Assembly (NCBI GenBank): GCA_011032825.1
Contig: JAADJZ010000037.1
Coordinates: 62,001 to 126,000, forward strand
Source of the DNA: Massariosphaeria phaeospora
Taxonomy: Eukaryota > Ascomycota > Dothideomycetes > Pleosporales
Reading direction: 5' to 3'
DNA length: 64,000 bases
Part shown: piece by piece, positions 1-64,000 of the stretch
How the letters are laid out: every line of letters starts with the position of its first letter
How positions within the stretch are numbered: the first letter of the stretch is position 1
Translations under genes and position numbers: made by a program
Notes under the pieces: model-generated
Seen by the model: only the letters and a program-made list of their open reading frames with translations
Told to the model about the DNA's origin: nothing
Database searches by the model: none

Positions 1-101
1 TGCACCGGCGCCGGCGGAGCATCTTTGCGTTTCCGTGTAACCAGCGACTCGTCCAACGGCCCCGGCATGCCCTGCTTCTTCATGCGCCGACCTTGACCCA
101 T
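1..101 (-). CDS. N-terminal fragment of a basic protein, cut by the left window edge
   Basis: An ATG on the minus strand at 99-101 opens a frame that stays open to the window edge (33 codons). The peptide begins MGQGRRMKKQG and is rich in Lys and Arg, ending in a KRK cluster. That composition fits a nucleolar or ribosome-biogenesis factor; the start of a Nop2-type rRNA methyltransferase came to mind, but I cannot support it from 33 residues. It is divergent from the GET5-like gene, 266 bases away, and the spacer contains four tandem AACTG units at 171-190. Whether this is a true first exon is unproven. Confidence 0.4.
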   Translation of the reverse strand, partial: MGQGRRMKKQGMPGPLDESLVTRKRKDAPPAPV

Positions 102-367
102 GTTGGCGGTTCGTGGGCGTTATTTTCGTGGGGAGAGAAGTGTATGTAGCTTGCGACGGTAACGTTGTCGAACTGAACTGAACTGAACTGGGCGTCCGAA
201 CTTTTGGCGTCTCGCGCAGCCGAAATTTCGAAAAGTTCGGCTCACCGCCTTCGGCGCCCGGCAGTATTTGTCCCGCTCCCTCTCTCCGCAACACCACAGC
301 GTCATCGTCGCTTTCGACCTTCTGTGCCGCCTCTCCACCTCCGCAGACCACCCACGACCGTCCAACC

Positions 368-1261
368 ATGTCCGAACTCACCTTCTGCAAACAATACCTC
401 ACGGCCTTGACAACTCGCCCGATCAAGCTGTCGTCGGACCACATCGCCGACCCCCGCCAACTGCCTGCCGGCGGCGCCGTACGTCTTGCACTCTCCCCTC
501 CCTCTTCTAAGCATATACCTACATGCTCACCCGCCTATCTACCCACCCATCCATCTAACAATCTGCAAAATCCAAAGCTAATCCCCTTCTAGTTCTTCCT
601 CCCACGCCTCCCCCACCCACGCCACCCACTCCGCCCCGTCCCCAAACCCGCGACCGACTCCTCGAACAATGCCTCCACCTCTCTCTCAACCTCTCCCCCC
701 TCCCCCCCCACCCTCACCCTAACCCTCAAACCCATGAAACCCACCGCCAACACCCCCATCCTCCCCCTCCCCTCCACCAACCCGCTCACAACCTCGATCT
801 ACGACCTAAAAGCCGCCTACGCCCGCGCCTCCTCCATCCCCACCACCAAGCTCAAAATCCTGTACAAAAAGAAACCCGTCGCAGACACGAAGACGGTGGC
901 TGAAGTCGTTGGCGAGGGGGCGGGCGCGGCGAGCGGCGAGGGCGTTGTCGAGTTCACGGTTATGGTCATAGGTGGTGGGGGCGGTGGAGGAGGAGGTGGT
1001 GATGCTGGTGCTGTGGCGAGTCCTCCGGCTGTGGTGCCTAGTGAGGCGGAGAAGGGATTGGGTGCAGGTACAGGTGCAGGTGCAGCCGAGGAAGATGCGG
1101 GAACGGCGTCGACGGCGCAGGGCCCGAGCGGAAGGGAAGTCGTTGCTGGAGCCGAGTTCTGGGACGATCTGAAGGGGTTTGTGCTGCAGCGGATACGAGA
1201 TGAGCGGGAGGCGGAGAGGCTGGTGAAAGTGTTCAAGGCGGCATGGGAGCAAGAGCGGTAG
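368..1261 (+). CDS. get5: GET5-like ubiquitin-like protein of the GET pathway
   Basis: Two exons, 368-478 and 593-1261, with a GTACGT...CTAG phase-0 intron; predicted 259 residues. The N-terminal segment (MSELTFCKQYLTAL..., residues 1-60) resembles the Get4-binding N-terminal domain of fungal Get5/Mdy2. A ubiquitin-like segment follows at about residues 75-135 (SIYDLKAAYARASSIP, then LKILYKKKPV). After a Gly/Ala-rich linker with an eight-Gly run comes a short amphipathic C-terminal region (EFWDDLKGFVLQRI) that fits the Get5 homodimerisation domain. In yeast the Get4-Get5 complex hands tail-anchored proteins to Get3 in the cytosol for insertion into the ER. The domain order matches; the low-complexity linker is longer than in yeast. 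The assignment rests on remembered family pattern. Confidence 0.72.
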
Positions 1262-1760
1262 ACGGCTTAGGCTTAGGGGGTGTCTCACTCATGAAGGAGC
1301 GAGCCCAAAGCCCGCATTAAAGCATGCCTTGTACAGCGCAGAGACACATGCACATAAGCGGGTCTTTCATCACTCAGTGTAGTTGTCTTGGTACCAGAAT
1401 ATGCTTGTCAATTGATGACATGTTTACCCATTTCTACCGCCCACCAAGAACGTCCTCGTCTTTGATGATGTGATGGAAGAGGAGACAGGCATTATCATAT
1501 CCCCTGAAGGCCGCCAAAACACTACTACCTCGCCAGTTCAGCCCCGAACCTTATACATAAGGCTCGAGACACCGTTTTGCCCTGCTCACCCATCAGCCCC
1601 AGGTAGAGAAAAAGAAACCGAGCCATCACCGGAGTCACGTCATGTCGTCAATATCCATCCCTGGTCCACCGTTCGTTCATGCTCCTTTGCGAATCGTGGA
1701 CCGTAAACGCAACGCGCCAAGCCAAGCCGGCTCGTGGAGGTCGTTAGGTGGTGTATGTAT
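1262..1760. other. Intergenic region between convergent genes
   Basis: This holds the 3' flanks of the GET5-like gene and cofilin. I see no coding frame with splice support and no RNA gene. Confidence 0.6.
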
Positions 1761-2524
1761 CTAGCGGCCCTTGGAGACGCGCGACTTGATGTTGTCCCAC
1801 TCGATGTCGTCGGCGTCGTTGGCTTGGATGTCGGCGGCGAGGCCGTTCAGCGCGCGCTTAATGGCCTCTTTGGAGGACGAGTACATCATGCGGGGCTGTA
1901 TTTTCACACTGTTAGCAGACGCACACCCGCACACCGTAATCGACCACACTCGGTCGCAGCCAGCCAACCCGCCAACCCGCCAACCGTACCACCAAAACAA
2001 AACAACCCAAAACAAAAACAAAGCAAAACGTCGTCCACTCACATACTGCGGCGCATCATCGGGGCACCAAGCAATAAACGTAATCTTCGAGCGCGTGCCC
2101 TCACCCGAGTCCAGCTCATACTCGACATCGAACACGGCATAGCGGCCGCCGATGCCCTCCTTGCCCTTGCGGTCCTTGCTCTTGGCGTCCAGCAGCTTCT
2201 GGCGGAAGACGCCAAAGTCGGCTTCCTTGGACGACTCCTCGACGACGATTTCCTTCCAGTCGTCGCTGATCTTGTAGATTATCCATTTGATGTCCTTGCC
2301 GAGCTTGAGCTCGTTGAAGGCGCTGATGCATTCGGGGGCGACGGAGACACTGCGGGGAGAGGGGAGGGCGTTAGTAGGGGTGGGTGGGAGGAGGGAGGGG
2401 GTGTTAGTAGGGGGTGGGACGGGGGAGGGCGGGAGGAGGGTGGGCGTACCCAGATTGAGCCTGCGAGCGTCTCGTTAGCACTTCACTTCACTATCTGACC
2501 TAGGACAATGTCCCCACTCACCAT
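1761..2524 (-). CDS. cof1: Cofilin / actin-depolymerising factor
   Basis: Four exons on the minus strand: 2522-2524 (the ATG alone), 2450-2460 (11 nt), 2043-2349 and 1761-1895, giving 151 residues. The first intron begins GTGAGT directly after the ATG and ends GCTAACGAGACGCTCGCAG, a textbook branch point. The protein starts MAQSGVSVAPECISAFNELK, the ADF/cofilin N-terminus with its regulatory Ser near residue 4. It continues through the conserved KWIIYKISDDWKEIVVE and the actin-binding MMYSSSKEAIKRAL helix. Length is close to the 143-150 residues usual for fungal cofilins. Cofilin severs and depolymerises F-actin in cortical patches and at hyphal tips. The two tiny 5' exons would be missed by most gene finders, but the frame joins exactly. 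Confidence 0.93.
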
Positions 2525-3394
2525 GATGCTTGCTTATGTGAAAGAGGAAGATGGAGAGGAAGAGGCGATAGGAGCAGGCAGGTAGGCAGCGCTTTATCAG
2601 GCTGTAGTATCGAGTGTCAGCGTCGTCAGCCTGTGGCTCGCGCGCAGAGGCCGCGGTGGGGCAGAGTCGGGTGGGTGGTCATGGTCCTTACATGCAGCTG
2701 CGCTTGTGTATGATAATTCCGAGGTTCGAGGGTCGTGGAGGCGGGCGGGCTGGGCTGGGCTGGCGCGGAGAGGGTGTATGTGGTGTGGTGTGTTGTGAGG
2801 CTGACTGATGGAGTGGATGGTGGCCGGTGTAGGTAGCGGGGCAGGGCAGGTTGGTTTTGCACTGACATGGGTTTGGTGGGGGTTAACGCCGGCCGGCACT
2901 GCCACAGCAACCACGCCATCCGCCAAGCATATGTATACCTACCTACTAAAACGTACTAATTCGCTGAACGCACAATGAGGGTATTCCCTACTTCTGTTGC
3001 ATCTTCTGCAATTACTTCAGTTCAATCAATACATACTGCTAGTTATATTACAAATACCCTCATTCAGAGTTTTTGCAAGTTTCATCACTACTACACAACT
3101 CAGCACCGTGCAAGGAGGCATTAACTAGAACATATTTATTTGCATTTGGCCATCGCTTTTATATCCCGTCCATCCCAAGGGCCTTCTATATACACATGAT
3201 ATCGTACAGGCCAAATTTGGACCAGAAATGCTGCGCTTTTAGAATCGGATGACTAGGATAAGAGGAAGAGTGGAGTGCCGGCCCAATACCATGTACACAA
3301 ACGCCGCTAGAAAAGGCTCGAGGACTAAACGAGAATATAGACGAACAGGGATATTAAAAGGGTAGTGGTGGGAGAGGCCGTCATGTTCTGCTGC
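2525..3394. other. Intergenic: cofilin promoter and HSP60 3' flank
   Basis: Two open frames on the minus strand near 2597-2926 are Pro/Thr-rich without family features and probably lie in the cofilin promoter or leader. The stretch 2930-3390 is AT-richer and I see nothing coding in it. Confidence 0.5.
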
Positions 3395-5335
<1,941 letters not shown>

Positions 5336-5436
5336 TCAATGCAGGATGGGAAGGAAGAGGGGCGGGTTGCGGAGGTCGAGAGTCGAGAGTGCGCCGAAGA
5401 AAGCTGCGGTGAGGAAGTTTGGATATGGCCTGCTCC

Positions 5437-5467
5437 TAGAAAAATTGCTCGGAAGCATCTAGAAAAG
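5437..5467 (-). promoter_or_regulatory. Putative heat-shock element upstream of HSP60
   Basis: About 155 bases upstream of the HSP60 ATG there is a cluster of GAA units (TAGAAAAATT, CGGAAGCATC, TAGAAAAG) with imperfect TTC partners. This is spaced like a degenerate HSF1 site (alternating nGAAn/nTTCn). The pattern is seen; HSF1 binding is inferred. Confidence 0.35.
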
Positions 5468-5854
5468 ACTTGGCGTTGCCGCATGGATGCTGGTCCGTCC
5501 TCGCCTGCATCTCCCGACGTCGGCGCGCCTTGCACGTCTTCTGCTTCATCACAGAATGTCTTAGGCATCATTGCAAAGTCTCGTGGGAACACTCTCTTCG
5601 TATTTGTATCAGGCGTGAGCTCGTCGGCACTTTTTTCTCCATCTTGAAATGGGAGGCTGGACAGAACACCTGCATCGTCGCCCAGCTTTCTGCGGTGGTT
5701 CATCACTCAGTATCAGTCATTCGCAGCCCTAATATCTACTCCCAATCTTTGTCTCCATCAATCAGCTCTGTCTCTCGCCCGGAACGGAATGGACAGCTTC
5801 CCATCTGAAAGACCAATGCGTCCCTTCCATAACTAAACACTTATCGCCGCCCCC

Positions 5855-7183
5855 TCACCCCTCCACCCTCTCCGCCAGCACCAAGAAATCCCCCTTAACC
5901 TCCTTCAGCCCAACCCCCAGCAAACACATCCTCTCCTTCAGCCCGGGCACCACCCCGCCCTCAAGCTCCAGCAAACACCCCATAACCTGCGCATCTTGCT
6001 CATCCAGCAAATACACCTTACCGCGCGGCCCATCCGACACCTCCTTCATCTTGAACGGCACCATCTTGACCGCCATGCACACCTGGTCCTGCGGCGGGTG
6101 CTGTCCCGGTCGGGCCTTGCGTGCAGCTTTGGCCCGCGCGACGGCCTCTTTCTCCCATTGCTTGGACTCGGGCGCAGCGTTGTGGTGCACGAGGTGGTAC
6201 CAGTAGCGCGTGGAGCGGTCGGAGCTGCGCAGCACGATGGGCTTGGGACAGGCGGTGCCGGGCGGTGGGAAGCGGTTGTCGCCGCCGGCTCGGGGTGGCG
6301 GTGATTGCGCGTTGCTGGCGCTTGGAGATGCTGGGCCTGGGGTTTGCGGGACGGCGTGTGGCATCGATGGTGCGGGTGCCTGTGGGGGAGACGATGATGT
6401 ATGTCCCCTTCCACTTCGTCCCTGTCCCGTTTCCGCGCCCGTTGCCCGTCCACCTGCACTGCTTTCCGACGCATCGTCTACCCCAACCTGCGGCGCCGTG
6501 GTATCGTCGCTGTAGTTCGACTCGTTCTCCCACTCTTCCGCTGGGGGCTTTGTCTGCTTCTTCGGCGCAGCCAGATTCTCCTGGCCCCATCCAGCGAGGG
6601 GATTACCCCCGCGTCCGCCTAAAAAAGGATTCGCTTTGGTGCTGTTACGCGGCGTGGCGTTGTTGCGAGGCACGTTGTTGCTGGGCCCTGCTCTTCCGCC
6701 GTGGTGGTTGCCGTGGCCACCGCCGCCGCCGCCGCCGCCTCCTCTTCCTTTGCTTTTATCTCGGTCCTGCTGCCAGCCCAACGGATCGTCTGATTTATAC
6801 GTCTTCTGCTTCTGCGAGTTGCCGTGTCCTGGGTGCTGTTGTGCGGAGCTGGAGCCACCGAAACCGCCACCCTGATGACCGCCATTATGGTCGAATTGGC
6901 CTCCTCCCATTCCTGGCGCCAGGCCAAACGGTCCACCACCAGGCCCTCCACTTCCCATTCCCGCGGTGCCACCACCAGCGTTTCCCATACTCCCGCCAAA
7001 TCCTCTACCACCCGGTCCTGGCATCGCTCCCGCAAAGCCTCCACCCCCTCTCCCTCGCCCCCCGCCACGGTGATGCCCAGGCTCATCCTCCAGCCACCAT
7101 TCTACATGTTCACGATCGTGATATCCGACGCACAAGTCCTGCCAGTTGGCTGTGGGGTGGGGGCGCGAGAACCCGCAGCCCAT
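5855..7183 (-). CDS. Gly/Asn-rich hypothetical protein with putative N-terminal lipidation
   Basis: A single uninterrupted frame of 442 residues. It starts MGCGFSRPHPTANWQDLCVG. Gly2 and Cys3 would fit N-myristoylation plus palmitoylation, which would tether the protein to a membrane. Residues ~35-160 are Gly-rich, with GGG, GGHG and GGFGG runs; ~160-310 are polar, with Pro, Asn, Ser and Thr. The last ~130 residues (from KPIVLRSSDRSTRYWYHLVHH) look folded, with alternating hydrophobic and charged residues and a conserved-looking Trp/Tyr pair, and probably form the functional domain. I do not recognise the family. Start choice: first in-frame ATG, followed by the lipidation-type sequence. The leader upstream carries GTAG tetranucleotide and AACTG repeats. 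Confidence 0.7.
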   Translation of the reverse strand: MGCGFSRPHPTANWQDLCVGYHDREHVEWWLEDEPGHHRGGGRGRGGGGFAGAMPGPGGRGFGGSMGNAGGGTAGMGSGGPGGGPFGLAPGMGGGQFDHNGGHQGGGFGGSSSAQQHPGHGNSQKQKTYKSDDPLGWQQDRDKSKGRGGGGGGGGGHGNHHGGRAGPSNNVPRNNATPRNSTKANPFLGGRGGNPLAGWGQENLAAPKKQTKPPAEEWENESNYSDDTTAPQVGVDDASESSAGGRATGAETGQGRSGRGHTSSSPPQAPAPSMPHAVPQTPGPASPSASNAQSPPPRAGGDNRFPPPGTACPKPIVLRSSDRSTRYWYHLVHHNAAPESKQWEKEAVARAKAARKARPGQHPPQDQVCMAVKMVPFKMKEVSDGPRGKVYLLDEQDAQVMGCLLELEGGVVPGLKERMCLLGVGLKEVKGDFLVLAERVEG

Positions 7184-8245
7184 GGCTAGCTAGTAGTAGA
7201 CTGTAGTGGAGTAGATTAGATACGTAGGTAGGTAGGTAGGTAGGTTCCGAAAAATGTTGGGTTTCTAGGTTGGTATTGAGAAGACGTAGCTGGTATCTTC
7301 CTGCTTCCTTGCTGCTAAGCACGTCGACGTCTGTTGCGATGTGTCGCGCTTCTAAAGCTAACTTGCTGTTGGAGAGAGCGTCAAGAAGGAAGAGAAACAC
7401 ACTTGACTACTACTAATACTACACTCCGCTGGTCAAGTTAAGTTCAGTTCAGTTGAGTTTGATTTCTCAGTCCCTTTATACTCGTAGCTCGTTCGCGAAC
7501 TGTCGGTTTGTCAACTCCCCCGTACGTACGTACCAGTCAGTCAGTGAGTAAAGCAAATAATTCACGCATGTACGAACGCAATGCACAAAGGCAGATAGAT
7601 AGGTATGTGATTCAAGCTCCTGGAGTCTGTGTCGCCAGCTTGACAACGTTGAGGTATGTAACTGAACTGAACTGGACTTTGCATATGCATGTCAATGATG
7701 CATAACAGGCACCAGTATACGTGGTCGAATGCTGGACTATCGCGATACTTGTAACATTCACAATTCTGCTCAATTCGGTTCAATTTCTTTGTTCAATGCT
7801 ATTACATCGAGTTTAGTTCAGTTCAATTCAACTGTCGCAGCGCTTCACGCTTCACGCACAGCCAGCCGACCAGCCAGCCAGCTAGCCGCATGGAAGAGAC
7901 ATGGCATAACAATGCCACAACTAGGTACTTCGGTAACACTCACACACTCACACACTCACTCTCTCTCTCTTCACCTCCCCGTATCTATTCCCCATAGCCA
8001 TTGTGTAAGTGATCAGAAAGAACATGATGAATACCAGAAGCAGCGGAATTCTTCCCTGGGGGAAATGGGTGGGTATATAAACGACGCTGATGGACGGCGG
8101 TTGAGAAGCTCAGCTACCTTGATTACTTGAGACTCTGCATACAGGAAGAAGCACCTTATCTACAAAGTCGAGATATCGTCAACGACTACGTCTACCGTCA
8201 TACCGTCAACAACAAGTACGCACACACCCCCCACACCAACCCACC
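7184..8245. other. Shared promoter region of two glycine-rich genes
   Basis: A 1.06-kb spacer between divergent genes. It contains a GTAG tetranucleotide run at about 7225-7245 and three separate AACTG/CAGTT pentamer clusters (7436-7459, 7659-7674, 7811-7834). No coding frame with support was found. Confidence 0.55.
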
Positions 8246-8989
8246 ATGTCCGACGGCTCCCACCAGCGCCGCCTCGCCCACCGCGTCCACATCGAACAAG
8301 CCCTGCGCGCCGCCCACCGCACCCACCAAGAAGCCTTCGCCGCGCACCAGGCCCCCCGCCGCAACGGCGCGCACTCGCCCAGCAACCCGCGCGGCATTCC
8401 CTACGACGACCCCAACCACCCCTTCTGGCAGCAGTATGCCGCCCACGAGCCCGAGCACCTGTCGGAAGCGCAGCTGCAGCAGCTAATCCAGCAGATGGGG
8501 CTGTCGGATGCTGAGGCGCACAGCGTGCGCGTCGCGAACGAGCAGGAGGATGGCGCGGAGGATGTTATTGGAATGATTCGGGCGTGTAGGGTGTATGGCA
8601 TGGAGTGGGGGCCGGGGGGTGGGATGGGTGGTATGGGTATGGGTATGGGTATGGGGGCGGGTAGAGGAGGAGGAGGAGGACGAGGATTCGGCTCTGGCGG
8701 TATGGGCGGTAGTGTACATGGACGGGGAGGTGGACGAGGCTTTGGCTCCTCCAGCGGCCATCACGGTCGAGGAGGCCGCGGCTCAGGGCGAGGTTTTGGA
8801 ACAGGCGGTGGTGGTCGCGCCAGTATGGGAGGTTTCGGTACCGGCGGCGGAGGCGGAGGTCGAGGCTTTGGGACTGGTGGCGGTGGTCGCGGCAGCATGG
8901 GTGGTTTTGGGACCGGCGGCAGGGGAGGTCGAGGGTCTGGGTTCGGAGGCAACGCGTCGGCGACTGGGTTCCAGGGATTCCATGGGTGA
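8246..8989 (+). CDS. Glycine-rich (GRGFGTGG-repeat) hypothetical protein
   Basis: A single exon of 247 residues with a good start context (CCACCATGTC). Residues 1-110 are helical and charged (MSDGSHQRRLAHRVHIEQAL, then a Gln-rich segment and ANEQEDGAEDVIGMIRACR). From about residue 120 the chain is almost wholly Gly, Arg, Phe and Met: four GM units, then repeats of GRGFGTGGGGR and GSMGGFGTGG. Arg-Gly-Phe tracts of this kind are typical of RNA-binding or phase-separating proteins, but no RRM or other RNA-binding fold is visible. The repeat DNA is an in-frame minisatellite, so copy number may vary between strains. Function unknown. Confidence 0.7.
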   Translation: MSDGSHQRRLAHRVHIEQALRAAHRTHQEAFAAHQAPRRNGAHSPSNPRGIPYDDPNHPFWQQYAAHEPEHLSEAQLQQLIQQMGLSDAEAHSVRVANEQEDGAEDVIGMIRACRVYGMEWGPGGGMGGMGMGMGMGAGRGGGGGRGFGSGGMGGSVHGRGGGRGFGSSSGHHGRGGRGSGRGFGTGGGGRASMGGFGTGGGGGGRGFGTGGGGRGSMGGFGTGGRGGRGSGFGGNASATGFQGFHG

Positions 8990-10323
8990 TTTGGAGGGGA
9001 TGAGAATGAGAATGGAAGGGTGGAGATGGAGCAGAAAGTTTTGAGATGGAGTTGTTGTTGTAGTTGTGGTTTGAGTTTGAGGAGCAGAAGGTTTGCCACC
9101 GAACTAGCCTAAGATAATCTTTTTAAACATAGCAGAGCATAGCGAAGTATACATATTGACTTCTGAATACCCGCGTCGTTTCGTTGGCTTGGCGATTAGA
9201 TATTTCGACCGAGCACATACGTGGTTGGATATCTAGTCCAACAATTCCATTTTTTCCCTAGAATGCATGCATGCAGGGATGAACAGTTAGTCAGTCAGTT
9301 GTGGATAGAGAGAGAGCGAGAGAGAGATAGAGAGGAAAGTGTTCGATGGGATATTTGGCATAGCAGTACGTTGGCGGACGAGATAGACATATACAATTAA
9401 TTCAATTGATCAATTAGAGTCGTGCAGTCATTGCTGACTATGTTGACTACCCACTAATATCAAACGCAACAGCATACATACATACATTCGGTACCAACTA
9501 CAAGCTGCCGGCCGGCCAGCTTAACGCCATCCATCATGAAGGGCATGTTGAACGCCAGCACTCCAGCTCACCATCGTAGTAGATGACCCTTCAAGTTAGA
9601 CATGCATGGTAGGTAGCAACACGCTCGCATCCACCACAAGCGACAGCGACAAGCAAACCAAACCCAAACTCACACATCACACATTACAATCACATCACAC
9701 ATCAAACATCACAATCAAGTCAAGTCGCGTCAAGTCTGATACACAGATTTCAATACTCATGGTCCCTAACCCCGTAATAAACCCCCGCCCCCATAGTCAT
9801 AGCATACCATAGGATAAGGCTTAGCGCGCCCCCCAGCGACCCGAGACCTCTGAAACGAGTCAAATGCCCCAGTCCACCAAAGCACACACCGCACCTCTCG
9901 ACTCCCAGTCCCTCTGCGCCGCAGTAAATATCGGGCCCAGAGCTCATCCCAGCAGAGTCGGAAATCCATTTTAGAAAAAGATCATCAGCCACCAGGTCCA
10001 CATGCGGACGGGTGCTGGAAAAAGAAAAGAAAAGTGAGCAGAGGGAGGGTACCATATTGTGCAGTTGTTGTTCGGCCGTTAATAGCGAGATGATTGAATC
10101 TCGTGGTGATGTCGTTGTCGTGAGTGAAGAGCCAGGTCGTTCCCGTTGGGCTGTCGTCAGGCGTGATAGGGTGCATAGTCGTCGTGAGATATTGCGTTCA
10201 GGTCACCGTATCATAGCAAGACCGCCACATGTAACTCCGTAACCATATTCGTGCAACCGCCGCTGAAGAATGTCGTTCTGTTGCCACATGTTGTACGAAG
10301 GGATTTGGAGACATGGAGGGAGA
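8990..10323. other. Intergenic, simple-sequence rich
   Basis: This holds GAGA-type and CATA tracts and several short open frames without recognisable content. I see no gene. Confidence 0.5.
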
Positions 10324-11889
10324 CTAGAGTCCCCACGGGTTCTGACCGCGGCTAGTAGATTGGTACGCATACTCATCCTCCTCAGCGGTGGTGGAATGAC
10401 GAGGGAAGCCATACTCGTCGACAGGAGCATCCCCGGTAGAAGCAGTTACCAGCTCTCCAACAGGAGGGCCACGGGAAAGACCTCCGTTGGACGAGATGGA
10501 AACTTGCTGGGGCCCGGTACGATACAAATCATACGTGGCAGTGACCGGATTATTGATGAAGTAATCGTAGGAGGTATTGCCGTCGTCGCCGAAGTCCATC
10601 ATGCCAGAGGCACCGAGATTTTGGTCGAGTCGAAACAGGTCCTGTTCATGGGGATTCAAGGTAAATGGAATCGGCGAGTCTGAGATGTCCATGGTTTGCA
10701 ACGCTGGGGCTGTCGGGGAATCTTCAGGACCGTCGGTAGTGAATGCTCGATGGCCCACAGGGGACTTCGTGGGTGTCTGCGGAAGTTTTAGCTTCACGAT
10801 CAGAGACTGGGTGCCAGCCATCTTAGTCGGGTTGCGACGCGGAAGCTTGCGACCCTGAGCACGCGTTGAAGTATCGTCTGGAGACGACGGGTCGGTGCCT
10901 CGACGCGACCACGCCATCTTCAACGGCGGCATTTGATGGCCATCAGCATTCTGCTTCTGACGGAGCTTGAGAAGAGCTTGCTGCAATGCACCTGCAGTGC
11001 AAGTCTCTCCAACGAGTTGAGCGGCTTGACCGAATGGAATCAGAAGGCCGTTCTCCCCACAAGCCCAAACAATGCCAAGGGCAACGTTCTTCCAGTCGTT
11101 GTCACTCCATTGCAGGAGCTTGGGACGAGGATCACGCGGCTTGCGCATTTCACCGTTCTTGTTTGTGCTTGGGGTGGAACTCACTGAGACCCTAGCCCGC
11201 TTCTTCTCCTTCTTGCCACCACGCTTGCTGCTGCGCTTGCCACCAACGCTAGCATCGTCTTCCTCCCACTCACTCTCCTCGCCGTCGGTCGTGACAGAGA
11301 TGTTGAGGTCAGATTGAGGAGACTCTTTCTTGACGCGAGTCTGCTTTTGACGTACACGAACCGGGGTGGTCAACATGTTGTCTTGTTGAATAAGATCATC
11401 AACAGGACCAGCACCCGAAGCAGCTGGTGATGGGGGCAACCGGGAGGGATGTGTCATCGCAGCCCAGTTCACCATAGAGCCATAAGTGTGGCCTGCTGCA
11501 CCAAAGCCATTGCCGATGTTGACGTTGCCACGTCCGGGCATACGGGCGGTTTCGGCCGATTTAACAGACTTCATGATCTTGGTAATACCAGGGACTGGGA
11601 GAGGGTTGCCGGAGCCTTTAGGCGTAGTGAAGACCGAGGCGTCGTTGTAAACCTCTTGTTGGGCCGAAGGGGAAGCGTAGGCGACGGTAAAGTGGTTGTT
11701 GTCGGCAAACGAGCTGAAGTCCATACCAGTCGTGCGAGGAACCGCCCAGCCAGACATTTCGTTGTTGAGCCGGGTGATGGAGTTGTGTCCCAAGACGTAG
11801 GCGGGTTCACACTCAATGGTGGAGATGTCCTTGAAGTTGACGACCGGCTTCTGCGGAGTTCGTGGCGTACGATTCTCGTTTGACGCCAT
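10324..11889 (-). CDS. Nuclear-looking hypothetical protein
   Basis: A single coding exon of 521 residues. The N-terminus (MASNENRTPRTPQKPVVNF) is rich in Thr-Pro sites. The middle (about residues 185-245) has an acidic patch (GEESEWEEDD) followed by a Lys/Arg-rich stretch with SSKRGGKKEKKRARVS, a strong nuclear-localisation-like signal. A compact segment follows (about 255-330, with LLQWSDNDWKNVALGIVWACG and FGQAAQLVGETCTAGALQQAL). It looks like a small helical domain of the kind found in fungal chromatin or transcription proteins, where the residues LxWSDxxWK recall a Myb/SANT-type helix. The C-terminal ~190 residues are disordered. I do not recognise the family. The mRNA leader appears to contain several introns (next entry). 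Confidence 0.72.
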   Translation of the reverse strand: MASNENRTPRTPQKPVVNFKDISTIECEPAYVLGHNSITRLNNEMSGWAVPRTTGMDFSSFADNNHFTVAYASPSAQQEVYNDASVFTTPKGSGNPLPVPGITKIMKSVKSAETARMPGRGNVNIGNGFGAAGHTYGSMVNWAAMTHPSRLPPSPAASGAGPVDDLIQQDNMLTTPVRVRQKQTRVKKESPQSDLNISVTTDGEESEWEEDDASVGGKRSSKRGGKKEKKRARVSVSSTPSTNKNGEMRKPRDPRPKLLQWSDNDWKNVALGIVWACGENGLLIPFGQAAQLVGETCTAGALQQALLKLRQKQNADGHQMPPLKMAWSRRGTDPSSPDDTSTRAQGRKLPRRNPTKMAGTQSLIVKLKLPQTPTKSPVGHRAFTTDGPEDSPTAPALQTMDISDSPIPFTLNPHEQDLFRLDQNLGASGMMDFGDDGNTSYDYFINNPVTATYDLYRTGPQQVSISSNGGLSRGPPVGELVTASTGDAPVDEYGFPRHSTTAEEDEYAYQSTSRGQNPWGL

Positions 11890-12563
11890 GATGACTGACG
11901 CAATCAGATGATGTTCAGACGAAAAAGTTCAAAGTTGGGAGTTCTTACATGATGATGATGACAGGACGGAGTAGTGTTGTAGGGATGAGTATCGGTTGTA
12001 GGGAGTGCAGGAGACTAGAAAGATGATCAGCATTGGCACAATATCCACGCAAAAGCAAAAATGACGTACCTTGAGCGGGAGCGAAACCGCGAGTGTAGTC
12101 GAGAGGAGCGTAGCACCTTTCTGCTTTTGGCGGGACTGCAGAAGTGGTCAATATGTGTGTGGCACAAGAAGGACCCGAGAGGGCACATACCTGTGGTAGA
12201 CGCTGTCGTGGACGACGCTGGCAGAGCGAGCGAGTCGGCGAGAGCTGCGAAAGGCACAAGCAGCGCTTGCAGTGGCCGGAGAGATCTGTCGCACAATCAG
12301 CACGTCTATCGATACGAATCACACACGTGGACTCGCTAGACAGCAGAGATCGGAGGAGGGTTAGGCAAAGCGTAGAATAGCGAAGCCACACCCGATAGCG
12401 AGGAGCGTGGAAGGAACGAGAAGGGCGGGCGAGCGAGGAGCGGGGTAGGATTGCAGCCGTGGGATTGGAGACTTACGTTGCGGTACCGCGATAGCGATTG
12501 TGGGAGGTGGAAGGTCGAGGGGAGGAGAGGAGAGGGAGCGGATTGAGCAGACGGAATTTTATA
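11890..12563 (-). promoter_or_regulatory. Promoter and intron-rich 5' leader of the 521-residue protein gene
   Basis: Reading down the minus strand there is a TATAAAA box at 12557-12563. Strong 5' splice sites follow at about 12476 (GTAAGT), 12191 (GTATGT), 12070 (GTACGT) and 11948 (GTAAGA). Matching AG acceptors include one just before the ATG (CTGATTGCGTCAG). The pattern suggests a leader with three or four small introns. Short upstream ATGs occur within it. Splicing is inferred from signals only. Confidence 0.45.
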
Positions 12564-15500
12564 CTCGTGGGCGGCCCCTCGCTTGCGGGGTCTCTGCGGC
12601 TGCGACGACGTAATAGGCGGTGAAGTCGAGAGCAGGCCGTTTCTGCTATTGACGCCGTGAGCGAGCTCTCGCCAAGGGCCTAGCGCGGTGGGCGGGCGTC
12701 CACGGGGGCAAGAGCTGGAGGCAGGCGCGGTACCCGAGGCGTTGGAGGCAGGGGGGAGGGCGAGGGGTCAAGGGTGCGGCAGACTCTGTGATTGTGTCGG
12801 CCACGACAATGGAAGCACAGAGAAGCGTAGGCCCGGGGACCCTGGCGCCGTGGAGAGTCTGCCGTCTTGTAACTACAGCAACGAACTCGAGCAGCAGATG
12901 ACGTGACGCCCACGTCGGCGCTCTCCCTGGCCTGGTAGATGTGTTCGACAGACTATATGGCAGCCGGCGTGTGTGGGCAGACGCGGTCACAAGAAAGAGC
13001 CCCTTCCTCTGGTCGGCAGCTGGAGTCGCAGCTGCCTGCAATGATCAGGTGCGGTCCGTTGACCCTAGCTGGCCAGTGAGGGAGGCCGGAATACTGCGGG
13101 GAAAAGGCTGCGGGGGAGAAGGTGCGGCAGGCGCCAGCACTGCCTTAGGTCCGACTCGGCCGGGCTCAAACTCTGCGTCGACGATTGCTGGTTTAGACTA
13201 TAGTCTTGACGAGGTATAGCAGCGTGGGCAGCGAAGCTTGTCGACAGGAAGGTCTTCCCAATTGACGGCGACTGGAGGTGTTCGGGTGAGGACGCCGTGG
13301 TGCACGTGATGGCCCGTTCACAGGTCTTGGCGGTGACAAGGGTAGGCCCCAATGAGCGGTGTGAAGCAGATTAAGTATTTGTCGATGACAACAATATAGG
13401 GCGGTGTGTAGTGTTGTAGACGTGGTATGTCGACTCCTGGGTCAGCGTTTTCTCCGAGCTCGGTGATCTCCTTAGCAGGTAGTCGCCTGTAGATGGCAAG
13501 CAACATTGATGTATCCTTGGAAGAGATCCCTTGGAGGTAAGGTAGTGTCGCGTGGGTGAGCAGCATGGTGCGTTACTCATGGTAGTGCTCCAAGGAAGAG
13601 GTAGTGGTAACGCATGAACAACGAGGACTCTAGGAGATGAGAACAGAAAATGACGACGGGTGTGCTGAAAGAGTTTACAAAAAATAAATAGTGATATGAG
13701 TTGAAAGGTAATATAAGGGATGCTAGTAAGGGATGGGGACATAGAACATGAAAGGGATGAGGAAATGAGTGTAAGTAGGAGACATAAGAATATTACTTCG
13801 AGACAGGTAAATGCATGATGCTTGCGTGATGGATACGAAAGTAGTAAGACGACAAAGAAATGATGATAGAGACAATACGACGGAGCATCGGCGTGATGAA
13901 AAGACGTCGAAAGTAGTAGCTGACTTACATATGGAACTCCAGGGGAGTGCGTACCTACGATCGGACTAACCGAATCGATGATAGAGCAACCCTGTGTAAA
14001 GGTCTTACATATCCTCTCCTGGGGGCTACGACCTCGACATAGCTTGATGCAATGCAGGGAGAAGCATGTGTTAGGACCTGTTTAGGTCTTGAGAAACTGG
14101 AGATCAGTGACATGAAATAGAGTTATCAGATAGAACCCGATCGTGTAGCCGTCATCTGGTTCGATTCTGAATTACTCCAACGCCTAAGGGATAGAAAAGA
14201 GTAACAGGGGCTTCGCACGGATCCCAAAAAACTCCGGAAATGGTGGAAGAATTGAGTACCAAGTATCGGAACAGGGTGTAGGCGAAGATAGTTGGCAAAA
14301 CCGAGACCGAAGCGAAGCATTTGATAACCAGACTCATGACACCTTTGAAAAGGAGCAGGAGTAAAGAGGGTGATGAAAGATTCATGGCAGCGTTTGAAAA
14401 GAACCAGGAGTTAAGAGATTCGTGAAAGATGGAGCTCCTCAAGAAGTATGCAAAGTTCTTACTTCCAAGTTGACGGGCAACTTAGAATATATGACTGAGC
14501 GTCCGCATCTTTCGGGCCACGATCCAATCGTCCCTTTGCAGGAGTGTATTTTGCTGGAATGATTTCTTTTCGCATATGCCACATCCTAAGTGTGGGGAAT
14601 TTCCGCGATCAGTGTTGCTGACGCGTCTTTGTAATTTGCGACTGTTGACTGGCCCCGTTTTAGGTCGGCCTAAACCCGCATGTGTGCGGACAGGGTTCTG
14701 ATTACTGGTCAATCCAGCCGCGTCTCTAGAACGTATTAATGCAGATATTCAGGCGTCGCGATCCGTGTCCGCCACAAGTATAGGTCCACGATTATGGTCT
14801 CCCAGGGCGCAGAAGCCGTGAATCGCTTGGGTCAGGGGGTTCAAGCAACGCAGCATTGCGCACGAGAATAAGTATCTCGCAAGTCGGTCAGCTATACCTT
14901 ATCCGATCATGTAAAAATGCGAATGGATGAGCAGTCACAACCCGCTACTCATGGTATTCTTCAAACGCGTCGTTGGACGAGGGGAGGGGCTGCGACAGGA
15001 ACTCGCGCGTAAGGAAGCGGGACTCGACTCGGTCTACGAAGTTAGTAGTCCAAGTAATTTGCTTGTGCGTGTCCCGAGTCTTTGTCGAGCAGACCGTGCA
15101 ATCGTTGTGAAGCGGTGAACCGGACGGACGAACGCCCAGTCGCGCCCGAGGAAGCCACCGAGCCGCCGCAAGACGATCGTGCCGTCGACATGCCGGTGTA
15201 CGTATGCGTAGTAGTGTGGAGAGGATGCTCGCCATCGGTGTTGTGCTGGTACAGCGGGGAACTGAAGGTCTGAACGCGTAAACGTTGGACGCGCCGGGGT
15301 TCGCGTAGGGGTGGAAAAATGATTATGGGGTGGAAAACGGAGGCTTGGGGTCTTCCTGCGTTAGTTAGGTAGGGGGAGGGCCTGCTGTTGAAGGTGGAAT
15401 AGGCCCCATATGGATGCTGGGTGAATATGAAAAGCTCTGCGGAAAGGCTGGGTGCGGAGGGCATGATGTCGTTTGCATGGGCGGGGCAGGTCAGACGGAA

Positions 15501-18500
15501 GTGCAAACAAGGTTTTCGTGCGAGTCAGTGGTGCGGCAGGGTCATCGAGGGTGCTTGGCGAGCTGTCCCATTGCTCCTGACAACAGTATCACCGCATCAA
15601 TAGCATTGGTAGGCACTCGGTATCTGAAGTAAAAGCTTCTCATTCTATTGTAACTACAGTACTCCGTATATCTGATGCCTGTTAGCTGAGTGCCTAGTAT
15701 CGCTGGTGAGGAGCATGCGGGGGTCCAAACTTACATAGACATATTACTAGCCAGCCATGCTTGCATCTGGCTGCACCGGTTCCCCTAGTTCGTGCTTTCG
15801 TAGAAACCCTAGCAGTGGACATGTCTAGCATGTAAAGTCTGTATTCGTTTGCTTGAACAGTTGATAGCCCGGCGGCGATGCGATGCTGCGCGGCTCCCAC
15901 CGTGGATGAGTTAGATGGCGGGTGTGCGGAGCCACGGATCGGGTCCCCACCCCCTCATCCAAATTTCTACCCAGTCTGATAGGTGATATATGCTCGCCCT
16001 CAGTGAAGGCGATGAGAGAGCGACGAGGATGTCCTATTTGCTTGCCGGAGATGTACTCGATCGCTTGGTAATGGTGGACGGGGCCGGGGGTGGGTGCATT
16101 GACTTGCATCTTTCTTTGAGGCTCCCCTCTCCCACAACGCGTTTCCGCCTCAGCGACCGACACCCCACCACCACACACCCCATCCGCACCCAGTAACTCT
16201 TCAACAATCTTCAAGCGTTACAATCGAGATGGCTCGTCGATGGCGAAGATGAAAATCCCCTTGGCGGCACCAAGTCATCTGCTCGGCAGCCAGACGGCCG
16301 CCCCCAGCCCCTCCTCCGTCGACTCCGCTCCGGTTAACAGTCGACCTTTACGCCCTCGACGAGACACAGGGACTATGCTATCAGCAAGCCTGATAGCAAA
16401 GTCGAGAGCTCCGTATGGAATAACAAGGAGGCGCCATTGCCGCCGTCACGACGACGAGGGAGGCATTGGCCGGCCGGCTACCTGCAGAGACCCACTCCTG
16501 CAGTCTCGCGCTTGCGGACATCTCGTACGTGTTAGCAAGCAGACGAGAGCGGGTATCTGCTTCGTTTGCAGTACTATCCCCGTGGGCGGTGCTCTTCCCG
16601 GAGATCGAAACAGCGGCAGCTTGGACGGGGATTGCTGGCTGGCATCCGGTCACACGGTAAGGATCCAAGCCCCTTCGTCGGATTGCTGCATTTGGCTGAC
16701 AAGATTCGATCTCCAGAATTACCTTAGTCCTCTCGAAACGCCCAGGCGGCATACTGGATAGCGCATCGTGGATCCATCAGAACAAGTCCGCTCCTTGGTG
16801 AAGGCGGAGGGGAATACCGCACCTTGAAGACTTGGAGACTTTGAAGATCGCATAACTGGTTGCAGATGTCTTTGATTCTAGAATGACGGCCGACGCCTAT
16901 CCTATACATCGACGGACGAGCGAAATGTCGCCAAGAACCGGAGAGCATCAATGACCTCGAGAACTAGCTTCAGCAGGTCGAGTCCGGTCCATAGAGTGGC
17001 ATATCAACAGCGGAGCTTTCCGGGCTTGACACGATACATCTCCTACGGTGAGGTACGGCTTCGCTTATCTGGACGCAGATGTTGCACACCCGGGGATTTT
17101 GGAAGCCGGATACACCATTCCATGGGTCAAGATCAAGAGAAAAAGATTGCGATCTGGAGAAAGTTTAGCGCGGGACACTGGATGGATCCATAAGCTTCAC
17201 CCCGAAGTTGGGGGCCAATCAACACGATGGGACACACGCGGTTCCTCTCCAAGCCGGCACCAGGACACAAGGGCACTGTTGGAAGAAGTTCCCGGAAGCT
17301 GTCTAAGGCGATTCTCATATGCGGACGTCTTCCAACATCTCCAAGACAGCAGGTTGATGCGTCTCGTCGTGCTTCGTGTCGTTATATCAAGCTGGGAAGG
17401 CGCGCTGCGGGGCCCGGAAGCAAGACGGCGCGCTTTCCAAATGTCGGATTTCGTTACGCGCCACCACGATGTTCTCAAAGACACCTACCTTCGAATATCA
17501 GCCCTGGGATCGCATACTGTCAGCACTGCAATAATGAAGGGATCGATCCCACCTCGATAGTTACCGAACGAATCTCGCGCCTGGAACATCCGAGATTCGC
17601 GACTTCCCATGAAGACACGTCTCTACGCAAGCGGCGGACTCAACGATACGCCAATTGGCGCCTCCAAATTTTGATCCACGGAGGAACCAGAGCCTATCTG
17701 ACGAGGACGTGATAGCTACAAGCGAAGGCAGATCGCTCGTCTTCAAGTGAACTTTGGCGAGGGTCATGTATGTGCAAGACCCAGGCATGACAAGCACACA
17801 GCATGTCTTGAACTTGTCCGGCAGTTCTCCGCAAGCCAGCATGACTTTAATACAAGAAGCTGTGGTTCAGATCAGTAATAAGACAACTTGGCTCCTGTGG
17901 GGGTGTTATGTGGCAGGCCGATCACTCTCCAAGCCGCAGCTCGGACAACACTACGGCGATACCTCGAACAAAACTCCTCGATCAACAAGGACTGGCTAGG
18001 ACAGCTCCTGGCTCTCATATAGAAGGTAGGAAACTTCTCTACCTTCCACTCAGCGTTAAGACATACTCTCTGGGGAACTTACGAACCAATTGTCTTCGAT
18101 ACTTTACTGGGATGGGTAGTGGATCGGTCCACTTGCACACCAGACGACAGGCTCACGAGATGGATGTGCTACTTGGTCCATCCGTCTCTCGACCTTGAAA
18201 GTATCAGGAGACAAAGATGAGATGGGAACCGACCGCGCTCATAACACTCCCACGGCCTCGTGTCTTTTGTTTCTACCCAAGGCGATGAACCATTTCGGCT
18301 GTCCTGGGTATGTGCTATTCGTTCTGACCGTCTAATGCGAGGCTTCGTTTAAACATTTTGCTTTCCGTGTCTTTCTTTTCTCTTGTCATCACATTTCCTT
18401 ATTGTCAACTTTCCTTTTGCTTAGCCATTCCGGAGCCGCAGGATCCCATGGTTCCGACCGATCGAAGTTCGGATGCCAGTACTGGATTGGATTTCGGATA

Positions 18501-20888
18501 AGGCCGCTACCAGGAAGTTCATGTTTCCACGCCAAACATCTTGCAGCTCTATTCAGACGCCCCCAATGGAAATGTCGAGACTGCATTCTCGACAAGAAAG
18601 AGTTGGATATTGTATCAAACGTTCCAGGGATTGGCGTCTTTGAATCCAGGGGAGAGGACCAGTATTGTACTTGTTGCGTGCAGCAAGTCAAGCGTTGAAC
18701 GGTGTCGACAGCTCCAAACATGATCCACGTCGTACGCTTGCTGGTGTTCTCGATCACGCTCGTCTTGATATCCTCCTTCGGCGATTCTGTTAAGACTTGT
18801 TAGCTTGAGCTTAGCTTTGCAGTGTATTGCTGGGAGCCCGGATGCGCAAGATTCTCTGTAACTGTACAGGCGGTCCATGTGGCGAAAATAATGTCTTCGA
18901 ATATCCGTTTCAGGACTCCCTGCGCATCTGACGATTGATTCGATCCCATCTCTTTCCTGTTTCCTTACTCGCGTATGGCTTCGTCATCCAAGTTTGCCGG
19001 GTACTGCGAGGCCGTCGAATTGAAGAGTGGACTTTTTGCACGGATAGTGCGTTGCCAGCCCTGAACCAACAAAGACGGATCGTACACTACTCAAAGTTGG
19101 GTATTACGCGCACGCCTTGTCCACTGTATCATGGGTATGATCGTATGCATAGCCGGCCTCGATGGCGAGGTCGATTATACGTATCTGCTTTTAGCCAGAA
19201 CCTCTCGTGGTAAAGGACATGTAGTCTCTCACCATGCCCCGAACCGGTCGCTTCAGTGCTGCTTCCTCTATCCTCTGTCCGTACGACCTCAGCAGTCTCG
19301 AAACTATGGATCCGTTGCGTCCTCTTGTCTATGGGGAGCTCTTCGTTGTGCGGCCCGGATAGGATGGCTCCTTTGTCTTCTCTTCTTCCTGTCCCGGTTG
19401 TGGTTCTTCTTCTTGGAGATTATCGGGGCGATTCCCTCAGGCAATCCACCTTTCGAATCCACCTTTCGGCTAGGCCATCTTCCCGTTACCAATGTGTGCC
19501 GGTAATGGCTATCCTGGCTCTTTTCAACCTCCGGCAGCGTTGTTTCTGTTGATCCGCTGGTGGTGGCTCCCATCAAGCTCGGCCTCGTCCACAGCGTTTG
19601 ATCAGATGAACCAAGAGTCGACCCGTCTCTTCATGTCCAGTCTGCTGCAGTCTTCTTCGTGGACGGCCCTTCAACTCTTGTCTTCTCAAAGTGTTGTAAA
19701 AGCCGCATCTGCGTACGCCCCATCTCCGAGGGTTGCCGCAGCCGGTCACGGTGACCCTGGAGGAACAGACAGTTGCTTCAGCCTCACTGGCAACCTGCTA
19801 GGGGAGCGATGCGTTATTCGCGTGCCAGAGGTTATCTGTCAGAGGTTAACCGTTCTACCGCGTTTCGTTCGCGCCCTTTGCGTGACTGGAGACGTCAAGT
19901 CGCGGACATCCTGCCTTGTTAGTGCGCGCCTTTCCGTCGCTGAAGGGATCCACATCCGTGGCGTTCGTCCTGGCGGTTCGGCTCGCGGATGTAGTGAGCT
20001 CTTCGTACGAACTCTGTGTGCTGTTGGCCGTTCTCTTCATCGGAGACAGGCTCGACATACGCACTTGGCCGACTACACGTTGTGTGGATCTGTGAGGGGC
20101 TCTTCTCAGTCTCCCGTCAGCGAAGGTCCCAACTTGCCGCGGTCGCGGTCGCTGCGGCGGTGGTGGAGTTTGACTGCCCGCTGCGGCAAACTCAGCAAGT
20201 TGTTTGTCGAGGTGTTTATGGGTATGATTCCCTTGGACGCCGCTCGGTCTTTGAGCTCCCGCGATCTCTCTGTGAGGACCTGGGCGTCGGCTTCGCGTGG
20301 TGGTGTTGTGCTCTGGCTCAGAGTTGTCGCCGCGAAGTCTTGCGAAAGCCGTCGACGTAGCGAAACAGATCGCGGGTGTCTGAACATACCCTGACCGTCT
20401 TCCGCTATTGCAGAAGAGCTTCGGTGCCGTACCTTGTGCGTTCCAGTGCTGTTGCGTTGAAGGCAGCCCCGCCGACCGCTGCGCCTGAGCGAAGCAAAGT
20501 CGTCCGGAACGGGAGGGCAGCCGCCGAGACTCTGAGCTCCCTGAAAGAATCTCTCGTCCATGGACCATGTATGACGGTCCTGATGCATCTCAGGTCTCTG
20601 TGTTGTTGTGGCTGGTGTGTTGGTGCGCGGGCCTTGGCCTTCAAAGTTGAGGCTCGCCCCTATGGCCGCGGGCGGCCAGCGGAGGGGGGCAACCCAAACA
20701 CGCTGAGAAGGCCTGCACATCCCAGCCCGGCTTTAAGAGAGCCATCTGGGACTTGAGAAACATGCCGTCTGCTGCCCTCAGGGGCATCGAGCTCTGCAAC
20801 GTCTCAATAGATTGCGGGAGGAGCGCGGCTCTCTCACGCCGCTGGCGGGCACACATCGTGTGCGGCGAACAAGCACCCAGGCATGGCT
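12564..20888. other. Gene-poor region
   Basis: More than 8 kb in which no open frame shows a recognisable domain, codon pattern or splice-supported structure. The longest frames (300 residues at 19492-20394 on plus, 237 and 204 residues on minus in the same place) overlap each other and read as low-complexity Arg/Ser/Leu text, as expected from GC-rich non-coding DNA. No strong C-to-T decay of the RIP kind is obvious. The region could be a decayed transposon; no reverse transcriptase, integrase or transposase motif was seen. Confidence 0.5.
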
Positions 20889-21023
20889 GCCGCTGACGGA
20901 CACGCACGCATCTCTGCCGTTGACGGGCATGCACGCATCTCTGCCGTTGACGGGCATGCACTCATAGATGCCGTTGACCAGCATGGACACATAGATGCCG
21001 CTGATGAGCATGCACACATAGAC
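20889..21023. repeat. 27-bp minisatellite, five tandem copies
   Basis: Five head-to-tail units start at 20889, 20916, 20943, 20970 and 20997. Each begins GCCG(C/T)TGA and contains the core GCATG(C/G)AC(G/T/A)CAT, with the last two units more diverged. Because 27 is a multiple of three, the array reads as a nonapeptide repeat of the type DGHARISAV on the plus strand, and reads through on the minus strand as well. Confidence 0.9.
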
Positions 21024-21407
21024 GCGCTTCGCCAGCACACATCTCATGCATGTGGCAAGCATGCAGAGCGCCCTGGTGCATGTCGGCCTGCTCTCTCTAT
21101 GGCCTCAGGAAGATGGAGTGCAGCACCCTGCAGGAGATCGAGGATGCGTTGCGTGCCTATGTTTGCTATGTCCCTACAGCTTCATGACTACACCGGCTGT
21201 GTGCCCTCCATGCGTGGCTTGCCGATAGCTGCTATGTCCACAGAGGACGGATGCCCCGCCCGCCAGCCCCGGCCACCTACCCGGCAGTGGAGGCCCCTCC
21301 GAGCGTGACTGAGTGACCAACCGCCCAAGAAGTCCCCACCCTTCACGCTAAGCCTATCCCAATCTCCGGGCCCACTCCCCGCAGGCTTCCAAAGGTCCCG
21401 CCCACCT

Positions 21408-21563
21408 TGTAAACAGTCTATATATATTTGTTCAGTGCAAAAATCTTCACCGGGGGCACTAGGTCCCCGGTTAGATAGTGTAGATAGTTGTGCTCGTTTT
21501 CTCTGAAGACTTGTGCTGACTAGTCTACAGATCTGCCTTGGGCTCAGGTTCAGTCCCCTTACA
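21408..21563 (+). mobile_element. Possible solo LTR
   Basis: A 156-bp segment begins TGTAA and ends TTACA, so it has TG...CA ends within a 5-bp inverted repeat. A TATATATAT box lies near the left end and a CCGGGGGC/GTCCCCGG hairpin is inside. This resembles a short fungal LTR. There is no visible target-site duplication and I did not find a second copy in the window, so the call is tentative. Confidence 0.3.
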
Positions 21564-21679
21564 GGCCTTTTTTTTTAAACTTTTTTTTTTTTTTTTTGCG
21601 GCATAGGGGTGTGGATGGCTGATTTCTTTGTTTCTACTGCTTTTGCCTTCGTAGGAGAGTTGTGGGGGGTGGCAATTGG

Positions 21680-22480
21680 GATTTGGGGGGGTGTGGGCAA
21701 TGGGCAGAACATAGTGGGATGGCGCGTCTCGGGCTGCAGGTGGGAGAGACCACTGCTCACGGAGTTACACGGTGTGGACTGGCTCAGACGTACCTACCAA
21801 GCTCGCAGGGCCGGGTTTGTTGCGTGCATGCGAACACTAAGTGCAGATTCCTGCATACCCTGGACCTGCGGCGGACCTAGCAGCTCACGCTCAAGCTGAC
21901 GGGACCACCGCTCCCGGATGGCAAGTTCTGGCCTGACCAAAGCGACTTGAGGACTCTGCAGACCAGATCGGCGGGCCTCTCCAATACTGAGCGCAGAGCT
22001 TTGCATAGTCTGGCTGTACGGCGACCTTCGCATCTCACGCACCACCAGCGCAGCCGTTCCCCATCTGCTTACGAGCTCTAAATTGAGCAACACTACTATG
22101 CGATGTTTGCAGCGGCATGCTCGTGGTGTCTTCAATACCAGATGCTGCATGCGAAACTCTACATACTCCGCGGGGTACCACGGCGAAGCTGTCATGTCCC
22201 GCTTTAAGCTGGCGGAGAAAGTTTACATGGCATCACAAGCTTTGGGCTGAGGTAATGACTATTCGTGGGTTTGTATAGCAGGTTGATGGGCCTCATGAAC
22301 ACTAGATGCAGTTCCCACGTAGTCTGGGTGCATGGCGAGCCCAGGCTTGGCAGACTTATGGCCGACGGAACTACCTCTTCTGAGATGTTAAGCATAGACT
22401 GCTCGAAGCGGCTGGAGTGACTATCGGATACGCATTGCGGGCTTCTAGGCAAAGCGGTAAGGATTGACAACACATCCAGC
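21680..22480. repeat. Degenerate tandem array with ~150-bp period
   Basis: An anchor of the form (G/C)AA(C/T)AC(T/C)(A/G)(A/G)G recurs at about 21832, 21982, 22132 and 22297. After about ten bases it is followed by a second conserved block, CATAGTCTGG..TG..TGGCGA.CC or a diverged version of it. Spacing is 150, 150 and 165 bases. A weaker copy of the second block lies near 21705. The copies are clearly related but strongly diverged. Confidence 0.5.
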
Positions 22481-25400
22481 ATCTCACAAGCTACCTACAC
22501 ATGGTGGAACTTCCTCAAACCTAAGCTCTCGAATGGGCTAAATTAACCACTCGTGGTCTGCAGGAACGAAAGAGATGCGAATCGCACACGTAGTCAAAAA
22601 GTATGGCAAATGCAGCATTTCCCAGCTTTGAGCTGGCCGCAGCCGCACTACCTTGGATTCACGCTCCATCTAGGTCCGAATGACCGTACGGAATTCATAG
22701 TTGCGATTTCGTGTGCTTCCACACATAGCTGGCGAATTATCCGCGTAGTCTACATGTCTGAGAGCATAGTCGATGGCCGCTGGCCGCCTCAGAGCAGTAA
22801 ACAACTCGTATTATCTAGTCTAGCAAATACAGTAAGTCTTTCGTAAGCACGTAGTACTTAGTCTCTTTAGACTACTCTATGATTTTTTTACTGTCACAAA
22901 CAAAGTACATGGAGACGGTTGATCCGAAACTGAGCTTGAAGCATGTGGAAAGAGCATATATTGGAGGATACTATTAGACGGGGGTGATGCCGTGATGGAC
23001 TATCTGATCCGTAGTACTAGGGCCAGCGCCGCAATCTCTAGGTCTCTCGAACTCTCGAAGCGCGCGCTCGCTGAGATGGACATGGAGAGGGGTGAGATTA
23101 TCATGGGAGATTGTGCTGGAGTGTCTTATTGTGTCAGGGCCGCCTGGCGTGGATACAAGACAACCAAACCAAACAGAGCAGAACCGAACCGCCTTGATGT
23201 TCTGCGGGCAACGACACTAACTACTTTCGGGCTCTCGTAACGAGTGCGTGCCCAGAGCTGTATCTCCTCTCCGGGGCTTCCTCACGCAGCTGGAAGCGCT
23301 CGTTTGTACCTTTCAGGACCAGCACGCGGCAGCTACCTGAGCTCGACAGCCGTACTCCATCCAATTCAGATTCTGGCTTCGTCAGCCTCCTGGTATCCGG
23401 TCACCGTCACTCTCCATGCCCGGCTCACTTGTATGTCGTACTTGTTCCTGAGTCCCCGCTTCAAGATCCGCATCTGCACCTCCTCAGCACTATGTGTGTG
23501 TCCTCGTTGTCCCGATAGCCTTCTTTTCTCCAGCGCGTCTGTGGTCCACGGAAATCCGCTTCGTAGTCGAGGTGACGAGTAAGCCGCACTTGTTCTGCCT
23601 GCGGTTTCTTCGCTCCGACGAGGTCAGGCTGGTGCTGGCCGTGATTGCAAGCTCGGCTGAAGACGACCCCGGGGGGAACGCTCTCCCCTTTACCGCTGTG
23701 CAATCCACGTCTGCGGAACCAACGGACAACGCGGTGGCGCTCGAATCGACAGTGTGTTGTACTGCGCCAGTATCTCGATCCGGTGCGATTCCGACCGGTT
23801 CGGTTCGCTTTGCTGTGCTTTGCTCTCCAGCAACCTGGCCTGGTGTCTAACCAACCAACCGCTACCTTCAAAGGCTCGCGCTACACCAGTCGACGAACGC
23901 GGCGCGGCGCGACGTCTCGCATCTGACTTTCCTGCGGGAGGGCACGCTTCTGCCTTCAACGAACGGTCAGCTTTGTGTTTCTGAGTCTAGAAGGATGGAA
24001 GGAAGGTCGTTCTCGACGGCGGGAGCGGCGCGGCGCTGAGGTTTAACGGCCGGGCAGAATGAATAAACGTACGGGCGCTGTATGTGGGGGTTGCTGAGCG
24101 TCTGGACGGGGGGAAGGAGTTGAGGAGGGGGGAGGGGCGCCGAGTGGGTGGGTGTGAGGGAGGGAGGGTCCGGAGGAGGAGGTAGGTACGGGGTCGCGGT
24201 CGCGGTCGTACTGGGGTAGACGCTGTTTTTCGGAGACGGCGTACTAGCAACTGGGTCGCGCTGGCGGATGTGGCGGCGGTTCGAGCGAGGTTTGAGCGTG
24301 GTGCTGTCGCGCATGTTCTAGCAGGCCGGCATACCACGATATGGTATGCCCCGCAAACGCATCGCCGTCTACTCCAAGCACCTTTTTACACACTACACTA
24401 CACTAAACCTATCTGCCTACCGGCCACTCACTCACTCACTCACTCTACGAACAAGACTCCAAAGGGCTCAACGCGCGAAAAAGTCCAGCGTTTGTACTAC
24501 GTAGGTAGTTGATGATTTGAAACTTTCTGCGGTGTCGAGCGAGCTGCAGATGGATTGGATGGATGGATGCGCAGAAGAAGTCGGGCGCAGAGCAGAGGAT
24601 TGATAGGTTGTGGGGTGGGGGGATGTTTGGTATGTGGGGGAGGGTTGGTGTATGTAGCTGCTGTGTTTGCCTTCGTTCCGGGCTGGCGTACAACTTGACT
24701 TAATTCAGTTCAATTCAACTCATCTTATTACTTGGGAAACTACTGTAGCGGGCTGGATAATAAATGAATGAATGTATGGGTGAATGAATGGATGAAAAAA
24801 GACATAGCCGCTACTACAATCGATATGCTATTGTTCAAGCACAACGTGTATTTATGTGGGGGTCGCTGAGGATTGCTACGCTGAGCTGAAGTTGCTAAAC
24901 TCAGTTTGTTTTTGGATTGTATTGTGCGATGATTGATTATAAGGGGCAAGTAGCGAGAGAGGGCGGGAGGGGGAAGGAGGAGAGGTAGTTTGTAGATAGA
25001 TAGAGTAGAGTAGTGTAGTATAGTGTAGTATAGGAAAATACGATTGGGAAGAAAACTTTACGACTTTGAGACATTTGCGGGGCTAAGTTTTACTATCGTT
25101 GGATTTAGTTAGCACATCAAAAATAAGTAATATTTATAATTACTACAAAGCAGGCAAGCTACAGACATAGACACAAAGCTATTATCCAATATACTCCTAC
25201 TTACCTACTTTCTTTCTCAATCCGCTATTCTACTCTAAACACTACCCTAAGTCTTCTTTCTGCGTTAATACCCAAAACTAATGTTTGACTACGATTTCGT
25301 GGTGCGTTACACCAAGTACTACTATATACACACATATATAGACACTGTACATCTCAATTCCTTCCTTACCTCTCTCCCTCGAACCTCCTCGTTAACCCTT

Positions 25401-25908
25401 CTGCATGGGCTAGGAAGCGGAAATACAGGATAGCTATTAGTATGTATGTGTACTGCGGATTTCAATGGCTATTAGACCGAACTGACTGGGAGTCGAAGTA
25501 CACATCGATATATAGACTACCTAGATCATCAATGGATAAGAGGAGATTAAAGCGGCAGTGGAACAACGGATTACAGCAGGGTATGGGCGAGGTGAGTTGT
25601 CACGGTCGTATCCTGTCGTGCAGTTTAGTGAGTGAGAATACTTGCTTTGCTTATGTTGCGTGCGGGATTGCGGGATTGGGGGTTTGTAGGGAGAAATGAA
25701 ACTGAACTGAAATGCAAAGGTATGGAGACCTCATTTCCTATGCCGAGTTACTACCTACATACAGCTACACCACCTTCCTCTAAGACGTCAGCCTCTCTAC
25801 ACTCCTCCGCGCCCCACCATATCTAGCCAATTCCACATACCACTAATAACCAACTACTCATTCCCATAGATTACCACTCCAACATATTATCCTCCCCCCC
25901 CCAACCCC
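22481..25908. other. Gene-poor region
   Basis: About 3.4 kb with no supported gene. It holds AT-rich stretches around 24900-25400, a TCAC repeat near 24425-24445, two AACTG-type pentamer clusters (24702-24720, 25699-25712) and short frames without recognisable content. Confidence 0.5.
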
Positions 25909-27858
25909 TCACGCCTTCCTAAACTCCCTCAACTTCTGCTCCACCGCAGCCCGCATATCGAACCCCTCCATCAAACTCCCCCTGCGCTTCCGCTCCTCAA
26001 TCTCCATCTTGACCTCCGCCACGATCTCCGCAATCTCGGCCTCCGGATCTTCCGCGACGCCTAGCGTCGGCGCCGAGCGCACATCGCCGTCGCTCTCCGT
26101 GCGGAACAGCGTCTGCCGGCGGTCCTGGTCCTGCTCGAGCGCTTCCTTGGCCACCTTCTCGATGCCCGAGGCGTCGGCAGACGAGGCGTCGGCGCGCGCA
26201 GTCTGCCGCTGGATGAGCTGCTGGCGGAAGGGCAGCGAGCGGCTGAAGAAGGCGAAGGATGCGGCGACGCCGACGAGCGTGAAGAAGTAGACGCGGGCCC
26301 AGACTTTCATCGTGTCGGAGAACGTGAGGAGGACGAAGGGGGCGACGGTGAAGCCGAAGGTGGCTTGCGTGAGGAGGAAGGTGAAGATGTCGTAGTACTT
26401 CTTGCTCGGGAGGGGGGCTTTTCCGTCGGGCGTTAGGAAGAGCGGACGTATGAGGCGGCGGCCGTCTAGTGCGGTGTTAGTTGATTGCTGGAAATAATAA
26501 GTACATGGGGCTTACTCTTTGCGGTGGTCTGGAGAAAGGAGGCTAAGACAAACGTGAGATAATAGCCGGGGTAGAAGCCATGCCAGAATGCACTGGTCAC
26601 GAAGGTAGCCAGCGTGGCTCTGAACCCTGGCTTCTTACCCTTGGGTGTGACGCGGAGATACATGTAGTTTCGAAGCCAATGGTTTGTGTTGATGTTCCAT
26701 GAGCCCATGTAGGCTCGTCCGTTCTGAGCCAGTTCGATGTCCAGGGGTTTGATGTTCGTTAGCCGGTCCCACTTCGCTCGTCCGGTTACCGGGTCGAGGC
26801 CGTTGTAACCGATTCCCGTCAGGATGCAGGAACCCTCGGCAAGACTCCAGATACCGTAGTACTTCATACGGGTTGTGAAGCCGAGCATGTACACATTCCA
26901 AACCCGACGAGGGAACCAATACTTCATTTGGATGTCGCTGAGCAGGAAAGCGGTGTTGTACCATGCGGAGAACTTCAGAAACGCGAAAATCCACATGGTA
27001 CCATACACCATCTTGATGACAGCCGGAGTTCCACTTCGAGGAATCTTGCGCTGCTTGCGAGTCGGTGGGGCCTTGGAAGGGTCTGTCCCGGGAGGGAGAG
27101 TGAACATGGTGGTGCTGATGTAGCGATTGTAGTCGCAGTAGTCAAAAGCGGGACCTGCCATGAGCGCAGGGAAGAAAAGCACATAACCAGCATAATCCAG
27201 TAGGTTTGGTATGGTCGTGATAGCATGCTCCTTTTGGAATTCCGAAAGCTCAGCGTCGGGCAGGCGACCGTCCTGCACGTTCCAGCAAAAGGCCGTCAGC
27301 TTCATCACCATGACCATCTGGGCTCCAGTGATGTCGACGGTGTTTGCGTCGTCGAGGTTCTGGCGATAGATGTGTGAGACGGACATGTGCCCCATCAAGT
27401 AGACGAAACCGATCCATGGCATGTATGGGGAGTTGATTCTGGAGGCAATAAGGTAGGCGCCCCCTGCACTGAAGAAAATGGTTAAAAGACCAGTCCAGAG
27501 ATCGAAGAAGCCAACGAGGTAGAATAGAGAAACCCTGCGACTGTTAGCAAATATCCAAGTGCGAAGGGATGAACACGTGCCCCACTATGAAGAGGTTCTT
27601 CTGCCAGGGGGTTTTGTCCGGTATGCGCTTCAGGAGAGCAGCAAGAGGGTAGGACAGGTAGAAGGTAAAGACGAGTTTTACTGAATAGAATGTCAACATG
27701 CTAGTGCACTATGCAGATTTGGGTGCGCCCACACTCATCAGTCGAGGTGCCTAGCGCATTGCCGACATAGTCAAAAGCTAACGTAGCAAAATGATCAGCT
27801 GTTGTCGATGCACGCCGAACACGGTATTCAACGTACGCGGATTCACGTATGAAGGCAT
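25909..27858 (-). CDS. ale1: MBOAT lysophospholipid acyltransferase (ALE1/SLC4 type)
   Basis: Five exons on the minus strand (27837-27858, 27733-27777, 27581-27680, 26516-27534, 25909-26465), 580 residues. The 22-nt first exon encodes MPSYVNP. The joined N-terminus (VNPPFDYVGNALG, then DELKLVFTFYLSYPLAALLK) fits ALE1-type proteins. It is a multi-pass ER membrane protein of the MBOAT family. The signature Asn region (WNINTNHWLRNYMY, about residues 335-348) and the catalytic His of SAFWHGFYPGYY (about 374) are intact. Family members transfer acyl chains to lysophospholipids such as lysoPA and lysoPE in membrane remodelling. The C-terminal ~110 residues form a charged tail. The third intron appears to use a GC donor, listed as a finding. 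Confidence 0.9.
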
Positions 27859-28227
27859 TCTGGGCACTGGCGCCAGCAAAGGCCAACGGACGACGCAATA
27901 CACAGCTAATGACGAGCCAGAGGGGAAAAGACGTGCGAGAAGAGCACAGAGAAGCTATACAGCAGATGGCGGCATGATAAGGACCGCTGGAGAAGTTGAG
28001 ACGACCCTGGTGAAAGCGTGCCCGGTGTGATCGCGACAGGTGACGTAGCCGTGTGGGCGTGTGGAGCGAAGCCGGGCTAGGCCACGAACAGCTAGCGCGA
28101 GAGCGTGTGGGCGGTGGGCGCGCGCTCAGTGGCAGAATGGATTCCAGAAAAGACGACCACGACACCGGCACCTGCACGGCGGCCTCCACGAGCCCACGAA
28201 CGCGCCCTCCGCCGCCCGCCGCCCGTC

Positions 28228-29730
28228 ATGAGTGCGACCTACAACCTCGAGCCCAATCCCACGGCGAAGGTGCTGCTGCAGACCACGTCCGGCGACCTCG
28301 AGGTCGAGCTCTTCGCCAAGCAGACACCCACCACCTCGCGCAACTTCCTGCAGCTCTGCCTCGACGGCTACTACGACAACACCATCTTCCACCGCCTCGT
28401 CAAGGGCTTCATTGTGCAGGGCGGTGATCCCACGGGCACCGGCCAGGGCGGCGAGAGCAGCTACGATGGCGAGCCCTTCGCCGACGAGTTCCACAGCCGG
28501 CTGAAGTTCAATCGCCGGGGCCTGCTGGGCATGGCCAACACCGGCACCAAGGACGACAATGGCAGCCAGTTCTTCTTCACGCTCGGAAACACGCCCGAGC
28601 TGACGGGGAACAACACGTTGTTTGGGCGAATCGCAGGCGAAACCATCTACAACCTGATGAAAATAGCCGAGGCGGAACTTGTCGAGGGCAGCGATGAGAC
28701 GCCCATGTACCCGACCAAGATCACCGGCGCCGAGATCCTCATCAACCCCTTCGAGGACATGGTCAAGAGGGCGCGCGTAGCCGAGCGGACAGCGCCTGAG
28801 GCGAAGAAGGCCAAGAAGTCGAAGAGGAAGGCCGGCAAGACACTGCTTAGTTTTGGCGGAGACGATGGCGAGGCGGCTGCGGCGGCACCTGTGGCGAAAA
28901 AGGTCAAGTACAACACAAAGCTTGTCAGTGCAGCGAAGGCATCGCCGGCAGTCACGGACAACACGCCTATGCCAACAGCGCCAGAAGCAGAACGGTCGAT
29001 TCCTATTCGGCAACCAGCCCAGGCCCCGCCGCCGCGCTCTCCATCACCCAAGCCAGCAAGCCAGCCAGCGCGGAAAACACCGCCCCGGGAGCTGTCTCCA
29101 GAAACGGAGAAACAGTCCAAACTCGATCGCGTGAATGCCCAGATCGCAGAACTCAAAGCATCTATGAAACGGAACACGACCGTGCAAAGCGCAGAACCGG
29201 TGAAGAAGAAGTCGTTACTAGAGTCCCTGGTGCCTGCGTCGACCACTCGAGGCCGCAAGAGAGGCACGGGCACGAACCAAGGTGCTTCCGAACAGGCGAC
29301 TCTCGACCTTCTCTCCAAATTCAAGTCGAAACTAGAGGCTGCACCGCCGGCCGCTGCAAAGGCAATGTCCTCCGATGTGGCCGATGGGCAGGCGACGCAA
29401 ACCAACGACGAGGAGACCGCAACTGTCAAGTCAGTAGCGACACAGGAAGAGGAGGTACCCTGCGATCTCCACTTCCTCGTGGGGTGCCAGTCATGCACTG
29501 CCTGGGATAAACAAGAAGAGGAGCAGTCGGACGACGACGCCGGCTGGATGTCACATTCGCTGAGCTTTGCCAAAGACAGGCTGGGTAAGAATCTGGAATG
29601 GAAGCGCAAGAATGAGGAAGAGCTGGTCGTTATTGATCCCCGGGAAAAGACCAAGGAGCTGCAGGCGGAGCGGAAGACAAAGAGGGCGTGGGATGATGGG
29701 AAGGGCAAGCGGAAAATTAAAGCTTCATGA
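28228..29730 (+). CDS. cwc27: Spliceosomal cyclophilin CWC27
   Basis: A single exon of 500 residues. The frame is open further upstream, but the ATG at 28228 gives the family N-terminus MSATYNLEPNPTAKVLLQTT; the upstream in-frame ATG gives only low-complexity residues. Residues 12-180 are a cyclophilin domain with FHRLVKGFIVQGGDPTGTG (Arg56) and NGSQFFFTLG. The active-site Trp of cyclophilin A is Glu here (TPELTG, residue 124), as is characteristic of the CWC27 branch, which is regarded as catalytically inactive. The rest is a Lys-rich and acidic disordered tail with a C-terminal segment (LHFLVGCQSCTAWD) typical of the family. CWC27 joins the activated Bact spliceosome. Confidence 0.93.
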   Translation: MSATYNLEPNPTAKVLLQTTSGDLEVELFAKQTPTTSRNFLQLCLDGYYDNTIFHRLVKGFIVQGGDPTGTGQGGESSYDGEPFADEFHSRLKFNRRGLLGMANTGTKDDNGSQFFFTLGNTPELTGNNTLFGRIAGETIYNLMKIAEAELVEGSDETPMYPTKITGAEILINPFEDMVKRARVAERTAPEAKKAKKSKRKAGKTLLSFGGDDGEAAAAAPVAKKVKYNTKLVSAAKASPAVTDNTPMPTAPEAERSIPIRQPAQAPPPRSPSPKPASQPARKTPPRELSPETEKQSKLDRVNAQIAELKASMKRNTTVQSAEPVKKKSLLESLVPASTTRGRKRGTGTNQGASEQATLDLLSKFKSKLEAAPPAAAKAMSSDVADGQATQTNDEETATVKSVATQEEEVPCDLHFLVGCQSCTAWDKQEEEQSDDDAGWMSHSLSFAKDRLGKNLEWKRKNEEELVVIDPREKTKELQAERKTKRAWDDGKGKRKIKAS

Positions 29731-30551
29731 TTGTTCGGTCATGATTATTCACAGCCTTGCCTCCTGGCAGCAGGCACCCGCAAATGCAGTGCATAGCCTT
29801 CGCGCAAGTCATGCGCCAGGGCACCGGTGAATGGAAACAGCCTTACTTTGTTTGGCTTGTGTCTCTCGTTTGGATCCGGCTCCATGGCCGCGCTAGAATG
29901 TGGGTGGGGTAAATACATCGCATAGCTGTGCGTCACGCCTATCGGACGCGGCCATGTATCAAATCAAGCAAAGCACGCATCTCCAATGGGAGTCTTTGGC
30001 AACGGAGGGGTGGCGCAGTCAGCTGTGGCGGCCAGTCACCGGTGGTGGAGGGGCACAGGCTCCAGCCCGGTCTCACGCTCCCCTCCCGGCGCTGGACCTA
30101 ACACGAAAGTCTTTCCGTCACTACTCTTGATCCATCTTCTTTTTCTCCATTCTTTCTCCATTTTATTTTCGATCCTCCAATACCCCATCTTGCTGCTGAT
30201 TCTGCAACCGGCCGGGAACGCCGCCGGAGCACACATGAAAGGCTTTGCTTGAGCTTGAGCTTGAGCCCTTGCTCCAAGGCAGATTTTCACTACACTTGTT
30301 GCCTAGACGTTCAGAGTTGCATCCATCTAGTTCGCACGAGGCTGGAGTCTGTTTTTGAGGTCCTCGGCCTAAGCCACACTGCTAGTTTTGGCCTCAGGCT
30401 CCCGTTTATATACCTTGGATCAGCCTAAAGCAAACTTCGGCTCCCCACCTCTATTGCAAGTTGTCGCGGGCACTGCAACGGCTCGACCAGATCACCACGA
30501 TACTTCCCTTGCTCGCTTCACACAATCGCGCCATCACAATCACCACTCATA

Positions 30552-32167
30552 ATGGCACCCCCTCTCAACTTCTTAGTAAACACTTTTGGCCACCAATGGT
30601 ATGACATGCCAAAATGCAAGGAACGGAACACACAATTCTGGCTGTATGGCCTCAAGATTTCCGCCGTGATCCCCGTTACCATGGCGGCATTCCAAGCAAG
30701 GAATATTTGGGCAATGGTGCATGGACATGCGGAGCTAAGTGATTGGCAAGGAAGTGGAAGGGGGAAGGTCGAAATAGGGACCTTGCTGACCTATGTGGCG
30801 GCACGTCAATCTCTTGCTCTGTTGTTGAACTATACTAACTCTCTATAGGTGATGAGCATCTTTCCATGGCTGCTCATTAGCATCCTTCTTGTATTCCGAT
30901 GGCCAGGGTCTCGCATTCTGCTTTACGGTTTAATTGACCTAGGGCTTGCTATTTTGCTCGCTATTGGTATCGGCATCCAAGCCGCCTATCTGCCAGCTGA
31001 TCCTGATTCTTGCTCTAACGCAGCAGAGTGGCAGATTGTCGGTGATGGCCAGAGCCTCTTTACTGTGGCCGCCGAAGTGGCTGGGGGGAGTGCAACATTC
31101 AGATGCAAGCAATTTGTTTCTGCGTGGGTCGTTGCGGTCTGCGCACTTATCCCCCAGATGCTCATCTCCTATATCGGCGTCTTCTTTGACGGACGAGAGC
31201 ACAGCCTACTCAATCCGGTCAGGCCTTTCTATTGGTTTGTGTTGTTGCTCCTTATAATACCGTTATTTATCTACGAACAAGTCCTTCCGCGAGTACGGTT
31301 CTCGACCCAGTACGTGGTCAAGCTGTATCGACGAACACGAGAACAAGAAGTACAGGAGTCTGAGCAAGCCGTTCCCTATATGCCCCGATACGAACACATC
31401 CAAGTCGCCAACCCCAAGCTCCAGCATGTTCTCAATATCGAACACGTGTTGCTGAACGTGGTGTACTATATGCACTACGAGGATGTCATCAACCTTGGTC
31501 GAGCCTCTAAAGCTGTCAGGGAAAGCGTCTACCCAGGGCGCGATCTAGACTATCGAATCCCAAAACTCAAAAAGCATAGCTGCGACAACGATCAGAGGGG
31601 GCATTGCTTATATTGCAACAAGCAAATCTGCCTTGTAAGCCACTCGCCACTCAGCGTCATCTCCCCACTAACAGTCCGCAGGAATGCAAATCAGAGGAGT
31701 TCGCACCAGCTCTACCGGGACGCCGCCACGTGAAGGCTTGCCAAGCGTTCTGCCGCAAATGTTATTACAAGCAAGTCTCGAAGCACGCCCCCCAATACAA
31801 GAAACCCTGCAAGTGCCACGCCTTGGACCGGGGGTTCGAGTTTCAGGATATGTGTAGGACCTGCGCACAGAAAGACATCACCGAGATGCAGGCGGCCAGG
31901 CACCGGCGATACCAGCAGGAAGCGAGCGATATAGCATCGGGAAAGCGCCTCAAGGCGGGCGAGAAAACAAAGTGCGGACACTGCATGAGCGAGCTTGACT
32001 ACGGGACTCGGTTTTGGGTGTGCGGGGAATGCAATGGAGAATGTCGCGATAAAATCCATCCGCCGTATGTTAAGAGGAAGAGAGAATATGACGTTGAGAG
32101 AGCGGAGGGACAGGTTGAGACAAGTGACGAGGACGGACAGTGGTGGTCTACGTGGACTAAACTGTGA
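30552..32167 (+). CDS. Multi-pass membrane protein with a cysteine-rich cytoplasmic domain
   Basis: Three exons (30552-30794, 30846-31634, 31682-32167), 505 residues. The second intron (GTAAGC...GCAG) is firm. The first ends after a perfect TACTAAC branch site, but its donor (GTGGCG at 30795) is my choice among weak candidates. Four hydrophobic segments lie at about residues 80-225 (for example PFYWFVLLLLIIPLFIYEQV). A segment resembling an F-box helix follows (YYMHYEDVINLGRASKAVR). The C-terminus holds many CxxC pairs (HCLYCNKQIC, CQAFCRKC, CRTCAQ, KCGHC, CGEC), which probably bind several zinc ions. This combination recurs in filamentous fungi as an uncharacterised family. Function unknown; membrane-anchored ubiquitin-type adaptor is one guess. 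Confidence 0.78.
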
Positions 32168-34580
32168 GTCTCTCACCGTGACCATTAATCATCTCGCGCA
32201 GATATTAAACAACATTCCAGATTCCGCCGGTTAGCCACCTGAGGGCTAGTGCAGCGATCGTCGATCTCTCTCCCAAGTTCCGCATCCAGTCTGTCTTCGA
32301 TCGAAATAAATTACGGCAGCAGAGGCCAGCAGCATAGCCAAGGCGAGCCCGCTTGTTCCCGGCGTTATTATTCACACCCCCACCAGTCACAACAGATCAG
32401 ATTTCCATGGCTCGGCCGTTGGCACACACATGTACATTTAGGGTGGCGAAATGGCAGTTCAGGAATACAGTAGATGCTTTCGCATCGACGAATTACCATC
32501 TCGGACACCCAGCGCACGGCATTGTTCCTTCGACTCAGCAGCCGCAGCGTGAATCCCGTCAGTTTTCGCTAGCATAGTATCGCGATTGTTGGAGATAGCA
32601 CCACGGACAACAGGGGCTCAGGAATCCCCCCCAATAGCACCCGCTAATCCGAGGGCGGTGTACACGTCCACTTGGCTGTTCTAGAAGAATGTGGAGTACC
32701 GCGGATCGCCCCATTGTCCTCGGTTCGGTTCGGGTCACCCTCCAGCGCTGTCGTCGGCAGCAGCAACGCGATACGTCTCCGTGCAGTGCAGTTCATTCGT
32801 TCCTAGGCCAGGCCGCGTCGGTGCAACACTCCATACCATTAGAGGGGGCTGGACATGTAAGCCCGACGGACGGGGATCAATCGCGCTTCCGCAGTTTCCT
32901 TCTTCTTCGCCGGGGTTGAGGACGTCGACGACGCGATGCAGGCAATCATGCGGAGCCGTCACGAGAGCGGGATTTATCTATACGTCCGGCTTGTCGTACT
33001 GGTCTGATAGGTAGACCCTGGCCGTTTACCTCTAGCTCAATCAGTGGCATTGGGATCTATGTACGGCGACGGCGACGGGGATCACGCTTGCGCTTTGTTC
33101 GCCTGGCTGGAGGAGGAGGACTTGGTGCAGGTAGGTATTCACGCACTCTTATCGCGGGAGCGCCGTCCATTCATGGATCAATCCGTCTGGTCGTGCTCGT
33201 CCGATGGGTAGACCCTGCCCATCTATCTCCAGCTCAGTCAACAGCCGTCCACGTCATGTCGTCTGGTCCCTCGCAGCTAGCAATATCGCAACATTTGTGT
33301 TTGCTTGAAACTCGAACGCCAGGGCTGGGGCGAGAGGTAGCACGTATGTCTACAAGAGCGCCTGGTTCAGGATCCTGGCTTTTTGCCGCTCAGTTCTGCC
33401 CAGCGCACTGCATCTGTCGCCGGTCAGCTTGGAGATCTGATTCGGCTGTGGTGGATGATGGCAAGTTGGCACATGGTACTTACTACCCTTGTGGGTGATG
33501 GGACGATGGTTGCACGCGTCTCTGCATGCTTGGTTTGAGAGCGCCCTTTTTACGGTCTTATCTGCTCATGTCTATATCCGTATCTTATCCTATCCTATCC
33601 GTATGCCAGTTATACCGCCACAGCGGCGTTTCTTTCCTCCAGTTTAGTTCAGTTCAGTCCAGTCCAGTCTTCACGCCTGTGTACACACGAGCCCACTTGC
33701 CCGCACATCCTCATCCACATAGAGCGCAACTCCATTCACAATTCCATCTCACTAAACCCACGCACATGAAATCCTCCCGTCTCCGCCCGTTCAACCGTTT
33801 ATCGCGCTCGTTCGTTGCCGTTGGGGTACTTGCCGTTGCTGTTTTGGTGGCGCGGCGACAGGTCGTTTTCTCACCACCACACGCGCTATTGGCCCAGCCC
33901 AGCCCGCACCCTGGTCGCATAACGCCCGCCTCATGTATGTACCACTAATTGAGGGCAAAGCCCTGCTCGACTGCCTGACCGGGCGACACAGAGGGAATGC
34001 AACGTCTTGCAGCGATCGTGGTGGTCTGATGAGACGGCAGTTCAGTTCAGTTCGGATTTGCTTTCACCCTCAAACTCAAGCGCGGATGCGGACGACGTAC
34101 CGCGAGTTTTAGCAGCTGGCCGGCTGGCTATTATTTCGTCCGTCTGGCAAGGACAGACAGGCACTTGCCGCTCTTTTACTAGTAGTAGTATATATTGTGC
34201 GGAGCGCGCTGGTCTCACTTGGATCCAACGACTCATACCTTTGCCCTCACGTCTTGCTTCCTCTGCACATACAACGCTGCTGTCTTGTGTCTACACGTAA
34301 GTTAAGTGCACAGTTTCCCTCTCTTGCCGCGTGTTTTACCTTTGCTGGGAGCATAGCAGGGCACAGGTGGCCACGTGGTGGAGCTTGGGGGTCTGTTGGT
34401 TTTGCTAGCGTCTGTACAGGTGGATTGCTGACTTTGCAAGGCAGAACTCGACGGTCTGCCTTTACCTCCACGTCCAACTCTGCTGCTGCTTCTACAACTC
34501 GCTCCACGGCTTCCTCCAACTCTACCTCTGAAACTACCACTACCACATCCACCACCACATCTACCACAACACTGCCCAAT
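32168..34580. other. Long intergenic region
   Basis: About 2.4 kb without a supported gene. Two AACTG/CAGTT clusters (33640-33669, 34038-34053) lie upstream of the next gene, which may have a long leader: the frame is open upstream of its ATG and contains Ser/Thr runs. Confidence 0.45.
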
Positions 34581-35263
34581 ATGCCTATCAACTGGAAGGA
34601 CCCAGACGTGAAGGACCGCGTCCTCGCCGCCATCATTGCTTCGTTCGGTGGATCAGTAAGTTTCACCCAGCTTCCCACGCATCGTCTATCTGCACCTTCT
34701 CACACCCATCCACAGATCAACTGCCGCGAAGTCGCCCGCATCTTCGGCGGCGACGCCACCTACAACGCCATCGAGAACTTCCTCCGCGGCCCGAAAAAAC
34801 AGGCGAAGGAGTTGATTGCCGACGCAACGAATCGTGCTGGTCCAGCTGCGAGCCCAGCGCGTCCGAAAGGAAAGTCTGTCGGCGGATCTCCTCGCACCCC
34901 GACCAAGTCGAGTGGTATGTTCTTGTTCTTGTTCTTGTTCTTGTTGTGTCCTGTCTGCTCCTGTCTTTGTGCTTGTGATACTGTGTTTGTTCTTGGATTG
35001 AGCGGTGCTAACTCGCATTGTGAGCAACAGCCGTCAAGTCCGGACGCGTCAGCAAGACGCCCACGAAGGCGAAGGGATCGCCTGTTAAGAAAGGTTCGCC
35101 AGTCAAGAAGGAGATCTTTCAAGACGATGACGATGACTTTGGCAACACTGGCAAAGTCTCCAAGGCCGACTCTGCGGGTGGTGATGATGAGGACAAGGTC
35201 TCGACGGACGATACCATGGAGACCCCCGACGATGACGACGACGACGACGACGAGTACGTCTGA
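34581..35263 (+). CDS. Small HTH/SANT-like protein with acidic tail
   Basis: Three exons (34581-34655, 34716-34914, 35031-35263) with GTAAGT, GTATGT and AG sites; 168 residues. Residues 1-60 (MPINWKDPDVKDRVLAAIIA, then INCREVARIFGGDATYNAIENFLR) form a compact three-helix unit of the Myb/SANT-like kind common in Pezizomycotina. A Lys/Pro/Ser-rich basic stretch follows, with SPRTPTK and KGSPVKK. The chain ends in a run of nine Asp and EYV. Basic plus acidic disordered regions behind a small helical domain suggest a nuclear chromatin protein. The ATG at 34581 was chosen because MPxxWxxxxD is the recurring family start. It is related to the gene at 37386. Confidence 0.82.
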
Positions 35264-36046
35264 GCCTCCTCGCTCGTCCTCGCATCTTCTTGTTCGCTGT
35301 GCAGTGTGCACTCCACTGGCGTGTACGGGACGGACGGACGGACGGACTGGCGCTGGGAACGGAAATTGGGATGGAATTCGGGATGGCGTGTACGTGTTTC
35401 GGATTTCTTTCTCGTGATGATCTTGTTTCTTGGCTGCTCTTGATGGGACACGGGATGGGATGGCGCTGCTGGGTCTTCGGACTGCGGTCTTTGGACTACG
35501 GGCTTTGGGGATGGGTCTTTGGGGATGGGATGGGTACACATTGCGACGACTTGATCTGACTTTACTTGATCTGAACACAAAATGGAATTCATGCTTCTGA
35601 ATACTGCGTAATGCTCTGCTTCTGTGATAGACGGACGTCGCAACGTGCGGATTCTACCTGCGCATAGTTGAACTGAACTGAACTGTAGCATCCTTCCTTG
35701 AACCGCTTTACACCCTTCAGTCCACTATGTCCCCTCTTCTGCAGCGCATAACCGCAAACAGCCCTTCACAGGTCCACACTTTCCACCTGTGTTATCTCTT
35801 GCACGCTCTACAGTTCCTCACGCTGACTACACGCTTGCTTACTCTTTGTACACGCGCATCTACAGACATAGTACGTGTGTCTAGATAAACACATCTTTGT
35901 AGATGTCTGCTTTAAGCGTACATCTTAACTACCTCCTCTCTGCCCTCTGTCCTGTTCAAACTAACAGTGTCTCCTTCTCCCCCTCCGCTAGACAAGGCAG
36001 CAACCCAACCTAGTCTACTCTCTTTGTACTACTAATATCTGCTGTG

Positions 36047-36081
36047 CACCACACACCACACACCACACACCACACACCACC
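36047..36081. repeat. Microsatellite (CACCACA)5
   Basis: Five 7-bp units in a row, the last with one change. Confidence 0.95.
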
Positions 36082-36320
36082 CCTCTCGCCTCCTCTCCCT
36101 CCCTCCCCCATCCCGCGCTCCCCTCCCCGCGCCTCCACACCTCCACCCCAGCACTCCCTGCGCTGCGCACAACCAACGAGCATTTCTCTACGCGGCGAGA
36201 ACTCAGAGATGCGACCTGGAGCTGCGTCCGCTGCGCTGCAGTCAAGCTGCACATGCATGCATGCAGGACAGGGCAGGGTTGTGTAGCGTGGGGGCTAGCG
36301 CTAGCGTGGCGGGGGAGCGG

Positions 36321-36348
36321 GGAAGAGAAGAGAAGAGAAGAGAAGAGA
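36321..36348. repeat. Microsatellite (GAAGA)n
   Basis: About five pentamer units of GAAGA followed by a G run. Confidence 0.9.
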
Positions 36349-36439
36349 GGGGGGGGAGGGGTGTGTGCATGAGCACGCTTAGTTGGCTGGCTTTTGTATT
36401 ACGGGGGAAGGTGGATGTGGGGTTGTGGGGAATAGAGAG

Positions 36440-36469
36440 GGGATAGGGATAGGGATAGGGATAGGGATA
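36440..36469. repeat. Microsatellite (GGGATA)5
   Basis: Five hexamer units, the last ending in C. It resembles a telomeric repeat but is not the TTAGGG of filamentous fungi, and it lies inside gene-bearing DNA. Confidence 0.92.
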
Positions 36470-37385
36470 CTTTGGGAGCGGGGAGGGGCGGGCGTGGTGT
36501 GGTGTGGTGGTGCGCTTTGGGAGCATGACGTGGTGGTGGTACTTTGCAAGGAGATGTTCAGGGAGCCTGAGCTAGACAGGAGAATGCTTTTGGAATTCTT
36601 GCAGCGGTTTGTAACTGTGGTTTGTTGGGTTCGCTGGGCTCAGGGGTGCGAGGACGACAAGTGCCTCAAGAGTACTGGGATTTCGGGAAGAGCTATCAAC
36701 GACTGGGTATGTCTACCCCTGTGGGAGAACTCGCTGCTGATTGAGATAGGCCCTGCGAAGATCGAGATCTCGTCGATGGCTTCCAGCAGTGTTCGGGATT
36801 CTGGCATCGATCGTTTGAGAGAATCGACGATGCGTCTCGAAGACCTATCGTGTCCGGTCCAGGACACTGCATATCCACGCATTTGGCTATTCGATTGATT
36901 GCCTCACCCCAGGTCGAGGTTCTGGGGACGGGCAGACCAGCTCAACCTCACTTCACGCCACCACACGCCATAGCCCTGCGAGAGTGTGTACCACTGCTGC
37001 ACAAGCACTGAAAGACACTCTTCGCCGCGTGGACCACAACTACGAGGTAATCTATATCACCTCCCTCTTACTCCAGGCCACCACGTTGCACAGCTCGTCA
37101 CCCTTTCCCACGCTCCCAGCACAACCCTCCCTCTCTTTCACTCCACCCACCCCGCCCTCGCAACCCGCACATACAACCCCTCTGCTTTCACTCGACTGTC
37201 CCTCGTGACCTCGCTTAGCCGCCCTCAACAGAAACATTTTTCTTTCCAAGACCTTCTTCGCCCCTCCACTTCCCTCTTTCCCACAACACCACACCACATC
37301 TCCCCACCGCTGGCCCAACGACCAGCGCGACACTACACTCTGATTACCCGCAGACACCTCGCACGCACGCACGAACATCGCCAAG

Positions 37386-39416
37386 ATGCCGATGAGCTGG
37401 ACGGCTCAGAATGATAGCATCTTGCTACTCAAGCTGATCGAGACGCACGGCATCAACTTCCAGGCTGACAAGGTCGCGGATGCATGGCGTACGTACCAAA
37501 CATCAACCCATAGATGCTGCTGCCCTTCCAGTCCCAATCTTTTCCGTCTCTTATCCTTCTCGCAACGATCACCATCCCGTCCTTCATCTCATGCCCACCA
37601 CCGCTAACCATCTCCGCCCGCAGCCCAAGGCGGCGAGCGCCCCACGCCGCGCGCCGTCTCCGAGCGCTTCCACAAGCTGCGCAAGCTCGCCAACGGCGAC
37701 GCTGCCACGCCCAAGAAGAGCGGCGCCCGCGCTCCCGCCCCGATGCCCACCAAGAGCACGAGCACCCCGAAGACGACGTCCGCCAAGAAACGTAAGGCCG
37801 CGAAATCCAAGGTCGCCGACAGCACCAGCGAGTCCGACGCTGAGCAGCACTTGACGCCGCCCGAGGACGCGCCGACCCCGACGCCCAAGTCGCGCAAGCT
37901 GACCGGCGGCCGCAAGATGGGCAGCAGCAGTGCGGCCAAGACGGCTGGCAGGGCCAATGTCAGACGCAATATCGATGCTGTGGACGACGATGATGACGAC
38001 AATGACCGTGAGAACGGTGGCTCCCCGCGCGGCGGCAAATTCAAGCAAGGTAGGACCCTTCATCCTGCTCGTCCTTCTTTGCCGCGAATTCTTGTACCAA
38101 AACCTCCGACATGGAAAATTGTTGGGCGTAATGCTCCCAACAGGCCCTCGGGCGTTTCCGATTCTCCTCGCGAGCAGTTTGCTCTTGTACACCAGTCTTT
38201 TGTCGCGCCTGCCGATGTACAACCAGTTTCCGCATCGCCCTTTTCCGCATCGAACGCCGGGCTTCCACCCATTGTTGTACCGAACGCAGGGGAGTCGCCC
38301 GCTGTCGTTCCCCCCCAAAGCTCCATTCCTTATCCTTCTCCTGCGGGTCCCTCTACCCCTTTTCCGGCCCCCTCATATGTTGTACCATCCCCGAGTAACG
38401 ACTCTTGTCGTGCTCCCCCTGTTGTTGAAACAAAATCTCCTTCTCTTCCCTGGCCCATTCGCGTAGAGCCATATCCCATCTACCACTCTCCTTACGCACC
38501 AACCCCCCCTACATCAGCAGCTACAGCTGCATTCCCCCCCTCCCCCATCTCCTTCCCAACCCATCTCGTGCCCACCGTGGAGCAATTCGCTCCTTACCCC
38601 CCTACTTCCACCACCACCACCACCACAGTATCTTCCGCTCTCCCCTCCGCGCACTCCACTGCCGCGGATGTCTTGGCGTACCTACAGTCGCACGCCCAAC
38701 AAATGAATCTGTCCGATGCGAGCGATGAGCACATCCAGTTAATAGCAACGCTAATCGTTTCCCCCACAGAGGCCTTCAACAGCGACACTTCGTCCGTCAG
38801 CCCCTACATGGCCGCATCATCCGCCCGCAATAACGCCAACAACGCCAACAGCAGTTTCAACAGTCGTGGTGGTTTCAACTTCGAGATGCCAACCCCCGGC
38901 TCATCGACCTTCACCTTCCCCACCAACAACGACCGCATGACCACCAAGGCCACATTCCCCCTGCCAGCGCTCAATTTCGCCCCGCCCACGCTGCCTTACA
39001 CAACCGGCACGTCGTTCGGCCGCGCGAGCATCGGCAGCGGTATGGGTAACGTGAACCCGATGAACACCTCGGCTGCGGACTACCTCGATCTTGACAACGA
39101 CACCGACAACACTGCCATTGACAACGCCAACATCAACATCAACGCCAATGCCAACACGCAGCGCCGTCGCCGCCCGAACCCTAATATCCAGAACAACGGC
39201 AATGGCAATGGCACCGGCAACGGCACGGCCAACATGCCCAACCCCTTCTTGCGCCCCGCCCGCTCCGCCCGCGCCGCCAGCAAAGCCGCCTCCGAGGGCA
39301 TTTCGTCCTGGCTGCAGTTCGAGAAAGACGAGGGCAAGGCCAGCGGCGAGAAGAGCAGCGAGGAAGAGAGCCAGGCGAGCGAGTTCCAGGAGGGCAGTGA
39401 TGACGAGTACGTCTGA
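37386..39416 (+). CDS. Large HTH/SANT-like protein with disordered Ser/Pro/Asn-rich body
   Basis: Two exons, 37386-37488 and 37624-39416; 631 residues. The intron (GTACGT...CCGCAG) splits the N-terminal domain and restores WPQGGERPTPRAVSERFHKL. Residues 1-58 (MPMSWTAQNDSILLLKLIET...) match the three-helix unit of the gene at 34581. A Lys-rich stretch with several SPK/TPK-type sites follows, then an acidic patch (DDDDDDN). About 400 residues of Pro/Ser/Thr/Asn-rich sequence come next, and the end is acidic with the same DDEYV. A good donor-like GTAGGA at 38050 might start a further intron, but the frame runs open for 1.8 kb, so I kept one exon. Probably nuclear; function unknown. Confidence 0.78.
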
Positions 39417-40141
39417 GGGGGAGAAGACGGTGCGGTCTGGCTTGCTCTCTGGCGATGTGTTGGAGATGGGACGGGCGGATTGAGGATGGGTTGGTTTGAG
39501 GGGACGGAGGGCTGGGTGAGTTGCAGCATCGCTTGCTCGCTCGACGCTCGCGTGTTCGCCGTCGTCACTAGTCAGGCACCAGCAGTCTTGTTTTCGGAGT
39601 CGGAGTCTGAGTCGATGTTCCCTCTACCCTTTCCCTCTTCCTTTTCTTCATCTTACGGACAGACAGACAGGGAGTCGATGGCTTGTCATCAGCTCCCGGT
39701 GGATCAATCAAAGGCCCTTGCTGGTTTTCACGGTGTAGATAAAATTGGGAATTGACTATGGGGAATGGAAATGGAAATGGAAATGGTTCTGAAATGATTG
39801 AGTGTGGAATGTGTGATAATTTGATGTGATGTGATGTGGTATGACGTGCAATGGAGTTTGTGTAGTGAGAAATCAATCGAAGTAGGAAACATATGAAGAA
39901 TCCCGCGGAGGATCGTTGCATCTGAGCTGGTATACAAGAGGGGTAGGTGATGACATTACGTTTCCTAGGTATCTAGTCAAGGGACACGGCGCCATTTGGT
40001 AACGGCAAAGCACTTGAGACGTAGCTACGTCTAGGTAATTTTGTGATCGCTGATGGAGCTGACCTGTGTCAAAGTTAGTTCAATCTGCATCTCGTTAAAT
40101 ACACCACAAGATAGGAATGCATGATACATACCACCCTCCCA
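39417..40141. other. Intergenic between convergent genes
   Basis: It contains a GGAAAT run at 39765-39787. Nothing coding was seen. Confidence 0.6.
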
Positions 40142-42315
40142 TCACAAAACTCCCACCAACCTAGCCGCGACCACCGCCCCAACCTCTATCCCTACTAGTC
40201 TCCACGAGCCAGCAGAAAGCCGCCTCACAGCAGCACCCGTCGCCTCAACCGGAATACTCTGCGTCGGCGTCGGCCTCACAGTCCCATTCCCCGTCCCATT
40301 ACCAACCAAATCCGGGAACAAGCCCGTCGTATTCGCATCCACCACAATCCACTCCCTCACCAACGCACTCCCATCCTCCACACTCTCCCACTGCTCCGCC
40401 GTGCACTGATCCTTATCCAGCACATAACACTGCGACCCGGGCAACGTCACCGGCTCATTCGTAATATTGAACGTATCGGCCGGGCCCTTGGTCGCGTAGT
40501 CCGCGTTCTGCGTCGTGGAGACGTAGCCCGTGGCGATGTCGAAGTTGAAGAGCGCGCGCTGGAAGATCTTGTATGCGGTTTCGGGTTGGTACGCGGGGAC
40601 TTCGTGGCCGGCTTGGTAGACGCGCGTGAAGGAGAGGTTGCCGTGCTGGCGCACTTGGCCGCCGATGTAGGTGTCGTTTACGATGACGGGGGCGTAGCCG
40701 GCGGAGGCGAAGGCGGATGTGTTGGTGTAGTTGATGGCGAGGGAGAGGAGTTCGCCGCCATACCAGTTGCATGCTGGAAAGTGTTAGCATGGGGCATGTA
40801 CATGTGAGTGTTTTAAGTAGTCGGGGCATACCGTAATCTCGGTCGCCATATACTAGCGTAACCTTGATGCCTTCTTCCAGCAGGTACGCGAGGTCTTCTT
40901 TCCAACCCGGGCGGGGGTAATCGCCAATGCCCCTGAAAGCCTGCGACACTGCCGAATTCGACTGTGTCCAGTTAAGCGGAACACCAAGGCCTCGTTGAAC
41001 ATGCGGCTGATTCAACCACCCTCCATACCACGGCGGTGGAAACGAAGCCGCCCCGGGTGCCGAAACGTCGTAGTAGTTGAGATCCGTGTCGAAGTAGGGA
41101 TCACGGATCGTCTCAGAGCAAAAGGACTCCGCGGCCTGGCATACGCTATTGACGGAAGTGTTGTACCCCTGGTTGGTCGGGTCATAGAGCAGGCTGAGAT
41201 TGCGACATTCTTCAATTTGCGCGAGGCATCCGTCTTGGCTGTAGAGGTTGTCGAGCACTTCTTCGTACCGTGATTCGTTGATGGCTTTGATGCCGTAGCT
41301 GTTATTGTACGCCATCATCGGGTATCCGGGCCATTGGACAAGTCGGTCGATGCAGCCGTTGATGATTAACAAGGTATCGAGATGCAAAAGATGCGTTTGA
41401 CCCTGTTCGTCCCAGGTTCCATTCAGTATCCTTTCATTCTGTTCCTGGAAATATGCCGCGAAAGCGGGTCCATACCGGCCTCCGTACGATTCGGTCGCGA
41501 TCGAAACCCTGTTGTCGTTTGGCTTGTATCCCGGAAACTCCTGAAACCAGACTTGGGCGAAGTGCCATAGTGCTCGGGCAGAGTTCTCTGTGCCTTGTGT
41601 GGTCATGTTCCGATTTTGGCTGCCATAGGTTCCTACGTAGAAGGTGTTGTTTTGTTCAGGTACCCCAGTCGAAAAGTCAGCAATTTCAACGCCTTCGGAG
41701 TCGGTGTACGAGGATACAGTTACGTTGGTGAGAGTGTCGTAACTGAGGCCGACCTGAACGGGCTGATCCAAGTAAAGCATGTTGACTACATGAGGCAATT
41801 AGCTTCACACCTTTAATACATCTTGATCATTGACTTACCTTCGTTGTTCCAGGACCATTCATTTAGGTATGTGGAGTTTGAGTCGGAATGGACAAAGCAA
41901 GGCCCATTCTCTCGCAGCAGTCCTAGCATTGAGCTGCTACCTGGTCCTCCGTTCATCCATATCGACAGTGGCGCATTCTCCGGGTCCTTCCTCGATTCAA
42001 AGAACCAGAAGAATGTGTTGATCTCGTATGACTGGTTTCTGACGCCCAAGTCCTCGAGAGAACCGGCCGGAAGATGGACATAGCCTGAGTAACTTCGCAC
42101 GCCTTCGGTCGTTTCACAAAGGTCGCTCTGTGACTATATCAGCGGTGGTTCTCGAGCGGAATGATCGTACATACCTCTTTGTACGTGATTCGAATGCCCT
42201 CTTCGATATGTGATTCTAGCACAGTCAAGCCCTCAGGTGTGGGAGGAAATTGAGCGCGAACGACCCCGCTCAAAGCTCCAATCCCTGCCACCAGCTTCAA
42301 AAGCGGAAGAGTCAT
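40142..42315 (-). CDS. Serine carboxypeptidase (peptidase S10), secreted, probably GPI-anchored
   Basis: Four exons on the minus strand (42175-42315, 41839-42127, 40832-41785, 40142-40773), all with clean GT-AG sites; 671 residues. Residues 1-21 are a signal peptide ([21 protein letters not shown]). The S10 signatures are complete: [20 protein letters not shown] (oxyanion region), ESYGGRYGP with the nucleophile Ser at about 243, GDRDYACNW with Asp458 and AGHEVP with His518. Many Asn-X-Ser/Thr sites imply heavy glycosylation. The end is hydrophobic ([16 protein letters not shown]) after a Thr/Pro/Gly stretch, which fits GPI attachment as in carboxypeptidase S1 homologues. It would trim C-terminal residues from peptides outside the cell or at the wall. 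Confidence 0.94.
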
Positions 42316-43244
42316 AGCTACTAATTCTAACAGACAATTCCTTTAAGCCAGAAAGGCGCGGTGTGAAGCTGTGCACCCGGAACTCCAGCTCGTTATCTGT
42401 ATGTTCACCGCCAATCCCATCGCGCAATCGCACCAAACAGCGAGGCAAACCCCGCCTTCCCTGTCCCCCGGCATCATACCCACGAAAAATGATAACAAAG
42501 TAGTGAGCTTCCTTGTTGAGCCATAGCGGGGTTCATGTACTCAGGCTGCAGGAACGTCGTCGTGGGTAGGCATTATGACGTTGGGAACGTTTGTCCGCTA
42601 ACCGAGAGCGGCGTACGTCGTGAGGGGAAGGTTACAGGCCAAGAAAGCAAGCTGACCGACGTCTGTTAATCCTGGCATAGCCTAGATGGATAGCCGGATG
42701 AGTTGCGGTGATAAAGCCGAGGACGGGGTGAGGTTCTCGGGAAGTCGGCGGCCGGGAGCGCACTTACACACAGCAGAGCAACGACGCCACGGTGGAAAAC
42801 CGCGCTGAAAGTTTCTATGGATGTCGCAAACGATACTGATTTCATTTCTGCGCCCAAGTATTCTGGATCGTTGTGAGACTGTCTTGCGTAGGTGCGCCGT
42901 GGTGCGCGTAGGGAGACAGGCAGTTTTGGTGGGGTGGGCGGTGCAGGCTTAGCGCGGTGGCTGATCGTCCTCAGCGGCTCCGATTGGGTGCATCGATTTT
43001 CATGCGCGTACGCCGAGGACTGCCTGCGTACAACGAGGACTGAGGGGCTGCCGGCGCAATTTCTTTCTTCGTCAACTTTGTTTCTTTACCACTACATCGT
43101 CATCCAGTTCTCACACAGTATCCTGTGCTTGCTTAAAGAAAATATCATTTATCTCACGAACCTCCTTCCGCTACATTTCTTCTGGTCCCTTCTCATGCTT
43201 AGTAATCTAAACTACTATCAAGCCAAACGCTGTGCCGTCCTTCA
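42316..43244. other. Intergenic
   Basis: Promoter side of the carboxypeptidase gene and 3' flank of the HeLo gene. Two short frames show no recognisable content. Confidence 0.5.
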
Positions 43245-44042
43245 CTAACTTCCACCGCCTCCCCCCCATGTAAACCCTGACATTGTACCGGAGTTATGGC
43301 CTAATTGAAGACCCGAGTTACCACTGCCAGAGAAGACAACGTGATGGGAGCTTCCGGCACCGTTCACAGCCCTTGCGATGGCCTGCTCTAACAGTTTGTC
43401 CTGGGTGGCGGCGATCTCTCTCAATACAAGCATCTCCTCGCGATCTCCAATGGCGGCTACTTCCGTGTCGCAGAGCTCAAGCTGCGACTGCTGAGCGGCT
43501 GGGAAAAGCTCGACTAAGCTGTCAACCAGCCCGGTGATATCATCAATCAGTCGTTGAAGATGTTTCTCTTCGTACAATGCCCACTTTGCCAGTTTCCAGA
43601 CGCTAGACCGGTTCTGCCGCTCTATAGATAGCTGCCGCATCTTTTGGTGAAGCTTCGCCATACTCGGGTCGAGGTCTGTTTGTGGATCGTACACCACAAG
43701 GTCGTTGTCCTGAGGATCTGCCCGATTCTTGAATTTGTTTGATACGCCTTCGGCGACTGCGAACAGATCTAGGGTCTGGCCAAGCAACTTTTCAGCACGT
43801 TTGACGGATTCTGACTCGAAACGCCCCTGGAGCGATACAGTATCTCCGACATCGTCATCCAGACCCAGTGATTTGCCCCACCGCGACAAGCGGAGCCTTG
43901 CGTTGTCGAGTTTGAGCTGACTTGTTTGGAAGTTCCTTCCGAATGAGCGGCCGATTTGGACGAATTCGAAGCACTCGACTGTGTTGTTGAAAAGGCCAGC
44001 GAGGGCGGCGACACCGACAACAAGACCTGTCGTTTCTGCCAT
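43245..44042 (-). CDS. HeLo-domain cell-death effector with C-terminal amyloid (PP/RHIM-like) motif
   Basis: A single exon of 265 residues. Residues 1-225 are a HeLo domain of the HET-S type: the start MAETTGLVVGVAALAGLFNN, then ECFEFVQIGRSFGRNF, the LRLSRWG helix, DPQDNDLVVYDP and WKLAKWALYEEKHLQRLIDD fit the family in order. In HET-S this domain inserts into membranes and kills the cell when the attached prion domain forms amyloid. The HET-S prion repeats are absent. Instead the tail carries the pseudo-palindrome GNSGLQLGHNSG (241-252), the form of the PP motif related to the RHIM of animal necroptosis proteins. The same motif opens the divergent NB-ARC/TPR gene 312 bases away. Function is inferred from family and context. 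Confidence 0.88.
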   Translation of the reverse strand: MAETTGLVVGVAALAGLFNNTVECFEFVQIGRSFGRNFQTSQLKLDNARLRLSRWGKSLGLDDDVGDTVSLQGRFESESVKRAEKLLGQTLDLFAVAEGVSNKFKNRADPQDNDLVVYDPQTDLDPSMAKLHQKMRQLSIERQNRSSVWKLAKWALYEEKHLQRLIDDITGLVDSLVELFPAAQQSQLELCDTEVAAIGDREEMLVLREIAATQDKLLEQAIARAVNGAGSSHHVVFSGSGNSGLQLGHNSGTMSGFTWGGGGGS

Positions 44043-44354
44043 ATCGTTTCTGTGAATCGGAGACAGTGACGATTGTCAAGATATAAAAGGAAGAGTGATG
44101 AGGAAGGAGTATCATGAGACCATGAGGAAGATTGCGGTTTGAGGGTGAGTGTTGGACACGAGCAAACCACAATCATCTGATATTTGCTGGATGATACTTT
44201 CTTTGTTTCCACATCTATAATATGTTAATACTCCGCGAAACAGATCTAGCTGATCTCTTAAGAGTTTGACAAGATCCCGACTTACGGAAGAGCAGTGTAC
44301 CTCTACGGAAGGCCTTCGAGAACACACCATCTAAGCCGCTGTCACAACCACACC

Positions 44355-46983
44355 ATGGATCAACATATTATCAATTTTACAGGCCCAGGAAACCAGGGCA
44401 TGCAGTTGGGATATAACTCTGGCTCTGTCGTCTACAACGGTTAGTGCTACCTTCTGCATCATGTAACTGGCGCTGAGCTAACAGCCATGCCTGGTAGAAC
44501 GTCAACGTCCTGAGACCCCACCGCCACCTGCATGTCTCGTGCCGTTCCGTCGAGACCCGGACTTTGTCGAGCGCGGGACGCTGCTCGATCAAATACGCAA
44601 ACGATGCTCCGCGCCAGCATCGAGAGTAGCGCTGGTGGGCCTCGGTGGCGTGGGGTATGCTCAACGGAAGGACTATTTTGTTCATGCTCGCATCTAACGC
44701 AGGCATAAGAAGTCGCAGCTGGCCATTGAGTACTGCTATCGGACCGTCGAGCAGTTGCCCGGCACGTGGGTGTTTTGGGCGCATGCCAGCAACGCCACTC
44801 GACTCGAGCAAAGCTTCCGGGAGATAGCTGACTATGTCAAGATTCGTGGCCGGGAGGACCCCAAGGCGGACGTATTCAAGCTGGTTCATAACTGGCTCCG
44901 CATTGAGAAGAACGGACCATGGCTCTTCGTCCTTGACAACGCCGACGATGCGGCAGCTCTTTCTTCACCACCGAACACTAGCCAGAAGTCGCCGGCAAAC
45001 CACGGCGGCGATGGCGCCCTCCAGCAACATCTATCGACATATCTGCCGCCAACCACACACGGCTCCGTCCTCGTGACTACCCGGACTAGACTCGCCGTGA
45101 TGCAGATTGTGGAAGACAACGATATCATACCTATCAAGCCAATGAGCGATACGGCCGCGCATGCCCTCTTTCGCAAGAAGCTAGGAGATACAGGCGATCA
45201 GGATGACGATGTTGCTGAGCTAGCGACGTCCCTAGACTTTATGCCGCTCGCTCTTGTGCAGGCGGCGGCATATATTCGAAAACGGGCGCCAAGATGCTCA
45301 GTGCAGCAGTACATCGAGGAGTACCGCCAGAACGACAACAGAACGACGAGTCTGCTAAACCAGGAAGCTGGTCATCTCCGCCGGGACGCAGAAGCCAACA
45401 ATTCAGTCCTGCTCACGTGGCAAATAACGTTCGAGTATCTACGAAGCCAACGACCATCAGCCGCGGATCTGCTTTCGCTCATGAGCTTTTTCGACCGACA
45501 GGGGATTCAAGAAGCTTTACTCCACAAGCCGAGCGGCGTAGCAAACGACGACGAATTTGAGAATGACGTTGCAACACTCCGAGGTTACTCGTTCGTCACG
45601 GTCACTACGGATGCAAACACATTCGAGATGCACAACCTGGTACAACTAGCTACACGCAAGTGGCTGGAACACCAGGGCGACCACCAATTCGATAAATGGA
45701 GTAAGAAGTTCATCTCCAACCTTTGCGCCGAGTTCCCTGAGGGTAATTACGAGAACTGGGGTAAATGTCAGGCACTGTTCCCACACGCGAGGGCGGCATT
45801 GGCACAGCGACCTAAGGGTAAGAATACACTCAAGAAGTGGGCCCAGTTACTGCACAACGCGGCAAGGTACGCCTCCAATATAGGAAAAGCAAACGAGGCA
45901 GTGTACATGGCAACGGTGTCGATGGAGGTAAGGAGAGAGGTGTGTGGTGAAGAGAGTTTGACAATGTTGTCGACCATGGCAACGCTTGTACTAGCGAGGC
46001 AACGCGGGGGCTGGGTGAAGGAGTCCAGATCGATGTGGAGGCAGATACTGACGATAAGCGAGAAGGTGCTTCGGCCAGATCAACTATATAGGTGGACAAG
46101 CATCGGCAGCTTAGTAGACCCGTCGGATCAACCAGGCAAATACCAGGAGGCAGAATTAATCGCCAGGATAGATATGGCAATTTCCGAGCAGATTTCTGGG
46201 TCTGAGCATCCGGACACGCTTGGGAAGATGCGCATCTTAGCGGGAATCTTAACCAACCAACTCAAGTTCGAGGAGGCAGAACCAATGTACAGGCAAATGC
46301 TGGCAATGGAAACGAAGATGCTCGGGCCTGAGCATCCATCCACGCTCCACGGGATGGACACTCTAGCGGTATTGCTTGACAAACAAAGCAAGAACGAAGA
46401 GGCAGAGTTGATGCTTAGAGAGACGCTAACGCGGCGAGAAAAGGTGCTCGGGTCTGAGCACACAGATACGCTGCGTAGCATGCACTGGCTCGCCAGCTTC
46501 CTCGTAGACCAGGGTTGTTACGACGAATCTCTTCTTCTGTTTGAACGAGCATATACTGGACACCGCACTGTCTTAGGGGAGGACAATCCAAAGACACTGA
46601 GTAGCATGCACAACTTGGCAGTTGTGCTTGACAAACAAGGCAAGTACAAAGAGGCAGAGCCGCGCCTTAGACAGACGCTAGCGCGGCAAGAAAAGTTGTT
46701 CGGATTTGAGGACAGAGACACGCAGGACAGCGTAGCCTACCTCGCCAACTTCCTCGCAAGGCACTATCGATTCGACGAATGTCTTGCTCAGTTTGAAAGA
46801 GCATATACTGCGCTTTCCAATGATTTGGGCGAGGATCACCCAGATACTCGTGCTTGCGGCGAAGGTTATGCCAAAATGAAAGTAGTAGTAGCCCAATATC
46901 TTGAAGAGCACCACGGTACCCTTTCTTCTTCTTCAGCAATACTAGATAACAGCTCAAATGCAGCTGCCCGCGATGTAGAATAG
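44355..46983 (+). CDS. NLR-type receptor: amyloid motif, NB-ARC, TPR repeats
   Basis: Three exons (44355-44439, 44498-44654, 44703-46983), 840 residues. The first exon encodes only the amyloid motif (GNQGMQLGYNSG, residues 12-23). NB-ARC follows: PFRRDPDFVERGTLLDQI, the P-loop region VALVGLGGVG (72-81), Walker B LFVLDNADD (155-163), GSVLVTTRTR (about 201-210) and a GLPL-like LDFMPLALVQAAA. About six 42-residue TPRs with LGxEHPxTL-type ends fill residues ~560-815. This is the PP-NB-ARC-TPR layout of Chaetomium PNT1. The expected role is ligand sensing through the TPRs, nucleotide-driven oligomerisation, then templating of amyloid in the effector. Oddity: the best splice leaves two extra residues (HK) between GGVG and KSQLAIEY in the P-loop. 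Confidence 0.88.
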
Positions 46984-49396
46984 TTTCATTTCGCTTTCTC
47001 AAGCGATAGTCTGTATTTCAATTTCGTTTTCAACTTTTTTGCTCTTACTATTTTACGAATTATTGTCATCCACCATCAACTCTTCTGCATGTACTATCTA
47101 TCCTACCTACTCCTGTCCCCTTAGTTTCGCCTTTAACATTACTTCCGCACCTATCTTTACTTCTCTTACCTGTACCTAGCACATTTTACTCTTATCACAA
47201 TCTTGTACCGCCCTTAACAACACTACTCTAACAGATTGAATCCTAGATATTCTGTCACGGTTTATAGCTCTTACCCTATGAGATGGATAAGGGTACTACG
47301 CTTATCTAGGACTAGCGCTGTCTGTGCTTTCGCACCTACAAATTCTGTAGCTTCTAGATAATACAACCTCAGTTCAATCCTCAATTCCCTACGCACTGCT
47401 TGCACTCACCGCGACATATTCCCACCTCGATCTCAGGCTCACAGTTTACGAAATGCTACCCCAATTCAATTCACACAAAATCCAAAACCACTAGAGTCTC
47501 TCTAGTCTGTCCAATTTCTCAAAACATACGCTTAAGCAGCTACCTACACCGCAATTTTCTAGGACTAGAGCGGAAGAAGTTATGACATCAAACTCTACGC
47601 TGGACGTCTCGACTCGTTTACGTACAACAGATAGTATGTCCTCTACTAAGGACTAGGTAGGCAACCAAGAAAGTCAGCCCAGGCATGTGCCGGAAGTCCA
47701 CGAGCGTCATGGCTCTCAATATATCTATGCTGTAACGCTAACTACGAAGTAGCTAAGTGTAGACTTACTACACTAGACAGGATAAGCAACAGAACGACAT
47801 TCAGTCGAGCATCACTCACGCTATACCATTTCTACGACGACATGTTTGCTTATAAGCCCACCATCTGAGAAGACGTCCAGAGGACCTTTCTAGAGCAATA
47901 CTGTATCATCTGAACATGTCCGACCGAATTCCTTGGAGTATCTCCTAGAGTAAGTTAAGCTATGTGCAAAGAACCCGCACAAACGATCCGTCGTAACTAA
48001 TTAATTAATGCCTCTAGCTACAGCACAACTCTCCCCTCAATGCTAATGTCCCTCCACCCCACAATCCCACCCAAACGCCCTCCTCACCCTCCTAGCCTCT
48101 AGCATCCAATCCTCTAGCTCTACCAACCCCTTCTTACGCCTAACAATTAGTCCTATACCACCACCACCTCCCCCCATCCGCCCCGCCTGCCCCGCCTGCC
48201 CCCCTATCGCAATACCCTCCAACCCAAACCCCGCCTTCGCAATCTACTCTTAAACAACCAGCACACTCCCATCACAATACCCCCCTCAAGCTCCCTCCCC
48301 CTCACCGCGTCCTCCCCCTCCAGCACCACTGTATTACACACCCTCTTATTTGCATCTCTCGCCTACACTATCGCACTCTTCACTCTATCCGCAACATCCA
48401 GCCCCTTCAACTACGCCTGCGCCTGCCCTGCAAACCTCCCCCTTTGTCAACCCAATTGCCTACACCTGCGCACCCATCCTGCATCCTGCAGCGCATTCCT
48501 TCTCTCTCCTCCCTACCCCTGCACGCACGCGCGCCGTGTAATTCACAATCGCGGACACGACACGACGCAGCCTTCGTCTTCGGGGCAGTCAACTCGCGCG
48601 CGAAGTCAACTAACAGTGCAGGATAAAAGGGGGGGAGGGGGGGGGAGTCTACCGCGTCGATGTAGTGTAGTGCAAGGAGGGGGAGAATGCGCTGCTGGGC
48701 TGTAAGCAGTAAGGGGGCGGCCTAGGTGGAGATGTGGGCGAGGTAGGACGGGGGATGTGATGTGTTGTTTAGGAGGTGTTGGGTGAAAGCGATGGTTGGT
48801 GTGGTTGGAGAGGCAGTCTTGCGCTATGAAGGCGATGGTGTTGGGGCTGAGAGGGCTCTAGGCGGTGGTGTGGGGGATGAGGGGCAGGAGGAGGAGGAGG
48901 AGGAGGGGGGGGTTTGAAGGAGAGGGGCATTTTTGTAGGGAGGGAGGTAGATGTTGGACATGCGAAATGGAAATGACGAGGAGATGTGAAGATGAGGTAT
49001 GTGCACAGGCTATATATGGACGACAACGACTTGAGGTGTTATCTAGGCATTTTGAAGTCGGTCAAGTCCGGCCTAGTCACTATCTTTCCTCGCGGACTTC
49101 TTGTAGTTGTATGTAGGTCCGGCGTGCCCCTAACCGAAAGAGGCAGGCGCTTGCCCGAAACGCGGGATATCGCCCAGATGGCACTACGCGATGCAGGCAA
49201 CGATTGGATGCAGCACTGACGAAAGACGGCGGCACGCGAAAGGACACAATGACTGAGGCGACCCAATTGATACTCGGCTGCTGCACACGTACCTGCCTGC
49301 CTCAGAGTAAAGTAACTAGCCATGCAGGAAAATGCAGGGTATCTCGATGCTTCTACGGTCGCTAAACTCGTCATATGAATAGATAGCAGATGCTCG
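46984..49396. other. Gene-poor region
   Basis: 2.4 kb, AT-rich in the first half and with Pro-coding C-rich tracts and a (GAG)n run near 48888-48906 in the second. No supported gene or element end was found. Confidence 0.5.
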
Positions 49397-50285
49397 TTAT
49401 TGCGCCGCCACTTCGGGCTGTGCGGCTTCATGCGCGTCATTCCCTGCATCTGCAAGATCTTCGCCCTCTGGTGTTTCTTCTGTAGGCGCGGGATGGCCTT
49501 CGAAGAGGCGGATCCACCACGCGGGAGGGTCCAGCGGGCTGTGGCCGTCGTGGAGCGGCGGGTATACGTCGTTGAAAAAGTACCAAACTAGCGCATGTCA
49601 GCATCAACATGTACCGCAGCGCGGGGGGTCACGAGTCTGACTTACTATGGCCCACGACAATACCGCACAGCTCGTCTTTCGGTATCGTGCCGTGCATAAC
49701 CAGCGAGAAGCACATGAGCACCCACGGCAGATACGGCGCGCGGAACACCATCAAGCCTAGGAAGCTGAGCAGCGTGTCCGGGTTCTTGCGGCTCCAGATG
49801 TAGATGAGCGTGCTGGACAGCGCGGAGCCGAGGAAGGCCATGGAGAACAGGGGCGCCATGCACAGCAGCAGCGTCGACGTGAAGGCCAGCAGCCACGAGA
49901 AGTGCGCGGGCGAGCGGCCCGACGACTCCTCGAGCAGCCGCGAGTAGCGCTGCAGGAAGAAGATGTGGTACAGCAGGTCGAGGCTCAGCGGGCCGAAGTA
50001 GAAGAAGGTGGTCACGAGGCGCCAGTACTGGGTAGGTGAGGCGGTGGTCAGCAAATGCGTGCGCGCAAGCTTGAGTGTGGGAGAAAGATGTACCTGGCTG
50101 CGGTAGAAGACAGTGCGGAAGCTGTAGAAGAGCTGGAAGGGATCGAGGATTTCGCATTGCACCAGTACGCTCGCGCTCAGCGCGGCGGTCATCCACCAGC
50201 GCGTGCACACGGGCATCTCGAAGAACCACTGCTCCAGCGGGAACTGGCCGCGGATGCCGTCGCCGCCGGCAAGCACGTTCGCCAT
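49397..50285 (-). CDS. der1: Derlin (DER1), ER-associated degradation
   Basis: Three exons on the minus strand (50094-50285, 49646-50027, 49397-49587), 254 residues. The sequence shows the derlin pattern: FPLEQWFFEMPVCTRWWMTA at the first membrane segment, LFYSFRTVFYRSQ, then YWRLVTTFFYFGPLSLDLLY, multiple hydrophobic segments and WVLMCFSLVMHG before a polar tail. Derlins are rhomboid-fold pseudoproteases that form part of the ER retrotranslocation channel with Hrd1. No catalytic Ser/His dyad is expected. The tail (about 60 residues) is rich in Pro, Glu and Ala. The gene is divergent from CENP-A with a 763-bp spacer. Confidence 0.9.
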
Positions 50286-51048
50286 GGTGGTGGTATATCG
50301 GGCGTGTTGTCGGGAGTGTTGAGTATATTTACGGAAAGATGGATGCGGGAGTGGATGGTGGAGTGGAGAGTGGAGTGAAGAGTGGCAGGCCGGGCAAGAT
50401 GTTGTGTATGAATGATGAGGCGCGAGAGGAACAGTGCTGTCGGCGCGGGTAACCGGCGAAGATGAGGACAACTATACGATAAGCGCGGACAGCAGTCACA
50501 CGAGCCGGCACTTGAGGTCGCTGCGCGTTGGATTGTTTGCTTGCGGCTACGTAACCTGCATCTCCGCCTCCGCCGCCCGCCAAGGTAAGGTTATCTAATC
50601 AGCACGTGACCGCCCGCCCCCAGCCACTTGCCAGCCACCATCCCCCAGCCCCGCCCATTCATCACTCCCCACAACCGTCCGTCTGCGGCAGCCCCCTTGC
50701 TGGAGGACGAGCAATGTCCCGTTGTTTTGAGTGCCGCGTCCTGCTGCTCTACTCCATCGATTCCTCTTCTTCGCCTCTGCTGCGTTGATTCCTCTCTCTT
50801 TTGCCTGAAATTCTGAGATCGCGCGAAAAACGGAACGCGACAAGCTTCTCGCGTCGGATCACGAGCGCGCCACGCCTAGCTAGCCACCACCAGCACCACG
50901 ACCCCGTCTTCTCCACACCACAATTGCCATTCACCCTCTCGCGAGCGCACCATTGGCCCTACAGGCCCACTTCCCCGTCTGCGCCGGCCACCGAATCCCC
51001 GCCCCGGCCTGACCCCGCGACGACTGCCAATTGCACGACGCCGACGCG

Positions 51049-51615
51049 ATGCCGCCCAAAGGACGAAATGTCGGGCGCCCGACGCGCGGAGGAGGCGCTG
51101 TGGGACGCGGCGGGAAAAGGAATTCTCAAGGTCGCAGAGAGTCGGGCAAACGCCGTATGTCACCTTTCCCATCGACGAGCAGGTCCATTCTCCAGCAGCC
51201 AGCTAATGCCCGACTTCCAGTAGGCGAAATCGGACCCGCGCCCAAGCGCAACAAGCGGTACAAGCCAGGCACAGTCGCGCTGCGCGAAATCCGCAAGTAC
51301 CAGAAGACGACCGAGCTGCTCCTGCTCCGAACCCCATTCCAGCGGCTGGTAAGCCTGGCCTAGCCCCTCCTGCGACCAAACTCTTACGCATCCGTCTAGG
51401 TACGAGAGATCGCGACCTCGTGGACGCACAACGGCGAAGCCGCTCGCTGGCACAGCATGGCCTTGGTCGCCCTGCAGGAGGCCACCGAGGCGTTTCTCGT
51501 CAACCTCTTCCACGACGCGAATCTGTGCGCCATCCATGCGAAGCGCGTTACCATCCAGCAAAAGGACATTCAGCTCGCGCGAAGGCTGCGCGCTGCCTGG
51601 GGCGCGCCGGTATAA
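51049..51615 (+). CDS. cse4: Centromeric histone H3 variant CENP-A (CenH3)
   Basis: Three exons (51049-51154, 51221-51348, 51400-51615), 149 residues. The start [16 protein letters not shown] differs from the H3 tail ARTKQT. The fold begins at [20 protein letters not shown] (about residues 55-74) and continues TPFQRLVREIA. Loop 1 is longer than in H3 ([14 protein letters not shown]) and is followed by [16 protein letters not shown], the alpha-2 helix of the CENP-A targeting domain. The C-terminal part, [20 protein letters not shown], is nearly invariant in all H3-like proteins. CENP-A replaces H3 in centromeric nucleosomes and founds the kinetochore. The start was chosen over an in-frame ATG 18 bases upstream because it gives the usual MPPK beginning; this is not certain. 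Confidence 0.94.
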
Positions 51616-53319
51616 AGCGCGTGGATTCTTCGATTGTTCAATTCATTGGCGGGCAAGCGGGCGGGTCTAGGGTGCATGTCAGGATCTGATCTGATCTGAA
51701 TTGGATTGGTGGATGTTGCCTCGCAGATATACATGTATACTGTGTTGCATCGTAAACTCCACTTGGGCGGTTCGGTGCGGTTTGAGTTGGTTCGAGACAC
51801 GGCAAAGGGCCGCGGCGTTCACTGGCGCAAGAGCTGGTGGTGGTGTTGACGGCGATCGGTCCTGGATTGTCTTTGTCTTCTTAAGGTTGGGTTTGTCCCA
51901 TTGCTATACCAACCGGCCATGTTCGTGCTTTGGTTGCCGCGGAAATCAATCCAATAATACTCTTTTCCAAACTAAGCTTGCATGTCCACTTTCCCGCGTA
52001 GAACCAAACCAAACCAAACCAAACCAGAACGTCGATGGGTTTATCTTACATGGATGGGAAGATGCTCGACTCCCAGCGTCCCCCGACATAAGCACCTCAG
52101 GGCAACTTTTTTCGCCTGCCTCCTTGTAAGACTAAACAAGTGTGCGTCTCTCTACCCAACATAAAGAGGCCTAGTATCTATCGCACTGCCGGCTGTCACC
52201 ACCACTAGCTAGCATGTGTCCACAGCTCAGCTCAGCTCAGCTCACCTCACCTCACCGCACATCTCCACCCGCACCAAACACTCATGCCCCTGTCTACCTA
52301 CATAGACCAACTACTATCTTCTCCCGCGTTCCCCCTTTTCTGTACAACATGCATAAAACCCGCTCAGCTCAGTCCAGTTCAGTGCGTTCTATCCCAGCCA
52401 ACCAAACCAAACTGTCGACCTCTAGCACGCTGTACGCGAGATCAGAGCAAGCTGCGGTAGAGGTAGTAGTTTAGTGTATACCTCCTACACTTCGACTTGG
52501 TTTAGTTTAGTTCAGTTCAGCTTCCCTTGACTTACCTCGACCTAACCCCATGCGACATCCAAAATCCGCAAACAATAGGATAACTGAACCGCACTGTTCC
52601 ACTCTACTCTGCCGGGGAGGTGCGTAGAAAAGTAGTACGTTAGAAGGAAGGATAGTACGTCTCAAAGGCTGTTGTATGCATGTACATTTGCTACTCATAT
52701 CTTCTTTAGTAGTTTCACATTCCCAAACATCACATAATCTAACTTATACGTGCAACGTACTAAACCGTAACAACACCAGCAAGCTCCCTCCCCCTTCTTC
52801 TTTTTCTCCTCTTCCTACTCCTCCTCCTCCTCCTCCCCTTCCTCCCTTTCCATATACACCATACCAACTCAGTCTCATCTTATCTCATCTCCGCTCCTGT
52901 TATCTCATCTCATCTCCTCAAGAACAAGTTGCGTTGATTTCCCCCGGTACATTCTTGCACTAGCTGAGCTACACATTCACGTATAGCGGCGGTCTGGTGG
53001 TTAGTTAGTTGGTTGTTTATGTGGATTTCAAATTCGAGGGAGGTTAATGTTTGTTTTGTTTTGCTAGATAGATAGGTTAAGAGTTGGAATGACCGGAAAT
53101 GATCTGAAATGAACTGGGCTGGATTGAACTGGGCTGAATTGAGCTGGACTGGATTGAACTGGAATTGGGACTAATGCTGACGATCGAGCGATTTGGAAGA
53201 GCGTTGAACTTGTAGGAGGTACACGGAACCTATCCTAACCTCATCTATCTCCGCTCAGGAACCTCCTCTCCCACTCAACTCCGCCTCACATCAGCACACC
53301 CGTCTCCGCACCCGCGTCT
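51616..53319. other. Intergenic, simple-sequence rich
   Basis: 1.7 kb between two 3' ends. It holds AACCA/AACC runs near 52005-52025, CAGCT runs near 52224-52245, AACTG-type clusters (52362-52384, 52499-52520, 53110-53160) and a CTC run near 52815-52840. No gene was seen. Confidence 0.55.
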
Positions 53320-54401
53320 TTAGCCCCCCATCGCAGAACTCGCCAACTCCCCAATCTGCGCTCCCAACCTTTCCACCCCCTCATCCCCCCACCCTGGCTC
53401 CACCTTCCCCCTCAAATCCGCCCCAAACCCCCCCTCCTCATCAAACACCGCCGCAACCGCCAACATCTCCCACGCCCTCGTATGCAGCCGATCCACGACG
53501 CCATTCCGCCCATCTTCATCCCACAGCCGGCGTGCCTCGCGACTAAAAGCCGCCATATCAGGCACATCGACCACCGTCCACGGCGTGGCCGTCTCGGATC
53601 CACCCTCGTCGTCGACCAGCAAGGCAATCAGCTCGTTCGTCGTCACAGTATGACTCGCAAAATACGCCGCGCGATTCCGGAACCGATGAGGCGCGCGCAA
53701 CACCGCAACCACGGCCTCGCCATTCAGTGCCGCGCGACTAATACTCGTGTGCTGGTCGCCCGACCCAAACCGCGTGATCGTGCGCGCTACGCCGTCGACC
53801 CAGAACTTGCCTGCGCGCATCGCCCAGTCGAACCAGATGCCCGTGACGATGCCCGTCCAGGCCGGCACGCTGGTATTGCCGCCCGCAGCCGCGGCCTGCA
53901 GTTCTTCTTCCAGGACGCGCTGGGCGGCGACTTTGAGCTGCGCGGAGGGGATGGATGCGACGGCCGGGTGGAAGGTGTCGAAGCCGAATTCGTTAGTGAT
54001 GATGTGTTTGATGGTGGGGGAGGCGAGGGCGGCGCGGATGATGGTGCGGCGGTGGATGGTGGCGGTGGGGTTGAAGAGCTCGATGAGGGCGTCTTGGTTG
54101 TGGAGGGCGGTGGTGAGGGCAGGGACATCGTCGTAGGCGGCGTATTTGAGCGAGATGGATGGGTCGTTGGAGGGGAGGGCGCGGCCTCCTGGGCGGGAGA
54201 TAACGGTCACTGTGAAGCCGGCTTGGAGAAGGGCGGGGACGACGATGGCGCCGAGGGTTCCGGACGCCTGGATAGGTATGTTAGTACTGTGTCAGGAGGA
54301 TGAAAATGGGGAAAAGGGCTGAAGAGGCTGAAGGACCGGGTGTTGAGTTAGGAAGTGTAAAAACATACGCCGAGCACCGCAACATTCTGAATGGAAGACA
54401 T
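53320..54401 (-). CDS. NmrA-like / isoflavone-reductase-type NAD(P)-dependent protein
   Basis: Two exons on the minus strand, 54369-54401 and 53320-54267 (GTATGT...CCAG); 326 residues. The 11-residue first exon joins to give SIQNVAVLGASGTLGAIVVP, a Rossmann nucleotide-binding start with the GxSGxxG pattern. It is followed by the VTVISRP strand, where Arg after the second strand points to NADP(H). Then come the ITNEFGFDTFHP region and AWTGIVTGIWFDWA, as in fungal NmrA-like/PCBER-type reductases. No short-chain dehydrogenase YxxxK is needed in this group. Members are either aromatic-compound reductases or redox sensors. It is divergent from a Zn2Cys6 regulator and close to an MFS transporter, so it may act on a compound handled by that module. 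Confidence 0.82.
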
Positions 54402-54573
54402 CTAGCTTCAGGCCGGTTGGAATCCTTTCTGAGACGTCTTTTCCGGGCGTCGACACCGAAATCTTTATACCCCAAATCTAACTCTTAGTCTATCTTTGAC
54501 TCCATGAATATGCGTGTGAAGTGTCGTATGTCGAGTGTTGATTGGCCCGATGGATCTCCAACTAGCGTAGCAG

Positions 54574-54591
54574 GCATCGGCCGAACCCTGC
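54574..54591. promoter_or_regulatory. Candidate Zn2Cys6 site, copy 1 of 18-bp repeat
   Basis: The 18-mer GCATCGGCCGAACCCTGC contains the palindrome TCGGCCGA, that is CGG and CCG half-sites with no spacer. It lies 173 bases upstream of the reductase ATG and is repeated exactly 231 bases further on. Confidence 0.5.
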
Positions 54592-54804
54592 TGTTATTCG
54601 ACCTCGCATCAGACCTCGTATACTGGCTTACAAATGGCTGCCCGGCACTGACGCACGAAAATCCTCGTTGGACCTGCAATAGTAGCTCCGTGTTGCCATA
54701 ACGGATTCCCCTACCAATCGGTAGGCCACTCACTCCACAGCAAAAACTTGAGTCATCAGCGCCGGCGCACGCCCTCGACGTTTCCGTCAGACAGCCTCAA
54801 GCTA

Positions 54805-54822
54805 GCATCGGCCGAACCCTGC
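54805..54822. promoter_or_regulatory. Candidate Zn2Cys6 site, copy 2 of 18-bp repeat
   Basis: An exact second copy of GCATCGGCCGAACCCTGC, 13 bases before the ATG of the Zn2Cys6 regulator. Its position close to the start would suit autoregulation. Confidence 0.5.
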
Positions 54823-54834
54823 CCTTGTATTGAG

Positions 54835-56555
54835 ATGTCGAACAGGGAAACCGGACAGCTCAAGTCCCCAAACGCATGCGAATCCTGCCGAAGCCGGAAA
54901 CAGCGGTGCGACAAAACTCTTCCCAGTTGCTCCCGATGTACCTCGTAAGCCATGCATGCCCCTGTACCTTTCGTACGCTGTCAACATGGTCATTGACCAA
55001 AACCGTTGTTTTAGGAAGCTTCTTCCATGCAGCTATTTCCAGTCGCAGCTCGATGCTCGCAAGTCGCCGGCTTCTTTTTCCATTCCGGCGTTACTGGTAC
55101 AGCAATGCCCGAACTGCCTAGACCTCTCCGTTCATGGCGATCGCGAGCTGCTGCAAGCGAGTAGTACCGACAGCGATCCCTCGCAAATGACACGATTGGT
55201 TGCTGAAGTGTTCGAGAGCGCTCGCCTCACACCGACAAGTCTAGCCAGTGATTACACCAAAACGATACATACGCGACTGCCCATCGTCGACCCAGATGAA
55301 TTAATCTCAAAGCTGGGCTCGTGGCCGGCGCCGCAAACTGGCGATGCTGATCTGGCGGCTCTGCTGTGGGCGCTTTACCTTGTCACGCGACGGCCCTGCG
55401 CAGACGCGGCCCACTCCACGCGGAGCGTGCTGTATCGTAGCGTGCGGCAGATGTTCATGCTCCGAGTGTCAGGGGGCGTGACGATCGAATTGCTTCAAGC
55501 GGGACTGCTCATTACGTATTATGCATGCGGGCATGGACTTCCACAAGACGCACACTTGATTCTGGCGACCTGTGCCACTATGGCGCGGTTGATGGGGTTC
55601 GATTTCGACGCGATGGACAGCTCGGGTGCCCTCAACGACCAGCGATCGGCATGTCGGTGGGCAATTGTGCTTCTTGATAGGTTTGCCAGTCAACGTAGCC
55701 ATGTACCAGTTGCCCCTCACTAATGGATCCGCAGAACGATAGTGCTATTGAGTATCGAGAATCCAGTACCGTTAGTGTTGCCGATGAGTCCAACATCTAA
55801 TGTCGAACATCTTGCTTCGGTGTTAAACCATGATGGGCCCTATCGAAGTTTTGATCTCTGCTCGAGGGTTGCGTTGCTTGTTGGAGCGGCTTTAGGCTAC
55901 GCGAATAATCCGCAAACTATCGGGCTGGCTGAGTCGACTTATGAAGATATTTGTAGTCGCGTGGAAGCTCTTGTGCGTGTGTTGATCAATTCAGTCGATG
56001 CCGGATCAGACACGTACGCATACTGCGACAGTACGGCACTTGCTGTTATGTGAGTTGCTTGACACCCCGTCTTCTAGATCGACTGCTGAAGTATGGGAAG
56101 TGCTCACCTTGCCCTGCAAGTCGTCAACCCAAGTTGCGCAAAAACCCAGCCCAATCAGAGAGAGACGGCCCTTTTGCAATCGACGCTCCGCATAGTCCAG
56201 GATGAGTTCCGAGCCGCTACCCGCATAATTCATGGAGGAAAACCTGATGCTTTGTCGGTTGTCGCTCTCTGTGTCTTGTCACGTGCGGCAGTCATCCTCG
56301 TGCGTTTGTCTGGCGGTGAATTGCCCAGTAACGGTCTCCAAGAAATACGCTCCGGTATGCAACATTTTGGTGAACGCTGGGTCCTTGCTCGTAAGTATAC
56401 TAGGGAGATTATGTTCCATTCGCTTAGGTGTGTCAGGTGTCTATCTTCGATACATCGACGACATCATGCGGCCGAGAGTCGTCAGAGGTGGGAGCGATTC
56501 CCTCCACGAACGTGTCTTGGACAACACAGGGAATAAAGCTAGCGGTATTTCATGA
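54835..56555 (+). CDS. Zn2Cys6 transcription factor
   Basis: Five exons (54835-54944, 55015-55680, 55735-56049, 56092-56390, 56428-56555), 505 residues. The zinc cluster sits at residues 14-43, and joining exons 1 and 2 gives Cys spacing x2, x6, x6, x2, x6, exactly the Zn2Cys6 pattern. A fungal-specific regulator domain follows, recognised by ARLMGFD and CRWAIVLLDR, with the exon 2-3 junction restoring DRTIVLLSIENP. The last exons continue the helical region (RWVLARVSGVYLRYIDD). The exon 3-4 junction (GTGAGT...GAAG) is the least certain. Family members bind CGG half-sites and usually control neighbouring metabolic or transport genes. The divergent reductase and convergent MFS exporter are likely targets. 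Confidence 0.85.
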
Positions 56556-56886
56556 TCTTTCATGCTCGAATCCAAGATCAAGGCACTTAGCATGGGGAAC
56601 GCCGATATGACGGCACCATCCCGACGTACAGTACGAGCTGGATCCTCATCGTACCCATTGATCAGGATGGGTCGGTGATTCGATGCCGAATAAGGATCAT
56701 GAACGTTTTCTTGATAGCTGTGGATGATATATCAAATGGGTCGTAATTTGTGCGGAAACGAACAGGCAATTCTCTTTCGCTTCAAGTGAAATGGATACAG
56801 CAATACACAAAGTGCGTCGGACATCACTGACTCAGTAGTTGTTCTCAAGCGTTGTTCCAGGCCTTGAATACTCGAAGATCGAAAGC

Positions 56887-58589
56887 TTACGTTGAATGTG
56901 CCTTCTTCATCCTCATCTTGATCTCCCGAACTCCAGCTCTTCCCGCAGTCCCAGATGAAACGACACATGCAGCGACTCCGCATACCACGGAGATAATGTG
57001 GCTGATCTTGCAGCCGTCGAGATAACTTGCCAGCACCTTCTGAAGTTCACTCCCCGTGAACACATGTCGAATTTGCGTTGCACCGATATCGAGAACAACG
57101 TGTGGCTCCACTGTCGGAACATTGCGGGAGATGCTACCCATGACCCCTTGCGCAAAGGCCGCTTCCCCTGCTGCAACGAACAAAGTTGTCCCTAGATGCT
57201 CACAGAATAGGGTCAGCGACGTTACGGCGGAAATATCATCGACAGTAACGATAGCCTGGTTTGATATCATGGGAATCTGCAGTGCAAGTCCCACACCGAT
57301 GGCTGTCAGCAGTTCAAAGCCGATCCAGTCATTTGTAGAGGCGTCGGCGCCCAGCGTATATATCCTCGTGACTCCGGCGGTGCCAAGTAGAGCGCCTAGA
57401 AAGAGAAACGGTTTGTAATGTTGCCAGAAAGTGAGAACGCCGTTTGCCACCATGGTAAAGACGGAAATGCCAAGGACGAGGGGAATAAGGCGGATGCCAC
57501 TCTGAGAAGCCGAGTTGTTGTACACTGATTGGAACTGGACAGGCAGCGTGTAAAGAAGTGGGAAGTAGACTCCAGCCAGAAAGAAAATATAGACCAGGTT
57601 CGGGAGAATGGTCATATTTTTCAGGAGATGGTGTTGAATCATCGCTTTGTCACCCATGCGCCACTCGTTGGCGATGAAGAGCAGGAAGAGGGCGATGAAG
57701 CCGATTAGACTGAGAACCGCGCGCGGGCTCGACCATTGGTAGATGCCAGACCAATGCATAGCGAGAACAAAACATGACAGGGCACCAGTGATAATGATCC
57801 CGCCTAGAAGATCGGTTTGGAGTATCCTTTCCTGCATTGAAGCGGCTTTGGGGGGGATTGGTGGCGTGAAGAAAAAGAACATGGTTATTCCGGCGCAGAA
57901 TCCAATAGGCAGACTGATCCTGTACAGCCGGTGTCATTAGCGATTTCCTCGGGTGAGGTGAGTTAGGCTTACCAGAAGCACCACCGCCATCCAGGGCCGT
58001 CTGTCAAGACACCCCCTAGTAGCGGCCCCACGACGCTGGACACTCCAAAAGTAACACCAAGCACTCCCATGTACGCGGCTCTATACGCCGGCTTCGCTGT
58101 CAACGCGATAATGATGAAGGAACCGGTCATAACCCCTCCACCGCCCATACCAGCAACCACGCGGCCGAATATCAGAACCGAGCTGGTAGGCGCAGCCGCA
58201 CAGATGACATTTCCAACCTCGAACAGGGCGATAGCGAGGAGGAAGGCAAACTTCAAGGAGAAGTACTGGTACGCTTTGCCCCAGGAAGACTGGAAGGCGG
58301 TGTTCGTGATGGTGTAAGCGCTGCCATACCAGGCAATATTCGCGATGCTGCCGAATTCATCGGTGATGCTCGGGATGGCGGTTGCAATGATGGTGCTATC
58401 GAGTGCGGCAAGGAAGATGCTTAGCACCAGTCCAAGGGTAATCATGCAAAGCTTTACGCCTCCTGGGTATTCCATAGGAAGGGTGTTGGCGTTGGAAACG
58501 GGCGGCTCGGTTTGGGTGGTCTCATCGTCGTGGTAGTGGGGCTGAATGATCCGAAGTTCCACGGCCTCGAGGCTTGCACACGTAGCCAT
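56887..58589 (-). CDS. MFS drug:H+ antiporter-type transporter (DHA2, 14 TM)
   Basis: Two exons on the minus strand, 57973-58589 and 56887-57919 (GTAAGC...ACAG), 549 residues. After a 45-residue cytoplasmic start, the first membrane helix carries LAALDSTIIATAIPSI, the DHA signature with the membrane Asp. Motif C follows (GPLLGGVLTD, then WRWCFWISLPIGF across the splice), the hallmark of the 14-helix DHA2 group. Many further hydrophobic helices follow, and a short basic tail ends the chain. Such proteins export toxic compounds or fungal metabolites across the plasma membrane using the proton gradient. It is convergent with the Zn2Cys6 gene (331 bases apart); TCGGCC-type motifs lie 525-580 bases upstream of its start. 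Confidence 0.9.
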
Positions 58590-59145
58590 TTACTCCGTGA
58601 GCAGAGATTGTTTAATTCGTAAGGACAGTTAGGGAGAGCCAATGTCTTGCATGGACAAGTCAGTACCCGATGGAACCACGTCTTCCACTCGATCCTCGGG
58701 ACAGAAGAAGCGATTTCAGGAAGTTGTCAATGGATTGATACTACTGTGGCAAAGCCCTATCGTATCTAGCAGAATGGGTAATGTCCGGACAGAGCCAGTG
58801 GAAAGTGACAAGTGTTGATTGGGGCGAGGTTGCCGTGAGGGTGAGAATAACGCCAAGATGCCGTCATGTTAGTCAGCTCTACTAGCGCTCGTGCTCGCAA
58901 CCTCATCCCGTCTGCCATCAAACGCAACACCGACAACACCGAGTCGGAAGCGATCAAGGTAGGTGCGAAAGACAACTATGAGGGAAATGAAGCCGAAGTT
59001 AACGAGTAGACAGGTTGCACCGCGCCTACTACCGCCGCTGTGTCCGAGAGCCTCTACTCGTCCTCCGCGTTCGCCGTTGTTGCACCTGTGCGCCGCCTGG
59101 ATACCGTAGTCACCGGCCGATGTTCGGCCTACCTGCAGGAAAGCC

Positions 59146-59913
59146 CTACATCCAAGGCGTCTCGGCCGATTTGTGATACCCGCTTTGTCGACACCTAGAA
59201 CAGTGCTGTTGATTGTTGGTCGGCGTGGACTTGCCGGCGTGGGCATATGCGGCTTTGCGATTCTTTTCGAAGAGCTGGAGACTCCATTCCGCTAGTGAAC
59301 TAGGCTTTGGCGACACAGTATCTGTCGGGTCAGCATTCTCGGCCCATGTTTCAGCCAACGCGGCAAGTACTGCTACGGCTTGACCGGCTACGTCCTCCCC
59401 GGGTGCTGTCGCAGTGGCAGTGGGAGTCGACGACGCCGCGGCAGTGTCTGCGGCGTGTGCGATCGTCTGTGACTCTGCGTCCGGCGCCTTGGAGGGAGTC
59501 GACGACGCTGCGGCAGTGTTTGCGGCATGTGCGATCATCTGTGACTCTGCCTCCGGCGCCTTAGAGGGCTCCGTAGTGGGAGTCGACGACGCTGTGGCAT
59601 TATCTGCAGCATGTGCGATCGTCTGTGACTCTGCCTTGAGCGCGTTGGAATGCTCCATGTTGGTCTTGTTCAACCGCTCGTATTGGGCCTCCAACCGGAC
59701 ATACCTGTTCCAGGTCTGTACGATAGGCTGACGTTCGCAGTTACTGCGGAAAAAGTTCCAAAGCATTTCGCGCCCGCTCGGGTTGAAGACTGCTGGGGAG
59801 GGGCCTCCCGCTTCAGCTTGAAGAATCTCGGATTCCCAGATGTTCAACAAAGTGTTGAACGTGGCGACCACACGGTCTTGCACCTCGGGGCTCAAGGACA
59901 TGGTGATCGACAT
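59146..59913 (-). CDS. Repeat-containing hypothetical protein with C-terminal Cys/His motif
   Basis: A single exon of 255 residues. Residues 1-90 are helical (VQDRVVATFNTLLNIWESEI; SGREMLWNFFRSNCERQPIV). Then come three tandem copies of a 24-28 residue unit of the form AESQTIAHAADTAAASSTP, and an acidic/Ala linker. A C-terminal segment with HCSRCRQSGYH, the first half of a zinc knuckle, follows. The expected last Cys is missing because the frame stops seven residues later, so a further exon may exist. A divergent Cys-motif gene begins 242 bases upstream. Family not recognised. Confidence 0.6.
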   Translation of the reverse strand: MSITMSLSPEVQDRVVATFNTLLNIWESEILQAEAGGPSPAVFNPSGREMLWNFFRSNCERQPIVQTWNRYVRLEAQYERLNKTNMEHSNALKAESQTIAHAADNATASSTPTTEPSKAPEAESQMIAHAANTAAASSTPSKAPDAESQTIAHAADTAAASSTPTATATAPGEDVAGQAVAVLAALAETWAENADPTDTVSPKPSSLAEWSLQLFEKNRKAAYAHAGKSTPTNNQQHCSRCRQSGYHKSAETPWM

Positions 59914-60155
59914 GGTGATCGATCTTGAGTATACGCGGTTCTGTTCAACGTCAATGTTTGTGGCACGAAGGCTTACTACGAGGAGTTGTATCTTTGTGGG
60001 GTAACCTAAATCGCCGGCGCTGCCAAGCCTTTTGCGCTATGGTGGCCCGTGCTCTCGTTCAACAGAAGAACCCAAATCTGCGTTACCTGCGACCTCGCTG
60101 CAAATATTGCTTCTCTCTGTCTGGACTGTATTCTTTCCCCTCTCCATTATTTAGG

Positions 60156-60751
60156 ATGCAGTTCTTCAACTTGGGTAACTCTTCTCCCACCAATGGCGGT
60201 GCCACTCAGCGACCACCAGTAATACCACTGGCCGCTGCCAATGCCGGTAGCCAGCAGCAGTCCTTCGCAGACTCCGACGATCACCGTACGCCCCCAAACC
60301 CGCTTGACACAAACGCAGTGGCACAGTACCAGGTAAGTATGGGTTGTAACCCGCGCTCCAAGTACTGTTTGTGCTGTGGACAAGGCCACGGGATTGCTAA
60401 ACTCAAGGACTGGGTCAACTGCGTCGGTCGATGCTGGCGATGCGCAAAGTCACACCCGGGCAGAGTAAGTATGAGCGTGTCAGAAACGTAATCTATTTCT
60501 GACTCCGATCTTAGGTCTGCCGCACATGGAAAGATCAGTACAGAGTGTCCTGGTGGGCGCGCCACCTAGGAATGTCCCCAACGACGCTTGCTACCTCGAT
60601 ATGTCCTGGAGGACCTTACCGAGGTCTCCCTGTTTTGCACGACAATGTTTCGTTTGCGGTTGGACAAAAGGGGTTGGATAAAGGCAAAGAAGTCGAACCC
60701 CAGGCCGACAAGAATGAGGAAACGGGCAACGATACCTCCATGACCATTTAG
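60156..60751 (+). CDS. Small cysteine-rich hypothetical protein
   Basis: Two exons, 60156-60464 and 60515-60751, with a GTAAGT...TTAG phase-0 intron; 181 residues. Residues 1-60 are polar. Then come SKYCLCCGQGHGIAKL, NCVGRCWRCAKSHPGR and, across the splice, VCRTWKDQYR: a Cys/His set that looks like a tandem zinc-binding knuckle. The pattern CxxCGQxGH...C..CWRC..HPGRxC recurs in uncharacterised fungal proteins. A second GTAAGT lies at 60332 without a clear acceptor. The stop at 60749-60751 overlaps an acceptor-like ATTTAG, and the frame after it (to 61081, with EQQGFYRGYFEAVRN) is open and protein-like. A third exon with an unidentified donor is therefore possible. Confidence 0.55.
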
Positions 60752-61137
60752 GATTGCATTGATTCGGAGCAACAAGGGTTCTATCGTGGCTACTTTGAAG
60801 CAGTTCGCAACACAGGGCTCGTCAGTGTCGGACAATTGACTCTTCCCGAAGATGACGATCGACACCCGTTTCAACGGGGACGGCAATTCGGTGCGTATGC
60901 GGTTCCAATAGCGCTAAAGCAAGCTATGTATCCACAGTCTTCGGAGTGGGATACCCGCAAAGTCAAATCGGAGTGGAACACGGACGATATGGACGACCCC
61001 AAAGGTAAGGTTGAGGAGGGGTCTTTCTGGATCGGCCTTGGGATTCGACTATACGAGTTTGGACTCCTCGATGACGATTGAGCTGTCATATTTTCTCGAT
61101 GTTGGCCTCGACACAGAACTGTTTTAGAGGGCAAAGG

Positions 61138-61345
61138 CAAGCGTCTCGCTCGCTGTCCTGCGGAAAACACCTAGTAAGCACAAGCAAACGTCACGTTCGC
61201 TGCTTTATGGACACATATACTTGTCACAAGCAAGCGTCACGCTCGCTGCCCTGCGGAAGACATCTCGCAAGCAAAAGCAAACGTCTCGTTCGCTGCTCTG
61301 CGCAGGATGACGAGCACACGCAAGCGTCATGCTCGCGGCTCTGAT
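61138..61345. repeat. Degenerate ~46-bp tandem repeat
   Basis: Five imperfect units, each with a core like AAGC(A/G)(A/G)GCGTC(A/T)CG(C/T)TCGC near 61138, 61187, 61234, 61280 and 61321. Three are followed by TGC(C/T)CTGCG or TGTCCTGCG. The core is a near-palindrome (GCGAGCGTGACGCTTGC). Confidence 0.6.
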
Positions 61346-61845
61346 AAGTGCGATTAGTAACTCAATCTTTTTTTCTTGACTCCTTGTAATGTGTTCTTTG
61401 CCTGCCGTGTTGTGATGTCGCCCCACGATGGTGTTGTATTGCGGAATATTCTCAGAGCTCCAGCCAGCATAGGATGTACCAGCACTGCCCAATCAGCGTA
61501 TTCTCATCTTCACGAAGCCATATTGTATACAAGATACAGGGCACGGCGAAAGCCCGATCCTGTGAAAGAGCGAGTGCGGTTAAATCGTGTTGGTCTCATT
61601 GGATACTGGTTGTGGAACCATAGTCCTGTGAGGAACGGCCTTTTCTCCGGCTCTGTCCCTGGAATATCGTCTGACTTCAATGCGAACCTAGTTTAGCGGA
61701 CGAAAAGCTGAAGGGGCGTTATCAAATTCTTGAATCGAGGGGAAAGTTTTAGTTCGTCGCCGCTCTCCCACTCTTCAACTGCCCTCGCCCATACCATTTA
61801 ACAGCTATACCATTCCAAGTAAAGACACGAGCCAGCGCCCCCCAC

Positions 61846-63165
61846 TCAGCTCGCCAATACCCGCGGCGGGAAGATGTCAATGTGGATCTTTCCCTGTCCG
61901 CGGAGCAGCATCGCCAGTCGTTCGGCAGCCTCGTGTTTGAAAACCCACTGCGTAGCCCTGCTCGACGGATCCAGCAGATGATCGTGCGTAATCTGGCTTT
62001 GCACATCTTCCAGCCTTTTGACGTGCGCAAACGAACCCCCAGGCCTACCCACATGCCCGACCAACAGTTCCGCAGCCTCGAACTTGGCAAACCGGGACCG
62101 CACCTCGCTGCCGCTGCCCCAGCCCCCCGTGTGGCAGTACCAAACGTATTCTTTCCACTCGGCAGAGTACCAGATGTGTTCCTGGCGCAAGCCTTGCGTA
62201 AACGTTCGCGGGATCTGGATGCGGATGGCCCAGGTTTCGCTGTAGGGACAGCGGCTGGCGGCCCAGAGGCGGTATCTTTCTGCGGTCGAGCGCTCGGGCG
62301 AGAGATACAATGCGACACTTCCGGTGTTGAAGTCGTTGTGTGGGTCGTTGCACAGTGCCCTCATCAGGACGGACCCGTCTTCGGCAATGAAGGGGCGTTT
62401 TTTCACATGGCCAGCTGCTCTGCCCATCCACAGGATGTCGTGGTCCGGAAGCTCCGGTCCAGCAGCTTGGACAGTGACCGCATTTGCGGGCAGCCCCTCG
62501 ACGTCTGACGGCAGACTGATAGTCGCCGTTGGCGTGCCAGTGCGTGGGCCTTGCCCTGTAGCGAACGAACCGGATTCGAGGACGATTTCCGTCTGGAGGT
62601 CTCTGCTCCATTTCCTCACGAGCGCGAGCGTTGCTACGTGCTTCAGCCGTCGCGTCAAGTCGATGAGCGCGGCATAGCTGATGTCCAGCGTGTCGCGAAC
62701 CCAATAGTGAAGCGACTGCGTGCCTCGCACGTCTGCGAATTCGGGGTCGTTCAACGCTTCGATCACTTCGGGCTTCAAACCGATTATCTGCATGGTCTCG
62801 GTCGGTGCCATGTCCCTGGGTAGCGCATTCAGATACGAAACAGGGCCTCGGTACATCCGGTCAAAAGTGTTCATGTCCCGATCTTGTGGCGACTGCGCAA
62901 AACAGCGGTTGTAAATGTCCACGGCCACCGCTGGGGTGAAGCCGATAAACTCCAAGGCTGCTGCACTTTCTGGCGATCTTGGGAGTTCGAAGGTGGAGGT
63001 CGGAGGTGAGCCTATTGAAGGAGGTTCTATGAAGCTGGCAGTTGAAGTCAAGAGCGCGGTGCTCACTGTGCGTTCGTGGAGATTGCAACTTGGCTGAAGA
63101 AAATGCTCATCTTCTAGAGCGCGCTCTTCCTCAGGGGTCAACGGGTATTCAGGGTATTCGTCCAT
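61846..63165 (-). CDS. Hypothetical 439-residue protein
   Basis: A single uninterrupted frame starting MDEYPEYPLTPEEERALEDE. Residues ~70-200 are helical (PESAAALEFIGFTPAVAVDI; a RLKHVATLALVRKWSRDLQ helix). Residues ~255-400 look like a compact alpha/beta domain with NDFNTGSVALYLSPERSTAERY, WAIRIQIPRTF and SAEWKEYVWYCHTGG. The order of a Gly-Ser-x-x-Leu-Tyr-x-Ser strand followed by a helix and later a Glu-containing strand recalls ADP-ribosyltransferase-like folds. The resemblance is weak and I do not claim activity. The protein looks genuine (length, no low complexity) but I do not recognise its family. No signal peptide or membrane segment. Confidence 0.72.
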   Translation of the reverse strand: MDEYPEYPLTPEEERALEDEHFLQPSCNLHERTVSTALLTSTASFIEPPSIGSPPTSTFELPRSPESAAALEFIGFTPAVAVDIYNRCFAQSPQDRDMNTFDRMYRGPVSYLNALPRDMAPTETMQIIGLKPEVIEALNDPEFADVRGTQSLHYWVRDTLDISYAALIDLTRRLKHVATLALVRKWSRDLQTEIVLESGSFATGQGPRTGTPTATISLPSDVEGLPANAVTVQAAGPELPDHDILWMGRAAGHVKKRPFIAEDGSVLMRALCNDPHNDFNTGSVALYLSPERSTAERYRLWAASRCPYSETWAIRIQIPRTFTQGLRQEHIWYSAEWKEYVWYCHTGGWGSGSEVRSRFAKFEAAELLVGHVGRPGGSFAHVKRLEDVQSQITHDHLLDPSSRATQWVFKHEAAERLAMLLRGQGKIHIDIFPPRVLAS

Positions 63166-63884
63166 ACTGGCAGCCGATAAAGGGAAGGTGTTGAAAATGA
63201 TGAAAGAGGATTCTGTTGGAATTCAAATCTGAGAACACTCTATCTGTTTGTGGGAGGTGACCGCACACTTTATCTTGAAAAGCGACTCATATTCTTAGAG
63301 CCAAGCTGGCATGACCATGGTTCCGCAATCATCAGTGTCCAATGTGATTAGCGTAGATTATCAGCACCTGCTCTTTTCGAGATCTGTTCAAAACAATGTC
63401 CTCTTGAATAGACACGACAGGACTTTCTAGAAGAACTACAAGCTACTCGAGCTTTGCCACCATACCGCATCCTAGCTGAATCTTTAGATTCGACAGCTGA
63501 AGCCGATTTAATTTGAAGTGTTGATTGAAGTCGTTTTGTCATTGGGGACTATGCTGACCTAACGATTTCAAACGCAGCAGCAGTGATTCGCAATGATAAT
63601 TTTCATTTTGCAGCAGATACTGCTCATGGAGTTGGGCTCAAAAATCCGAAATGATGCTTGGGGAACCTGAAACGGCGATGCGCCTCGCTGAAGCCGATAG
63701 TGAACTGAGTAAATCTACACCCGATGGTATTGTCGATCGATGAGCGTACGTAGGGAGACGACAAATGAATGAAAAGGGGTCGGAGAGAAGAGACGGACAA
63801 CGGAAAGTGGAAGTACTACTATCCTGGAAGCAGGATTTCTTTTTACTCACGGTGGACGGCAGTTGAGCGCCCAATGCAAAAGGT
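63166..63884. other. Intergenic
   Basis: Promoter of the 439-residue protein and 3' flank of the edge gene. Short frames only. Confidence 0.5.
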
Positions 63885-64000
63885 TTATGCCTGATACACC
63901 AAACTTACAATAAACAGCGTAACCACCACAGCACCCAACACCGCCGCAAAACCCCTAAATCCAGCCTTCCGCCTCGCGCTCAACCTTCCCGTGCCAACCT
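63885..64000 (-). CDS. C-terminal fragment with a tail-anchor-like membrane helix
   Basis: Reading in from the right edge on the minus strand, a frame stays open to a TAA at 63885-63887. It gives VGTGRLSARRKAGFRGFAAV followed by LGAVVVTLFIVSLVYQA. A basic stretch then a ~20-residue hydrophobic helix ending the protein would suit a tail-anchored or C-terminally anchored membrane protein. Only 37 residues are visible, so identity is unknown. Confidence 0.4.
   Translation of the reverse strand, partial: VGTGRLSARRKAGFRGFAAVLGAVVVTLFIVSLVYQA

Follow-up and report, generated by a model that had tools for sequence, protein, structure and literature searches.

A divergent HeLo/NLR gene pair

The window, a 64,000-nucleotide stretch of Massariosphaeria phaeospora DNA, contains two divergently oriented genes (43245-44042 on the minus strand and 44355-46983 on the plus strand; Table 1), one for a HeLo-domain effector and the other for an NLR-like TPR protein, the putative receptor. 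Open reading frames and gene models agree with the coordinates, strands, motif positions and divergent arrangement given in a first-pass annotation of the letters. A bacterial promoter scan and a tRNA scan of the window returned nothing, a result that is uninformative for a fungal protein locus.

Table 1. Features of the gene pair, in window coordinates
Feature	Position	Strand	Basis or remark
Putative HeLo-PP executioner gene	43245-44042	-	One open frame, single exon, 265 aa plus stop; ORF and translation
HeLo domain, residues 6-204	43431-44027	-	Pfam PF14479, 177.2 bits, profile 1-202 of 205
PP-type amyloid motif region, C-terminal, residues 232-256	43275-43349	-	Ses_B, 35.3 bits
Effector motif core GNSGLQLGHNSG, residues 241-252	43287-43322	-	Core NxGxQxGxN
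Intergenic region between divergent start codons, 312 bp	44043-44354	.	Gene models
NLR model, 840 aa	44355-44439, 44498-44654, 44703-46983	+	
NLR exon 1, bearing the N-terminal PP motif	44355-44439	+	Ses_B; exon layout alike in C25
NLR motif GNQGMQLGYNSG, residues 12-23	44388-44423	+	
NLR exon 2, ending at GLGGVG of the P-loop	44498-44654	+	75% identity to C25 (query 31-94), 78% to C9 (query 30-83)
NLR intron 2 (present model)	44655-44702	+	3' end unlike three paralogues
NLR exon 3: remaining nucleotide-binding domain, DUF7779, TPR repeats	44703-46983	+	Pfam

The fold class of the effector is settled, at the level of sequence similarity, by its match to solved HeLo chains. A PDB search lists three, each named small s protein (E 1.6e-40 to 8.1e-36, the former for 2wvo), and homology to the solved HET-S chain extends over residues 1-234. 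The Pfam HeLo profile matches at E 4.8e-52, far above its cut-off of 23.2 bits. The HELL (HeLo-like) profile, PF17111, is not listed for the effector at E<=10, although the internal filters of HMMER remove most matches weaker than about 0.1. The proposal that the domain is a classical HeLo rather than a HELL domain thus withstands the profile check. Pfam at E<=10 lists HeLo and Ses_B and nothing else; in place of the two 21-residue HET-s repeats of HET-S, the tail shows a single PP copy.

The receptor had been described as an NB-ARC/TPR protein. The TPR assignment stands, with TPR_10 (E 1.7e-45, 152.2 bits) and TPR_12 (E 1.8e-34, 118.2 bits) accompanied by DUF7779 (E 4.1e-9). For the NB-ARC assignment the evidence is divided: a whole-protein Pfam scan of the window protein leaves NB-ARC unlisted and places NACHT (E 2.8e-4, 21.2 bits) below its 26.7-bit cut-off, though the receptor paralogue at a second locus of the genome, C25, does pass NB-ARC (25.8 vs 23.5 bits). 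Identity to that paralogue is 69% across query residues 69-405.

The shared motif and its distribution in the genome

The effector tail and the receptor N-terminus, GNSGLQLGHNSG and GNQGMQLGYNSG, are identical at 9 of 12 residues, as originally noted. When every 12-mer in the six reading frames of the window is compared (127,930 of them for the first motif), the next-best match to either motif reaches 6/12, so the similarity is not due to chance. Both sequences (NSGLQLGHN in the effector, NQGMQLGYN in the receptor) fit the printed PP core NxGxQxGxN, and the Pfam profile Ses_B (PF17046) matches both ends, in keeping with the suggestion of a PP/RHIM-like motif on each protein. The effector tail scores 35.3 bits against a cut-off of 23.2. 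The receptor end falls below that cut-off in the whole-protein scan (17.9 bits) and scores 22.8 bits in a genome search, rising to 23.2 once neighbours are included, a value treated as passing; the C25 receptor motif passes at 29.0 bits. An equivalence of Ses_B and PP is suggested by this sequence match. The sigma motif, which the Pfam name brings to mind, can be set aside, as its submotifs GxGxQFN and GGTQNINT are absent. A motif profile found no match in the PDB at E<=10.

Two motif searches of the genome gave six and five matches, all within HeLo or NLR genes of three HeLo-PP loci: the window (C31), C25 and C1. No motif-bearing lipase was seen in these searches, which score best candidates only, and a loose pattern scan found motif-like N-termini at none of seven other NLR loci, a scan that divergent motifs could escape. 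The effector motif region is kept in C25 and C1, and F, N, G, Q, G, N and G are invariant among the six copies that these loci and the window provide. The window and C25 effector motifs are alike at 16 of 18 residues. Compared over the same 18 positions, all three receptors are closest to their own effector, each by one residue (11 vs 10 and 10; 13 vs 12 and 10; 10 vs 9 and 8 for own and other loci). Cognate coevolution of the motifs nevertheless fails from the effector side: in the window the effector resembles the receptor of C25 (12/18) slightly more than its own (11/18), the C25 effector favours its own receptor (13), and that of C1 ties at 10, 10 and 10. Insulation between the loci is accordingly not claimed.

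At C25 the same divergent pair recurs with both motifs present and start codons 295 bp apart. Comparison of C31 with C25 gives dS values of 1.00 (HeLo) and 1.11 (NLR) with dN/dS of 0.16 and 0.25; for the HeLo tail dN/dS is 0.17, and for NLR exon 1 it is 0.19, the latter over just 28 codons at a dS of 2.3. The two loci descend from an old duplication that took in both genes of the divergent pair, and each copy has long been retained. At C1, an NLR with a PP-like N-terminus adjoins a HeLo-PP gene that is split over two frames and looks broken. One of the three loci, the third beside the two duplicated pairs, differs in receptor class, with a receptor of the NACHT-type ankyrin kind. Decayed copies of the NLR 5' region occur at C25, where they lie downstream of the HeLo gene (E 2.7e-13), and at C1 (E 1.5e-35). 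Elsewhere, a receptor with 71% identity to that of the window across the nucleotide-binding region carries SesA upstream of it, and no motif was detected there.

An abnormal P-loop and the state of the window locus

None of 60 in-frame splice options for the window receptor yields the Walker A consensus GxxxxGK[ST]. The best in-frame product reads GLGGVGHKKS, in which the motif is interrupted by a two-residue insertion, whereas Walker A is present in the C25 model and can be made out by eye in the junction sequences of C9 and C49. Because of this interruption in the best splice model, the window receptor is probably impaired, and it may be disabled beside an intact-looking executioner. In the characterised NWD2 receptor, activity is reported to be abolished by point mutations in the P-loop (PMC4344463).

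The window pair is very likely a HeLo/PP-type NLR amyloid signalosome made up of two genes, with a receptor that is probably impaired. The sensor-executioner relationship proposed earlier draws its support from characterised relatives, on whose model the pair would operate as follows. Binding of a ligand by the TPR repeats would trigger ATP-dependent oligomerisation of the NLR, and the clustered N-terminal PP motifs would then nucleate an amyloid that acts as template for the HeLo tail. The N-terminal helix of the templated protein would in turn attack the plasma membrane, leading to cell death. The abnormal P-loop argues that signalling all the way from receptor to executioner may not take place at the window locus.

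The most serious competing view, which we regard as a real possibility though the less probable one, holds that the C25 pair has kept the job while the window receptor has become non-functional since the duplication and its HeLo gene lingers by inertia or is itself being lost. The lack of a Walker A sequence in all 60 splice options is what such decay would predict, as is the failure of NB-ARC to be listed for a receptor whose C25 counterpart passes it, and turnover within the family is evident from the decayed NLR 5' copies at C25 and C1 and the frame-split C1 HeLo gene. Both window genes nevertheless retain long open frames (265 aa for the effector, 761 aa for the third exon of the receptor), and their dN/dS values relative to C25 (0.16 and 0.25) are low, though averages over so old a split would hide a recent loss. 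Loss of this kind denies present function only and is compatible with assignment of the locus to the HeLo/PP family.

A more speculative arrangement, which we consider rather unlikely, would wire the loci together. Here an ATP-insensitive window receptor would coexist with a still-conserved HeLo-PP executioner that takes its activation from the C25 PP receptor, or joins a common pool with it, in a many-receptor-to-many-executioner amyloid network, the P-loop-less receptor perhaps serving as an amyloid buffer or cap. The C25 receptor is proposed as partner because its motif is marginally closer to that of the window executioner (12 vs 11 of 18).

That the locus instead encodes a HELLP-type (HELL/PP) system, as in Chaetomium and Podospora, is very improbable: the PP core and the NB-ARC/TPR receptor type are alike in the published descriptions, but the reading is disfavoured at the domain level by an effector that matches HeLo at 177 bits with PF17111 unlisted at E<=10. 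Least credible is a chance or low-complexity Gly/Asn resemblance between adjacent, functionally unlinked genes, for although the motif is G/N-rich and the NLR Ses_B match is weak alone, the next-best six-frame match stops at 6/12, the divergent pair recurs with both motifs at C25, and C1 again pairs a PP-like NLR N-terminus with a HeLo-PP gene.

Relation to known amyloid signalling systems

The combination of HeLo and PP, at first proposed to be a mixed architecture, is already described in Arthroderma, which rules out its novelty. Daskalov et al. (2012; PMC3321046) named the PP motif and defined it partly from Arthroderma HeLo proteins. In their account, HeLo proteins of A. otae and A. gypseum with a short C-terminal PP extension adjoin NB-ARC/TPR STAND genes with an N-terminal PP motif, an arrangement like that of the window. 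Because such pairs were described in 2012, the present one leaves established views of amyloid signalling in fungi unchanged. Set against the published description of the Arthroderma pairs, the M. phaeospora genome adds three HeLo-PP loci, one of them with the NACHT-type ankyrin receptor, and a receptor without Walker A; these features, together with the co-duplicated pairs and the receptor bearing SesA, are what is new here.

The PNT1/HELLP pair of Podospora anserina and PNT1/HELLP/SBP of Chaetomium globosum likewise are described as having a PP motif common to an NB-ARC/TPR NLR and a neighbouring membrane-targeting executioner, and for Podospora HELLP/PNT1 both PP prion activity and death induction are reported as demonstrated (PMC7885112). 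The window executioner is HeLo rather than HELL, and no motif-bearing lipase was seen among the best candidates scored in its genome. NWD2/HET-S of P. anserina also combines a HeLo executioner with an adjoining NLR of matching motif; there, two HET-s repeats replace the one PP copy, WD repeats the TPRs, and NACHT the NB-ARC-like domain. As argued in print, the mammalian RHIM necrosome (RIPK1/RIPK3/MLKL) also has the G-x-Q-x-G amyloid core, and its membrane-targeting helical bundle is related. The window pair departs from it in having an NLR as sensor and the motif on the executioner itself, without a kinase step.

The genome offers a useful natural set: two co-duplicated pairs with near-identical effector motifs, a third locus with another receptor class, and related receptor cores that differ in having PP or SesA at the front. 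With such a set one can examine whether signalosomes that work in parallel on similar motifs remain insulated from each other, and what becomes of an executioner once its own receptor loses the ATP loop. The window executioner looks intact, unlike the adjoining receptor. Its HeLo position 23 is E, acidic like the D of inactive HET-s (HET-S has A), which counts against a killing role, though position 33 is the permissive S rather than the inactivating P, and its peak 19-residue N-terminal hydropathy of 1.56 falls between those of HET-S (1.81) and HET-s (1.36).

The window pair and its shared motif

The effector of the window is assigned by Pfam to the classical HeLo family (PF14479, E 4.8e-52), as the first-pass annotation had read it. 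HeLo and, in the tail, Ses_B (PF17046; 35.3 bits against a cut-off of 23.2) are the sole families up to E 10, so neither the HeLo-like domain of HELLP (PF17111) nor a HET-s repeat family is listed at E ≤ 10, in a search whose program filters discard the majority of matches beyond roughly 0.1. Three PDB sequences are listed for the protein, all named small s protein, the best at E 1.6e-40 over residues 1-234. Residues 23 and 33 serve as markers of HET-S/HET-s toxicity, with P33 being inactivating (PMC3531502); the window domain has S at 33 and E at 23, where HET-s has D and HET-S has A. Peak N-terminal hydropathy is 1.56, compared with 1.81 for HET-S and 1.36 for HET-s.

The receptor matches TPR families strongly and also DUF7779, with NACHT at 21.2 bits, under its cut-off of 26.7. 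NB-ARC is not listed by Pfam for this protein and is passed by its paralogue on contig C25 of the same genome (25.8 bits vs a cut-off of 23.5). At the receptor N-terminus, Ses_B reaches 17.9 bits in the protein scan, under the cut-off, and 22.8 bits, or 23.2 counting neighbours, in the whole-genome search.

The effector tail (GNSGLQLGHNSG, residues 241-252) and the receptor N-terminus (GNQGMQLGYNSG, residues 12-23) are identical at 9 of 12 residues, whereas the runner-up to either motif among all six-frame window 12-mers (127,930 for the first motif) reaches 6 of 12. The gene models bear out these positions, first assigned from sequence. The core of both motifs fits NxGxQxGxN, which Wojciechowski et al. 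2022 (PMC9815663) give for PP. The longer PP pattern that Daskalov et al. 2012 (PMC3321046) describe also agrees with them, bar one extra variable position after LQL as printed there. By its residues, Ses_B, despite the family name, is here a match to the PP pattern; the sigma motif was rejected, being made of other submotifs as described in PMC3321046.

The pair proposed in the first-pass annotation is real, and its genes, domains and motifs were well read, but the architecture of HeLo domain plus PP motif is not new, having been published in 2012 (Daskalov et al., PMC3321046). A literature search, with most subscription papers outside its reach, found no paper on the window locus itself. What is added here is the coexistence of three such loci and a receptor with an interrupted ATP loop.

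Three coexisting HeLo-PP loci

A HeLo search of the 42-Mb assembly that holds the window (51 contigs) gives at least nine matches at at least seven loci. The PP tail is found on three of seven: the window (contig C31), C25 and C1. All six motif copies, effector and receptor at each locus, keep F, N, G, Q, G, N and G unchanged. The start codons of the divergent pair lie 312 bp apart in the window and 295 bp apart at C25, where the first intron of the NLR model would be GC-AG. At C1, a stop separates two open frames of the NLR, the N-terminus of which gives Ses_B at 17.8 bits, not above cut-off; the effector copy looks broken because its HeLo part is spread over two frames. From ~8341 of this locus, a second frame reads like an NLR. 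At two further loci (L004, G000:C24; L007, G000:C34), translations read by eye place HeLo in one frame or locus with a protein-kinase-like C-terminal part.

Coordinates of the HeLo-PP pairs and of genes beside the window pair
Locus	Feature	Position	Strand	Remarks
Window	HeLo effector gene	43245-44042	-	single open frame, 265 aa, ATG at 44042
Window	NLR-like TPR receptor gene	exons 44355-44439, 44498-44654, 44703-46983	+	three-exon model, 840 aa, without internal stops
Window	serine carboxypeptidase (Peptidase_S10)	40455-42133	-	two frames; neighbours the pair
Window	Der1-like protein gene	49629-50471	-	neighbours the pair
C25 (L015)	HeLo-PP gene	5317-6111	+	divergent to NLR
C25 (L015)	NLR	exons 5021-4925, 4869-4719, 4663-2626	-	N-terminus bears PP motif
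C1 (L016, G000:C1:793000-802900)	NACHT-type ankyrin NLR	~3589-7016	same as HeLo-PP gene	PP-like N-terminus NRGSQVGYNAG
C1 (L016)	HeLo-PP gene	~7228-7987	same as NLR, after it	tail Ses_B 35.6 bits

Between the window and C25, the HeLo proteins share 194 of 263 aligned residues (dS 1.00, dN 0.16, ratio 0.16) and the NLRs 469 of 759 (dS 1.11, dN 0.28, ratio 0.25). Such similar dS for the two genes is consistent with the pair having been duplicated together, as a unit. dN/dS is 0.18 over aligned NLR codons 29-420, 0.31 over the remainder, mostly TPR, and 0.17 on the 37 codons of the motif-bearing HeLo tail. These low ratios show that selection kept both proteins and the tail motif for most of the time since duplication. 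NLR exon 1 was probably coding over that span, given a similarly low ratio (0.19 on 28 codons, dS 2.3), itself a weak estimate. The TPR repeats of C25 are tandem 126-bp units that show 79-88% identity when set against a 252-bp reference copy. In the window the repeats have drifted further apart (72% at 252-bp spacing).

Probable signalling route and the interrupted P-loop

By analogy with NWD2/HET-S and PNT1/HELLP (PMC4344463, PMC7885112), the likely route would begin with a ligand bound by the receptor repeats, followed by ATP-dependent oligomerisation. The N-terminal receptor motif would then nucleate an amyloid that templates the effector tail, releasing the HeLo N-terminal helix to damage the membrane. 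Scored across 18 positions of the motif, all three receptors are nearest to their own effectors, always by one residue. Seen from the effectors, the window motif agrees at 12 positions with the C25 receptor vs 11 with its own, the C25 motif is nearest its own receptor (13), and the C1 motif ties among all three (10, 10, 10). The window and C25 effector motifs have 16 of 18 positions in common. Insulation of these pairs is no more plausible than cross-talk between them.

The P-loop sequence GLGGVGKS is present in the C25 receptor model, and the junctions on contigs C9 and C49, read by eye, also permit the direct GLGGVG-KS joint. The 3' end of intron 2 in the window receptor is unlike all three, and the best in-frame joint, GLGGVGHKKS, adds two residues. 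Walker A (GxxxxGK[ST]) occurs in 0 of 60 in-frame splice choices, which cover GT-AG, GC-AG and AT-AC introns with donors at 44600-44689, acceptors up to 44769, an open downstream frame and a fixed exon 1-2 joint. P-loop lysine point mutations abolish NWD2 activity (PMC4344463). Loss of activity in the window receptor is likely but not certain, because non-canonical P-loops recur in fungal NLRs (PMC4986451). An assembly error is a possible source of the abnormal loop.

Turnover of the receptor core

Within its first 405 residues, the window NLR has matches at C25 (69%), C9 (71% identity), C49 (56%) and remoter loci. The PP motif was not found at C9 by a loose pattern scan or the genome motif searches. 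At C9 (L051, G000:C9:822500-832400; 3465-4097 and onwards), an open frame upstream of the NLR encodes a SesA domain (PF17107, 76.2 bits) and stops at a possible splice site ahead of the shared NLR exon. We infer splicing of this frame to the NLR, and C9 may hold the same receptor core in an in-cis form. Effector domains that coexist in both places, within the receptor and on a separate protein bearing the motif, are already described in PMC3321046. C49 carries another short N-terminus.

Decayed copies of the NLR 5' region lie 3' of the C25 HeLo gene (L015 ~6291-6465; BLASTN E 2.7e-13) and on C1 (L053, G000:C1:2962000-2971900; 4097-6035, E 1.5e-35, with a ~1.6-kb interruption). Beside the C25 copy, LRVGHNSGSI is a possible motif remnant (E 0.12 alone). 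A 136-bp stretch 3' of the window NLR (47243-47378) is 86.8% identical to L053 780-915 and is possibly a dispersed repeat.
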